Below, one piece after another: positions 1 to 51,249 of a stretch of DNA of 51,249 nucleotides. A program made the position numbers and the translations under genes. Origin of the DNA: Primorskyibacter aestuariivivens (GTDB lineage: Bacteria; Pseudomonadota; Alphaproteobacteria; Rhodobacterales; Rhodobacteraceae); NCBI RefSeq assembly GCF_028023675.1, contig NZ_JAQIOZ010000027.1, positions 1 through 51,249 of the forward strand. Direction: 5' to 3'. The notes beneath the pieces were generated by a model, which had not been told where the DNA came from, searched no databases, and saw only the letters and a list, made by a program, of their open reading frames with translations. Positions within the stretch are counted from its first letter, which is position 1, and the number at the start of each line of letters is the position of its first letter.

Positions 1-1
1 C

Positions 2-124
2 GCCCGCAGGCTCAAGACCCTCAGCGGGCTGACGCCTTACGAATACATCTGCAAGATCTGGACTTCAGAGCCAGATCGTTTCATCCTAAATCCGATCCAC
101 CAAATGCCGGGACTGAACATCTAG
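2..124 (+). pseudogene. IS transposase, C-terminal fragment (cut by window edge)
   Basis: The open frame entering from the left edge codes for 40 residues and ends in TAG. It contains LTPYEYICKIWTSEPDRF followed by NPIHQMPGLN, which I recognise as the C-terminal end of the integrase-core (DDE) transposases of the IS481/IS3-like group common in Rhodobacteraceae. Whether the element is complete cannot be judged because the rest lies outside the window. Only 40 bp separate its stop from the stop of the convergent ycaQ-type gene, so the right end of the element must lie just downstream of that gene. Confidence 0.7.
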
Positions 125-164
125 GCTGAGTCGGTAACAGCAGAATGACACTCTGCAAGCCGCG

Positions 165-1370
165 TCAGTGCTGCCGCAACCATCCGTCAGAAAAGGCGAC
201 CTGGCTGACGCCTGCGAGCCGTGTGACGCGGTCCAGTTCGGCTTCCAACCGCTGTTGTCGCGCCTTGCCCCATCGCAGGCCAGCCTCCGGCCAAAGCCCC
301 GTCACGTTGAGCATACCGGTCTTGCGGTCCGCCTTCATGTCAATGCGCCCGACAATGCGCACGCCCTCCAGCAAAGGGAACACATAGTAGCCATATTGCC
401 GTTTGGCTTCGGGCGTGAAGACTTCGATCCGGTAGGCGAAGCCAAACAGCCGTTCCGCGCGTTTGCGATCCCGCAGGGCCGGGTCAAAGGGGCTGAGCAC
501 GCGCAGACGTCCGGTTGGTTCCGGGGCATCCTGCGCCTGTTGCAGCACATCCGGAAAGGCAAACTGCCTGCGCAGGCTGCCATCCGTGTTTTCAACGTCG
601 ATCTCGATCAGGTCGCCGCGCGTCAGGGCATGGGCGCACCAGTCGCGCGCTTCGGATACCGTGACGATGTCCCAAAAGGCCGCGAGTTCGCCGCTCGTGG
701 CAAATCCCAGCCGGGACAAGGCCCCGCGCATCAACCGGTCGATCGTGTCCGTTTCGGTCCATTCCGCCTCGCGCAGAGTGCCCGGAATAACGCGTTCTGA
801 CAGGTCGTAGAATTTACGAAACCCCTGGCGGTGACAAATCTCAAGTTCTCCGGTGCGCCAGAGATATTCCAGCGCTGTCTTGGCCGGGTGCCAGTCCCAC
901 CAGCCTCCAGATTTCCGGGACGTATCTGGCCCAAGATCTGCCGAGGTGGTCGGACCGTTTGTGCGAATGTGATCCCGAATGCGGTGGAACTCTTCCTGAA
1001 AGCCGTCTCTGCCCCATTTCGGCCAACGTTCCGCCAATCGAACCGCATCACGCCTGCGTTTCAGCGCCCAGGCCGGATAGAACTCTATCGGGATGACCGC
1101 CGCATCATGGGTCCAGTGTTCAAACAGAGCCCGGTCTTGTTCCAGCAGCCGCCCAAGATTGCCGCAGCGGTATCGCGGACGCCGCGAAAACAGGATCAGA
1201 TCATGCGCCCGGGCCACCGTGTTGATGGAATCGAGCTGCACGAATCCCAGCTTTTGGATCACGTCCTGCAACGCAGCCCCATGGCCCAGCCCCGCCGGTT
1301 GCTCAGCAAGGCCATGTTTGTGCAGAAACAGCCTTCGGGCCGTGCGATTGTCGATGACTGGGGGAGTCAC
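165..1370 (-). CDS. ycaQ: YcaQ/AlkX-type winged-helix DNA glycosylase
   Basis: A 401-residue protein of the HTH_42 (winged-helix) DNA glycosylase superfamily, whose members excise damaged or cross-linked bases. Seen: an N-terminal segment around residues 35-60 with QLD at 45-47 followed by INTVARAHDLILFSR, then a long region rich in W, R and E, and a conserved block near residue 270 (LRVLSPFDP, then DRKRAERLFGFAYRIE). In this superfamily the catalytic motif is a short Q-hydrophobic-Q or Q-hydrophobic-D; the D form here is what I associate with E. coli YcaQ rather than Streptomyces AlkZ. The start is GTG. The gene is transcribed leftward 16 bp after the LacI-family regulator and may be co-transcribed with it, although no functional link is evident. 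Confidence 0.82.
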   Translation of the reverse strand: MTPPVIDNRTARRLFLHKHGLAEQPAGLGHGAALQDVIQKLGFVQLDSINTVARAHDLILFSRRPRYRCGNLGRLLEQDRALFEHWTHDAAVIPIEFYPAWALKRRRDAVRLAERWPKWGRDGFQEEFHRIRDHIRTNGPTTSADLGPDTSRKSGGWWDWHPAKTALEYLWRTGELEICHRQGFRKFYDLSERVIPGTLREAEWTETDTIDRLMRGALSRLGFATSGELAAFWDIVTVSEARDWCAHALTRGDLIEIDVENTDGSLRRQFAFPDVLQQAQDAPEPTGRLRVLSPFDPALRDRKRAERLFGFAYRIEVFTPEAKRQYGYYVFPLLEGVRIVGRIDMKADRKTGMLNVTGLWPEAGLRWGKARQQRLEAELDRVTRLAGVSQVAFSDGWLRQH

Positions 1371-1386
1371 GTCCGAGCAGGTTGCA

Positions 1387-2415
1387 TCAGTAGCGTTTCA
1401 GCGTATCGCCAAAGGAAATCTTGGGCGAAAGTTCCACGATCTGACCACTATTACCCGCATCTTCCTGACCCAGCCGTTCGATCAGAATCTGCGCAGCTTT
1501 TTCACCGATTTCGCGGCGGCAGCTGTCCATGGTGGCCAGCTTGCGGGGCAGGCCCTGCAACAGTTCGACCCCGTTGAACCCGGCAAGCCCGATCTGGCCG
1601 GGCACGTCGATGCCCTGTTCCAGCAGCCACAAAAGCCCACCGGCCCCGATCATGTCGTTGGAATAATACAGGAAATCCAGATCCGGCGAGCGTTCCAGCA
1701 TGGTCTGGGTCATCTCGCGCCCCTTAGCCAGCGCAGAGCCACCGGAGTAGAACTCCTGATCCATGATCTCGACGCCTTCCTTGGCCAACGCCTCGGTGAA
1801 GCCTTCAAAGCGTTTACGGGCGCGGTGATCGAGCGGCATTTTGGTGCCCATGAAACCGATATTCTCATAGCCCTGTTTGAGGATCGCCTGCGCCATCTGA
1901 CGCCCGGCGCGGCGGTGCGAAATCCCCACGGCGCAATCAACAGGTTTGCCATCGGTATCCATGATCTCAATCACCGGAATGCCACTGGCCTTGAGCATGG
2001 CGCGTGACGCATCCGAATGCTCGACACCGGCAATGATGACGCCGGAAGGACGCCAGGACAGCATCTCGAAGAGCACCCGTTCTTCTTTCTCGGGCATGTA
2101 GTCGGTGACACCAACCACTGGCTGCAGCTCGGTATCTTCCAGAACGGCGCTGATCGCGCTCATGACTTCGGGAAACACCATGTTGCTGAGCGAGGGGATG
2201 ATAACCGCCACCAGATTGACCCGCTGGCTGGCCAGAGCACCGGCGATCTTGTTGGGCACATAGCCAAGCTGTTTTGCGGCGGCCAGAACCTTTTCGCGGG
2301 TTGCAGCGCTCACATCGCCCCGGTTCCTCAGAACGCGGCTCACGGTCATTTCCGACACGCCAGACGCCTCAGAGACGTCGCGTAGCGTGAGCGGTCGGTT
2401 CGTGTCTGATGTCAC
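1387..2415 (-). CDS. LacI-family transcriptional regulator
   Basis: A 342-residue DNA-binding regulator. The N-terminal LacI helix-turn-helix is clear (LTLRDVSEASGVSEMTVSRVL, residues 9-29), with the hinge at PNKIAGALASQR, then a periplasmic-binding-protein-like effector domain (VAVIIPSLSNMVFPEVMSAI and DRRAGRQMAQAI-like segments). I take the GTG at 2413-2415 as start because AGGA lies about 9 bases upstream and the length then fits the family; the frame is open further upstream but that extension is not LacI-like. The gene is divergent from a decayed halogenase gene, and LacI regulators of this kind are often next to flavin-dependent halogenase and carbohydrate-uptake genes, so its original target may have been lost. 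The effector is probably a sugar but cannot be named. Confidence 0.88.
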   Translation of the reverse strand: MTSDTNRPLTLRDVSEASGVSEMTVSRVLRNRGDVSAATREKVLAAAKQLGYVPNKIAGALASQRVNLVAVIIPSLSNMVFPEVMSAISAVLEDTELQPVVGVTDYMPEKEERVLFEMLSWRPSGVIIAGVEHSDASRAMLKASGIPVIEIMDTDGKPVDCAVGISHRRAGRQMAQAILKQGYENIGFMGTKMPLDHRARKRFEGFTEALAKEGVEIMDQEFYSGGSALAKGREMTQTMLERSPDLDFLYYSNDMIGAGGLLWLLEQGIDVPGQIGLAGFNGVELLQGLPRKLATMDSCRREIGEKAAQILIERLGQEDAGNSGQIVELSPKISFGDTLKRY

Positions 2416-2446
2416 TTGGATTATTCCTGACTGATATATCCGCCAC

Positions 2447-2458
2447 GTTAGCGCAAAC
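2447..2458. promoter_or_regulatory. Possible LacI-type operator
   Basis: GTTAGCGCAAAC is a near-palindrome (10 of 12 positions symmetric) with the central CG typical of LacI-family operators. It lies 31 bp upstream of the GTG start of the LacI-family gene and before a TATAT stretch that could be its -10 region. Autoregulation is an inference. Confidence 0.35.
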
Positions 2459-2586
2459 CGGGACCGGGGATCAAGCACACCCGCACGCGCAACACGGGCA
2501 TAAGCTGTCACAAATCAAAGTGTTCTTTACCTTGGGTCAATGGTCGATGCTGCGCAAATCGGGAAGACAGACCAGAGGACGGCCAC

Positions 2587-3053
2587 ATGGGAGAGCCACT
2601 GAAAACAGTAACAATCGTGGGCGGCGGTACGGCGGTTTGGTTGACAGCGGTCATGCTCAGGACGCTGTCTGAAAAATCACTGAAAGTGCAGCTGATCGAA
2701 TCCCCGAACATCCCGACCGTCGGTGTGGGCGAGGCCACGGTGCCGCAGATGCCGATGACGCTGAACATGCTGAAAATCCCGATGCACGCAGTTTTCCGGC
2801 GCTGCAACGCATCGTTCAAGCTGGGCGAGCTGTTCCGAGACCGAAGCACGGATGCTGATGGCAAGCTGGTGAATCACCTTCACGCGTTTGGACGGCCTTT
2901 GCAGGTGGCGGCGTGGATAGTTGCGACCACCACCAGATTTTTGGATCGAGCGCAGCGATGGGTCCGCGGGGCATCTTGAGCAACGTAGACGCCACTCAAT
3001 CGACCTTGAGACCGGGCATTTGTTCCACCACCCCACCTATCAGGTGGTTCTGA
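2587..3053 (+). pseudogene. Flavin-dependent (tryptophan) halogenase remnant
   Basis: The first 105 codons match the N-terminus of the tryptophan-halogenase family: a dinucleotide-binding start (VTIVGGGTAVWLTAVML), then LIESPNIPTVGVGEATVPQM and FKLGELFRD, followed by HAFGRPL. Family members are about 500 residues and would oxidise chloride or bromide through FADH2. Here the frame breaks near 2905: codons of good quality continue in the third frame (GGVDSCDHHQIFGSSAAMGP, RGILSNVDATQ) to a TGA at 3051-3053. The usual GGGTAGW motif also has V in place of G. The catalytic tail with the WxWxIP motif is absent. This is a truncated and frameshifted remnant next to its probable former regulator. Confidence 0.7.
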
Positions 3054-3349
3054 TGGGCAAGCTTGTCCATGATATCGGATATGGTACCGGGACATTCACC
3101 CGCCGCGTCGCGCTGAACCGGGAGCTTAGGACCAAGCTTTTGCTGAAATCCTCCCAGGAACGCGCCAAGATTGTCGAGAAATGCGCGGACCACCGGCTTG
3201 GGCTGATGGCCATTCGCGGCGATCTGGACAGCGCAATGGGCAAGGGCAGCCCCCTGCCCGGAATTGGCGGCACTTTCCGTACCACGAAGGGCGCACGCGA
3301 AATCGGAGCGAAACCCGGCCAATCCGGTCTGTTCGGAGAAGGCCCGTAA
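2996..3349 (+). pseudogene. Unidentified coding-like remnant
   Basis: From about 2996 the second forward frame has consistently GC-rich third positions and a natural amino-acid composition to the stop at 3347-3349, including ETGHLFHHPTYQVVLMGK and DIGYGTGTFTRR. I do not recognise the family. It begins where coding quality in the preceding frame ends, so it may be a further frameshifted piece of the same decayed locus or the tail of a different gene joined by a deletion. No convincing ribosome-binding site or start codon precedes it; the ATG near 2925 is followed by poor-quality codons. Confidence 0.35.
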
Positions 3350-3403
3350 GCCGGGATTTACGGGCTGACATCGCGCTCACTTCGGGATATGCAGCCCCCA
3401 AGC

Positions 3404-3480
3404 GGCCCCGTGGCTCAACTGGATAGAGCAGCCCCCTCCTAAGGGGCAGGTTGCAGGTTCGAATCCTGCCGGGGTCGCCA
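3404..3480 (+). tRNA. tRNA-Arg (anticodon CCT)
   Basis: A full cloverleaf with encoded CCA. The acceptor stem GGCCCCG pairs with CGGGGTC (one G-T wobble), the D stem is GCTC/GAGC, the anticodon stem GCCCC/GGGGC encloses loop CTCCTAA with anticodon CCT, and the T arm is GCAGG-TTCGAAT-CCTGC. It reads AGG codons. Confidence 0.95.
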
Positions 3481-3553
3481 GCGCGCTTCCCGTAGCGGTT
3501 CTGCCTATGGCGGTGGGCTGTGAATTCGCCTCAGATCCAGCCTGCCGGCAGGC

Positions 3554-3892
3554 TCAACAGGCCGCCGTCACGATGATTTCGACCTTGAGGTCGGGTTGAG
3601 CCAGTTTGGCTTCGCCACAGGCGCGGGCGGGAGCGTGGCCTTCGGGCACCCAGGCGTCCCAGACCGCGTTCATCTCGTCGAAATCGGCCATGTCAGCGAG
3701 CCAGATCACCGCCTGGAGCATCTGTTGGGGTGAAGAGCCCGCCTGTGCAAGCAGCGCTTCAACCCGCGACAGGCAATCCATCGTTTGTTCGGCAACCGTC
3801 GCCCCGTCGCCAACCTGACCACAGAGATAGGCGACGCCGTTGTGCTTGACGATCTTGCTCATCCTTGTTCCGGTGTGAATACGTTCGATCAT
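3554..3892 (-). CDS. Rid-family (YjgF/YER057c/UK114) protein
   Basis: A 112-residue protein with the Rid fold signature ([19 protein letters not shown] near the N-terminus and a C-terminal [19 protein letters not shown]). Archetypal RidA hydrolyses reactive 2-imino acids and uses an arginine (Arg105 in E. coli RidA); aligned by eye, that position is not arginine here (the local sequence is EAKLAQ), so it fits the Rid subfamilies whose activity is unsettled. The ATG at 3892 follows GGAGGG at good spacing, and the gene starts 8 bp after the stop of the FAD/BFD subunit, so it is the last gene of the dehydrogenase operon. An imine-handling role beside an amine/opine dehydrogenase is a reasonable inference. 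Confidence 0.85.
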
Positions 3893-3900
3893 GATCCCTC

Positions 3901-5295
3901 CTATTCCGCCGCGTCTGGTTCGGGCGTGTCCATCATTGCCAATTCGCCAAGTGTTACTGGCTTTAGCGGCGGTCGGATACGGTAATATCCCGTCTGCTCC
4001 GGCGTTTGGGCATTGGCCTCGGCCAACAGCGCGGTCACGGTCAGGCCACAATAGCGGCCCTGGCACGGCCCCATGCCAGGGCGGCCAAAGGCTTTGGTCT
4101 GGTTCGGGCCCAGACAGCCAAGCCCCGCATAGCGGCGAATATCACCAGCCGTCACCTCTTCGCAGCGGCAGACAATCGTGGCGTCTTCGGGCGTCAGAGC
4201 AGGTTGATAGGCAGGGTATGCTTTGTCGAGGAACGGGCGGATAGCGTTATCCGAAGCGCGGCTGCGCAACAGCGGGGCGGCACGCGCGTCGCGTTGCTGC
4301 ACGGTAAGCCTGCCAACCGCCTCGGCGATGCGGATCGCGGCGATACGCCCGGCCATCTCGGCCACTTTGGCGCCGCCGATCCCCGCACCGTCCCCGGCGA
4401 TGAAGAGACCGTCAACGCCAGTCCCGCCCCAGGTATCGAGCTCTGGCACAAAGCACTGCTGCCCGTCATCCCAGCGATGCGGCACGTCCAGGGAGCGCGC
4501 GGCTTGCGTGTTCGGAACGACACCGTGATGCAAAAGCACCGTGTCACAAGCGATCCGCTTTGCACGCCCAGCGACGTTGAACGTAACCGCCTCGGCCTGC
4601 GCGCGCCCCTCAATGGCGATGTCCGTGGCCCCGACATAGCGCGGCACACGCGCCCGGATGATCGTGGCCAGCATCCTGACCCCCTTGACCAGATAGGGCC
4701 AGCCGCGCATCGCTCCACCGATATCCCGCATGGCGCGCGCCATGTCACCGCGCGTCTGGGTCTCGACAAGCGCCATCGGTGGTGTCCCGGCGCGCACCAT
4801 CTGGGCGGCAATCAGATAGAGCAGCGGCCCCGACCCGACCAGCACCGCCCTGCGAGCCAGAACACCGGATTGTTTCAAAAGGATCTGACCAGCCCCTGCG
4901 GTCATAACGCCGGGCAAGGTCCAGCCGGGTACAGGCATCGGACGTTCCAGCGCCCCGGTCGCAAGCAGGATATGGGAGCCCGTGATCTGCGCAGCGCGAC
5001 CATCCTTGGTAAAGGAGACACGAAACCCGTCCTCGATCGACCAGACCATTGCTCCGGTGAGATGCGTTGTGCCGGATGCACGCAGTCCCCCTGTCAGCGT
5101 CCGCCCATAGGTGAAGTCCTTGCCCAGAATGTCGCCTCGTTTGTCGGCCACGCGATCCACATCGCGGTAGATCTGTCCTCCAGCGCGCGGTTGCTCGTCC
5201 AGCAGGGTCACTGTCAATCCGTGGCTGGTGGCTTCGGTCGCGGCAGCCATGCCCGCGGGACCTGCGCCAATGACGATCAGGTCATTCTGTTGCAT
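3901..5295 (-). CDS. FAD/NAD-binding dehydrogenase subunit with BFD-type [2Fe-2S] domain (opine/hydroxyproline dehydrogenase alpha)
   Basis: A 464-residue flavoprotein of the HcnB/OoxA/D-hydroxyproline dehydrogenase alpha group. Seen: an N-terminal Rossmann motif ([15 protein letters not shown]), [15 protein letters not shown], a second nucleotide-binding segment ([17 protein letters not shown]), an [18 protein letters not shown]-contact block near residue 300, and a C-terminal BFD-like domain with CRC followed by [11 protein letters not shown] (C-x-C and C-x4-C ligands for a [2Fe-2S] cluster). In characterised relatives it forms a complex with a DAO-type subunit and a small [2Fe-2S] protein, oxidising the C-N bond of an opine or D-amino acid and passing electrons on. 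Both partners are the two upstream genes, and the start overlaps the upstream stop by 14 bp. Confidence 0.87.
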
Positions 5296-5590
5296 CTGTC
5301 GCCTCCCCGGTGCCCGGGCGCGATACGCACAGCCCTTGGGTCACCTCCAGCATGCAGGCCTGCCGCACGACGCCATCAATCTCGACCAGACAGTCAAAAC
5401 AGGCCCCCATCATGCAAAAGGGCGCGCGCGGTGCACCTGATACGGGCGTATGGCGAAATACCTGTACACCGGCAGCCAGAAGCGCGGCGGCAAGGTTGGC
5501 CCCGAGCGGCAGCTCAAACACATCGCCATCGAAGGTGACAGGCACTTTCGGGTTGCCTTCAAGCTCAAGAAATGGCGAAGCGGGTTTCAC
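5282..5590 (-). CDS. Small [2Fe-2S] ferredoxin-like dehydrogenase subunit
   Basis: A 102-residue protein of the HcnA/OoxX-like type. The cluster ligands are visible as C-x4-C-x2-C-x11-C in FCMMGACFDCLVEIDGVV followed by RQAC, preceded by a beta-grasp segment (VTFDGDVFELPLGANLAAAL). I choose the GTG at 5588-5590 because GGAGGTG precedes it by about six bases, even though this makes the gene overlap the upstream DAO-subunit stop by 26 bp. It is expected to carry electrons within the three-subunit dehydrogenase formed with the flanking genes. Confidence 0.85.
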   Translation of the reverse strand: MKPASPFLELEGNPKVPVTFDGDVFELPLGANLAAALLAAGVQVFRHTPVSGAPRAPFCMMGACFDCLVEIDGVVRQACMLEVTQGLCVSRPGTGEATDATE

Positions 5591-6665
5591 TGAACACCTC
5601 CAGATCGGGCGCGGCATCTGTGCGTTCCATCCAATCCGGCAGAAGGCGCGCATGCGCGGCGGCAAGCGTGATGCCGCTGTGACAGGTCACGAGGAAAGCC
5701 CCGGGCATCTGCGGGCTTTCCTGATAGATTGGCAGGCCATCGGGCGACAGCACCCGCAACGCGCCCCAGCTGCGCACCAGCTGCGCCCGGGCCAATGCAG
5801 GGTAGGCGGCGATGGCCTCGGCGGCGAGGCCGGACAGCCCCGGTTGGGTCACGCGGTCGTTCAGCCCAACCTCTTCATTAGTGGCCCCGATCTGAATGCC
5901 GCCTTCATCGACCTGACGGGCAATCAGCGAGGGGCGGTTGATCAGCTTGGGCAGTTTCTCGGTAATCAGCACCTGACCGCGCTGCGGCCGGATCGGTGCT
6001 TTGAAGCCCAGTTTCGGGCCAAGCTCTGCAGCGCCCAGCCCTGCGGACAGGACCACCTTGGCAGCGCCGATTACCGTCCCGTCGCTGCATTGGATGTGGA
6101 ACCCGTCAGGTTTGGTTACATCCGTTACGGTTTTGCCATTCAGCACCGTACCACCCATGCGCCTGACATCATCGGCCAGCGCGGTCAAAAGCCTGAGCGG
6201 ATTTGCATGGCCGTCCTGATGATGCAGGATCGCACCGACCACTTTGGGGCCGATATGCGGCTCTTCCTTGCGCAGCGCGTTGTGGCCCAGCACCTCATAA
6301 GGGTAGTCGCCGTCCAGTTGCGCCTTGAGCGTTTCGTATTTTTCGACCGTCTCCTGTAGCGTCTCTTCCGAGAAATGCAGGTCATAGCCGCCCTTTTGCT
6401 CAAGCGGGACTGCGTGGCCGGTATTATCACCCAGTTCCTCGGCAAACTCGGCCCAGATCGCGGCGGATTGCTGAGACCAGCGGGCATAGCGGGGTTGGTT
6501 CATGCCTTTGGACTGGACCCAGACCAGCCCGAAATTGCCCCGGCTGGCGCGGAACGCCCCGTCATCGCCGTCGATCACGATGACACGTTTGCCCCGTTTC
6601 AGAAGCCCCCAAGCCACGGAAAGGCCGACAACTCCGCCGCCGATGATCGCATAATCCGCTTCCAT
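5565..6665 (-). CDS. DAO-family FAD-dependent dehydrogenase subunit (opine/D-hydroxyproline dehydrogenase beta)
   Basis: A 366-residue FAD enzyme. The N-terminus carries the dinucleotide-binding motif ADYAIIGGGVVGLSVAWGL, then SRGNFGLVWVQSKG, a signature I associate with the catalytic beta subunit of octopine/nopaline oxidase and D-hydroxyproline dehydrogenase complexes. The C-terminal SWGALRVLSPDGLPIYQ and TCHSGITLAAAHA are typical of the DAO fold. The ATG at 6665 follows a GGGGAGAGG-type ribosome site; the longer open frame upstream lacks family similarity. It sits between the TRAP binding-protein gene and the [2Fe-2S] subunit. The substrate is probably the compound imported by the TRAP system, an amino acid, imino acid or opine; which one cannot be told. 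Confidence 0.85.
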   Translation of the reverse strand: MEADYAIIGGGVVGLSVAWGLLKRGKRVIVIDGDDGAFRASRGNFGLVWVQSKGMNQPRYARWSQQSAAIWAEFAEELGDNTGHAVPLEQKGGYDLHFSEETLQETVEKYETLKAQLDGDYPYEVLGHNALRKEEPHIGPKVVGAILHHQDGHANPLRLLTALADDVRRMGGTVLNGKTVTDVTKPDGFHIQCSDGTVIGAAKVVLSAGLGAAELGPKLGFKAPIRPQRGQVLITEKLPKLINRPSLIARQVDEGGIQIGATNEEVGLNDRVTQPGLSGLAAEAIAAYPALARAQLVRSWGALRVLSPDGLPIYQESPQMPGAFLVTCHSGITLAAAHARLLPDWMERTDAAPDLEVFSETRFAIS

Positions 6666-6730
6666 CGCGCCTCTCCCCGGTTGAAGGTTTCCGAATGTGG
6701 GGCGGCACTCAGCGCCGCCCCGTTGCTTGA

Positions 6731-7723
6731 TTATTGGCCCAGTTGGTCGAGGATCGCCTGGCCCCATTCGGCACCGACATCTTCAAGAACTTCCGGCCAG
6801 ACCTCGGCGCGGACCTTGGCAGCCATTGCGGCCAGTTGTTCGTCGGTCAGTTCGACGATGGTCGCCCCGACCTCATCGGCCAGACGCTGTTCCCACTTGC
6901 CCTGATCTTCCTCGGCCACGGTCCAGCGTTGTGCTTCGAACTCTGCGGCAGCAGTCTTGAGCGCCTCGGCATCCTCGGGGTCCATCTCGGCCAGCGAACC
7001 GTTGGAGATGATCATGTACCAGACCTCGAAATGGGTATTGGCCGGGACATAGGCCTTGGTCACGTCCCGGAAAGAGGCGTAGTAGCCTTCCGCGCCCGAG
7101 CCGATCACGCCATCAACCACGCCAGTCTGAATCGCGGTGAAGGCTTCCGAGAACGGGATGGGCGATGGGATATAGCCAAGCGCCTGACCGGTCAGCTGGA
7201 AGGATTTGATACCGGGCACGCGCACCTTGATGCCGTTGGACTGGGACGGATCGCCGGGGTTCACCGGATCGGTGTTGAGCGAAATCCCCCCGAAATACAC
7301 CGGATAGGCGGCCAGCATGGTGATGTCCTGTTCGGCATAAAGCCCAGCCATGACCTCGCGCACCGGACCATTCGGGCCATAGGCGGCGCGCGCCTCGTCC
7401 CAGCTATTGGCGAGATAGGGGAAGGAGCTGATCTGCATGCGTCGATCAGCGGCGGTTGCGGCGGGTTGCGTCGCCATGTCGATCGCGCCCACGCTGATGC
7501 GTTCCTGCACGGTCGTGTAGTCGCCCAATGCAGACGCCGGAAAGAGATTGATGTTCACATCGCCGCCGGTGGCATCGGCCACAGCTGCGGAAAAGGCACG
7601 CAGTTCCACGTCAATGGTGGCGTCCTGCGGGCGCACATGGCTCATCTTGAGGTCCTGTGCGCTGGCAATACCCGACAGCACGATCAGGGCTGCGGCGGCA
7701 GTGCCGGTCAAAAGGTGTTTCAT
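6731..7723 (-). CDS. dctP: TRAP transporter substrate-binding protein (DctP family)
   Basis: A 330-residue periplasmic protein with an N-terminal signal peptide (MKHLLTGTAAAALIVLSGIA, cleavage after ASA), then the DctP-type fold: INLFPASALGDYTTVQERI, SVGAIDMA, a PYLANSWDEARAAYG segment, and KVRVPGIKSF with the substrate-carboxylate Arg region, then FSEAFTAIQTGVVDG. It captures a carboxylated substrate for the membrane subunits encoded immediately upstream. Unusually the binding protein follows dctM rather than leading the operon; the next gene downstream is the dehydrogenase beta subunit, which links uptake to oxidation. Confidence 0.9.
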   Translation of the reverse strand: MKHLLTGTAAAALIVLSGIASAQDLKMSHVRPQDATIDVELRAFSAAVADATGGDVNINLFPASALGDYTTVQERISVGAIDMATQPAATAADRRMQISSFPYLANSWDEARAAYGPNGPVREVMAGLYAEQDITMLAAYPVYFGGISLNTDPVNPGDPSQSNGIKVRVPGIKSFQLTGQALGYIPSPIPFSEAFTAIQTGVVDGVIGSGAEGYYASFRDVTKAYVPANTHFEVWYMIISNGSLAEMDPEDAEALKTAAAEFEAQRWTVAEEDQGKWEQRLADEVGATIVELTDEQLAAMAAKVRAEVWPEVLEDVGAEWGQAILDQLGQ

Positions 7724-7757
7724 TTATTTGTCCTCCGTTGGATTATTTTGGTTGGGG

Positions 7758-9056
7758 TCAGTAGCCGAACAGTTTCGGCAGGAAGAGCGACAGGTCGGGC
7801 CAGAGCGAGGTCAGAAAGACCACCGGCACATAACCGGTAACGATGAGGATCATGGCGGGCGGGATCACCTGGGTGACCTTTACGTTGCCGATCCGCGCCC
7901 CGAGATAGAGGATCGACGCATAGGGCGGCGTCACCCCGCCCATCGCCGTGTTGACGCCCATGATGGCGGCGAATTGCACCGGGCTGACACCGATGGCGTT
8001 CATCAGGGGCAGGAGCAGCGGCGCAATCAGGATGATCGCGGTGACATCATTCACCACCATGCCCACAAGGAAGAGCAGAATGTTGATCATGATCAGCAGC
8101 AGCACCTTGTTTTCCGTGATCTCGAAGATCGAGCTGACAAGCTGCTGCGGGATGCTTTCATAGACGAACATCTGGCCAAGGATCATCGAGAACAGGATCA
8201 TGATCATGATCGCGCCCACGGCGGTGGCGGCCTCTTTGCCGGCCTCAAGGAAGTTTTCCCAGCGCAGGCCCTTGTAGACGAAGAAGCCCACGGGGATGGC
8301 ATAGATCACTGCCAATGCGGCCGCTTCGGTCGGCGTCATGATGCCGCCATAGATGCCGCCAAGGATCATCACCGGCATGAGCAGCGCGGGGGTGGCATTG
8401 AAGCCGCGCTTGACCACCTCGTTGGACAATTCGCTGAAGGTTGGCTTTTCATCCAGATGCAGGTTGAACTTGCGCGCCATGATCAGGTTCACGACCGAAA
8501 AGTTGAACATGATCAACAGGCCGGGGCCAAGCGTGGCAAGGAAACAGGCAAGGATCGAGGTATCGGTCACCCAGCCATAGACGATCATCGTGACCGAGGG
8601 CGGGATCAACAGGCCAAGGATCGAAGAGTTCGCGATCAGCGCGGTGGCGTAGGCGCGCGGATAGCCACGCTTTTCCATCTCGGGGATCAGCAGCGGACCA
8701 ATCGCGGCAATGCCGGTCAGGCCCGATCCGGAAATCGCCCCGATCACCGCGCAGGACACTGCCGCCACCACGCCCAGACCACCCCGGACATGGCCGATAA
8801 ACGCGTTCACGAACCGCAAGAGCGAGGCCGCAATTCCGCTTTCGGACATGATAGTCCCGGCAAGCACGAAGAGCGGAATGGCCAGCAGCACCGGGTTGCC
8901 CAATTGCTGGAACCCCCAGAGCATCATGCCCTTCATCGTCACATCCCCGATAAAATACATGACCATCAGCGCCGCGCCGAAGCAGTAGGGCAATGGCACG
9001 CCCAGCGTCAGAGTGAGAACCAGAATGGCAATGGCCAGAAGGGCAATCTCGATCAT
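7758..9056 (-). CDS. dctM: TRAP transporter large permease (DctM family)
   Basis: A 432-residue integral membrane protein with about a dozen hydrophobic segments, e.g. IEIALLAIAILVLTLTLGV at the N-terminus and IMIMILFSMILGQMFVYE. The family-typical PLFVLAGTIMSESGIAASLL, SGSGLTGIAAIGPLLIPEM and PPYASILYLG stretches are present. It is the sodium-coupled channel subunit. The ATG at 9056 overlaps the dctQ stop as ATGA, which fixes the start and indicates translational coupling. Confidence 0.92.
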   Translation of the reverse strand: MIEIALLAIAILVLTLTLGVPLPYCFGAALMVMYFIGDVTMKGMMLWGFQQLGNPVLLAIPLFVLAGTIMSESGIAASLLRFVNAFIGHVRGGLGVVAAVSCAVIGAISGSGLTGIAAIGPLLIPEMEKRGYPRAYATALIANSSILGLLIPPSVTMIVYGWVTDTSILACFLATLGPGLLIMFNFSVVNLIMARKFNLHLDEKPTFSELSNEVVKRGFNATPALLMPVMILGGIYGGIMTPTEAAALAVIYAIPVGFFVYKGLRWENFLEAGKEAATAVGAIMIMILFSMILGQMFVYESIPQQLVSSIFEITENKVLLLIMINILLFLVGMVVNDVTAIILIAPLLLPLMNAIGVSPVQFAAIMGVNTAMGGVTPPYASILYLGARIGNVKVTQVIPPAMILIVTGYVPVVFLTSLWPDLSLFLPKLFGY

Positions 9057-9523
9057 TGCACCGATCCTTTGGCAAGGCTGCGCACATGGCCCCAAAGGTG
9101 CCAGGCCGTGTAGACCATCATCAGCGTCAACCCGATCAGGAGCGCGATTTCAGAATAGAAGGTCGGGATGTAGAGGGTCGGGCTTTCCTTCCAGACCCGC
9201 CACGCATAGCGCGTGTAGTCCCAGGCCCAGGACAGAAGCCACAGCCCGACGATAAGGCTGATCACCTCGCCGATGATTGCAAGCACGGTATGCTGCCGTT
9301 CTGACGTCAGCCAAAGCTCCAGCACATTCGCCCGGATATGCGTATTCTCGCGCGAGGCATTCACAGCCCCGATGATGTAGAGCCACAGCGTCGGATAAAG
9401 CATCGTCTCTTCCAGCCCCATGACCGGGATCTGCAGCACATAACGGGTGATGACCTGCACGAACTGGCCAAGCGCCACGATGCCAATCAGCGCCGTCAGC
9501 AGGTATTTCGAAAATCTGTCCAT
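9053..9523 (-). CDS. dctQ: TRAP transporter small permease (DctQ family)
   Basis: A 156-residue protein with four predicted membrane segments (YLLTALIGIVALGQFVQVIT, TMLYPTLWLYIIGAVNASR, VLAIIGEVISLIVGLWLLSW and IALLIGLTLMMVYTAWHLWG). Length and topology fit DctQ, the accessory subunit that pairs with DctM. It is the first gene of the leftward operon and is divergent from the LysR regulator across 111 bp. Confidence 0.9.
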   Translation of the reverse strand: MDRFSKYLLTALIGIVALGQFVQVITRYVLQIPVMGLEETMLYPTLWLYIIGAVNASRENTHIRANVLELWLTSERQHTVLAIIGEVISLIVGLWLLSWAWDYTRYAWRVWKESPTLYIPTFYSEIALLIGLTLMMVYTAWHLWGHVRSLAKGSVQ

Positions 9524-9585
9524 CGTCCCCCCGCTGTTTTTGTGTTTTCCAGCGTGGGGCCATTTCGATGGACAAGCGACATAAA

Positions 9586-9631
9586 ATCAATTTAAAAATA
9601 TCTTAGCTTCCATAAATTGGATTGATATACT
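9586..9631. promoter_or_regulatory. Divergent regulatory region, candidate LysR site and -10 for lysR
   Basis: Between dctQ and the LysR gene lies an AT-rich stretch with inverted ATCAAT (9586-9591) and ATTGAT (9621-9626), a plausible LysR-type binding arrangement though the arms are far apart. TATACT at 9626-9631 is a good -10 only four bases before the regulator ATG at 9635, with no clear ribosome-binding site, which suggests a leaderless or near-leaderless transcript. The -35 match is weak. Confidence 0.35.
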
Positions 9632-9634
9632 TCG

Positions 9635-10576
9635 ATGCACCTCTCGATCCGCCAGCTCACGACCTTTCGCGAAGTCATGCGCAGCGGGTCGATTTCTCAG
9701 GCCGCCAAGACCGTGGCAAGAACCCAGCCAGCGGTCAGCACGATGATCGCCACCCTGGAGAAAGAACTGGGGTTTGCGCTGTTCCTGCGTGAGCATGGCA
9801 AGCTGTCTCCGACCCCCGAGGCGCATTACTTCCTCGAAGAGGCCGAGGCGGTGCTGGAGCGTGTGGAACGCACCAAGCGCACGCTGACACGTATCGGCAC
9901 GCTGGAGCGCGGCAAGCTGCGCATCGCGTGCCACCCGGCGGCGTCGGGCTTTTTTATGCCGCGCCTGCTGACCCAATTCGTCAAGGACAAACCGGATATC
10001 CAGCTTGCGCTGATCATGCGATCCTCGGGCGTGATCGAGGATCTGATCGCGTCGCAGCAATATGACATCGGATTCGCAGAAACCCCGGAACCCCGCGCGT
10101 CAATCGACCAGACCGATTTTGAGCTTGAATGCGTCTGCGTGATGCGGCGGGACGATCCGCTTGCGGCCCATGACGTCATCACGCCCGCGCTGCTGGACGG
10201 CAAACCCATGTCGGTGCTGTTCGAAGAGCACACGACCGCAACCCAGACCGAGGCGGCCTTTCTGTCAGCCGGGTGCCGGTTTCACAAATACCTCGAATTG
10301 CGGACATTTTTGCCCAGTCTGCAATTCGTCTCCGAAGGCTTGTGCTATGTGGTTTGTGACATGATCACGGCCTACAGCATTATCCTTCAATCTCCGGGGA
10401 CGTCGTCGCTCACCCTGCGCCGCTTTACACCCCGGATCACAAACAGCGTATCCATCCTCACCCCGGGCTACGCCACACAGGCGCTCACGACGCAGGCATT
10501 CATCACCCATCTCACAGGGGCCGTGGAGCAGATGCAGCACGAGATCGGTCAGGAACTGTCGCAGCCTACAACGTGA
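9635..10576 (+). CDS. LysR-family transcriptional regulator
   Basis: A 313-residue LTTR. The N-terminal winged helix is clear (LSIRQLTTFREVMRSGSISQ, then AAKTVARTQPAVSTMIATLE and FLREHGKLSPTPEA), and the effector-binding domain follows from about residue 90 (GKLRIACHPAASGFFMPRLL). The DNA-binding part resembles the OccR/NocR-like regulators that control opine catabolism. Placed head-to-head with the TRAP/dehydrogenase operon, it is the obvious candidate regulator of that operon, with the imported substrate as co-inducer (inference). It converges on the epimerase gene, whose stop is 12 bp away. Confidence 0.9.
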   Translation: MHLSIRQLTTFREVMRSGSISQAAKTVARTQPAVSTMIATLEKELGFALFLREHGKLSPTPEAHYFLEEAEAVLERVERTKRTLTRIGTLERGKLRIACHPAASGFFMPRLLTQFVKDKPDIQLALIMRSSGVIEDLIASQQYDIGFAETPEPRASIDQTDFELECVCVMRRDDPLAAHDVITPALLDGKPMSVLFEEHTTATQTEAAFLSAGCRFHKYLELRTFLPSLQFVSEGLCYVVCDMITAYSIILQSPGTSSLTLRRFTPRITNSVSILTPGYATQALTTQAFITHLTGAVEQMQHEIGQELSQPTT

Positions 10577-10588
10577 CGCGGGCCCGCA

Positions 10589-11602
10589 TCAGACCTGATA
10601 ATAGTCGCGGTACCACGCCACAAAACGGGCGACCCCATCAGCGACGCTCGTTTTTGGCGCATAACCGGTGAGGTCGCGCAACAGGCTTCCATCGGCCCAT
10701 GTGGCCGGGACATCCCCGGGCTGCATGTCCATGAAATTCCTGTCCGCCTTCTGCCCCACCGCGCCTTCAATGGCTTCGATAAAGCTGAGAAGCTGCACAG
10801 GCTCAGAATTGCCGATATTGATCACCCGGTACGGTGCCACAGGCGACAGGCTGTCATTGTCTGCAATGTCTGCCGGATCCGCCGGGCGCTCGGGCACCGC
10901 ATCCATCAACAACCTGATGCCCTGCACCAGATCGTCGATATAGGTGAAGTCCCGCTGCATGTCGCCGTGGTTGTAAACGTCGATGGGCTTGCCTTCGAGA
11001 ATGGCCTTGGTGAACTTGAACAGCGCCATATCAGGGCGACCCCACGGGCCATAGACAGTGAAGAACCGGAACATCGTGGTCGGGATGTCATAGAGATGGG
11101 CATAGGAATGGCCCATCGCCTCATTCGCCTTTTTCGTCGCGGCATAGAACGACATCTGCGTGTCTGCCTTGTCCGTTTCCGCATAAGGCATCGCGGTATT
11201 TGCGCCAAAGACCGAACTGGTCGACGCCATGAGAAGGTGTTTCACCGGTGTGGCGCGCACCGCCTCCAACAGGTTGAAGGTGCCGATCAGGTTCGCCTCG
11301 ACATAGGAGCGCGGGTTGTCGATGGAATAGCGCACCCCCGCTTGCGCGGCGAGGTGGATCACCACATCCGGCTTTTCCGCGGCCAGAAGGTCCATAAGCA
11401 CGCCATCGGCCTCAAGCCGGTCATTCACAGCGCGAAACCCCGAGTTTTGCAGGAGCATCTGCTGGCGGCGCTGCTTCAGCTTGACGTCGTAATAGTCGGT
11501 CAGGGCGTCAAAGCCCACGACCTCCCAGCCCTCGTCCAGAAGCCGGGAACAGAGGTGATATCCGATGAAACCGGCCGCACCGGTCACAAGCGCCTTGGCC
11601 AT
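10589..11602 (-). CDS. UDP-glucuronate 4-epimerase-like NAD-dependent epimerase
   Basis: A 337-residue extended short-chain dehydrogenase. Seen: the NAD-binding motif VTGAAGFIGYHLCSRLL at the N-terminus, HLAAQAGVRYSIDNPRSYVE, the STSSVFG serine block, catalytic Y-x3-K in SFYAATKKANEAMGHSYA, and RFFTVYGPWGRPDMAL. These together match the LpsL/Cap1J type UDP-glucuronate 4-epimerases (UDP-GlcA to UDP-GalA). It is 27 bp downstream of the UDP-glucose dehydrogenase gene on the same strand, which supplies exactly its expected substrate. The product would feed capsule, LPS or exopolysaccharide synthesis. Confidence 0.87.
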   Translation of the reverse strand: MAKALVTGAAGFIGYHLCSRLLDEGWEVVGFDALTDYYDVKLKQRRQQMLLQNSGFRAVNDRLEADGVLMDLLAAEKPDVVIHLAAQAGVRYSIDNPRSYVEANLIGTFNLLEAVRATPVKHLLMASTSSVFGANTAMPYAETDKADTQMSFYAATKKANEAMGHSYAHLYDIPTTMFRFFTVYGPWGRPDMALFKFTKAILEGKPIDVYNHGDMQRDFTYIDDLVQGIRLLMDAVPERPADPADIADNDSLSPVAPYRVINIGNSEPVQLLSFIEAIEGAVGQKADRNFMDMQPGDVPATWADGSLLRDLTGYAPKTSVADGVARFVAWYRDYYQV

Positions 11603-11629
11603 GTGATCTCCCTTTCGCCGGTTGTGCTA

Positions 11630-12961
11630 TCAGCCTGACATTACGTCCTGTTCGCGGCCGCGCCCGATCGAGGCATAGTCCACGAACCCGGCCTCTTTCG
11701 CCATGGCGGCGTTGTAGATATTGCGCAGGTCCGCCATTCGCGCGGTGGTCATCGACGCCGCGATACGGCCCAGGTCGAGCGCGCGGAACTCGTTCCATTC
11801 GGTCAGGATCACCACGAGGTCCGCCGCATCCGCCGCCGCATAGGCGTCCTCGCACCAGGTGACCCCGGGCAAAAGCGCTTCGCCCTCATGTTTGCCCTGC
11901 GGATCGGTCACGCGCACCTCGGCCCCGCCGCCCACCAGCGCAGGCACGATGGTCAGGGACGGGGAATCCCGCATGTCGTCGGTATTGGGTTTGAACGTCA
12001 CGCCCAGCACCGCCACCTTCTTGCCGTTGAAGCTGCCGCCACAGAGGTCCAGGAGCTTGTCGACCATGCGGCGTTTGACATCTTCGTTGATCTTGATCAC
12101 CGCCTCGGTGATCACCATCGGGCAAGCAAAGTCCTGACCGATGCGGGCCAGCGCCTTGGTGTCCTTGGGAAAGCACGACCCGCCATAACCGGGACCCGCA
12201 TGCAGGAACTTGTTGCCGATCCGGCCGTCCAGCCCCATGCCCTTGGACACCTGCTTGATATCGGCGCCGGTCTTTTCGCACAGCGCCGCGATCTCGTTGA
12301 TAAAGGTGATCTTGGTCGCCAGAAACGCATTTGCGGCGTATTTGATCATCTCGGCGCTTTCCAGATCGGTTGTCACGATCGGGAAGTCGCGCAGATACAG
12401 CGGTCGGTAAATGTCTTCCATGACTTTTGCGGCGCGATCCGTTTGCACGCCAACCACCACGCGGTCGGGTTTCATGAAATCGTCAATCGCCGCGCCTTCG
12501 CGCAGGAATTCTGGGTTCGAGGCCACATCAAAATCGAGCTCGGGATTGGCCTCGGCCAGTACCTCGGCAACCGCGCGGTTCGTTCCAACCGGAACGGTTG
12601 ATTTGGTGACGACCACGATATAGTCCCTGGCGGTTTCGGCAATTTCACGCGCCGCGGCCATCACATAGGTCAGATCGGCATGCCCGTCGCCGCGCCGCGT
12701 GGGCGTGCCCACCGCAATGAACACAGCTTCGGCACCGTCCAGCGCCTCGGGGAGGTCCATGGTAAAGGACAGGCGGCCGGCCTCGACATTCTTTTCCATC
12801 AACCGGTCAAGACCGGGCTCAAAGATCGGCACCTTGCCCGCGTTCAGCATCTCGATTTTCTTGGGGTCCTTGTCGACACAGACCACGTCATGGCCGAAAT
12901 CCGAGAAACACACACCAGACACCAGGCCAACATAGCCGGTCCCAATCATCGCGATCTTCAT
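11630..12961 (-). CDS. ugd: UDP-glucose 6-dehydrogenase
   Basis: A 443-residue enzyme making UDP-glucuronate from UDP-glucose with two NAD. The N-terminal Rossmann motif is KIAMIGTGYVGLVSGVCFSD, the substrate-contact block is ASNPEFLREGAAIDDF, and the catalytic cysteine is C263 in GPGYGGSCFPKDTKAL; the C-terminal domain has LGVTFKPNTDDMRDSPS. I take the ATG at 12961, which follows AAGGAGCG at good spacing; a TTG one codon upstream is less likely. It forms a two-gene unit with the epimerase. A second, distinct nucleotide-sugar dehydrogenase (AlgD type) is encoded at 38160-39479. Confidence 0.93.
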   Translation of the reverse strand: MKIAMIGTGYVGLVSGVCFSDFGHDVVCVDKDPKKIEMLNAGKVPIFEPGLDRLMEKNVEAGRLSFTMDLPEALDGAEAVFIAVGTPTRRGDGHADLTYVMAAAREIAETARDYIVVVTKSTVPVGTNRAVAEVLAEANPELDFDVASNPEFLREGAAIDDFMKPDRVVVGVQTDRAAKVMEDIYRPLYLRDFPIVTTDLESAEMIKYAANAFLATKITFINEIAALCEKTGADIKQVSKGMGLDGRIGNKFLHAGPGYGGSCFPKDTKALARIGQDFACPMVITEAVIKINEDVKRRMVDKLLDLCGGSFNGKKVAVLGVTFKPNTDDMRDSPSLTIVPALVGGGAEVRVTDPQGKHEGEALLPGVTWCEDAYAAADAADLVVILTEWNEFRALDLGRIAASMTTARMADLRNIYNAAMAKEAGFVDYASIGRGREQDVMSG

Positions 12962-13091
12962 CAAAACGCTCCTTGCGTAATTGGGGGGTTATCTGCGCCA
13001 GAGGGGTTCGTTTCGCAAGGGTAAAAGCATGTGGTTTTGCTTCAGACCTGCGCATACGGGCGGCTTTTGGCGCAATGTGGCCCCCCAAAGG

Positions 13092-13132
13092 ACAAGGGCA
13101 CAAACAGCCTTTTGCGCCGTTTGTGCCCTTGT
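13092..13132 (-). terminator. Perfect 14-bp stem-loop after nqrF
   Basis: ACAAGGGCACAAAC and GTTTGTGCCCTTGT form a perfect 14-bp inverted repeat around a 13-base loop, 24 bp beyond the nqrF stop. Its place at the end of the nqr operon suggests transcription termination or 3' end stabilisation; there is no strong U-tract. Confidence 0.6.
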
Positions 13133-13155
13133 GTTTCGGTCCAATTCACCGGGAT

Positions 13156-14379
13156 TTACCCGCCGAAATCGTCCAGCATGATGTCTTCGCGATCCACACC
13201 CAGATCCAGCAGCATGTTGATCACCGACTGGTTCATGATCGGCGGGCCACACATGTAGAATTCGCAATCCTCAGGTGCCGGGTGGTTCTTGAGGTATTCC
13301 TCATAGAGCACGTTATGGATGAACCCGGTATAGCCGTCCCAGTCATCCTCGGGCAGCGCGTCAGAGAGCGCCACATGCCAGGTGAAGTTCGGGAATTCCT
13401 TGGCCAGCTCGTCGAAATCCTCGACAAAGAACATCTCGCGCTTCGACCGAGCCCCGTACCAGAATGTGATCTTGCGATCCTTGTTCTTCAGCCGTTTGAG
13501 TTGGTCGAAGATGTGGGACCGCATGGGCGCCATGCCAGCACCACCGCCGATGAACACCATTTCCTTGTCGGTGTCGCGGGCAAAGAATTCGCCGAAGGGA
13601 CCAGAGATCGTCACCTTGTCGCCCGGCTTCAGGTTGAAGATATAGGACGACATCTGGCCCGGGGGGATCCCGTCGCTTCCCGGCGGCGGCGAGGCCACGC
13701 GGACATTGAGCATGATCATGCCCTTTTCATCCGGGTAGTTCGCCATGGAATAGGCGCGCTCCACCGGCTCGTCGACGATGCTCTCATATTGCCAGAGATT
13801 GAACTTGTCCCAATCCTCGCGATATTCCTCTTCAACGTCGAAATCGGTGTATTTCACGTGATGCGCGGGGGCTTCGATCTGGATGTAACCACCGGCGCGG
13901 AAATTCACGTCCTCGCCTTCGGGCAGGTCGAGGATGAGCGCCTTGATGAAGGTCGCGACGTTTTCGTTGGAACGCACGGTGCATTCCCATTTCTTCACGC
14001 CGAACACCTCTTCGGGCACTTCGACTTCCATGTCCTGCTTGACCGCCACCTGACAAGACAGCCGGTCGCCACAGGCAGCTTCACGCTTGGTGATGTGGCT
14101 TTCCTCCGTCGGCAGGATGGACCCACCGCCGGAGTGGATTTTCACCCGGCATTGCGCACAGGTGCCGCCGCCGCCACAGGCGGACGGAACGAACAGTTTC
14201 TGTTCCGCCAGCGTCTGAAGAAGCTTGCCGCCGGCAGGGACCGAAATGGTCTTTTCGCCGTTGATGGTGATGTTGACATTCCCGCTGGAGACCAGCCGCG
14301 AACGCGCCGCCAGAATGATCGTGACCAATGCCAGAACGATCAGGGTGAACAGGATGATGCCGAGGCTAAACGTTGCCAT
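13156..14379 (-). CDS. nqrF: Na+-translocating NADH:quinone reductase subunit F
   Basis: A 407-residue NADH-oxidising subunit. One N-terminal membrane helix ([20 protein letters not shown]) is followed by a ferredoxin domain with the [2Fe-2S] ligands in [12 protein letters not shown] and a fourth Cys in LSCQ (about residues 65-110), then FAD-binding (RAYSMANYP) and NADH-binding parts ([29 protein letters not shown]). Electrons enter Na+-NQR here. It is the last gene of nqrABCDEF, 12 bp after nqrE. Confidence 0.97.
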
Positions 14380-14391
14380 GTTCTCAATCCC

Positions 14392-14999
14392 TCAGAGTTT
14401 CACGCCGGAGAAGGACATGAAGGCAAGCGCCATCAGACCCGCGGAGATAAAGGTGATCCCAAGGCCCTGAAGCCCGTCGGGAATGTCGGAATATTTCAGC
14501 TTTTCACGCACCCCCGCCATGGCGGTGATTGCCAGCGCCCAGCCAAAGCCCGAAGACAGGCCATAGGTCACGCTTTCGGTGAAATCATAGCTGCGTTCCA
14601 CCATGAAAAGCGAGCCACCCAGGATGGCGCAGTTCACCGTGATGAGCGGCAGGAAGACGCCCAGCGCGTTGTAGAGCGGCGGGAAATACTTATCGAGCAC
14701 CATCTCCAGGATCTGCACCAGCGCCGCGATGACACCGATATAGGAGATCAGACCAAGAAAGGTCAGGTCCACGTCCGGGAACCCGGCCCAGGCCAGCGCA
14801 CCGGGTGCCAACAGGTAGTTCAGGATCAGGTTGTTGGCTGGCACGGTGATCGCCTGCACGATCATCACCGAGATGCCCAGACCAAGCGCGGTCGAGATCT
14901 TCTTGGACACGGCGATGAAGGTACACATGCCAAGGAAGAAGGAGAGGGCCAGGTTCTCAACAAAGATCGCCTTGACCGCGAGTGAGAGGAGCTCTTCCA

Positions 15000-15000
<1 letters not shown>
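14392..15000 (-). CDS. nqrE: Na+-NQR subunit E
   Basis: A 202-residue membrane protein with six helices and the family segments [20 protein letters not shown] and [19 protein letters not shown]. Together with NqrD it forms the membrane centre that holds an intramembrane iron-sulfur centre, coordinated by paired Cys residues (C26-type in GMCTF and C-type in NCAIL). The ATG overlaps the nqrD stop by one base (TGATG). Confidence 0.97.
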
Positions 15001-15652
<652 letters not shown>

Positions 15653-15653
<1 letters not shown>

Positions 15654-16462
15654 CAGATTTCCCCCGCTTTGAGATTGTCCAGGAACGCGGCATAGCCTGC
15701 CTCGCCCATCCAGAAATTGACCAGGTTATGCACGCCCACCGTGGTCAGCGTGGCCCCGGCCAGCGCGTCGATATGGTGTTCGGGACCGGCAGGCGGTGCG
15801 GTCTTGGTGACCGAGATCTGCAGCTCGCCGTTTTCATCGGCCAGCTTCTTGCCATTCCACAGCGCTTTCCAGCGCGGGTTGTCCACCTCGGCGCCAAGGC
15901 CCGGGGTCTCGGCATGCTCATAGAACTGCAGGCCGAAGATGTCGTTGCCGTTCTCTTCAAGCGCAATAAAGCCGTAGAGCGTGGACCACAGACCGTAGCC
16001 ATGCAGCGGCAGGATCACCTTGTCGATCTCGCCCGCATCGTCGCGCAGCAGATAGACAGTCACGAATTGCGCCTGACGGCCAATGCCCGCCGGGTCGTCG
16101 GTCAGTTCCACCGAGGTCGCCGGATCGTCGGCGGCGGCGCGGTCATCAAAGCTGGCCGGATCGAACTTATCGGTGAATTCACCGGTTTCGAGTTCAAGGA
16201 TACGCGGCTCGAACGCCTGAAACGCTTCCAGAACATCGGTGCCGGGCTCATAGATACCCGCCACCTGCAGGATGTTGATCTGCTTGTCCTTGAGCGCGTT
16301 CACCTCTTGCAAGGGGCGCAGCGCCACGGCAGCAGCAGAGACGATCATCGAGGCGACAAGGCAGACCGCCACGGCGACAAAGATCGTCTTGGGCACCGAA
16401 TCCGACGGCAGGGCAAGAAAGCGGCCAATCGGCCCTTTGGGCTGGTTTTCAGTATCAGACAT
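15653..16462 (-). CDS. nqrC: Na+-NQR subunit C (covalent FMN carrier)
   Basis: A 269-residue subunit with one N-terminal membrane helix ([20 protein letters not shown]) and a periplasmic FMN-binding domain. The flavinylation site is visible as [10 protein letters not shown] (residues 233-242), with Thr238 as the expected FMN-phosphate acceptor. [15 protein letters not shown] and [14 protein letters not shown] are standard NqrC blocks. The ATG at 16462 gives the family length and an 8-bp overlap with nqrB. The attachment enzyme ApbE is encoded divergently at 19200-20240. Confidence 0.96.
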
Positions 16463-17654
16463 GGCGTTTCGCCCTACGTTTGATGTTGGCCTGCACAACG
16501 AAGTGGTCGATCAGCGGCGCAAAGACGTTGCCGAAAAGGATCGCCAGCATCATGCCTTCGGGGAAGGCCGGGTTGATCACCCGGATCATCACCACCATGA
16601 AGCCGATCAAGGCGCCATAGATGTAGCGGCCCATATTCGTATGCGCGCCGGACACCGGCTCGGTCACCATGAAGACCAAACCAAAGGCAAAGCCGCCCGT
16701 GACAAGGTGCCAGTACCACGGCATGGCGAACATCGGGTTGCTGTCGGAACCAATGGCATTGAGCAGCAGCGAGAAACCGATCATGCCAAGAAGACAGCCC
16801 AGAACCATGCGGTAATTGGCAATCTTGGTGATCAGCAGGAAGGCCAGACCAATCAGACAGGCAAGCGTCGAGGTTTCACCCATGGAGCCGGGGATAAAGC
16901 CATAGAAGCTGTCCCACCAGCTCATGCCGCGCGCGGCCAGTTCCTGGAACCCGTCCGAGGCGGCGACCGCCAGTGCCGTGGCACCGGTATAGCCGTCCAC
17001 GGGCACCCAGACGCTGTCGCCGGACAGTTGCGCGGGATAGGCGAAATAGAGGAAGGCACGGCCCGTCAGCGCCGGGTTGAGGAAGTTCTTGCCTGTGCCG
17101 CCAAACACCTCTTTGCCGATCACAACGCCAAAGATGATGCCCAAAGCCACCTGCCAGAGCGGCGTGGTTGCGGGCACGATCAGCGCGTAGAGCATGGAGG
17201 AGACAAGGAAGCCCTCGTTCACCTCGTGCTTGCGCACGGTGGCAAAGATCACTTCGAAAATACCGCCCGCGACCAAAGTCACGATGTAGATCGGCAGGAA
17301 ATACATCAGCCCGTGCATCATATTGGCCAGCGGGTTGGCCGGATTGAACCCGATGCCAAGCCCGCCAATGATTGCCGCGCGCCAGCCCGTGGCCTCGTGA
17401 TCGGCCAGCGCCATATTGGTCTGATAGCCGGTGTTATAGAGCGCCATGAGGATACAGGGGATCGTCGCGATCACCACATAGGTCATGATCCGCTTCATAT
17501 CGATGTAGGACCGCGCATGGGGCGCTGCGGTCGTCACCGTTTTCGGCGTGTAGAGAAAGCTTTCCACCATCTCGTAGACGGGGAAGTATTTCTCCCATTT
17601 GCCGCCCTTGGTGAAATGCGGCTCAACGGAGTCAAAGAAGCTGCGAAGGCCCAT
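16455..17654 (-). CDS. nqrB: Na+-NQR subunit B
   Basis: A 399-residue membrane subunit that carries covalent FMN, riboflavin and the sodium pathway. [10 protein letters not shown] (residues 221-230) holds the flavinylated threonine (Thr226); [20 protein letters not shown] and [18 protein letters not shown] are characteristic. I start at the ATG at 17654 ([10 protein letters not shown]), since Pseudomonas and Vibrio homologues begin MGL and the purine-rich end of nqrA serves as ribosome site; the open frame extends six codons further. Confidence 0.96.
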
Positions 17655-17655
17655 C

Positions 17656-18999
17656 TTACCCCTCTTTCTCAATCTTGGTCAGGCAATCGCGCAGCGCCTC
17701 ACCGTATTCATATTTCGCGGGGCAGGCAAAACCGACGAGGCCCAGATCCTCTTCGTCCAGCTCCAGCGCGCCCAGCGCCTGCGCCTGATCGGTGTCCATC
17801 ACCAGAAGCGCCCGCAACAGCTGTGTGGGCAGGTAGTCCTGCGGCATCAGTTCCTCGAACGTGCCCAGCGGCACCATCGCGCGGCGGCCGCCATTCAGGT
17901 TCGAAGTCAGCGGGTAGAGCTTTTTGGCAAAGGCCGAGCCCAGCACCGGCTGCACCGCGTATTTGGCAAACATCGGGCGGATCCAGCCCATCGGGATCTG
18001 CTTGTGATCCTCTTCGATCACCGTGATCTGACGCGCAAAGCGGCCCAGATAGGCGCTGGCACCGTGACCTGCCCGACCGCTGAGCACGGAACCGGAGATC
18101 AGGCGAACGGGTTTATCGCCCGGCACATCATTGACCGTCAGCTCGATGAGCGAGGCACCAACCACGGTCCGGACCAAACGCGGATCAGCACATTCCGGTC
18201 CGGTCAGCGCGATGATGCGGCTGGCATCATAGTGACCGGTCAGGAGCAGGCGACCGATCATCAGCACATCCTGATAGCCGATGGTCCAGACGAATTTGTC
18301 CGCCAGTGGCGGTTCAAGGAAATGCATATGCGTTCCAGCCAGACCGGCGGGATGCGGTCCGGCAAAGGCTGCGGCTTCGACCCCTGGCAAATCGGCACCG
18401 GGCAGCGCCCCGCCCGCGTCCTGACAAAGATACGTGGTGCCGTCGGTCAAAAGGCTGAGCGCTTCGACCCCTTTGGCAAAAGCCTCGGCCTCGGCCTCGA
18501 TGATCGGGCGGGCATCGGGCGCGAGCGGTTCGGAATCAATCGCCGTGATGTAAATCGCGGCTGGAACGCTGCCCGGCTCGGGGATTTTGGAATAGGGGCG
18601 TGTGCGCAATGCGGACCACAGACCCGACGCGCAAAGACGCTCGGTCAGACCTTCGCGCGTGGCCGCGTCCCCGATGGCTGAAAAATCCATCGGATCGCCC
18701 GACGTCGCGTCCAGCTCGATCTCGATACTGATGAGACGGCGGCGTTCACCGCGATTGATCGCCGTGATTCGCCCGGCAGCGGGCGCAACGATGACAGCTT
18801 CGGGACTGTCTTTATGTGCGAAAACCGGCGTACCGGGGACAACGCTATCGCCCTCAGCCACCAGAACACGCGGTTTCAGCCCCACGTAATCATCGGCAAT
18901 AACGCCGATTTTCTGCAAATCCGGGCCGTTTTCGACCTCGGGCCTGGCTGCGCCTGTAATGGGCAGGGTCAGCCCTTTGCGTAGCGAGAATTGCTTCAC
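17656..18999 (-). CDS. nqrA: Na+-NQR subunit A
   Basis: A 447-residue peripheral subunit with the family start [15 protein letters not shown], a biotin-carrier-like region ([20 protein letters not shown], then [19 protein letters not shown]) and the C-terminal part [15 protein letters not shown] and [12 protein letters not shown]. It is the first gene of the operon and takes part in quinone handling. Its presence, together with NqrF, distinguishes the complex from Rnf. The promoter lies in the 200-bp region shared with apbE. Confidence 0.96.
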
Positions 19000-19070
19000 G
19001 GTTTCTTACTCCTTCCCGCGCATTTGGGTGGTCTTATGCATCGGGGGAGCGGGCTTTGTAAGTGTGACAA

Positions 19071-19086
19071 GTATACACATGTATAC
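19071..19086. promoter_or_regulatory. GTATAC-N4-GTATAC palindrome between nqrA and apbE
   Basis: GTATACACATGTATAC is a near-perfect 16-bp palindrome in the middle of the divergent nqrA/apbE intergenic region. A TATACT at 19109-19114 could be the rightward -10 for apbE, placing the palindrome near its -35 region; on the other strand TATACT at 19072-19077 overlaps it and could be the -10 for nqrA. Both positions would suit a repressor or activator that sets the two operons together. No regulator is identified. Confidence 0.4.
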
Positions 19087-19199
19087 CGTTTTCGATTGCT
19101 TTGTGCTTTATACTCGCACTAAGCCTCCACCAAAGTTTCTGGCTACCGCCTGCGCTGATGTTATATGCGCTCGCGGATTCGAGATAAAGAGGTAGACCC

Positions 19200-20240
19200 T
19201 TGACCAACCCGACGCTGCTCACCCGCCGCTCCGCCATGCTGATGCCGCTGGCTTTCCCGATTGCGCTCTCCGCCTGCAAGCCCGGCGCAGACATTCTGCA
19301 GATCTCGGGTCTGACCATGGGCACCACCTTTAACATCACGGCTGTGAACGGTTCCGATAACGTGACCGAACAAAAACTGCGCGAGGCCGTAGAGGTCGCG
19401 CTGGCCGAGGTCAACACCCAGATGTCGAACTGGGACGAAGCCTCTGAAATCTCGCGCTTTAATGCGCAGACCGGGTCCGACATCGTGGCGATGTCCGACG
19501 GGCTGTCGCACGTGATGCGCGCCGCCGAAGAGGTCAATATCGCAAGCCAGGGCCGATTTGACACCACCGCTGGCCCGCTTATCGAGCTTTGGGGATTTGG
19601 CGCACCGGGCAAATCCGCCATGCCGTCCGAGGCGGCCATTCTGGACGCCCAGGCGCGTTCGGGCCACGGCAATACGCTGCAACTCGAAAGCACCGGGCTG
19701 CGGAAAATCCAGTCCGACGCGCAGGTCTATCTGGCCGCCATCGGCAAGGGTTATGGCGCCGACCGCGTGGGTCAGGCCATCGAATCACTGGGCATTGCCG
19801 ACTACATGGTCGAAATCGGTGGCGATCTTTATGCCGCGGGCACCAACCCGGATGGCAAGCCCTGGCAAATCGGCATCGAGACGCCCGATGCCCGCGACCG
19901 CGGTGTGCTGGACGTGATCGGCGTGTCCGGTCTGGGCCTGGCCTCGTCGGGTGATTACCGCAACTATTTCGAACAGGACGGCAAACGCTTCAGCCACGTG
20001 ATCGACCCGATCACCGGCCAGCCGATCACCCACACCACCGCCTCGGCGACGGTGCTGGCGGATGACGCGATGCTGGCAGATGCCTGGGCCACGGCCATGC
20101 TGACACTGGGCCGCGAGAAGGGTCTGGAAATCGCCGAAGCGAACAACATTGCCGTGCTCTTCATTGAACGCGACGGGTCGAGCACCCAAATGAGGTTCAA
20201 CGCGGTGAAATCGAGCCACTTTGCCACGCTGACCAGCTAA
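19200..20240 (+). CDS. apbE: FAD:protein FMN transferase ApbE
   Basis: A 346-residue secreted flavin transferase that attaches FMN to the threonines of NqrB and NqrC. The N-terminus is a lipoprotein-type signal (MLMPLAFPIALSACKPG, lipobox Cys after LSA). Family blocks include ISGLTMGTTFNITAV, FDTTAGPLIELWGFG, AAIGKGYGADRVGQAIESLG, DYMVEIGGDLYAAG and SHVIDPITGQP with ASATVLADDAMLADAWATAM, the metal/FAD site. The start is TTG at 19200, preceded by AAGAGG. Usually apbE follows nqrF; here it is divergent from nqrA. Confidence 0.94.
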   Translation: MTNPTLLTRRSAMLMPLAFPIALSACKPGADILQISGLTMGTTFNITAVNGSDNVTEQKLREAVEVALAEVNTQMSNWDEASEISRFNAQTGSDIVAMSDGLSHVMRAAEEVNIASQGRFDTTAGPLIELWGFGAPGKSAMPSEAAILDAQARSGHGNTLQLESTGLRKIQSDAQVYLAAIGKGYGADRVGQAIESLGIADYMVEIGGDLYAAGTNPDGKPWQIGIETPDARDRGVLDVIGVSGLGLASSGDYRNYFEQDGKRFSHVIDPITGQPITHTTASATVLADDAMLADAWATAMLTLGREKGLEIAEANNIAVLFIERDGSSTQMRFNAVKSSHFATLTS

Positions 20241-20262
20241 GACCGGGACGGGAGTTTATTCC

Positions 20263-20508
20263 ATGGCCACCTTTGCCCTGACCTTTGGGTTTCTCCTGCT
20301 GATCGTGCTGGGCATGTCGCTTGGCGTGATCTTCATGGGGCGTCGGATCAAGGGAAGCTGTGGCGGTCTGAACGCCATCAGCGATGCCGATCAATGTCTG
20401 GTCTGCAAGAAAGAAATCGATCCGGATTCGCCGCTGCGCGAAAGGCTGCAATGCCCCCGCGCGCGGCGCATGATGGAACAGGCCCAAAAAGAGGCGCAGC
20501 AAGCCTGA
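20263..20508 (+). CDS. nqrM: Na+-NQR maturation protein NqrM
   Basis: An 81-residue protein with one N-terminal membrane helix (FALTFGFLLLIVLGMSLGV) and the NqrM/DUF539 motif GRRIKGSCGGLNAI followed by CLVCKKEID. The cysteines are thought to deliver iron to the NqrD/NqrE site. It starts 22 bp after apbE and is co-transcribed with it. The C-terminal tail after the CxxC pair has another Cys in RLQCPRARRM. Confidence 0.92.
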   Translation: MATFALTFGFLLLIVLGMSLGVIFMGRRIKGSCGGLNAISDADQCLVCKKEIDPDSPLRERLQCPRARRMMEQAQKEAQQA

Positions 20509-20578
20509 GGCTTGCCCGTTTCGGGTGCAGTGCCTAGTCTTTGTGAACAACCCATTGTCCGAGGGGGACATTACAGAC

Positions 20579-21100
20579 ATGCCATCATCCTACCAGCCGC
20601 CGACCCGCAAGGATCAGGACAAGAACCGCACCCATAGCCAGAGTGAAACCACCAACCTGAAATCCGGTAACGCTCTGGTTTCGGACCTGATGGACCGCAA
20701 GGGCGGGGATATCTTCAGCATTCGCCCCACCGAGACGCTCGGCAAGGCCGTCGAAGTTCTGCGCGACAAGCGGATTGGCGCATTGGTGGTGACCGACGCG
20801 GCCGGTTCGCTGGTGGGCATTCTGTCCGAGCGAGATATCGTGCGCAAACTGGCCGACACGCCCGGCAAAACCCTGCCGCAATCGGTCGAGGACGTGATGA
20901 CCCGCGAGGTTCAGACCTGTGGCCGCGACGAGCCGCTTCTGTCCGTGCTCAAGCGCATGACCGAGGGCCGGTTCCGCCACATGCCGGTTGTCCAGGACGG
21001 TCGCCTGAGCGGCATGCTGACGATTGGTGACGTGATCCAGTACCGCCTGAACGAACTGGAACACGAAGCCTTGCAGCTCAAGCAACTGATCGTCGGATAA
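20579..21100 (+). CDS. Tandem CBS-domain protein
   Basis: A 173-residue cytoplasmic protein with a charged, probably flexible N-terminus (about 30 residues) followed by two CBS motifs: IFSIRPTETLGKAVEVLRDK with GALVVTDAAGSLVGILSERD, and VQTCGRDEPLLSVLKRMTEG with RFRHMPVVQDGRLSGMLTIG. Such stand-alone CBS pairs bind adenine nucleotides or S-adenosyl compounds and act as sensors. The ATG at 20579 is preceded by GAGGGGG about 12 bases upstream. The gene follows nqrM by 70 bp; a functional link is not shown. Confidence 0.88.
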   Translation: MPSSYQPPTRKDQDKNRTHSQSETTNLKSGNALVSDLMDRKGGDIFSIRPTETLGKAVEVLRDKRIGALVVTDAAGSLVGILSERDIVRKLADTPGKTLPQSVEDVMTREVQTCGRDEPLLSVLKRMTEGRFRHMPVVQDGRLSGMLTIGDVIQYRLNELEHEALQLKQLIVG

Positions 21101-21111
21101 TTCCCGGCTGC

Positions 21112-21138
21112 GGTCGATTTTTCGTCGAAAAATCGACC
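21112..21138. terminator. Stem-loop between convergent genes
   Basis: GGTCGATTTTTC and GAAAAATCGACC form a perfect 12-bp stem with a 3-base loop, located 12 bp after the CBS-protein stop and 12 bp before the stop of the convergent small gene. The position fits a bidirectional terminator. Confidence 0.6.
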
Positions 21139-21150
21139 CGCACGCTTGCG

Positions 21151-21330
21151 CTAAACGTCCAACGGGACAAAGCCAAGCGTCAGAAGCCCCGCGGCGGTCA
21201 GCGCGCCATAGAGCCACAATTGCCAGCGCGGCCCCTCTGCCTTCCAGACCCGCCGGTAGCGATACCCGCCGAGGCAGGACAGGACAAAAACAACCGTCGC
21301 CACGGCCGACGTGAGCGTCATGTCTTCCAT
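21151..21330 (-). CDS. Small two-helix membrane protein
   Basis: A 59-residue hypothetical protein starting at MEDMTLTSAV, with two hydrophobic segments (LTSAVATVVFVLSCLGGY and LWLYGALTAAGLLTLGFVPL) separated by a basic loop (RYRRVWKAEGPRW). AGGGACGGG lies just upstream of the chosen ATG; a longer open frame reaches 21390 but adds a non-membrane leader. The stem-loop at 21112-21138 lies beyond its stop. Family not recognised. Confidence 0.55.
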   Translation of the reverse strand: MEDMTLTSAVATVVFVLSCLGGYRYRRVWKAEGPRWQLWLYGALTAAGLLTLGFVPLDV

Positions 21331-21480
21331 TTTCCCGTCCCTATCCTTGACCGTGGCAGACATATAAGAGCCCGAAGCAACAAGGGACACGGGGCAAACT
21401 GCCGCCCGGCACCCGGCAGGCTCCGGCGCGATCGCTCGCAGTTTCCTCCGCGATGCAACGCACCGTTAACGCTCATCTCT

Positions 21481-22752
21481 TCAGGGCTTTTCGAACGCGC
21501 CTTCAGATTCGGGTGTCAGTTTCAGTGTCGCCCCCCAACTGAACGCAATCATGACCGCCGCGACACCAAGGCAGAGCGCCACACCACCCATCTGATAGCT
21601 CAGCCCGGACAACACCGTTCCAATAAGCCGACCCGCCGCATTGGCCATGTAGTAAAAGCCCACATCCATCGTGACCCGCTCCTCATTCGTGAAAGCCAGG
21701 ATCAGGTAGGAATGCAGGGATGAATTGACCGCGAAGAGCGCCCCAAAGACAAGCAGGCCAAGCACCAGTGTCACGGTCATCCAGGCAACGGGTTCACCGG
21801 CAACGGCCAGCATCACCGCCAGTAGCGCAGGAACGACAAACAGGGCCGCCACCCAATGCCGGGCAAGCGCCACGATTTCATGATCGGCGCGCGACCTGGC
21901 CCGGAGCAGCCGCGGCGCAGACGCCTGCACCACGCCGTAGAGAATGATCCAGATGGCCATGAATGTCCCGATCATGAAAAACGCGGCCCGGTTACCTGCC
22001 TCGCTGCCATCGGACAGAACCGCGTAGAAATAGATCGGGATGCCCACGACAAACCAGACGTCACGCGCGCCAAAGAGACACACACGCGCCGCGCTCAGCC
22101 AGTTGATATTGCGGTTCTTGGAAAAAACTTCGCGGAACATGGCGTCCTTGCGCCCGGCGGGCAATCCAGAGGGCATACGCCAGACGATCACCGCCAGGAT
22201 GAACGCAAGGATGATCGCCATGCCGATCACCGAGGGGGCGAAGCCGAACAGCGCCAAAGCTGCGGCCCCAAGCAGGAAGCCGAAACCTTTGACCGCGTTC
22301 TTCGACCCGGTCAGCAGCGCCACCCAACGAAAAAGCCCGCCGCCCTCCTTGGGTGCCAGCAGTTTGACGGCGGATTTCGACGACATCTTGGCCAGGTCCT
22401 TGGCCACCCCCGAAGCCCCCTGCACCAGCATGACATAGACGACAGACAGGCCCACCGCCCACGCGGGATCAAGCTGCGCCAACGCGATCAGCGCCAGCAC
22501 CTGCAGCCCCAGCCCCGCATAGAGCGTAGAGGTCAGGCCAAACCGCGCCGCGATCCAGCCCGCCGAGAGATTGGTCACCACACCAGCAATCTCATACAAA
22601 ACAAAGAGATAGGCCAGCTGCACCGGGGAAAACCCCAGCGTGTGAAAATGCAGCAGTACCAGCATGCGCAGCGCACCATCGGTCAGCATAAACGCCCAAT
22701 AGGCCGCTGTGACCGCGATATAAGCCGCCAATCCGTCGGGTCTTTGGCTCAC
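21481..22752 (-). CDS. arsJ: Organoarsenical efflux MFS transporter ArsJ
   Basis: A 423-residue MFS protein with about 12 hydrophobic segments and the ArsJ-typical blocks [20 protein letters not shown] and [20 protein letters not shown], then [17 protein letters not shown]. ArsJ exports 1-arseno-3-phosphoglycerate formed by the partner GAPDH, giving arsenate resistance. The GTG at 22752 overlaps the GAPDH stop as GTGA; the frame is open further upstream inside GAPDH but without similarity. Last gene of the ars operon. Confidence 0.9.
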
Positions 22753-23747
22753 AGCGATGCGCCCACTTTCAGCGCCACATCGACCAACCGATAGGCATAG
22801 CCCCATTCATTGTCATACCAGGCATAGATTTTCACCTGCGTGCCGTTCACCACCATGGTCGATGGTGCGTCAATGATCGATGAACGCGGGTCGTTGGTAT
22901 AGTCGGTGGAGACCAAGGGCCGGGTCTCATAGCCCAGAATACCTTTGAGCGGACCATTCGCGGCGGTTTCGAACAGCGCGTTGACTTCCTCCGCCGTCGT
23001 CGCGCGTTCCACCTCGAACACGCAATCGGTCAGCGAGGCGTTGAGCAGCGGCACGCGGACGGCATGGCCGTTCAGCTTGCCCTTGAGTTCGGGGTAGATC
23101 AGCGTGATCGCCGTGGCTGAACCGGTCGTCGTGGGGATCAGCGAATTGAGCGCCGACCGCGCGCGGCGCAGATCCTTGGCGGGGCGGTCCACGATGGTCT
23201 GGGTGTTGGTCACATCATGGATCGTCGTCATGGATCCGTGTTTGATCCCAATACCTTCATGGATCACCTTGACCACCGGCGCGAGGCAGTTGGTGGTGCA
23301 ACTCGCCGCCGTGATGATGCGATGCGCGGCAGGATCGTAGATATCGTCATTCACCCCCATCACCAGATTGGCAACGCCCGCATCCTTGACCGGGGCGGAG
23401 ACCACCACCTTTTTCACACCCGCATCGAAATAGGGCTGCAGCTTGGCTTCGGTCTTGAAGACTCCGGTGCAGTCGATCACCACATCGACCCCGTCCAGCG
23501 GCAGATCTTCAATGTTGCGGCTCTGGTGACAGGGAATGCGCGTTCCGTTGATCGTCACGCTGTCGGCGTCGGCGCTGAACTCTGCGTTCCAGCGGCCATG
23601 CACCGTGTCGAATTCCAAAAGATGCGCATGCATGGCCGGATCGCCCACGGCATCATTGATGAACGCGACCTGCGCGCCCCTTTCCAGCAGCGGGCGCAGC
23701 GCAAGTTTCCCCATGCGGCCCAGGCCGTTGATTGCATATGTCGTCAT
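22749..23747 (-). CDS. ArsJ-associated glyceraldehyde-3-phosphate dehydrogenase
   Basis: A 332-residue GAPDH. NAD-binding [16 protein letters not shown] at the N-terminus; catalytic Cys in [35 protein letters not shown] and [15 protein letters not shown] complete the catalytic domain. In ars clusters such an enzyme uses arsenate in place of phosphate and produces the unstable arseno-ester that ArsJ exports. Its ATG overlaps the arsR-arsC stop as ATGA and its own stop overlaps arsJ, so it belongs to the ars operon rather than to glycolysis. Confidence 0.93.
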
Positions 23748-24571
23748 GTGAAGTCCTTTTCGCGGCCGATATCGTCGACCTGTGTTTGCAGGGACACGCG
23801 GTCCAGCGCGTTGAATGGAAGAGTGGCAAAGGCAAGGATACGGTGCCGCATCATGCCGTAAGTCTGCTGAAAGGCGAGACGCTTTTCAGCGTCGGTCCCC
23901 TCGGCCCTGACCGGGTCGGGCAGGCCCCAATGGGCCGAGATGGGCTGCCCTTCCCAGGCCGGGCAATCCTCGTTTGCGGCGCGGTCGCAGACGGTAAAGA
24001 CGAAATCCATCTTGGGCGCGGCATCGCTCTGAAATTCAGACACATTCTTGGCCCGCAAATCATCAACCGGGATGCCCTTGGACGCCAGCATCTCGACCGC
24101 AAACGGGTTCAATTCCGAATAGGGCCGTGTCCCGGCGGAAAACGCATTGAACCGATCCCCGGCCTCATGGCGCAGAATCGCCTCGGCAAAGATCGAGCGC
24201 GCGGAATTGCCAGTGCAGATAAACAGCACGTTGTATGTCCGGTCTGGCATCGGATCGGTCCTTTCTGGAAAGCCTGAACAAAGGTCGGGGCGGCCGCGAC
24301 AGCAATCGAGAAACAGGTCGGAGATCAGGCTTTGCGCCGCGGACGGGTTGAAGGCATAGCGCAGTGAATTGCCGTGACGCGTTTGGGTGATCAGCCCCGC
24401 GCGGGTGAGCGCAGAGAGGTAGACCGACGCTGTTGAAGGTTTGAAATCAAGCACCTGCGCGATCTCGCCTGCCGGAACCGCATCCGGCGCGCGCCGAACG
24501 AGCAGCCGGAAAATGGCAAGCCTCTGCGGATGGCTGAGCGCGGCAAGCTGATCTGTGATTTCTATTTTCAT
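23744..24571 (-). CDS. ArsR-ArsC fusion: As(III)-sensing repressor plus LMW-phosphatase-type arsenate reductase
   Basis: A 275-residue two-domain protein. Residues 1-90 are an ArsR winged helix ([40 protein letters not shown]), ended by C90, C91 and C98 in [10 protein letters not shown], which resembles the As(III) site type placed near the C-terminus in Acidithiobacillus ArsR. Residues 112-255 are an ArsC domain of the low-molecular-weight phosphatase fold with P-loop CTGNSARS (C119 to R125) and further Cys in [15 protein letters not shown]. Repression and arsenate reduction are thus joined in one chain. First gene of the operon; a palindrome covers its start. Confidence 0.9.
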
Positions 24572-24592
24572 ATTTCACGAATATTCGAAATA
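24571..24592. promoter_or_regulatory. Palindrome at arsRC start, probable ArsR operator
   Basis: The 22-bp stretch begins TATTTC and ends GAAATA around an internal perfect CGAATATTCG. It touches the arsRC start codon. AT-rich interrupted palindromes of this size are typical ArsR operators, and the position would allow autorepression. Confidence 0.55.
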
Positions 24593-24724
24593 CAGAGGCA
24601 GGAAAAGTGAAGTTTTTGTAAAAACGCCGCGCTCCGCGCCATGACAGGACGCCAATTGGATGACGGGCTTGGATGTCCGACCCGGCCCAAGTACAGTTCC
24701 GGAAAACACGGGAAAATCCAGCCT

Positions 24725-25504
24725 ATGCCCCTGACCCGGCGACATTTTCTAACCGCATCGGCGGCGGCCCTCGCGACCGGCTCTTTGGCCGAAGGCACTG
24801 CGCCTGTCGTGGCTGCTGCAGCGTCACTGCGGTTTGTCCTGCCTGTACTGGTCGATGCCTTCGCGCGCGGCAACGGTGGCACGATCCGGCTGGCTTTTGG
24901 CTCCTCTGGCACCCTGGCGCAGCAGATTCGCAACGGTGCCCCATTTGAGCTGTTCCTGTCGGCGGATGAGCGGTTTGTGCTGGGTCTTGCGACCGATGGG
25001 ATCGTGGCCAATGAAGGGTCGGTTTACGCGGTGGGACGGTTGGCAATCAGCGCGCCGACCGGCTCACCGCTTGAGGTCGACGCCGATATGGCCGGGCTGG
25101 AGGCGGCGTTGGCCGCAGGCACGCTGCATCGCTTTGCCATCGCCAGCCCGGAACACGCCCCCTACGGGATGCGCGCGCGCGAGGCATTGCTACATCGCGG
25201 ATTGTGGGAAGCGGTAGAGCCGAAGCTGGTGTTCGGCGAGAACGTGGCGCAGACGGCGCAATTCGCCCTGTCGGGTAACGCTGAAGGCGGATTGATTGCC
25301 GGATCGCTGGCCATGGCCGCGCCTTTTGCCGCGCGCAGCCGGTCGGCGCTGATCCCGACCGAATGGCATGCCCCGCTGACCCATCGCATGGTCGCGACCG
25401 CGCGCGCGGGTGACGTGGCGCTGGCTTTCCGCGACTTTCTCCTGACCGAAGAGGCGCAGGAGATCTTTGTCGCGCACGGATTTGCCCCGCGGGAGGCAGG
25501 CTGA
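24725..25504 (+). CDS. modA: Molybdate ABC transporter substrate-binding protein ModA
   Basis: A 259-residue periplasmic protein. The N-terminus has a twin-arginine-like signal (LTRRHFLTASAAALATGSL), so export may be folded via Tat. Family segments: AAASLRFVLPVLVDAF, LAFGSSGTLAQQIRNGAPFE (oxyanion-binding Ser/Thr), LFLSADERFV and IASPEHAPYGMRAREAL. It presents molybdate or tungstate to ModBC. The ATG at 24725 is chosen for the signal peptide. Its TGA overlaps the modB start. Confidence 0.88.
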   Translation: MPLTRRHFLTASAAALATGSLAEGTAPVVAAAASLRFVLPVLVDAFARGNGGTIRLAFGSSGTLAQQIRNGAPFELFLSADERFVLGLATDGIVANEGSVYAVGRLAISAPTGSPLEVDADMAGLEAALAAGTLHRFAIASPEHAPYGMRAREALLHRGLWEAVEPKLVFGENVAQTAQFALSGNAEGGLIAGSLAMAAPFAARSRSALIPTEWHAPLTHRMVATARAGDVALAFRDFLLTEEAQEIFVAHGFAPREAG

Positions 25505-26172
25505 TGGATTGGGATGCGTTCTGGCTCTCCATCCAATTGGCGCTATGGACCGTCGCGCTGTTGCTGCCGGTCTCGGTGTTCCTGGGACGTATGCTGGCGT
25601 ATCGGCGTTTTGCCGGGAAATCAGCGATCGAAGCTCTCGTGATGCTGCCGCTGGTGCTGCCGCCGACCGTTCTCGGGTTCTACCTGCTCGTGGCACTTGG
25701 GGCCGAAAGCCCGCTGGGGCGCGGCTGGGAGGCTCTGTTCGGGGGACCACTGGTGTTCAGTTTCGAGGGATTGGTCGTGGCCTCAGTGCTCTTCAACTTG
25801 CCCTTCGCAATCCAGCCCGCCCAGCGCGGGTTCGAGGCGGTCCCGTCCGACATTCGCGACGCGGCAGCGTGCTGCGGCATGTCCCCGCTCACCGCGCTGC
25901 GCAAGGTCGAACTGCCGCTGGCCTGGCCCGGGGTGCTGACCGGGATGGTGCTGACCTTTGCGCATACTTTGGGGGAATTCGGCATCGTGCTGTTGGTGGG
26001 CGGCTCGATCCCGGGCGAAACACGCACGGTCGCAATTTCGATCTATGACAAGGTGCAGGCTTTTGACATGGACGGAGCGGCCCGGATGTCGGCGACACTT
26101 CTGGTCATTTCGATGGCCACCATCGCGCTGACCTTCTGGCTCTCTGCGCGGGCCGGTCGGAGGCTGTCATGA
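25504..26172 (+). CDS. modB: Molybdate ABC transporter permease ModB
   Basis: A 222-residue permease with five or six hydrophobic segments. LVMLPLVLPPTVLGFYLLVA is highly typical of ModB, and the EAA loop is present as DAAACCGMSPLTALRKVELP, where the ATPase docks. Start and stop overlap modA (1 bp) and modC (4 bp). Confidence 0.93.
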   Translation: MDWDAFWLSIQLALWTVALLLPVSVFLGRMLAYRRFAGKSAIEALVMLPLVLPPTVLGFYLLVALGAESPLGRGWEALFGGPLVFSFEGLVVASVLFNLPFAIQPAQRGFEAVPSDIRDAAACCGMSPLTALRKVELPLAWPGVLTGMVLTFAHTLGEFGIVLLVGGSIPGETRTVAISIYDKVQAFDMDGAARMSATLLVISMATIALTFWLSARAGRRLS

Positions 26173-27242
26173 TGAGTTTGCAAGTCTCCGTCAGGTCCTC
26201 TGCACCGATCCCGATCGATGTGGTGTTCGAGGTCGCGGCCGGGGAACTGATGGCGCTGGTTGGTCCGTCCGGGGCAGGAAAATCCACGGTGCTGCGGGTC
26301 ATCGCGGGGTTACACGGGCCCGAAACCGGACAGGTCGCGGTGGCGGGCACCACATGGCTGGACACCACACGTGGCGTCGACATGCCCGTGCACCGGCGCA
26401 AGGTCGGGGTCGTGTTCCAATCCTATGCGCTGTTTCCCCAGATGAGCGCGCTGGCCAATGTCATGGCGGCCGGAGCATCAGAGGTCGAGGCACGGCGGCT
26501 GCTTGCATTGGTGCGTCTTGACGGGCTGGAGACCCGGCGTCCGGCGGCGCTTTCGGGCGGCCAGCAACAACGGGTCGCCGTGGCGCGGGCGCTGGCGCGA
26601 CAGCCCGAGGTGCTGTTGCTGGACGAGCCGTTTTCGGCGGTCGACCGGGCCACGCGCGAAGACCTCTATCAAGAGATAGCCGCATTGCGCAGCCATCTGG
26701 ACATGCCCGTCATCCTCGTGACCCATGATCTCGAAGAAGCCCGGCAGCTTGCCGACAGGATCGTGGTGATGGATCAGGGTGCCGTCCTGCGCGCGGGTCC
26801 CGTTGATGAGGTGCTCATTGACCCTGCGGTCCTGCGCGGCATGGGGCTGCGCGAAGCAGGTTCGACATTGGGCGCGCATATCGCGGCGCAGGAGGAAGAC
26901 GGTCTGACACGGCTGGAGGCGGCGACGGGTCCGATCTGGCTGCCCCGGATCGACGGCGAAATCGGAACCCCGGTCCGCGTGCGGATCATGGCGCATGACG
27001 TGATCCTGTCGCGTGACTTGCCTGCGGGACTTTCTGCACTCAACGCCCTGCCCTGTGTCGTGGACAGCATTACACCCGGCGAGGGGCCGGGGGCGATGGT
27101 GCGGCTCTGCGTGGGGCAAGAGGTGCTGCTTGCCCGAATCACCCGCCGGTCTGTTGATGCGCTGGCGCTGAGACCCGGCGAGACCTGCCACGCGGTGCTG
27201 AAGTCCATGGCCGTTGCGCGCAGCAATGTGCGACCGCGTTAG
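26169..27242 (+). CDS. modC: Molybdate ABC transporter ATPase ModC
   Basis: A 357-residue ATPase. Walker A is GPSGAGKST (about residues 34-42), Q-loop VVFQSYALFPQMS, signature LSGGQQQRVAVARAL, Walker B VLLLDEPFSAVD and H-loop VILVTHDLEEARQLA. A Mop/TOBE-type C-terminal domain (about 290-350) that binds oxyanion and can give trans-inhibition follows. It ends 4 bp before the convergent SulP gene. Confidence 0.94.
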   Translation: MMSLQVSVRSSAPIPIDVVFEVAAGELMALVGPSGAGKSTVLRVIAGLHGPETGQVAVAGTTWLDTTRGVDMPVHRRKVGVVFQSYALFPQMSALANVMAAGASEVEARRLLALVRLDGLETRRPAALSGGQQQRVAVARALARQPEVLLLDEPFSAVDRATREDLYQEIAALRSHLDMPVILVTHDLEEARQLADRIVVMDQGAVLRAGPVDEVLIDPAVLRGMGLREAGSTLGAHIAAQEEDGLTRLEAATGPIWLPRIDGEIGTPVRVRIMAHDVILSRDLPAGLSALNALPCVVDSITPGEGPGAMVRLCVGQEVLLARITRRSVDALALRPGETCHAVLKSMAVARSNVRPR

Positions 27243-27246
27243 TCGG

Positions 27247-28983
27247 TCAACTGCCCACCTTCGGCGTCAGCGTCTGCATCGCGTCCCATTGGCTCAGGAA
27301 TACCTGACCGTTCAGTTCATCGAGAAAATGGGTTTTCTTCAACCGGTCCATCACGGGTCCCTTCACCTCGGACAGGTGAAAACCAACGCCCATTCCCTTG
27401 AGCCGTTCATTGATCGCCTCAAGGCTTTCCAGCGCGGAAAAATCAATCTCGTTCACCGCAGAGCACATGAGGACGACATTCGTGATCGGACAATCCTTGG
27501 CCACACGATCCTGGATCATGTCTTCCAGAAAGCGCGCATTAGCAAAGAACAGGCTTTCATCCACGCGCAGCGTCAGAAGCGAGGGGTGACGTTTGACCTT
27601 GTGACGGTAGATGTTGCGGAAATGCTGCGTGCCGGGGACCAGCCCCACCTCGGCCACATGCGGGCGCGAGGTTTTGTAGAGGAAAAGCGCCAGAGACAGG
27701 ATCACGCCCGCCGAGACGCCCATTTCGACCCCCATGCCCAGTGTGAGCAGGATGGTGGCCAGAACAGCAGCAAAATCGGCCTTGGAATAGGTCCAGCTTT
27801 TGCGCAGGATCGAGAAATCGACAAGGCTGAGGACAGCGACGATGATCGTGGCGGCCAGTGTCGCCTTGGGCAGGAAATAGACCAGCGGGGTGAGCGCGAC
27901 GGCGGCGATGGCGAGGCCCACGGCGGTATAGGCACCGGCGGCAGGGGTTTCAGCGCCTGCGTCGAAATTCACGACAGAGCGGGCAAATCCACCGGTGACG
28001 GGATAGCCACCGGTAAAGGCCGCGCCGATATTGGCGGCGCCCAGCCCGATGAGTTCCTGATCCGGGTCGATGCGCTGGCGTTTCTTGGCGGCCAGTGTCT
28101 GGGCCACCGAGATGGATTCGACAAACCCGATCACGGTGATGAGCAGGGCCGGCACGAACAGAACCGACATCAGATCCAGCGACAGGTCCGGCATGGTCAG
28201 CGGCGGCAGGCTTTGCGGCACCTCGCCCACGATGCTCACGCCCTTGTCGCCCAGACCGAAAAGCGCCGTTACCAGCGTTGTGACAACCACGGCTGCGACA
28301 GGGCCTGCCTTGGTCGCCACATCGGCCAGCTTGGGTTTGAGACCAAGCCCAAGCAACAGCGGCTTCAGCCCCTTGCGCACCCAGAACAGGAACGCCGTGG
28401 CCGTGGCACCGATGCCCAGCGTGATCCAGTTGGTTTCGGGCAGATGCGCAATAAGCGACGAGACGATGTCGATCAGATTGTGACCATGGGCTTCAACGCC
28501 CAGAACATGTTTGAGCTGTGAGGTCGCGATCAGGATGCCCGACGCCGTAATGAACCCCGCGATGACCGGATGCGACAGGAAATTGGCAAGGAACCCGAGC
28601 CGGAATACCCCCATGATCAACAGCATGCCCCCCGACAGCGCCGCCAGTGTCAGCGCCGCAACGGCATAGCCCATCGTCCCCTGCTCCGCGACATTGCCGA
28701 TGGCGGCAGCTGTCATGAGCGACACAACAGCCACCGGCCCCACGGCGAGCGCACGGGACGTGCCAAAGATGGCGTAGAGGATGATCGGCGCGATGGAGGC
28801 ATAAATCCCCACCTCGGGCGGCAGACCCGCCAGCAGCGCATAGGCCAGCGATTGCGGGATCAACATGATCGTCACGATCACCGCCGCGATCAGGTCATTG
28901 GACAGGGTTTCACGGCTGTAGTCGCGGCCCCAGTCGAGGACCGGAAGGTAGCGGCGCATCAGGGGGATGAGACGGTCGGACAT
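27247..28983 (-). CDS. SulP-family anion transporter with STAS domain
   Basis: A 578-residue SLC26/SulP transporter. The membrane domain runs from about residue 30 to 415 (IMLIPQSLAYALLAGLPPEV; VGPVAVVSLMTAAAIGN; GLGAANIGAAFTGGYPVTGG). The cytoplasmic STAS domain follows (VVLMCSAVNEIDFSALESLE near 490-510). Such proteins move sulfate, bicarbonate or other anions. It is the last gene on the same strand as the SQR fusion and persulfide-dioxygenase-like genes, so exchange of sulfate or sulfite made from sulfide is a reasonable inference. Confidence 0.9.
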   Translation of the reverse strand: MSDRLIPLMRRYLPVLDWGRDYSRETLSNDLIAAVIVTIMLIPQSLAYALLAGLPPEVGIYASIAPIILYAIFGTSRALAVGPVAVVSLMTAAAIGNVAEQGTMGYAVAALTLAALSGGMLLIMGVFRLGFLANFLSHPVIAGFITASGILIATSQLKHVLGVEAHGHNLIDIVSSLIAHLPETNWITLGIGATATAFLFWVRKGLKPLLLGLGLKPKLADVATKAGPVAAVVVTTLVTALFGLGDKGVSIVGEVPQSLPPLTMPDLSLDLMSVLFVPALLITVIGFVESISVAQTLAAKKRQRIDPDQELIGLGAANIGAAFTGGYPVTGGFARSVVNFDAGAETPAAGAYTAVGLAIAAVALTPLVYFLPKATLAATIIVAVLSLVDFSILRKSWTYSKADFAAVLATILLTLGMGVEMGVSAGVILSLALFLYKTSRPHVAEVGLVPGTQHFRNIYRHKVKRHPSLLTLRVDESLFFANARFLEDMIQDRVAKDCPITNVVLMCSAVNEIDFSALESLEAINERLKGMGVGFHLSEVKGPVMDRLKKTHFLDELNGQVFLSQWDAMQTLTPKVGS

Positions 28984-29063
28984 AAGAGGTGCTTTCGCGC
29001 ATAGGGGAAGCGCGCCCCGCCCGAAGCTCGGGTGAGGTGTGTTCCGGTGTTATGGGGTATGGA

Positions 29064-30740
29064 TCAGACCTTGGCGGTGATCTTCTCCGGTTTGGCGAGC
29101 CATTCCTTACCGCGCAGCATGGCTTTCCAGTAAATCGGCGGCAGCAGGGTCTCCTTGAGGAACCACGCGGCACGCGACGGTTTGGTGCCATCGATGAACA
29201 TCTTGGGGAAACTGGGCAGCAGCTTGCCGCCGTAACCAAACTCCGCCAGCACGATCTTGCCGCGCTCCACGGTCAACGGACAAGAGCCATAGCCGTCGTA
29301 ATGCGCCGTTGCGGGTTGTCCCTGCATGTCGGCCACAAGATTGTCGGCCACCACCGGTGCCTGTTTGCGCGCGGCGGCGGCGGTCTTGGCATTCGGTGCG
29401 TTCATCACGTCGCCCAGCGCCCAGATATTGTCATAGGTCTTGTGACGCAGCGTGTCCTGATCGACATCGACCCATCCGGCCTCGTCCGCCAGTGGCGAGA
29501 CGCGGATGAAATCCGGCGCGACCTGCGGCGGACAGACATGCATCATGTCAAATTCGACGGTCACCTCCTCGGGGGCCGCGTCCGGTTTGGCGACGGTAAA
29601 GGTCGCCTTTTTCGCGGCACCATCGACGGATTTCAGGTTGTGAAAGAAATTCAGCGTGGCGTCGTATTTCTGCACATATTCCATCAGCGCGGGCACGTAT
29701 TCCTTGATGCCGAAAAGCACGCCACCGGCATTCATGAACTGCACGTCGATATCCTTGAGCACACCCTCGCGGAACCAGTGATCGGCGCTCAGATACATCG
29801 CCTTTTGCGGTGCACCGGCGCATTTGATCGGCATCGGCGGCTGGGTAAAGAGCGCGCGACCTTCCTTGAAGTTGCGCACCAACTCCCACGTATAAGGCGC
29901 AAGGTCGTAGCGGTAGTTCGACGTCACGCCATTGCGGCCCAGCGTATCCTCCAGCCCCTCAACCTGATCCCAGGCCAGCTTGATCCCCGGGCAGACGATC
30001 AGCCGGTCATAGGTCACCACGCGGCAGCCATCGAGGATGACGGCGTTGTCCTTGGGTTCAAACGCCGCCACGGCCGATTTGAGCCATGTCACACCGCGCG
30101 GGATCAGCGACCCCATGGTGCGGGCGGTGATCTCCGGCTCGAAAATGCCCCCGCCAACCATGGTCCAGCCGGGCTGGTAATAGTGGATATCCGCCGGGTC
30201 GATCAGCGCGATATCCACCTCGGACAGACGTTCACGCAGAGAAGCCGCAACAGCGATACCTGCAGCCCCCCCGCCCACGATGACAATGCGGAAATGCGCG
30301 TCGCCCTTGTTGGTCGGTGTCTTGCCTCCGTTGACGATCCGCCGGGCAACGCCGCTCATGTCATAGCCTGCGGCCTTGGTCGCGGTGAGGATATCGGCAA
30401 CCGGCTTTTCGCTTGCTTGCGACAGTGACCAGAGCGTCGCGGACCGTGTCCCGGTCCGGCAATAGGCCAGCACCGGTCCCGGCAGCTCAGTCAGCATGTC
30501 GCCAAATTTTTCGGCATCCGCATCGCTGACCATCCCGCCCGAAATCGGAAGATAGCGCGTTTCGAGCCCCGCTGCGGTTGCCGCGGACTCGATTTCTTCG
30601 AACGCGGGTTGATCGGCGCCTTCGCCATCCGGGCGGTTGGAAATGATAGAGCGAAACCCTGCGGCCTTGATCGCAGCGATATCGTCCGGGGTGATCTGTG
30701 GGCTGACCGAAAGGCCAGATGAAATTTTCCTGAGGTCCAT
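29064..30740 (-). CDS. DUF442 phosphatase/sulfurtransferase-like domain fused to sulfide:quinone oxidoreductase
   Basis: A 558-residue fusion. Residues 1-110 form a DUF442 (protein-tyrosine-phosphatase-fold) domain with the active loop CRTGTRS following LPGPVLAY. From about 150 it is an FAD oxidoreductase of the SQR type: RIVIVGGGAAGIAVAASL, DIHYYQPGWTMVGGG, LIVCPGIKLAWDQVEGL, IKCAGAPQKAMYLSADHWF, and NIWALGDVMNAPNAKTAAA. The cysteines in VCPG and KCAG suit the sulfide/persulfide site. It would oxidise sulfide with quinone reduction and possibly transfer the sulfane sulfur to an acceptor. Related fusions occur in Blh/BigR sulfide-detoxification loci. Confidence 0.87.
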   Translation of the reverse strand: MDLRKISSGLSVSPQITPDDIAAIKAAGFRSIISNRPDGEGADQPAFEEIESAATAAGLETRYLPISGGMVSDADAEKFGDMLTELPGPVLAYCRTGTRSATLWSLSQASEKPVADILTATKAAGYDMSGVARRIVNGGKTPTNKGDAHFRIVIVGGGAAGIAVAASLRERLSEVDIALIDPADIHYYQPGWTMVGGGIFEPEITARTMGSLIPRGVTWLKSAVAAFEPKDNAVILDGCRVVTYDRLIVCPGIKLAWDQVEGLEDTLGRNGVTSNYRYDLAPYTWELVRNFKEGRALFTQPPMPIKCAGAPQKAMYLSADHWFREGVLKDIDVQFMNAGGVLFGIKEYVPALMEYVQKYDATLNFFHNLKSVDGAAKKATFTVAKPDAAPEEVTVEFDMMHVCPPQVAPDFIRVSPLADEAGWVDVDQDTLRHKTYDNIWALGDVMNAPNAKTAAAARKQAPVVADNLVADMQGQPATAHYDGYGSCPLTVERGKIVLAEFGYGGKLLPSFPKMFIDGTKPSRAAWFLKETLLPPIYWKAMLRGKEWLAKPEKITAKV

Positions 30741-30828
30741 CAGTCATGTCCTTGATACGCGCACGAGGCACGGCGGCGGGGCCGCGAATGTGTGGGACCG
30801 GTCAGTGCCGGCCCCTCTGAATGTGATC

Positions 30829-31713
30829 TCAAAGCCCGTTGACCGGGACCTTGAGCATGGGCTTGCCGTCCTTGTCGGTCGGAATCTCGCCTGCCCGCAT
30901 GTTCACCTGCAAGGAGGGAATGATCAACTTGGGCATATCCAACTGGGCATCACGTTCCGTGCGGAACTTGACGAACTCTTCTTTCGTCTTGCCCTGGCCC
31001 ACATGGATATTGTGCTCTTTCTCTTCGCCGACCGTGGTCTCCCACTGGATGTCGCGGCCATTTGGACCGTAGTCGTGGCACATGAACAGCCGCATGTCGT
31101 CGGGCAGTGCCAGCACCTTTTGAATGCTGTCATAAAGCGTACCTGCATCGCCGCCTGGGAAATCCGCACGGGCGGAGCCGCCATCAGGCATGAACAGCGT
31201 ATCACCGACAAAGGCCGCGTCGCCCATCACATGCACCATGCAGGCAGGCGTGTGGCCGGGGGTATAGATGGCAAAGGCGTCCATATTGCCGATCTTGTAG
31301 GTATCGCCGTCTTCGAACAAGGCATCGAATTGCGAGCCGTCGCGCTGAAACTCGGTGCCTTCGTTGAACACCTTTCCGAACGTGTCCTGCACCACCATGA
31401 TTTTCGATCCGATGCCGATCTTGCCGCCCAGCTTTTCCTGAATGTAGGGCGCGGCGGACAGGTGGTCGGCATGGACATGGGTTTCGATGATCCATTCCAG
31501 CTTGAGGCCGCGCTCCTGAATGGTGCGGATCAGCTCATCGGCATGGTCATAGGTGATCCGGCCAGCGGCATAGTCGATATCCATGACCGAATCGACAATC
31601 GCACAGCTGTCAGATGTCGGGTCCTTGACGATGTAGGAAATCGTGTTGGTGGCGTCGTCGAAAAACGCGGAAACCTCTGGTTTCACGTCCATTTTCACGG
31701 GATAATCCGTCAT
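30829..31713 (-). CDS. Metallo-beta-lactamase-fold persulfide dioxygenase-like hydrolase (Blh/ETHE1 type)
   Basis: A 294-residue MBL-fold protein. Metal ligands are visible in ETHVHADHLSAAPYIQE, in the TPGHTPACMVHVMGD histidine and FVGDTLFMPDGG aspartate, and in LFMCHDYGPNGRDIQWET. The arrangement matches the Blh-like branch of ETHE1 persulfide dioxygenases, which oxidise glutathione persulfide to sulfite. It is the promoter-proximal gene, followed after 88 bp by the SQR fusion, so sulfide is probably oxidised by SQR and the persulfide removed here. Confidence 0.87.
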   Translation of the reverse strand: MTDYPVKMDVKPEVSAFFDDATNTISYIVKDPTSDSCAIVDSVMDIDYAAGRITYDHADELIRTIQERGLKLEWIIETHVHADHLSAAPYIQEKLGGKIGIGSKIMVVQDTFGKVFNEGTEFQRDGSQFDALFEDGDTYKIGNMDAFAIYTPGHTPACMVHVMGDAAFVGDTLFMPDGGSARADFPGGDAGTLYDSIQKVLALPDDMRLFMCHDYGPNGRDIQWETTVGEEKEHNIHVGQGKTKEEFVKFRTERDAQLDMPKLIIPSLQVNMRAGEIPTDKDGKPMLKVPVNGL

Positions 31714-31789
31714 TGTTCAATCTCCTCAAGCGGGACCCGCAGCGGGCCACAGAGCCTTGTTCCACATGCTAGCGCATGTCTTGTGAGAT

Positions 31790-31818
31790 TTCATATAGTG
31801 TTTTTTGAATACGTTCAA
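31790..31818 (-). promoter_or_regulatory. Probable promoter of the sulfide-oxidation genes
   Basis: Reading leftward, TTGAAC (31813-31818) and TATGAA (31790-31795) are separated by exactly 17 bases, about 75 bp before the hydrolase ATG. The region is clearly more AT-rich than its surroundings. Confidence 0.5.
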
Positions 31819-31921
31819 GGGGCGCATGTGCGACCTTGTGGCAGTGACGGCGCGTCAATTGCTTTTTCCCAAGGCGGGAGGGCGGGCGGGGCGATGCGTG
31901 AAACGCGAGCGCCGCTCCGCC

Positions 31922-32707
31922 CTATCGCCCTTTCCAGACCGGATCGCGTTTCTCGGCGAAGGCACGTGCGCCCTCCAGCTGATCCTCGGACCTGTAAAGC
32001 CGCTCAACTGTTTCGAACTGGCTCTTGGTGATGCGATTGAGCGCATCGTTGAATTTCATATCTTCGGCCTCGCGCACGATCTCCTTGATCGCGGCAAGGA
32101 CCAGCGGCGGGCCGGAGGCCAGTTCCTGCGCCAGTTTGCGCGCCTCAGCCATCAGGTCGGCACCGGGCAGGATACGATTGATCATACCCCAGCGATGCGC
32201 CTCCTCCGCGTCAATCCAGCGCCCCGTAAACAACATCTCCATCGCGATGTGATAGGGGATGCGCTTGGGCAATTTAAGCGTCGCGGCATCCGCAACGGTC
32301 CCGGACCGGATTTCCGGCAAGGCAAAGCTGGCATGATCCGCCGCAAGGATGATGTCCCCCGACAATGCAAGTTCCAGCCCACCACCACAGCAGATGCCGT
32401 TCACCGCCATGATCACCGGTTTGTTCAGTCCGCGTAGTTCCTGCAGCCCGCCGAAACCACCCTTGCCATAGTCGCCATCCACCGCGTCGCCCTCGGCAGC
32501 GGCCTTGAGATCCCAGCCGGGACAAAAAAATTTCTCACCTGCTCCGGTGACAAGCGCAACGCGCAGCTCGGGATCGTCGCGAAATTCGGTAAAGACATCG
32601 CCCATGATGCGGCTGGTGGCCAGGTCGATGGCGTTGGCCTTGGGCCGGTCCAGCGTCACCTCAAGCACATGTCCGTCGCGTTTCGTCTTGATGGGATTGT
32701 CAGTCAT
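31922..32707 (-). CDS. caiD: Enoyl-CoA hydratase/isomerase family protein, carnitinyl-CoA dehydratase-like
   Basis: A 261-residue crotonase-fold enzyme. Oxyanion-hole segments are GAGEKFFCPGWDLKAAAEG and VNGICCGGGLELALSGDIIL; PEIRSGTVADAATLKLPKRI carries the usual catalytic region. Similarity to CaiD (crotonobetainyl-CoA hydratase) is by recognition and by the flanking CaiA-like gene. The ATG at 32707 overlaps the upstream synthetase by 8 bp. It is the last gene of the cluster. Another enoyl-CoA substrate cannot be excluded. Confidence 0.8.
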   Translation of the reverse strand: MTDNPIKTKRDGHVLEVTLDRPKANAIDLATSRIMGDVFTEFRDDPELRVALVTGAGEKFFCPGWDLKAAAEGDAVDGDYGKGGFGGLQELRGLNKPVIMAVNGICCGGGLELALSGDIILAADHASFALPEIRSGTVADAATLKLPKRIPYHIAMEMLFTGRWIDAEEAHRWGMINRILPGADLMAEARKLAQELASGPPLVLAAIKEIVREAEDMKFNDALNRITKSQFETVERLYRSEDQLEGARAFAEKRDPVWKGR

Positions 32708-34748
32708 TGGCGTCTCCGATTGTGATGAGCGCGTCGGCGGCAATCGCGCTGTGCGGCGTGCAGATCAGCGGGTTGATTTCCACTTCAGCCACACGACCGT
32801 GATGGGCGACAACGGTATCCTGCACCGCGGCGACGGCGGCGACAATGGCGGGTATGTCAGCGGCCGGGCGTCCGCGATAGCCGCGCAGCAGCGGCGCGAG
32901 CCGAAGCTGGTCGAGTGCCGCCTCGACCGCTTCATGTGATGCTGGCACCAACAGATGCACGGCGTCGCGGTGCAGTTCTGTCAGCACCCCCCCTGCCCCC
33001 AGCGTCAAGACATGGCCATGCGCGGGGTCACAGGTCACGCCGACCAGCAGTTCGGCAACAGCATCCGTAACCATCTCTTCGACCAGCCATGTCTCGGTTG
33101 GCATAGCGAGCGCCCCGGACAAAGCGTCGCCAATCGCATCCGAGGCCAGGATGACGCCGCCATGCTCGGATTTATGCGCCATGCCTTCCGCCTTGATCAC
33201 CAGCGGTGGGCCGATTTCACGCGCGGCCTTGGCCAAGCCGATCTTGCCCGTCGCGCGCCGGGATTGCGGGATATGAAGACCATGGCGGGCAAGCAGTGTC
33301 TTGCTCTCCGCCTCGGTCAGGGGCTGGGGGTTGCGCGGCATCCGGGGACAGAGCGGATCAGCCTCCTGTGCCAGCCCGTCATCCGCCGGACGTGCCAAGG
33401 CTCCGATGGCAGCAAAGGCATCGTCAATCCCGCCAAGCGGGATGAGGCCCGCCTCGAAGATCTGTGCCGTGATCTCGTCTGACTGCAATTCCGGCAGGGA
33501 CGCCAAAAGCGCAATCGGCTTGCCGGTGGCCGCGCGCGCAGCGCTCGCCGCGTCGATCACACAGGTCCAGGCCGAGGGATCGCAGCGGTCCGGGCGCGGG
33601 AAGTCGACGATGATACAGGTCAGCGCATGATCCCCCTGCGCCAGCACCGTGAATGTCGCCGTCATCGCCGCGACATCGCCCCATATGTAGGTGTGGTAAT
33701 CCAGCGGATTGGCCAAAGCCACGCGCGGGCCAAGCGCCTTGGCCAATGCCGCGCGTTGCGTATCACTCAGAGGCGGAAACCGGACGCCATGGCGCAACGC
33801 GGTGTCGGCGGCAAGACTCGCCTCGCCGCCCGAACAACTGGCACAGGCGATCTCGGCACTGGGCAGAGTGCCGGTCGCATGGGCCAGTCGCAGGGTTTCG
33901 AGAAGCTGCGGAAGGCTCTCCACCTGCGCAATGCCCAACCGTTCAAACAACGCACGCGCGCCCGTCGCGCTGCCCGCAAGGGATGCGGTGTGGGAAATGG
34001 CAGCCTGCTGCGCCTGCTCCGAGCTGCCCACCTTGAGCGCCACGATGGGTTTGCCCAGCGGCTGCGCCTGACGCGCCAGCGCATGGAATCCCGAAAGATC
34101 CGAAATGCCCTCGATATGCAGGCCCAGCGCCGTCACGCGCGGATCATCCAGAAGCGCCGCGCCAATCTCGGGCAGGCTGACACTGGCCTGATTTCCTGCG
34201 GTCACCACATAGGCCAACGGCAAGGCCCGACCCACCATGGTCAGGTTGATCGCGATATTGGAGCTTTGGGTGATAAGCGCGACACCTGTCTCGCAGAGCT
34301 GCGCCCCATGCTGGTCGGGCCAGAGCGCGGCACGGTCCAGCGCATTGATGAAGCCGTAGCAATTGGGGCCAAGGATCGGCATGGCCCCGGCGGCGGCCAA
34401 CAGGCGGGTTTGCAGCGCATCGCCATCGGCAAGCTCGGCGCTGGCCTCGCGAAATCCCGAGGCGAAACAGACCGCGCCCCCCGCTCCCATGGCGGACAGC
34501 GTGGCAACCAGTTCGATTGTCGCTTCCCGGTTCACACCGATGAAGGTCGCGTCAGGCACCTGGGGCAACGCGTGTAGGTCTGAATTCGTGGCGCAGCCCG
34601 CAATCTCGGGCCTCAATGGGTGCACGGGGTAGACCGGTCCGTCAAAGCCGATCTTGCGGCATTCCTCGATCACATTGGTCGACCAGAACCCGCCGCCGAT
34701 CACGGCAATGGAACGCGGTTTGAACAAGCGGGACAACCGGCTTGCCAT
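32700..34748 (-). CDS. NDP-forming acyl-CoA synthetase (acetate--CoA ligase family)
   Basis: A 682-residue single-chain synthetase. An N-terminal CoA-binding Rossmann domain (RSIAVIGGGFWSTNVIEECR; LGPNCYGFINALDRAAL) is followed by succinyl-CoA-ligase-like domains with the phosphohistidine loop AISHTASLAGSATGARAL, and a C-terminal ATP-grasp domain (PPLVIKAEGMAHKSEHGGVI; VEINPLICTP). It activates a carboxylic acid to its CoA ester. In this cluster that would be carnitine, butyrobetaine or a related quaternary compound, replacing the CoA transferases/AMP-ligases of E. coli cai genes. ATG at 34748, 4 bp after the dehydrogenase. Confidence 0.87.
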   Translation of the reverse strand: MASRLSRLFKPRSIAVIGGGFWSTNVIEECRKIGFDGPVYPVHPLRPEIAGCATNSDLHALPQVPDATFIGVNREATIELVATLSAMGAGGAVCFASGFREASAELADGDALQTRLLAAAGAMPILGPNCYGFINALDRAALWPDQHGAQLCETGVALITQSSNIAINLTMVGRALPLAYVVTAGNQASVSLPEIGAALLDDPRVTALGLHIEGISDLSGFHALARQAQPLGKPIVALKVGSSEQAQQAAISHTASLAGSATGARALFERLGIAQVESLPQLLETLRLAHATGTLPSAEIACASCSGGEASLAADTALRHGVRFPPLSDTQRAALAKALGPRVALANPLDYHTYIWGDVAAMTATFTVLAQGDHALTCIIVDFPRPDRCDPSAWTCVIDAASAARAATGKPIALLASLPELQSDEITAQIFEAGLIPLGGIDDAFAAIGALARPADDGLAQEADPLCPRMPRNPQPLTEAESKTLLARHGLHIPQSRRATGKIGLAKAAREIGPPLVIKAEGMAHKSEHGGVILASDAIGDALSGALAMPTETWLVEEMVTDAVAELLVGVTCDPAHGHVLTLGAGGVLTELHRDAVHLLVPASHEAVEAALDQLRLAPLLRGYRGRPAADIPAIVAAVAAVQDTVVAHHGRVAEVEINPLICTPHSAIAADALITIGDAND

Positions 34749-34752
34749 GGGA

Positions 34753-35913
34753 TCACGCCCCCAGCGGGCGGAACAGCTCGCGGCTGATGATATGGCGCTG
34801 GATTTCCGAGGTCCCGTCCCAGATCCGCTCCACCCGTGCATCGCGCCAGAACCGTTCGATGGGCAGGTCATCCATAAGACCCATCCCGCCATGGATCTGC
34901 AGCGCCGCATCCGTCACCCGCGCCAGCATTTCGGTGGCATAAAGCTTGGCGCTGGCGATCTCGCGATTGGCGGGCAGACCCTGATCGAGCCGCCAGGCCG
35001 AGGACAGGGTGAGCAGGTCAGCCGCATCAATCTCGGTGATCATATCGGCGATCTGGAAGGAAACCCCCTGAAACTTTGCGATCTGCTGGCCGAATTGCTC
35101 GCGCTCGGCCGCATAGGTCAGCGCATGATCAAAGACCCGGCGCGCCCGGCCCACCGACATCGTCGCCACGGTGATGCGGGTGGCAAAGAGCCATTTGTTC
35201 ATCACCGCGAACCCGCCATCCACCTCGCCCAGTACCTGTGCGTCGGGCAGGCGGCAGTCGGAAAATTCAAGGATGCAGTTCTTGTAGCCCCGGTGGCTTA
35301 CGGATTTATACCCATCGCGGACAGTAAATCCCGGATGCCCGCGATCCACGAGAAAACAGGTGATGCGTTTCTTGGGGCCTTTGGGCGTATCATCCACGCC
35401 CGTGGCGATGAAGACGATAAAGAAATCCGCGTGATCCGCGCCCGAGATGAAATGCTTGGTCCCGTTCACCACCCAATCGCCGCCGTCGCGCATCGCGGTG
35501 CAGGCCATGCCGCGCACATCCGATCCCGCGCCCGGTTCGGTCATGGCAAGCGCATCCATCCGCTCACCGCGTACAGCGGGCAGGAGATAGCGCTCTTTCT
35601 GCGCGCCTTCGCACGCCATGAGGATGTTTTGCGGGCGGCCAAAGAAATGGGTGAGCGCCATTGAGCCGCGCCCCAATTCCCGCTCGACCAGCGCGAAATC
35701 CACATGGCCCAGTCCTGCGCCACCCACATGTTCGGGGAAGTTGCAGGCATAAAAGCCGAGGCCGATGACCTTCTGCTTGATCTCTTGCGCGATCTCCGCA
35801 GGCACCTCGCCCGTGCGTTCGACCTCGGCCTCGTGCGGGTAGATTTCCTTTTCCACGAAATTTCGGACCGTGGAGACGATCATCTCTTGTTCATCACTCA
35901 ATCCGAAATGCAT
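34753..35913 (-). CDS. Acyl-CoA dehydrogenase, CaiA-like
   Basis: A 386-residue flavoprotein. Family signatures: LAMTEPGAGSDVRGMACTAM, WVVNGTKHFISGADHADFF, and FWRDARVERIWDGTSEIQRH, where the Glu in TSEIQ is the usual catalytic base. It is closest in organisation to butyrobetainyl-/crotonobetainyl-CoA dehydrogenases. First gene of the three-gene leftward operon and divergent from the GlxA/AraC regulator across about 70 bp. Confidence 0.87.
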   Translation of the reverse strand: MHFGLSDEQEMIVSTVRNFVEKEIYPHEAEVERTGEVPAEIAQEIKQKVIGLGFYACNFPEHVGGAGLGHVDFALVERELGRGSMALTHFFGRPQNILMACEGAQKERYLLPAVRGERMDALAMTEPGAGSDVRGMACTAMRDGGDWVVNGTKHFISGADHADFFIVFIATGVDDTPKGPKKRITCFLVDRGHPGFTVRDGYKSVSHRGYKNCILEFSDCRLPDAQVLGEVDGGFAVMNKWLFATRITVATMSVGRARRVFDHALTYAAEREQFGQQIAKFQGVSFQIADMITEIDAADLLTLSSAWRLDQGLPANREIASAKLYATEMLARVTDAALQIHGGMGLMDDLPIERFWRDARVERIWDGTSEIQRHIISRELFRPLGA

Positions 35914-35983
35914 GTGGCAGCCTCCCTTTTGGGAACGATGATCCCGCTTGCGTCGTCCGGCGCGGCAGGATTAGCGTGGCATC

Positions 35984-36922
35984 ATGCAGAATACGAAACC
36001 GCGTGATGTGGGTGTTCTCCTGTTTCCCAGTTTCTCCATGCATTGCCTTGCCAATGCGGTGGAACCCCTGCGCGCCGCCAACCAGCTTTCCGGCAAGACG
36101 CTCTATCGCTGGCAATATCTGAGCCTTGACGGGGAAGAGGTGGTGTCCTCCTCGGGTCTGCCGGTCCGGCCCGCCATGCGGTTGGGCGCGCATGAAGGTG
36201 GTGCCATGCTTTTGCTGATGCCGAGCTACGGCTATCGCGGGTTTTGCGAAGCGGTCACACTCCGCGCTCTGCGCTCTGCGGCGTCGCGGTTTGAGACGGT
36301 GATCGGGCTTGATTGCGGGGCCTGGCTGATGGCAGCGGCGGGTCTGCTGGAGGGGCGGCGCGCCACGATCCATTGGGATGAACGCACAAGTTTTTCCGAG
36401 ACCTTCCCCGAGATCGACGTTCTGGAAGACCGGCATGTGATCGACGGAAACCGGATCACCTGTGGCGGGGCCTCCACCTCGTTCGAGCTGATGCTGGACC
36501 TGATCCAGCGCGATCACGGCGCGATGCTGCGCGTCGAGGTGGGGGCCCTGTTCATGCTGGGCGCGCATGTCGCGGCCAACCCGCCGGTGACTCAGCGATC
36601 TGGGATCGCGCGGATTGACAAGACCGTGGCCTTTATGCGCCGCCATATCGAGGATCCGGTGTCGATCGACGAGATCGCCAAGGCCGTTGGGATGGGCAGC
36701 AGACGGCTGGAAACCGTGTTTCGTGACGGGCTGGGCGTGTCACCCCGCGCGGTGTACAAATCCATCCGGCTGGCCGAGGCGCGGCGGCTTTTGCTCCATA
36801 GTGGGTTTTCCATCGCCGAGATCGCCGGGCGCTGCGGCTATCAGGACGCCAGTGCCATGAGCCGGGCGTTCCGCGCGGAATTCGGGATGAGCCCGTCAGA
36901 CGTGCGGCGCAGCGCGATGTGA
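35984..36922 (+). CDS. GlxA-family AraC-type regulator (CdhR-like)
   Basis: A 312-residue regulator with an N-terminal DJ-1/PfpI-like domain (VGVLLFPSFSMHCLANAVEP; TVIGLDCGAWLMAAAGLLEG) and a C-terminal AraC DNA-binding domain from about residue 210 (DEIAKAVGMGSRRLETVFRD; SIAEIAGRCGYQDASAMSRA). This architecture includes CdhR/GbdR, the activators of carnitine and betaine catabolism in Pseudomonas. Divergent placement makes it the probable activator of the adjacent acyl-CoA operon. Confidence 0.88.
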   Translation: MQNTKPRDVGVLLFPSFSMHCLANAVEPLRAANQLSGKTLYRWQYLSLDGEEVVSSSGLPVRPAMRLGAHEGGAMLLLMPSYGYRGFCEAVTLRALRSAASRFETVIGLDCGAWLMAAAGLLEGRRATIHWDERTSFSETFPEIDVLEDRHVIDGNRITCGGASTSFELMLDLIQRDHGAMLRVEVGALFMLGAHVAANPPVTQRSGIARIDKTVAFMRRHIEDPVSIDEIAKAVGMGSRRLETVFRDGLGVSPRAVYKSIRLAEARRLLLHSGFSIAEIAGRCGYQDASAMSRAFRAEFGMSPSDVRRSAM

Positions 36923-36948
36923 CGGCCGGATCAGACCGGCGGGCCGTC
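36921..36948. terminator. Stem-loop at convergent stops
   Basis: GACGGCC and GGCCGTC form a 7-bp stem around a 14-base loop that itself contains CCGG/CCGG pairing potential, covering the stop codons of the AraC-type gene and the lyase-like gene. Confidence 0.35.
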
Positions 36949-37846
36949 AGTCCTCTGGCCGCATATTCATGTCTTCGCGCCAGCGGGGGTCGACATCCTC
37001 TCGGCGCGTACCGGTGCGGAATTCGTCGTAAAAGACTACGAAACGCGGCTTCGGCGTGCCCGGCTGGATGTTGTCCCAGCGCTTGGTATAGCTGGCAAAT
37101 ATGCCCCGGCGATGCGTTGGCAACGCGTGGCCACGGTCGGGCAGACGCGCAACGAGCTGTCCGCGATAATCACATTTCAGCTGATCGTTGACCCAGATGC
37201 GCAGGTAGCCCGAGCCGTCATTGGCGAAATTCGTATTCACCACGATGTCCATCCAGTAGTCATGCGCCTCGACGATGGAAAACAGCCTGCAGATATGGCC
37301 GTCATTTTGCGCGTTGGACCAGCCATAGGCATCCGCCATGTCGGCCAGCTGCACCACGATATCCTGCGTCCGGTCGGTTGATCGCGTGCAGACCGCGGGG
37401 TCACAGCTGTTCCAGTCGCCTTCATCCCGGCCCATCTGGATGAAACGGAAAACAGGCGGCAGATCACCGGACAGCCGCCACTGGCCAAAGACCAGCCGCA
37501 GGTTCGTGTCACGCAGCGTTGGCCCGACCGTACCGTTATAAAAGCTCCAACCGTACCAGATATCCTCGCCGATGCGGGCGTCGACATAGCGGTCGCGCAG
37601 CCCGATTTCAGACCGGTAGCGCGGCGCGCCACAATCGGAGCCGCCGCAATCGCCGTCGCGCAATTCAAACCGCTCTGCACGTTTCCCGCGTCGGTTGGGT
37701 TCGCCCTGCACGGTGTAGCGGAAGGCGTGATCATGGGGGCTCAGGATGCGCTCATAGCCACGCTGCGGGCTGTCCGCCTGAGCCGTCAAAGGGGTCAGCC
37801 ACAGCGTAAGCGACAGGGCAAAGGCACGTGAGAAAAATGCGCGCAT
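36947..37846 (-). CDS. Secreted polysaccharide-lyase-like protein (PF14099-type fold)
   Basis: A 299-residue exported protein: signal peptide FALSLTLWLTPLTAQADS. The body has the pattern of the heparin-lyase-I/glucuronan-lyase (PL13/PL20, PF14099) jelly-roll family: RYRSEIGLRD, a W-x-GWSFYNGTV strand, LRLVFGQWRLSG with PPVFRF, WMDIVVNTNF with GYLRIWVNDQ, and FVVFYDEFRTGTRREDV at the C-terminus. Eliminative cleavage of a uronic-acid polymer is the expected activity but not proven. It is divergent from algD with a 313-bp shared upstream region, so it may trim or release the polymer made by that operon. Confidence 0.6.
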   Translation of the reverse strand: MRAFFSRAFALSLTLWLTPLTAQADSPQRGYERILSPHDHAFRYTVQGEPNRRGKRAERFELRDGDCGGSDCGAPRYRSEIGLRDRYVDARIGEDIWYGWSFYNGTVGPTLRDTNLRLVFGQWRLSGDLPPVFRFIQMGRDEGDWNSCDPAVCTRSTDRTQDIVVQLADMADAYGWSNAQNDGHICRLFSIVEAHDYWMDIVVNTNFANDGSGYLRIWVNDQLKCDYRGQLVARLPDRGHALPTHRRGIFASYTKRWDNIQPGTPKPRFVVFYDEFRTGTRREDVDPRWREDMNMRPED

Positions 37847-37920
37847 ATGGGGCTTACCGTTGGGTCAACTGCTCTATTCTTGTTAAGCCCACCCTGCCTT
37901 TTGCAACGTCTGGCGTCAAA

Positions 37921-37933
37921 TTCGCGTCGCGAA
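37921..37933. promoter_or_regulatory. TTCGCG-T-CGCGAA palindrome upstream of algD
   Basis: A perfect 13-bp interrupted palindrome in the intergenic region between the lyase-like gene and algD. It shares the half-site TTCGCG with the palindrome at 38030-38041 and a single TTCGCG near 38002. Operator function is an inference. Confidence 0.3.
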
Positions 37934-38029
37934 AAACCGACAGGTCTTGCGCCGCTAAAGCGCGACAGACACTACACTTTGCGCCGAGCCCCACAAAAGA
38001 TTTTCGCGCTGTAGCAGATTTACAACCGT

Positions 38030-38041
38030 GATTCGCGAATC
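38030..38041. promoter_or_regulatory. GATTCGCGAATC palindrome upstream of algD
   Basis: A perfect 12-bp palindrome 119 bp before the algD start. Between it and algD the DNA turns AT-rich, and TTGGCA (near 38094) with AACAAT about 16 bases on is the best promoter-like pair I see. The rest of the 313-bp region 37847-38159 shows no gene. Confidence 0.35.
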
Positions 38042-38159
38042 AAGCACATGTTAACAAATACCTTTACCAAAAGTGACCAAGTCCCTAGGCTTTTGGCATA
38101 AAAGCACCATAAGCAACAATAACCGCACTAAAAAACCGCGGGTATATGAGAGCAGTGAA

Positions 38160-39479
38160 ATGGCAAGAATCAGTGTCTTCGGCATTGGCTACGTTGGCGT
38201 AGTCTCTGCCGCATGTTTGGCCAGGGACGGTCACGAAGTTATCGCCGTGGATGTCGATCCCGGCAAGATCGAAGCAATCAACAACGGGCTGTCGCCGATC
38301 GTCGAGAACGGTTTGGATGAGCTGATCGCAGATGTGGTCAAGGCCGGACGCCTCAGCGCAACCAGCGATGTGCAGCATGCCATCGACAATACTGACGTGT
38401 CCTTCATCGCCGTAGGCACGCCCAGCGCACCGGACGGCTCGGTCGGATTGAAATATGTCGAGATCGTTTGCCGCAATATCGGTGAGGCGCTGGCCAAAAA
38501 GGACGCCTATCACTCGGTTGTCATCCGCTCGACCATTGTGCCCGGCTCCTGCGAAGGCACCTGTATCCCGGTGCTGGAAGAGGCCAGCGGCAAGACCGCC
38601 GGCAAGGAATTCGGCGTCGGCTATTACCCGGAATTCCTGCGCGAAAGCACCGCGATCGAGGATTACTATGACCCCGGTCTAATCGTGTTCGGTTCCATGG
38701 ATGAAGGCACCTCAAGAATCCTGACCGAGATCAACGAGAACCTGCCCTGCGAAATCCACGTGGTCGATCTGCGCACTGCCGAGATGGTAAAATACACATC
38801 GAACACCTGGCGCGCGGTCAAGATCACCTTTGCCAACGAGATCGGCAATATCGCCAAGGCATCCGGCCTTGACGGTCAGACTGTGATGGAAATCCTGTGC
38901 TCCGACACGAAAGTGAATATTTCCAGCTACTTCATGCGTCCCGGTTTTGCCTTTGGCGGCTCCTGCCTGCCCAAGGATGTGCGCGCGCTGCGCCATCTGG
39001 CCAGTGAACAGGGCACGCCCGCCCATATGCTCAATGCGGTGCTGGACGCCAACGAGGCGCAGATCCGCCGCGCCGAAGAAATGGTTGAACGCACCGGTGC
39101 CAAGCGCGTGGGCTTTGTCGGTATCTCGTTCAAACCCGGGACGGATGATCTGCGCGAAAGCCCGCTGGCGGAACTCGCCGCGCGGCTGATCAGGAACGGC
39201 GTGCAGGTCGATATCTACGATCCCTACGTGTTTGAGGCTTATGCCAATGAAAACTCGACGGCAGGGCGCGGCAATGACGTGATCCCAGATCTCAAGGACC
39301 GGATGAACCCGGACCTGAACGCGCTCATCAATGACGCGGGTGCCATTCTTGTCGGCAATTTCTACCGTGACACGGTGGATACGCTGGAAGAGGCGGCCAA
39401 GACCCGGCCAGTGCTGGACCTGACCCGGATGAAGCGGGACAAGGTCTCGGACGGCACCTATGAAGGGATCTGTTGGTAG
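38160..39479 (+). CDS. algD: GDP-mannose 6-dehydrogenase
   Basis: A 439-residue nucleotide-sugar dehydrogenase (Pseudomonas AlgD has 436). N-terminal NAD motif RISVFGIGYVGVVSAACLAR; YYPEFLRESTAIEDYYDPG; and RPGFAFGGSCLPKDVRALRH with the catalytic Cys269, a form specific to GDP-mannose dehydrogenases rather than UDP-glucose enzymes (compare GYGGSCFPKD in ugd here). It makes GDP-mannuronate, the monomer donor for Alg8. The ATG at 38160 removes a non-homologous open leader. First gene of the alginate-like operon, as in Pseudomonas. Confidence 0.93.
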   Translation: MARISVFGIGYVGVVSAACLARDGHEVIAVDVDPGKIEAINNGLSPIVENGLDELIADVVKAGRLSATSDVQHAIDNTDVSFIAVGTPSAPDGSVGLKYVEIVCRNIGEALAKKDAYHSVVIRSTIVPGSCEGTCIPVLEEASGKTAGKEFGVGYYPEFLRESTAIEDYYDPGLIVFGSMDEGTSRILTEINENLPCEIHVVDLRTAEMVKYTSNTWRAVKITFANEIGNIAKASGLDGQTVMEILCSDTKVNISSYFMRPGFAFGGSCLPKDVRALRHLASEQGTPAHMLNAVLDANEAQIRRAEEMVERTGAKRVGFVGISFKPGTDDLRESPLAELAARLIRNGVQVDIYDPYVFEAYANENSTAGRGNDVIPDLKDRMNPDLNALINDAGAILVGNFYRDTVDTLEEAAKTRPVLDLTRMKRDKVSDGTYEGICW

Positions 39480-39493
39480 GACGGGACAGCGTA

Positions 39494-40972
39494 ATGTTGA
39501 TACTCACCCACCTGGCCTATTTCTCGATCGTTTTGTTGTTGATTTTTACCGTGCCGCAAACGGCTTTGGGTGAACTGCAACACGCCAAGAGCGCGATCTT
39601 CATCATGGGCTTCCTTGGGACGTGGCGCTACAGCTGGGCCGCGATCAACTTCACGCGTGCTGTCATCTTCCGCAGGATCGTGCACCCGACACGCAAACGC
39701 CGGGCACGCCGCCGCTTTGCCGAAGAAGGCCGCCGGTCGCATATGTATATGCTGGTGACCTCCTACATGGTGGAGCCCGAGGTCACCCTGCCCGTCTATC
39801 GCAGCGTGTTTCGCGCGGCCTCTCGTGCACGTGATGGGGCAACCATCGTGGCGTCAGTGGTGGATGGGGCAGATGAGCGGTTGATCCGCTCGATCTACGA
39901 ATCCCAACCCGAGGACATGAGCAGCGTTCACCTGATCATCGACCGGATCAAAGCCAACGGCAAACGCGACGCGCTGGCCAAGACCCTTCGCATCATCGGC
40001 AGCCACAGCCCGACCCACCGTGATATCCTTGTCTTTGTAGATGGCGACACCATGGTGCCGGAAGATATCTGGATCGAAAGCGCGCCGGTCTTTACCAGCC
40101 CCAAGGTGGGCGCGCTCACCACAGACGAAGCGGTCATCGTGGACAAGGACAATCTGTTCAAGGACTGGTTCGTCCTGCGCTTCAACCAGCGGCAAGTGAT
40201 GATGTGCTCCATGGGCCTGTCCAAGCGGGTGCTGACCCTGACGGGCCGGATGAGCGTATTTCGCGCCGATCTGGCCACACGACCCGATTTCATCAACGGG
40301 ATCGACGCCGACTTTCTGGATCACTGGCGGCTGGGCCGGGTGAACTTCCTGACCGGGGACGACAAATCGACATGGTACTGGTTGCTCAAGAACGGGTATG
40401 AGATGCAGTACCTACCTGATGTCCGCTCGGTCAGCTATGAAAGCCAGCCGCGCCCCGGCTTTTTCGACAGTTCCAAAACGCTTATGGTGCGCTGGTTCGG
40501 AAATATGATCCGCACGAATGGCCGCGCCTTGAGGCTGCCGCCGAAACGCATCGGCGGCTTTACCTGGTGGTCAATCCTCGACCAGCGGGTGTCGATGTGG
40601 ACGACGCTTGTCGGGCCGATCACTGTCGGTCTTGCCGCGTTGATGGTCTCCCCGGCCGTGATCCCGATCTACATCGCCTGGGTCATGACCACGCGCTACA
40701 TCTTCTGCGTGATCATCGCGCTGTTCCGGGGCGGCACATGGTTCCCGGTGACACACCCACCGATCCTGTATTTCTCACAAGTCGTGGGGGCCGCGCTCAA
40801 GACCTATGTGCTGTTCCGCATGGACAAGCAGAAATGGACCCGCCAGTCCACCGGCGGCAAGGGCGCGGTTGTTGCCTTTTCCGACAAGCTCAAATCCTAC
40901 GAATCCGCGGCACATCACGTGACCGCTTTGTTGTGGCTGACCATCGCCATTTTGTTTTTCACCAAGGTCTGA
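39494..40972 (+). CDS. alg8: Alg8-like polymannuronate glycosyltransferase
   Basis: A 492-residue membrane GT2 enzyme. Hydrophobic segments at the N-terminus (LAYFSIVLLLIFTVPQTAL) and C-terminus (ITVGLAALMVSPAVIPIYIA; ALLWLTIAILFFTK) flank a cytoplasmic catalytic domain with DGD at 183-185, LTGRMSVFRADL, GDDKSTWYWLLKNGYEM (288 on) and VRWFGNMIRTN. LGTWRYSWAAINFTRA and QKWTRQSTGGKGA are Alg8-type blocks. It polymerises GDP-mannuronate and secretes the chain across the inner membrane with Alg44. All expected catalytic aspartates are present. ATG at 39494, 14 bp after algD. Confidence 0.92.
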   Translation: MLILTHLAYFSIVLLLIFTVPQTALGELQHAKSAIFIMGFLGTWRYSWAAINFTRAVIFRRIVHPTRKRRARRRFAEEGRRSHMYMLVTSYMVEPEVTLPVYRSVFRAASRARDGATIVASVVDGADERLIRSIYESQPEDMSSVHLIIDRIKANGKRDALAKTLRIIGSHSPTHRDILVFVDGDTMVPEDIWIESAPVFTSPKVGALTTDEAVIVDKDNLFKDWFVLRFNQRQVMMCSMGLSKRVLTLTGRMSVFRADLATRPDFINGIDADFLDHWRLGRVNFLTGDDKSTWYWLLKNGYEMQYLPDVRSVSYESQPRPGFFDSSKTLMVRWFGNMIRTNGRALRLPPKRIGGFTWWSILDQRVSMWTTLVGPITVGLAALMVSPAVIPIYIAWVMTTRYIFCVIIALFRGGTWFPVTHPPILYFSQVVGAALKTYVLFRMDKQKWTRQSTGGKGAVVAFSDKLKSYESAAHHVTALLWLTIAILFFTKV

Positions 40973-40985
40973 CGGATGACATGCC

Positions 40986-42080
40986 ATGCTGGACAGAACA
41001 ATGACTGACCATTCGCAAACCGAACCGGACGAGCCCCCAAAGGTGCCTGAGGATTTCGGCTTTGATACCGAGCATCCGGTGCTGCCTGTGCCCTTCACGG
41101 CGCAGATCGGTGACGCAAAGTTCGAGGGCACGGGCCTGTCGGTCACGGCGGCCTATGTGGCACCACTGCAATCGGTTCCGGACGGCGTGGTCGGCGGGCG
41201 CACCGCCGTGCGGCTGCGTTTTGATTTCGGCGGGTTCACCATCACGCTCTTTCCCGAAGCGTTGATCAAGCGCGGTGATGGCGACGAGCTGACGCTGCAA
41301 TTCCTTGATCCGACCGGACCGCACCTGCCACAGCTGCGCTATATCCTGAATACCTATATCGCCGGGGATGTTGTAAGCCTTGGGTCGATGATGGCCTATA
41401 CCGGCCCAACCAAACCCAAGGATCCCAAGGGCAAAGGTGGCGGCGGCGCTGACACGATGCGCCGCATCAAGAGCATCGGCGTTGTCATCGTTTCCTGCAT
41501 CCTGATCTATTTCGCGCTCAGCGCGCTGGTGACCCGCTACACGACAAGCTTTGAGTTGCGCCCGGTCTTCATCACCCGCGCGGGCAATGAGATGCGCGCC
41601 ACAAGCGGCGGGCAGATTACCTATCTCAATCCCGAAGCCCGCAGCGGCGAGGTGCTTTATTCCATCAGCGCCACAACCGGTGACGTGCTGAATTTCCAGT
41701 CCCCCTGTGATTGTGACGTCTCCGTGACCGATGGGGTATTTGAAGGCGCAACTGTTCTTCCCGGGGACCCAATTCTGACACTTTTTGACGGCAGCGTGAA
41801 TGTCAGTGTGCAGACCCAAATGAGTACCGAAGGACTGGCCAAAGCCATGAGCGGTGAACGGATACATCTGGTGATGAGTGATGGTCGGGAAATCCCGGCG
41901 CGTCTCGTTCTGACATCGGCAACCAATGCGGCAGCCGAGCGCGGCGATCTGTTCCTGCCGGTCAAGCTTGTTCCGGCAGAGGGTGCTTTGACCCCTGTCG
42001 ATATCGGTAAATCTGCACGGGTGCGTCTGACCCAGGTTCTGTTTGGGCGTGGCGCAGGTCAAGACAGGATTGATGAGTGA
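40986..42080 (+). CDS. alg44: Alg44-like polymerase co-subunit with degenerate PilZ domain
   Basis: A 364-residue protein in Alg44 architecture: N-terminal PilZ-like domain (about 28-135, ending LPQLRYILNTYIAGDVVSLG, which matches Alg44), one membrane helix (about 162-182) and a periplasmic membrane-fusion-protein-like domain with SPCDCDVSVTDGVFEGATVL. In Pseudomonas Alg44 the PilZ domain binds dimeric c-di-GMP through RxxxR (R17, R21) and DxSxxG (D44, S46). Here the region before the first strand has no arginine pair (EHPVLPVPF) and the second motif reads GLSVTAA (G50, S52). The c-di-GMP switch is therefore probably absent. A second ATG at 41001 is an alternative start. Confidence 0.88.
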   Translation: MLDRTMTDHSQTEPDEPPKVPEDFGFDTEHPVLPVPFTAQIGDAKFEGTGLSVTAAYVAPLQSVPDGVVGGRTAVRLRFDFGGFTITLFPEALIKRGDGDELTLQFLDPTGPHLPQLRYILNTYIAGDVVSLGSMMAYTGPTKPKDPKGKGGGGADTMRRIKSIGVVIVSCILIYFALSALVTRYTTSFELRPVFITRAGNEMRATSGGQITYLNPEARSGEVLYSISATTGDVLNFQSPCDCDVSVTDGVFEGATVLPGDPILTLFDGSVNVSVQTQMSTEGLAKAMSGERIHLVMSDGREIPARLVLTSATNAAAERGDLFLPVKLVPAEGALTPVDIGKSARVRLTQVLFGRGAGQDRIDE

Positions 42081-43483
42081 TGAAGAAGATCTACCCCCTG
42101 ATCATCTGCGGCGGCAACGGAACCCGGCTTTGGCCGATTTCGCGCACCCATAGCCCCAAGCAATTCCAGAAAGTCGGCGACGCGGAATCCCTGACCTTTT
42201 TCCAATCCGCGGTCGAACGACACCGCGAAACCGGTTTTGAATCGCCTGTCATCGTGTCCGCCGCGCGGCACGCGCGCACGGTGCATCGGCAATTGCGCGA
42301 AATCGGGGCCAAGGCCGATGTGCTTCTGGAGCCGATGGGGCGTAACACCGGACCGGCGGTCCTGGCCTCTGCATTGCGCCTCCATGCAAAAGACCCCGAC
42401 GCGCTCATGTTGGTGGTGCCTGCAGACCATGTCATCGACGGCGACATCAACGCCTCGATCAAGGCCGTTCAGGCCGGGGCGGAAGCCGGGCTTATCATCA
42501 CCTTCGGGATCAAGCCGCGCTACGCGGAAACCGGGTTTGGGTATATCACCGATGGCGGGCCGATCATCGAACATCCGGGCCTGCGCGAGGTGGAGCGTTT
42601 TGTCGAAAAGCCCCCCACCCGCAAAGCGCGGTTGCTGGTGGAAAGCGAGATCGCCTATTGGGCGTCCGGCATCAGCCTGTTCAGGGCCGCCACGATCATC
42701 GAGGAATACCGCAAGTTCGATCCCGAAACCGTCGCCCATGTCGAAAAAGCGCTGGCGACAGCCAAAATGACCAAGGAAGGTCTTGTCCTGAACGGCGAGC
42801 AATTCGCGCTTGCGGATGCGTCGCCCACCGAAAGCACGGTGTTCGAACGCACGCGCCGCATTGCACTGGCCCCGCTGGATATCGAATGGAGCGACGTGGG
42901 CAGCTGGACTGCGATGTACGGCATTTCCAGCGCCAACCCGCAGGGTAACGTGCTTCAGGGCGATGTGATCGCCGTGGAAAGCAAGAATTGCATGGTGCGG
43001 TCAGAGACGCGGCTCGTGACCTGCGTGGGGCTGGAAGACATCATCGTCGTAGACACACCCGACGCGCTGCTGGTGACCAAGGTGGGGCATTGCCAAAGCG
43101 TCAAGAAGGTGGCCGAACACCTGAAAAAGACCGAGCGCGTCGAGGCCGAGAAGCATCAGGGCAGCGAATTCGAATGGGGCTCGATCAAGCAGCTTGTGGC
43201 CAAAGAGCACATGACGCTCTGCTCGGTGACAATCAAACCCGGTGCATCCATGAGTATTGACCCGATCCCGGGCCGCGAAGCGATCATGTCATCGGGCGAG
43301 CTTTTGCTGACCAGCGGCTCCGTCCAGACCCGGCTGTCCGAGGGTGAGCGCCATGACATCGACGCCCAGACACGGAGCACCCTGTCCAATCCCGGACCGC
43401 TGCCCGCTGAGGTTCTGATCATGACCATTGCTCTGACGACCAAACCTCAGGACGTCCTTCCCATCCCGCGCTATGCGTCGTGA
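42080..43483 (+). CDS. algA: AlgA-like mannose-1-phosphate guanylyltransferase with degenerate isomerase domain
   Basis: A 467-residue protein. The N-terminal nucleotidyltransferase is intact: GGNGTRLWPISRTHSPKQF (11-29), VVPADHVI, ETGFGYI and FVEKP (174-178), giving GDP-mannose from mannose-1-phosphate. Bifunctional AlgA ends with a type II phosphomannose-isomerase cupin whose zinc site is a QMHHHRAEHW-like motif; at the equivalent place (389-408) this protein has GASMSIDPIPGREAIMSSGE, with no histidines. The isomerase step must come from elsewhere. ATG at 42080 overlaps the alg44 stop (TGATG). In Pseudomonas algA is last; here it is fourth. Confidence 0.9.
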   Translation: MKKIYPLIICGGNGTRLWPISRTHSPKQFQKVGDAESLTFFQSAVERHRETGFESPVIVSAARHARTVHRQLREIGAKADVLLEPMGRNTGPAVLASALRLHAKDPDALMLVVPADHVIDGDINASIKAVQAGAEAGLIITFGIKPRYAETGFGYITDGGPIIEHPGLREVERFVEKPPTRKARLLVESEIAYWASGISLFRAATIIEEYRKFDPETVAHVEKALATAKMTKEGLVLNGEQFALADASPTESTVFERTRRIALAPLDIEWSDVGSWTAMYGISSANPQGNVLQGDVIAVESKNCMVRSETRLVTCVGLEDIIVVDTPDALLVTKVGHCQSVKKVAEHLKKTERVEAEKHQGSEFEWGSIKQLVAKEHMTLCSVTIKPGASMSIDPIPGREAIMSSGELLLTSGSVQTRLSEGERHDIDAQTRSTLSNPGPLPAEVLIMTIALTTKPQDVLPIPRYAS

Positions 43484-44966
43484 ACGGGCATATCTCCTGA
43501 GACGGTGGGCCCTTGGGCTGGTCACGGGTCTGGTCTGCGTGACCGTGGCGCACGCCGCGCCCGACAGCCCCGGTCAGATCAAGCGCGCGGTGGTCAAGGC
43601 ATTTGCCGCCTCGGTCGCGGAAAACGACAGCTTGTCCGCCAGCGCCCTGCTGCGCGCCTTTGATCTTGGCGGAACCGCACAGCGCCCCGCCCTGCCCCCG
43701 ATTGCCGCGCCGCAGGGCGCGCAAACGCCGCAATTCGAACGCTTCGACATGCGGTTGGTGCTGGGCATGCTGGCGCAGGCCTTTGGCTACAAGGACAACA
43801 CCAATGTCATTGACGCCCAGCGCGGCGACACCAAGCGCGCGCTGCTGATCCGGGACGGGGCCGCGCGCCTGTCCGACCTGCCCGACAGCCACGTCACCCG
43901 CAACGGCGCGACCACCACCCTGCACGCGCCGCTTGTGCTATGGAATAAGGCGGAACTGTATATCGGACCGGGCGAAACGCTGGTACTGGATGGCGAGGGC
44001 GGTGCCTTTATCCTTAACCTCGGACGGCTTTCGGTCGACGGGGCGCATATCGCCTCCAATCGCCTGCCCAATCCGGGCAACGCGGATTTCAACCCGTTCA
44101 TCACGACGACCGGCGCTGGTGTGATCCGCGCCGCCAATTCCCGGTTCAGCGATCTGGGATTCGGCGGCACCATCAAGTTTTCCGGGCTCTCCATCGCGCG
44201 CAACGCGCTGGAGCGGCCCAAGGATCGCTCTTACATCATCGATAGCCATCTGGACGGGCTGGAATCGCTTATACTGCATGCCGCGGATGGCACCGTCATT
44301 GCAGGCAACCGCATCGACACGCCGGGCAAGGCCGCGCTTCTGGTACTGCGCAGCCGGGCTGCCGAGATCCTGGACAATGTGATCTCGGGCGAAATGAACA
44401 CCAATGCCATCCGCGTGGTTGATGGGTCGGTCGGAACACGGGTCGAGGGCAATGCTATTCTTGGCGGCGATCGGGCCGGCATCCTGATCAAGGGCGCAAG
44501 CAACAACGCCATCGTGCGCAACAACATCGTCTGGGCCCGAGATGGGGGCGGTATCAAGCTGGATTCCATCCGCTGCGGGCGTGTGACTGGCAACATCGTC
44601 ATCGACAACCGCCAGAAAGGGATCGAGATCCGCCGCTCGCGCGCGGCGATCCTGTCCGGCAATCTTCTGGCATCAAACAAGAGCGCGGGCATCTGGATCT
44701 CGGGCCAGCCCGCCGAAGCCATCACGCGGGTCGAAGACAATATCCTTGATGCGAACGGCTCTGGCGTGGCGACCGCCACCGCCGAGGCGATTGTGTTCGA
44801 GGGCAACGACTTTTCGCACCAGTTCCCGCAATTCCTTGCCGGTGATCTGGTGGCTCAGGCACGCTACGTTGCCGCGGATATGACAGGCGAGACGCCCATC
44901 GCGCTCAGCGCCTCCGGGCCGGTGTCGGTCTCGGGCCTGCCCTTTGATTGCGGCGGCGGGGGATAG
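43473..44966 (+). CDS. algG: AlgG-like periplasmic beta-helix protein lacking the DPHD epimerase motif
   Basis: A 497-residue exported protein: signal peptide WALGLVTGLVCVTVAHAAP, a mixed N-terminal part, and from about residue 150 right-handed beta-helix (CASH) repeats such as GNAILGGDRAGILIKGASNN and GNIVIDNRQKGIEIRRSRAA, which align with the C-terminal repeats of mannuronan C5-epimerase AlgG. Pseudomonas AlgG uses a DPHD motif with His319 as base; the aligned stretch here (about 286-300) is KAALLVLRSRAAEIL, without D, P or H. Epimerase activity is thus doubtful; a scaffold or polymer-guiding role is possible. Overlaps algA by 11 bp. Confidence 0.8.
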   Translation: MRRERAYLLRRWALGLVTGLVCVTVAHAAPDSPGQIKRAVVKAFAASVAENDSLSASALLRAFDLGGTAQRPALPPIAAPQGAQTPQFERFDMRLVLGMLAQAFGYKDNTNVIDAQRGDTKRALLIRDGAARLSDLPDSHVTRNGATTTLHAPLVLWNKAELYIGPGETLVLDGEGGAFILNLGRLSVDGAHIASNRLPNPGNADFNPFITTTGAGVIRAANSRFSDLGFGGTIKFSGLSIARNALERPKDRSYIIDSHLDGLESLILHAADGTVIAGNRIDTPGKAALLVLRSRAAEILDNVISGEMNTNAIRVVDGSVGTRVEGNAILGGDRAGILIKGASNNAIVRNNIVWARDGGGIKLDSIRCGRVTGNIVIDNRQKGIEIRRSRAAILSGNLLASNKSAGIWISGQPAEAITRVEDNILDANGSGVATATAEAIVFEGNDFSHQFPQFLAGDLVAQARYVAADMTGETPIALSASGPVSVSGLPFDCGGGG

Positions 44967-44969
44967 CGC

Positions 44970-45731
44970 ATGATCGGGGGCTGGCAAAACAGTTTGAGTA
45001 TCATCGCCGCCGTTCTGATTCTGGTCAGTGCGGCGCATGCACAGGCGCGCGGCCCCCTGCCCGGCAGCGCGGAGTCGCGCAAAATCTCGGTCGTGGTGGA
45101 TCGGGGCATCACCCATACCAATCAACTCCCGACCTCACTGCGACCGCTGCGCAAAGCCATGGTGGGCGGTGCGGCCATGTCCGACGCGGATTTGCGCACA
45201 CTGGCGGAGCGTGGTGACGGTCTGGCCGCGCTGCGGCTGACCAAGCGGCTGAAGTCGGATGGGTTGGCCGAGAACGCAGTGGACATCGCCTTTTATGCCA
45301 GTATCGCCGCCGGTGCCGGGCGCGTGTCGACGCTGGATGAAATGATCGAAGCGCTTTATCTTCTGGCCCCGGAGCAAATGCCGCGAGAAAGGCTGCGCCC
45401 CGTTATTGGCGTCCTCTATGCCCATGCCTGGGCCGGCAATACGCGCGCACTCGGCGCGGTCATCGACCTCAACGGGCGCGACCAGCTTTTCGGCGAAATG
45501 TCCGAGAAAACCCGGAACCGGCTGCTGGATATGGGACGCAAGCTGGGCACCGGGCAAATCGAACTGCGGCTTGCCATGAAGGAATTGGCCGAGAACTCCG
45601 GGGATGCGGCGACGCGCGAGCGTGTCATCGGCTATCTGATCCGGGCGGAGCGCATGGGCGATCTCGCCGTGCAGGCAATCGCCCAAAACCTCCGCCGTAC
45701 TTTGGGCGATGTGCCCAATGCACAATATTGA
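44970..45731 (+). CDS. Secreted alpha-helical protein of the alginate-like operon
   Basis: A 253-residue protein with signal peptide SLSIIAAVLILVSAAHAQA. The mature part is almost entirely helical with repeat-like segments (LRTLAERGDGLAALRLTKRL; AFYASIAAGAGRVSTLDEMI; YAHAWAGNTRALGAVIDLNG), suggestive of SEL1/TPR-like solenoid repeats. I do not recognise a named family. It lies between algG and algX, starts 3 bp after the algG stop and overlaps the open frame of algX, so it is surely translated with them. It may be a periplasmic scaffold partner, a role filled by AlgK in Pseudomonas. Confidence 0.75.
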   Translation: MIGGWQNSLSIIAAVLILVSAAHAQARGPLPGSAESRKISVVVDRGITHTNQLPTSLRPLRKAMVGGAAMSDADLRTLAERGDGLAALRLTKRLKSDGLAENAVDIAFYASIAAGAGRVSTLDEMIEALYLLAPEQMPRERLRPVIGVLYAHAWAGNTRALGAVIDLNGRDQLFGEMSEKTRNRLLDMGRKLGTGQIELRLAMKELAENSGDAATRERVIGYLIRAERMGDLAVQAIAQNLRRTLGDVPNAQY

Positions 45732-45738
45732 GAGCCGG

Positions 45739-47040
45739 ATGATGCGGGCGATTTGGAAAACGGTCTCGAACGCGCTGCTTGCGGCAGGCATCTCTTTGAC
45801 CGCCGGGGCGGCCATGGCATCGGTGCATGGGTGCCGGGGGATTGAAGACGGCCATTTCTGGTCCAGCATCGAGGGGCGCGACGGCGTGTTTTTCCGGGTG
45901 GACCCCGGGCTACACGCCATCCACCCGATGACCGATGCCACGATTGCCGAACTGGCACGGCTGTCGCGGGCCCTGAAAGCGGCCGGCACGACTCTGGTCC
46001 TCGCGCCTCTGCCGACCAAGGCGCTGGCCATGCCGCGATCGCTTGACCTGGACACCGAACTGTTCGGCTACGACACAGAGATTGCCACGACGGTCTATCT
46101 TGATGCGATTGGGCGATTGCGCGGGGCCGGGATTACGACGGCGGATGCGCTGCGTCCCCTGATCCGGTCGGAGCAGCCCCCCTATTTCAAGACCGACTAC
46201 CGGATGAATGCCCGGGGGGCCGCAATCACGGCCGCGACCATCGGGCAGGAAATCCGCAGCGGCGCAGGCTATGCGCAACAGGCCCGCCACAGCTTTACCA
46301 CCATCCGCACCGGTCAGGCCGACATCCCCTCCGCGATGCGTATTGCCTTGCAGCAGCATTGCGAAGCCACGCTTCCCAAAGCAACAACGGAGATTTTCGA
46401 AACCCGTATCGAGACGCGCGCCGCGCAAGGGCAAAGCGGTGTGATCGCACTCGTCGGAACCGAGTTTTCCGACCTCCCGGAGGCAAATTTCGCGGGGTTC
46501 CTGGCCCAGGAAACTGGATTTGACGTGATCCAGTATTCGCTGCCCGGCGGCGGGGCCTTCGGCGCGATCTCTACGTACCTGACGTCAGAGGAATTCGCGA
46601 CGGGGCGTCCGGATTTTCTGGTCTGGGAATTCCCGATTTATGACAATCCGGGCGGCAACGGCCTGCAGCCGCTGGAAGAGTTGATTGCCGCGGCGTTCAA
46701 TTCCTGCCGGGACGCGCGCCCGTTGGAGCTTGCCGACCCGGAAACGCAGCCCGGGGTTGCCACTGCCGATCTGAGCGCGCTTGCCACGCCCATGGGGCAC
46801 AGCCTGCTGTTGGAGACCGGTGGTGCACCGGCACGGACCGCACGTTTCGCATTTGACAAGGGCGATGGCATCATTCGTACAAAGATCATCGCGCGGCACC
46901 CGGAACAATTGCCCACGGGCCGCTTCTTTGTGCCGTTGTCCGGGCTCTGGCCAGACGGCGCTGACAAGGTGGACATCACGCTGGACGTGGCATTTGGCGA
47001 TGCGCCCAGCCTTTCGGTTTGCAGCATGGGAGACAACTGA
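45739..47040 (+). CDS. algX: AlgX/AlgJ-like SGNH-fold protein with catalytic residues replaced
   Basis: A 433-residue exported protein, signal peptide LLAAGISLTAGAAMAS. It aligns with the AlgX/AlgJ acetyltransferase domain: VLAPLPTKALAMPRSLD, PPYFKTDYRMNARGAAITA, VIALVGTEFSDLPEANFAGFL and SLPGGGAFGAISTYL. In AlgX the triad is Asp174/His176 in a DTHW motif and Ser269 in a GTSYS-type motif. Here DTHW reads DYRM (D153, R155 at the His) and GTS reads GTE (E242 at the Ser). O-acetyl transfer by the known mechanism is therefore unlikely. The C-terminal part (about 335-433) may keep the polymer-binding module. I start at the ATG pair 45739/45742; earlier in-frame ATGs lie in the preceding gene. Confidence 0.82.
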   Translation: MMRAIWKTVSNALLAAGISLTAGAAMASVHGCRGIEDGHFWSSIEGRDGVFFRVDPGLHAIHPMTDATIAELARLSRALKAAGTTLVLAPLPTKALAMPRSLDLDTELFGYDTEIATTVYLDAIGRLRGAGITTADALRPLIRSEQPPYFKTDYRMNARGAAITAATIGQEIRSGAGYAQQARHSFTTIRTGQADIPSAMRIALQQHCEATLPKATTEIFETRIETRAAQGQSGVIALVGTEFSDLPEANFAGFLAQETGFDVIQYSLPGGGAFGAISTYLTSEEFATGRPDFLVWEFPIYDNPGGNGLQPLEELIAAAFNSCRDARPLELADPETQPGVATADLSALATPMGHSLLLETGGAPARTARFAFDKGDGIIRTKIIARHPEQLPTGRFFVPLSGLWPDGADKVDITLDVAFGDAPSLSVCSMGDN

Positions 47041-49751
47041 TGCGCAGTCTTTTGCTCCGCCTCGCCGCCACCCTGCCAGTGGCTCTGGGCCTGGGCCAGA
47101 TCGCCGGGGCGACCACGCTGGACTATGCCTTTTTGCCGCCTGCGGTCGAACAGCAGGACTTGTGCGGCGGCCCGCGCAACGCAAAACCCGACGACCTGAG
47201 CACCGGGCAACGCCAGGACCGGCTGACCGACAAGGAACGCATCCGGTTCCTCAACAACGACATCCGCCGCTATCAGACCGAGAACCCGTCACGCCATTTC
47301 AGATTTGTCACAGCCCTGATCGACCGTTTGTCATCGCTGGATGAAAACTTCGACAGCAATGACGCGCGCCTTGCCAAGATTGGTCTTTACCTCGATGCCG
47401 GGCGGTTTGCGGCCTTGCAAGAGGCCGGGCTGGTCGATCAACTGGTGGCACAGCGCGACGACCTGAACTACGCCCAACAAATGCGTGTCGCGCAGTTTCT
47501 GCTCAGCGGGATCGGCACGGCGCAGAACATCGACCTGGCGCATGAGATCATCCGCGAAGCAGGGTTTGCGGGCAACGCGGACGCGCTGCTTTTTCTGGCG
47601 CGCAAAAGCCTGGATCAGACACCCGTAGAAGGCTGGGATGCCCCTGTCGATCTGACCGTGACAATGGCGTTTGGCGGGCTGCTTGGTCAAATGGATGGCG
47701 CGGTTTGCCGCCGCGCCATGCGCATCGCCGAGGAATACCTGTCTGGCGGATTGGTCAGCCGGAACGAGGATATTGCGCTGGCGTGGTTCCGCTTTGCCGC
47801 TGATCTGGGACATCCAGAGGCCGCGTGGCGGGTGGTCGAACATTACCTGACCGCCGCGCCGCAGGATCGTGACCCACATGAATTGCAGCGCTATCTGGAA
47901 TGGGCCGTGGATCGCGGGATCACGCTCACCGACGCCGCATTGGCACAGCTGAAGCCCGGCACTGTGATGAATGCCAATGAGCTTCGCGCGCTGTTGGGTC
48001 CCAACGTGCCGGACCGGCCATTGGGGACACATCCGCCCATGTCGCGGCTTGTCCAGCTTTCGGTGAATATCGACAGTCTCGAGGCAAGCGAAGGCGGCCC
48101 GTACCTGAGCTATCTCCGTGAAATCAGCCAGCTTGACGGTGCCCCCGGTGCGGTCTTCACCGATCTGGCCAAGGAGATTTTCGTCCGGCGCGGTCGCTGG
48201 GCCGGTGAGGCCGAAGCGATGCCGTTTCTCGTTGAGGCCGCACGGCGCGACGATCCGGAAGGCATGCGCATTCTGGCCGAGCGGCTCATCCGGCAGCGCC
48301 GTGACCCGGTCATGCTGAACCGCGCAGCCGATCTCCTGATGGATGCGGGCACCCGTCTGGGCGATGCTCAGGCGCTGGCCGATCTGGACAAGCTGTTCCG
48401 CTGTCAGGCCCCGGATGCCCCGCGCCTGCAAGAGGCCGATCACTGGGCGCGTGCTTACAAGGCATCGGGCCATCAGTCTGTCCAAATCGGCGCAAGCGAT
48501 CTGGTCGCGCTGGACCGCACGCGCGATCCCTGGACGCTGGCCGAACTTCAGACACAGGCCTTGCAACGCCGCCCGGGTGCCCTTTCGGCCTTCTTGCTGC
48601 GTGTGCAGGACGATCCGATAGCCACGTTGCGCGCCAAACGGGCCTGGGCCGATCGGGCAGACAATTCCGACAAGACGATGGAAGAGTTTGCCAAGCTGGT
48701 TTTCGAGACGAACCGGTCCCCCGCCGAACGCCGCGCCGCTGTCGAATTCTTTCGTCGTGTCTATGTGAACAATGGCGTAACCACCGCGCTCGATCTGGCC
48801 ATCGCGCTGGTCGAGGATGCGGGGCGCAACCCGGACGTCGCGGATGAAATCCTGCGTCTTTTGCAGCAGGCCGGCAATCGGGGCGAAGGCGCTGCGATCA
48901 GGCTTTTGGCACGGCTGACAGGTTCGGAAGCTGAGACTTATCGCAGCTTTGCCGATATTATCGAGGCGCGCGGAGATTTCCTGGCCAAGATGTTCGCCCT
49001 GCCCCATGTGCCCCCGGAAAAGCAGGACAGCTATTTTGATCGGGCCGTTGCCCTGATGGCCTGCACCACTAAGGACGTGGCCGAACTGGGCGAAGCCCGC
49101 GCCATTCTGGACCAGCGGGACAAGGCCTTTCACTGGCGCAAGGTCGGCTTGAGCCTCGAAGGCGGTCATGTGCTGGCCAAGCTGCGCCTGTCGGACCGCC
49201 AGATGGCGGATTATCGTGCGCCCGAGCCTCCCGCGACAGAGGTTCTGGTGAAACGCGCACGCGAAGCGGGTGGCGCGGCAGAACAGATCCAGCTGTTTCG
49301 GCTGACAGCCAATCCCGAACTCGCAAGCTATGACCCCGATGCCGCCGCCAGGCATTTCGCGGAGATTGTCGCCATTGCCGATGTGAAGACGCTAAACTGG
49401 GCGCTGGATCACCTGACCACCGCAGATCCGCAGTTTCGCGAAGCATTGCAGACCCATCTTGACCTTGTAGCGCTTGCCCAACGCAGCGCCGAAGCGGGCA
49501 TTCCGGCGGGTATGGAACTCTATGCGGGGATCTTGATGCAGCGCAATGATCTGCGATCATCGCTTGAGTGGCTGCGCAGGGCTGCAGAGGCCGGGCGCGT
49601 ATCGGCAATGGCCGATCTTGGGCTTGCGCTGGCCATGGCCAAGGGGACCGACAGGGACCTGAATTCTGCCGCCACCTGGCTCGACAAGGCTGCACGCGGC
49701 GGGCATGGCCGTGCCGCACATCTGTTGAAATTGCTTGATCTGGAGGAATGA
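47040..49751 (+). CDS. Large SEL1/TPR-repeat periplasmic protein, possible AlgK counterpart
   Basis: A 903-residue exported protein with signal peptide SLLLRLAATLPVALGLGQIAG. The mature chain is a long helical solenoid; SEL1-type repeats are clear near 230-265 (YLSGGLVSRNEDIALAWFRF, AADLGHPEAAWRVVEHY) and at the C-terminus (YAGILMQRNDLRSSLEWLRR, GLALAMAKGTDRDLNSAATW, LDKAARGGHGRAAHLLKLL). AlgK of Pseudomonas, an SLR lipoprotein of about 450 residues, holds the periplasmic complex to the porin AlgE. This protein is twice as long and has no lipobox. The ATG at 47040 overlaps the algX stop by one base. Confidence 0.8.
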   Translation: MRSLLLRLAATLPVALGLGQIAGATTLDYAFLPPAVEQQDLCGGPRNAKPDDLSTGQRQDRLTDKERIRFLNNDIRRYQTENPSRHFRFVTALIDRLSSLDENFDSNDARLAKIGLYLDAGRFAALQEAGLVDQLVAQRDDLNYAQQMRVAQFLLSGIGTAQNIDLAHEIIREAGFAGNADALLFLARKSLDQTPVEGWDAPVDLTVTMAFGGLLGQMDGAVCRRAMRIAEEYLSGGLVSRNEDIALAWFRFAADLGHPEAAWRVVEHYLTAAPQDRDPHELQRYLEWAVDRGITLTDAALAQLKPGTVMNANELRALLGPNVPDRPLGTHPPMSRLVQLSVNIDSLEASEGGPYLSYLREISQLDGAPGAVFTDLAKEIFVRRGRWAGEAEAMPFLVEAARRDDPEGMRILAERLIRQRRDPVMLNRAADLLMDAGTRLGDAQALADLDKLFRCQAPDAPRLQEADHWARAYKASGHQSVQIGASDLVALDRTRDPWTLAELQTQALQRRPGALSAFLLRVQDDPIATLRAKRAWADRADNSDKTMEEFAKLVFETNRSPAERRAAVEFFRRVYVNNGVTTALDLAIALVEDAGRNPDVADEILRLLQQAGNRGEGAAIRLLARLTGSEAETYRSFADIIEARGDFLAKMFALPHVPPEKQDSYFDRAVALMACTTKDVAELGEARAILDQRDKAFHWRKVGLSLEGGHVLAKLRLSDRQMADYRAPEPPATEVLVKRAREAGGAAEQIQLFRLTANPELASYDPDAAARHFAEIVAIADVKTLNWALDHLTTADPQFREALQTHLDLVALAQRSAEAGIPAGMELYAGILMQRNDLRSSLEWLRRAAEAGRVSAMADLGLALAMAKGTDRDLNSAATWLDKAARGGHGRAAHLLKLLDLEE

Positions 49752-50767
49752 TGAAACGCAGTGTCGCCATGACCTGCCTGACCGTTTTTGTCCTTGGCCT
49801 GACGGCAGAACGCGCCGTCGCGTTCGAATGTCCCGCCACCCCTGAACCGGTCCTGACGATGGAATATGACAGCCGGTACGAGGAAGATGACGACACCCGG
49901 TCCGAGATCGACGAGGACGCCAATGACGCGGTCAATGCCTCTCAGAAACCGGTGGATGACTTCATCCGTTTGCTGGCCGACAGCGCAAACCGTATCTTTG
50001 ACGAAGGCGCAGATCAAGGTGCCATCGCAGATTGCGTGGTCGCGCAAGTTGCGGAATGGGCTCGGCGCGATGCCCTGCTCGACCTGCGCACCGACACCGT
50101 CCGCCTGACATTCGGTTCTCGGTTGGCTGGGATATCGCTGGCATTGCGGCAGGTGGTCGGCCATGGCGGCACATCCGACGATTGGCAGGCGATCCGCAGC
50201 TGGCTCAGGACCTTGAGCACCGCACAGCTGGAGTTCTGGGAGCAGGAGGCCACATCGGGCGCCAAGAGAGGCAATCTGCGCGCCTGGGCCGCACTTGGCA
50301 TCGCGGCCGCCGCTGACCTTCTGGACGACCCGGTGTTGCACGGGTGGTCTGCCTGGTCCACGCGCTATGTCTTGTGCTCGGCCAACCCCGATGGCAGCCT
50401 ACCTCAGGAAATGCGCCGCGGCCGTCTCGCGCTGCACTATCAGTTGCACGCGGTGGCCCCGCTTGTGGTGACAACACGGCTTCTGGCAGATCGTGGCTAC
50501 AGCTTGCAAGATGACTGTGAAGCGGCCCTGATGCGGGTCGTGACGTTCACGTTAGCGGACGTGGAGACAGGTGAGCGGACACAGGACATCACCGGCGAAA
50601 CGCAAACTTTTTTCGACGGTTCGGCAGAGATTTCCGCCTATCACCTGGCCTGGCTGGAGGCCTTTATTTCCCTTGTCCCGGCAGCGCCCGAAGCGCAGGA
50701 AAAAGCGGCGCAGTACCGCCCTCTTTCAAGCTCGAAACTCGGCGGAGAGCAAACCCACCTTTGGTGA
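49751..50767 (+). CDS. algL: AlgL-like PL5 alginate lyase homologue with catalytic His replaced
   Basis: A 338-residue exported protein (signal peptide CLTVFVLGLTAERAVAF). It aligns along its length with PL5 AlgL: CPATPEPVLTMEYDSRYE, CVVAQVAEWARRDALL, GSLPQEMRRGRLALHYQLHA, and SSSKLGGEQTHLW at the end. In PL5 enzymes the active site has Asn-His and, 54 residues after the His, Tyr with Arg seven before it (H202/R249/Y256). Here N175 is kept, the His is Leu176, and R223 and Y230 are at the expected spacing. The Lys66 equivalent is Arg42. Lyase activity is probably impaired, so it may only bind polymer. GGAGG precedes the second ATG, chosen as start. Confidence 0.85.
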   Translation: MKRSVAMTCLTVFVLGLTAERAVAFECPATPEPVLTMEYDSRYEEDDDTRSEIDEDANDAVNASQKPVDDFIRLLADSANRIFDEGADQGAIADCVVAQVAEWARRDALLDLRTDTVRLTFGSRLAGISLALRQVVGHGGTSDDWQAIRSWLRTLSTAQLEFWEQEATSGAKRGNLRAWAALGIAAAADLLDDPVLHGWSAWSTRYVLCSANPDGSLPQEMRRGRLALHYQLHAVAPLVVTTRLLADRGYSLQDDCEAALMRVVTFTLADVETGERTQDITGETQTFFDGSAEISAYHLAWLEAFISLVPAAPEAQEKAAQYRPLSSSKLGGEQTHLW

Positions 50768-50786
50768 CGGACAACGCCCACAGCCG

Positions 50787-50808
50787 CCATCCGGCAGGTC
50801 ACGGATGG
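50787..50808 (+). terminator. Stem-loop after the alginate-like operon
   Basis: CCATCCG and CGGATGG form a 7-bp stem with an 8-base loop 20 bp beyond the algL stop. There is no U-tract, so intrinsic termination is uncertain. Confidence 0.35.
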
Positions 50809-50874
50809 GGTTGGTAAAAAACTGCAAAAACCCACTGGACACCGCCCGCCCCCTCACATAGAACGCGCGCACCC

Positions 50875-50889
50875 GAACGTACTACGTTC
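50875..50889. repeat. Perfect 15-bp palindrome before tRNA-Phe
   Basis: GAACGTA-C-TACGTTC is a perfect interrupted palindrome ending 6 bp before the tRNA. It could be a regulator or recombinase site; nothing more can be seen. Confidence 0.35.
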
Positions 50890-50895
50890 ACCCGT

Positions 50896-50970
50896 GCCCG
50901 GGTAGCTCAGGGGTAGAGCAGTGGATTGAAAATCCTCGTGTCGGTGGTTCGATTCCGCCCCCGGGCACCA
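50896..50970 (+). tRNA. tRNA-Phe (anticodon GAA)
   Basis: Acceptor stem GCCCGGG/CCCGGGC, D stem GCTC/GAGC, anticodon loop TTGAAAA with GAA, T arm GGTGG-TTCGATT-CCGCC and encoded CCA. The anticodon stem GTGGA/TCCTC has one T-T mismatch. Confidence 0.95.
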
Positions 50971-50998
50971 CTTTTCAAAGTAAAATCAAAACACTAGC

Positions 50999-51057
50999 CA
51001 TCGCACAGTTTTTACTTCGTGCGTTACACACTCATCGCACAGTTTTGTGGTGCGTTG
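50999..51057 (+). repeat. Two imperfect tandem repeats downstream of tRNA-Phe
   Basis: CATCGCACAGTTTT occurs at 50999-51012 and again at 51033-51046, each followed a few bases later by GTGCGTT. The unit is about 34 bp. CATCGCAC and GTGCG-TTGATG can also pair, so each unit may fold. Possible 3' signal of the tRNA or a recombination site. Confidence 0.4.
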
Positions 51058-51133
51058 ATGGGCGCTGGGCGGACTGAAAAGCTGTGTTGAACACAGTGTT
51101 TGGAATCAATGTGTTGGCCACAGCAAGTGGAAC

Positions 51134-51249
51134 TGAGCTACTCCCCAGTGTTTGGACAGTGTTCAGCGTAAATTAAGCTACTCTTTGCTCCTGCTGACCT
51201 GATTGGGTTTCGTCTTTTCTTAGCCAGTAGACCACGGCTGGGGGTTTGC
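51134..51249 (-). mobile_element. Probable end of an insertion sequence (continues beyond window)
   Basis: From 51134 the sequence TGAGCTACTCCCCAGTGTTT resembles the terminal repeat of IS3-like elements. Inside it, on the minus strand, an open frame enters from the right edge and ends with TAA at 51173-51175; its last 24 residues are KPPAVVYWLRKDETQ followed by SGQQEQRVA, which looks like a transposase C-terminus. Family assignment is by memory of similar ends and is tentative. Confidence 0.45.

What the first reader, a model, noticed from the sequence alone, without database searches (positions are those of the whole stretch)
38160..50767. Alginate-type operon with an intact polymer-making core but multiple lost active or regulatory sites
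AlgD and Alg8 keep their catalytic residues, whereas five co-encoded proteins lack key residues of their Pseudomonas counterparts: Alg44 (c-di-GMP arginines), AlgA (isomerase zinc histidines), AlgG (DPHD), AlgX (Ser and His of the triad) and AlgL (catalytic His). All frames are open, long and mostly overlapping, which argues for selection rather than decay. The operon may make an unmodified or differently modified mannuronate polymer with the former enzymes kept as scaffold or transport parts. I know of no described roseobacter system like this.
Basis: partly seen in the sequence, partly recalled or inferred. Interest (0 to 1): 0.88.

Follow-up and report, generated by a model that had tools for sequence, protein, structure and literature searches.

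The report
Alginate operon stripped of polymer modification
Many marine roseobacter-type bacteria carry an alginate-type polymer operon whose modifying enzymes have lost active-site residues but are still kept by selection, which suggests that they make a bare, unmodified mannuronate polymer and use the former enzymes as transport parts.

Summary
A tightly packed operon (algD-8-44-A-G-orf253-X-K-like-L, 38160-50767) keeps the dehydrogenase and polymerase cores, while Alg44, AlgA, AlgG, AlgX and AlgL lack the named residues. A survey splits these losses into two layers. Layer 1 is shared by two sister groups of Rhodobacteraceae operons: no c-di-GMP RxxxR in Alg44, no zinc site in the AlgA isomerase domain, no DPHD in AlgG, mostly no AlgE gene, and a remodelled AlgL. 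Layer 2 marks the window's group (clade A, 17 genera sampled): AlgI, AlgJ and AlgF are gone and the AlgX Ser/His pair is lost in 17 of 17 and 39 of 39 readable loci; the sister group keeps AlgI and the AlgX triad in 12 of 12 and 17 of 17. The AlgX changes are patterned (His to Arg, Ser mostly to Glu/Asp) and under purifying selection, weaker than in the sister group. Pseudomonas work fits: AlgI/J/F are dispensable for secretion, AlgX is not. Prediction: natural unacetylated, unepimerised mannuronan, exported without AlgE. No polymer has been analysed.

The parts
36947..37846 (-). Divergent polysaccharide lyase-like gene (PF14099), associated with clade A
   Evidence: Pfam PF14099 E 5e-17; weak PDB match to glucuronan lyase A, E 0.004; upstream of algD in 13 of 17 clade A loci (same strand in L047) and 0 of 12 clade B loci
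38160..39479 (+). AlgD, GDP-mannose 6-dehydrogenase
   Evidence: PDB 1mfz best match E 5e-124
39473..40972 (+). Alg8-type mannuronan synthase (GT2)
   Evidence: PF13641 E 1e-26; motifs shared with canonical Alg8
40986..42080 (+). Alg44: PilZ-fold domain without c-di-GMP RxxxR, a long helix (probably transmembrane), and a membrane-fusion-protein-like part
   Evidence: AlphaFold model pLDDT 84.5, pTM 0.49; Foldseek to Alg44 PilZ 4rt1 E 3.4e-4, TMt 0.78; RxxxR absent
42077..43483 (+). AlgA: intact guanylyltransferase domain, degenerate isomerase cupin
   Evidence: PF00483 E 2e-41, PF01050 only E 0.0014; histidine site in none of 30 readable A/B/window rows
43473..44966 (+). AlgG-like beta-helix without DPHD
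   Evidence: NF038177 45 bits against cut-off 700; DPHD in 0 of 56 rows of the named set
44970..45731 (+). orf253: all-helical Sel1/TPR-like protein, probably periplasmic
   Evidence: AlphaFold pLDDT 92.4; several Foldseek tops are Sel1 proteins but the best E is only 0.06
45709..47040 (+). AlgX with D163 kept, R165 for His176 and E252 for Ser269
   Evidence: PF16822 E 2e-39; PDB 4knc E 5e-26; residues
47019..49751 (+). 910-aa Sel1/TPR protein in AlgK's place
   Evidence: PF08238 E 5e-14; the 14 PDB matches are nearly all named as Sel1/TPR repeat proteins, solved AlgK not among them
49748..50767 (+). AlgL (PL5-type) with remodelled active site
   Evidence: PF05426 E 3e-20; 4ozw/4ozv E 5e-21 and 8e-21; residues

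Best explanation
The operon is a working synthase-dependent mannuronan system in which the modification branch was lost while the parts that carry the polymer were kept. AlgA (guanylyltransferase half) and AlgD supply GDP-mannuronate; Alg8/Alg44 polymerise it and pass it through the inner membrane, without the usual c-di-GMP contact. AlgG, AlgX, orf253 and the Sel1/TPR protein form the periplasmic conduit. AlgG no longer epimerises. In clade A, AlgX no longer acetylates because its acetyl supply (AlgI, AlgJ, AlgF) is gone and its Ser/His pair became mostly Glu/Arg, which could form a salt bridge that closes the old active site while the guiding role stays. AlgL, with Tyr and Arg kept and an Arg next to the old His position, probably still clears stray polymer; the PF14099 lyase may help or cut released polymer. 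Product: unacetylated, unepimerised mannuronan. Shown by sequence: gene content, residue losses, a tree that needs one origin of clade A, purifying selection. Inferred: polymer identity, scaffold role, salt bridge, AlgL activity.
For: AlgI goes with an intact AlgX triad: 12 of 12 readable clade B rows against 0 of 17 clade A rows in the family sample (AlgI/J/F presence checked), and 17 of 17 against 0 of 39 in named genomes. Of those 39, 37 have Arg for His and 32 have Glu or Asp for Ser. No MBOAT gene anywhere in 12 of 13 clade-A-only genomes, one in each of 9 clade-B-only genomes. Clade A is one clade on the Alg8 tree, SH-aLRT 99. omega in the two closest clade A pairs is 0.13 and 0.14 for AlgX, 0.14 and 0.26 for AlgG, 0.13 and 0.20 for AlgL. 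Three other alphaproteobacterial loci (L148, L149, L151) and four from family code f194 keep AlgG DPHD, so the loss looks derived. In G000 the only match to the AlgG model is the operon gene, 44 bits against 964 and 879 in two canonical genomes. Pseudomonas: deleting AlgI, J or F does not affect secretion, deleting AlgX does (PMC9734138, Discussion read); strains with mutated AlgG make mannuronan, and mutants lacking AlgK, AlgX or AlgG make oligomers instead of alginate (PMC4444821, passages).
Against: No polymer data exist. Related copies share ancestry, so the counts are not independent events: clade A needs only one origin. AlgX omega is about 2-3 times higher in A than in B close pairs (0.13-0.14 against 0.04-0.08), and in more distant clade A pairs around the window (dS about 0.8-1.4) it rises to 0.28 and 0.43 for AlgX, 0.28 and 0.43 for AlgG, 0.38 and 0.30 for AlgL, which fits partly relaxed constraint. 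The porin is missing: PF13372 is absent in 23 of 24 A/B genomes, so export is unexplained; it matches in 8 of 9 outgroup genomes, but the miss (G864) keeps AlgG DPHD, so absence of the model match is not proof of a changed system. The AlgK identity of the 910-aa protein rests on position and repeats only. Seven of 39 AlgX rows lack an acid at the Ser position, so a Glu-Arg bridge cannot be general; one of them (L132) even has a Ser in that column, though without the GTS context.
Confidence: 0.72

Rival explanations
1. AlgX and/or AlgG gained a different chemistry, or the polymer is another uronan, so the changed residues mark new enzymes rather than scaffolds.
For: The AlgX substitutions are patterned (Arg 37 of 39, acid 32 of 39); AlgL has four changes fixed together, or nearly, around a kept Tyr/Arg; the neighbouring PF14099 gene is nearest, weakly, to a glucuronan lyase.
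Against: AlgD is clearly of the GDP-mannose type and Alg8 keeps motifs of canonical Alg8. AlgG positions at DPHD vary widely among relatives, unlike a new active site.
Confidence: 0.15
2. Modification is supplied in trans: another acetyltransferase or epimerase elsewhere in the genome acts on the polymer.
For: AlgA shows that trans compensation is possible here; two relatives have weak extra matches to the AlgG model (G316, G082).
Against: G000 has no MBOAT protein, no second PF16822 protein and no second match to the AlgG model. Acyltransferase-3 and other families were not searched.
Confidence: 0.08
3. The operon is decaying in this lineage and will be lost.
For: Faster evolution of the periplasmic proteins, and higher omega for AlgX in A than in B.
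Against: All nine genes in the same order in 17 of 17 sampled clade A loci, omega well under 1 in every pair that gave a value, and the same kind of AlgX substitution in most loci.
Confidence: 0.03

Closest known systems
Pseudomonas/Azotobacter alginate operon (algD-8-44-K-E-G-X-L-I-J-F-A; order recalled)
   Same: AlgD, Alg8, Alg44 fold, AlgA transferase half, AlgG-like helix, AlgX fold, AlgL, a TPR/Sel1 protein
   Different: No AlgE, I, J, F; Alg44 without RxxxR; AlgG without DPHD; AlgX without Ser/His; AlgL with H202L, S203R; different gene order; extra orf253
Clade B operons of Rhodobacteraceae and one Ciceribacter strain (found here)
   Same: Same order of the shared genes and same layer-1 losses (Ciceribacter keeps AlgL His202), orf253 in most, no PF13372 match in the 9 clade-B-only and 2 mixed genomes tested
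   Different: Keep AlgI, AlgJ, AlgF and an intact AlgX triad; 9 of 12 have a conserved upstream regulator-like gene instead of the lyase
Atypical alginate operons with lost subsets of loci (PMC7112194, passages read)
   Same: Loss of algKE or of parts of the modification set in some environmental bacteria
   Different: The passages read report gene losses, not retained proteins with lost active sites, and do not describe this group; their figure S5 was not seen
Laboratory mannuronan-producing AlgG mutants (PMC4444821, passages)
   Same: Mutated AlgG, mannuronan product
   Different: Made by mutation; the review states that a mannuronan-producing organism had not been identified in nature (2015)

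Membership tests
Alginate synthase-dependent operon | GDP-mannose dehydrogenase and Alg8-type synthase | tested here: met
Alginate synthase-dependent operon | Alg44 with PilZ domain and membrane-fusion-type periplasmic part | tested here: met
   predicted fold
Alginate synthase-dependent operon | c-di-GMP-binding RxxxR in Alg44 | tested here: not met
   among 33 A/B/window rows two stray matches, by eye in the N-terminal linker (L044, L046)
Alginate synthase-dependent operon | AlgE outer membrane porin | tested here: not met
   no PF13372 match in G000; absent in 23 of 24 A/B genomes; control matched in 8 of 9 outgroup genomes
Alginate synthase-dependent operon | AlgK TPR lipoprotein | tested here: inconclusive
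   Sel1 repeats in the right place; no lipobox seen in the N-terminus by eye
Alginate synthase-dependent operon | Catalytic AlgG (DPHD) | tested here: not met
Alginate synthase-dependent operon | Acetylation set AlgI, AlgJ, AlgF and AlgX triad | tested here: not met
Alginate synthase-dependent operon | Product is alginate or mannuronan | not testable with these tools
   needs polymer chemistry
PL5 alginate lyase | Tyr acid/base and Arg (Y256, R249) | tested here: met
   all 18 clade A/window rows
PL5 alginate lyase | His202 | tested here: not met
   Ciceribacter L138 keeps it

The most novel reading that the evidence does not exclude
A whole lineage of marine bacteria makes natural pure mannuronan (no guluronate, no acetyl), exports it without an AlgE-type porin and without c-di-GMP binding by Alg44, and has turned AlgX's Ser/His active site into a mostly Glu/Arg structural or polymer-guiding site: evolution itself separated AlgX's transport role from its catalytic role.
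Probability: 0.42. Interest if true: 0.77.

Novelty: new variant of a known kind. Interest (0 to 1): 0.62.

Why it matters
It makes two open points testable. First, a 2015 review says that a mannuronan-producing organism had not been identified in nature (PMC4444821); named clade A strains (for example Marinovum algicola FF3 and Phaeobacter sp. J2-8) are candidates. Second, why alginate needs AlgX and AlgG even when their chemistry is not needed: here are natural systems that kept the proteins and lost the chemistry, beside a sister group that kept the acetylation set, and two genomes with both. It also points to an unknown outer membrane exporter and to an AlgL active site that differs from the solved P. 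aeruginosa one.

Tried and rejected
Decay was considered and rejected (frames, order, omega). Shifted catalytic residues: the alignments show none at the homologous positions in AlgX, AlgG or Alg44, apart from one out-of-context Ser in L132. A conserved flanking gene was sought in loci with up to 10 kb downstream of algL and a few kb upstream of algD; among the largest groups listed, in clade A only the PF14099 gene was widely conserved, no porin. CtrA-like sites upstream of algD: 2 of 18 clade A/window and 1 of 12 clade B stretches matched a loose recalled pattern, not pursued. A whole-genome search for DPHD codons was too short to be informative. Poly_export (PF02563) genes exist in all 10 genomes tested; none lies in the operon, though in G304 one lies about 12 kb away on the same contig. 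A type I isomerase (PF01238) was found in 0 of 10 genomes, but a strong match to the isomerase cupin PF01050 outside the operon was found in 9 of 10 and its histidine site seen in the 8 loci read. The exact tests ignore shared ancestry and are not used as evidence of many events. Rows dropped before counts: three clade B loci without readable AlgX (L027, L059, L062; contig ends; L027 and L059 are too short to show AlgI and are placed by the tree); of the 62 named loci, six without AlgX (L088, L101, L122, L140, L141, L142). The scan used AlgL patterns, one of them containing NLRAW, so its AlgL counts are biased; the Alg8-based sample is not. In one search the pairs with dS above about 1.4 were not used for omega. 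The species behind family code f194 are unnamed; I take them for Pseudomonadaceae.

Full report
What is there. Nine open frames run from 38160 to 50767 with gaps of at most 13 bp and overlaps of at most 23 bp: algD, alg8, alg44, algA, algG, orf253, algX, a 910-aa Sel1/TPR gene, algL. A tRNA-Phe follows at 50896-50970. The window is a whole contig of 51249 bases. Upstream and divergent lies a PF14099 lyase-like gene. Family searches recognise AlgD, AlgA, AlgX and AlgL, give Alg8 as a GT2 synthase and AlgG as a weak match; they do not recognise Alg44 or orf253. Alg44 was identified by predicted fold: its N-terminal domain matches the solved Alg44 PilZ domain (4rt1, E 3.4e-4, TM 0.78 by target) and the rest matches membrane-fusion proteins. 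orf253 is a confident all-helical model with weak similarity to Sel1 proteins.

Residues. AlgX keeps the Asp but has Arg for His176 and Glu for Ser269. AlgG has no DPHD. Alg44 has EHP where canonical copies have RQHAR or RQYAR. The AlgA cupin has lost its histidines, but a second AlgA/ManC with an intact HHHR...HW site lies on contig C13. AlgL has L for H202, but keeps N201, W205, R249 and Y256, with K66R, S203R and Y259H. In Pseudomonas AlgL, Y256F, R249A and R249E were inactive and impaired growth, while H202A was inactive in vitro and yet behaved like wild type in cells (PMC8829089, passages).

Survey. An Alg8 search of 394 genomes of the family gave 60 with a match; 31 of these hold close copies (55-86% identity beside the window itself) and the other 29 only a 27-39% relative of another kind. 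The close copies fall into two groups. Clade A (window and 17 loci, 18 genomes in 17 genera) has the window's gene set, with no AlgI or AlgF and only the weak AlgJ similarity expected of AlgX itself. Clade B (15 loci) has in addition AlgI, AlgJ and AlgF: AlgI in 13 of 15 and all three in 12 of 15, the rest being cut by contig ends; Pfam confirms MBOAT, PF16822 and AlgF in the examples scanned. The AlgX triad is intact in 12 of 12 readable B loci and the Ser/His pair lost in 17 of 17 A loci. A second, named sample from an AlgL scan of 62 loci repeats this: 17 of 17 loci with AlgI have an intact triad, 39 of 39 without AlgI do not. In those 39 the His is gone in all (Arg in 37) and Ser is Glu or Asp in 32; one (L132) has a Ser in the aligned column without the GTS motif. 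Genome-wide, MBOAT is absent in 12 of 13 clade-A-only genomes; the exception, G072, has one about 12 kb from a second, more distant synthase, on another contig than its clade A operon. The two genomes with both operons and the nine with B only each have one.

Shared losses. AlgG DPHD is found in 0 of 56 AlgG rows of the named set, while three other alphaproteobacterial loci and four loci of family code f194 keep it; one more distant outgroup copy (L163) does not. Alg44 RxxxR and the AlgA cupin site are missing in both clades. AlgL H202 is L in 17 of 17 A loci plus the window and in 2 of 2 readable B loci; in the named set the Ciceribacter locus (L138) has NHRAW, that is, Arg203 with His still present, which looks like an intermediate. 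AlgE (PF13372) is absent in 23 of 24 A/B genomes (G279 has two matches on other contigs) but matched in 8 of 9 outgroup genomes; the miss, G864, keeps AlgG DPHD.

History and selection. On an Alg8 tree of 45 rows clade A is one side of a branch (SH-aLRT 99) beside clade B, whose own unity is weak (56). One loss event in A is therefore enough; two genomes (G183, G346) hold both types. In the closest pairs omega is 0.03-0.26 over the genes measured; AlgX is 0.13 and 0.14 in A against 0.04 and 0.08 in B. In pairs at dS about 0.8-1.4 around the window (L081/L083, L083/window) omega is higher, 0.28 and 0.43 for AlgX and for AlgG, still under 1. So the protein is kept, with weaker constraint than an active acetyltransferase.

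How it probably works. In Pseudomonas, AlgI, AlgJ and AlgF can be removed without stopping secretion, but AlgX cannot, and AlgX binds AlgK (PMC9734138, Discussion). Mutants lacking AlgK, AlgX or AlgG make oligomers instead of alginate, and mutated AlgG can give mannuronan (PMC4444821, passages). Clade A is what one would expect if evolution removed the dispensable acetylation branch together with the AlgX chemistry. The Glu/Arg pair at the old active site may form a salt bridge; this is inferred, as no model of AlgX was made. With AlgG inactive and no second match to the AlgG model in the genome, the expected product is plain mannuronan.

Novelty. Nine literature searches were run. None of the papers they listed (lists were capped, for example 15 of 820 and 12 of 309) looks by title and abstract like a description of this operon in Rhodobacteraceae; passages of two roseobacter-related papers (PMC6224355, PMC7892980) did not describe it, and the first says that alginate production had not been observed in Phaeobacter inhibens 2.10. 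PMC7112194 reports atypical alginate operons with lost loci (passages). The 2015 review states that a mannuronan-producing organism had not been identified in nature. I file this as a new variant of the alginate-type synthase systems, not as a canonical alginate operon, because several defining features were tested and not met.

Limits. Only sequence and predicted folds; the porin, the lyase's substrate and the polymer are unknown; counts in related genomes are not independent.

Noticed in passing
window 36947-37846 (-): PF14099 lyase-like gene, upstream of algD in 13 of 17 clade A loci and no clade B locus, with many fixed Cys/Trp/Arg positions; substrate unknown.
   Followed up: partly
L032-L047, L049, just upstream of algD: The word GAGGCAG lies a few bases before the algD start in 15 of 18 clade A/window sequences; perhaps an extended ribosome site. 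The window itself has the variant GAGAGCAG.
   Followed up: no
L050:3711-4484, L051:3749-4507, L056:2953-3750: Clade B operons have a conserved co-directional gene upstream (9 of 12) whose C-terminus reads by eye like a LuxR/NarL-type regulator; 0 of 17 in clade A.
   Followed up: partly
G183 (L033, L053) and G346 (L034, L057): Two genomes carry both a clade A and a clade B operon.
   Followed up: partly
L138:10001-10993: A Ciceribacter strain has a clade B type operon with AlgL NHRAW, an apparent intermediate between NHSYW and NLRAW.
   Followed up: partly
L101:10001-11008: Shimia sp. R9_2 has an NLRAW-type AlgL with none of the other operon genes found by tblastn in its 21 kb locus.
   Followed up: no
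window 44970-45731: orf253 is found in most A and B operons read but not by tblastn in L124, L126, L128, L131 and L132.
   Followed up: no
G146, G222, G035 and others: A second, 27-39% identical GT2 synthase family occurs in the same bacterial family, with an AlgD-like gene nearby in L064-L069.
   Followed up: no
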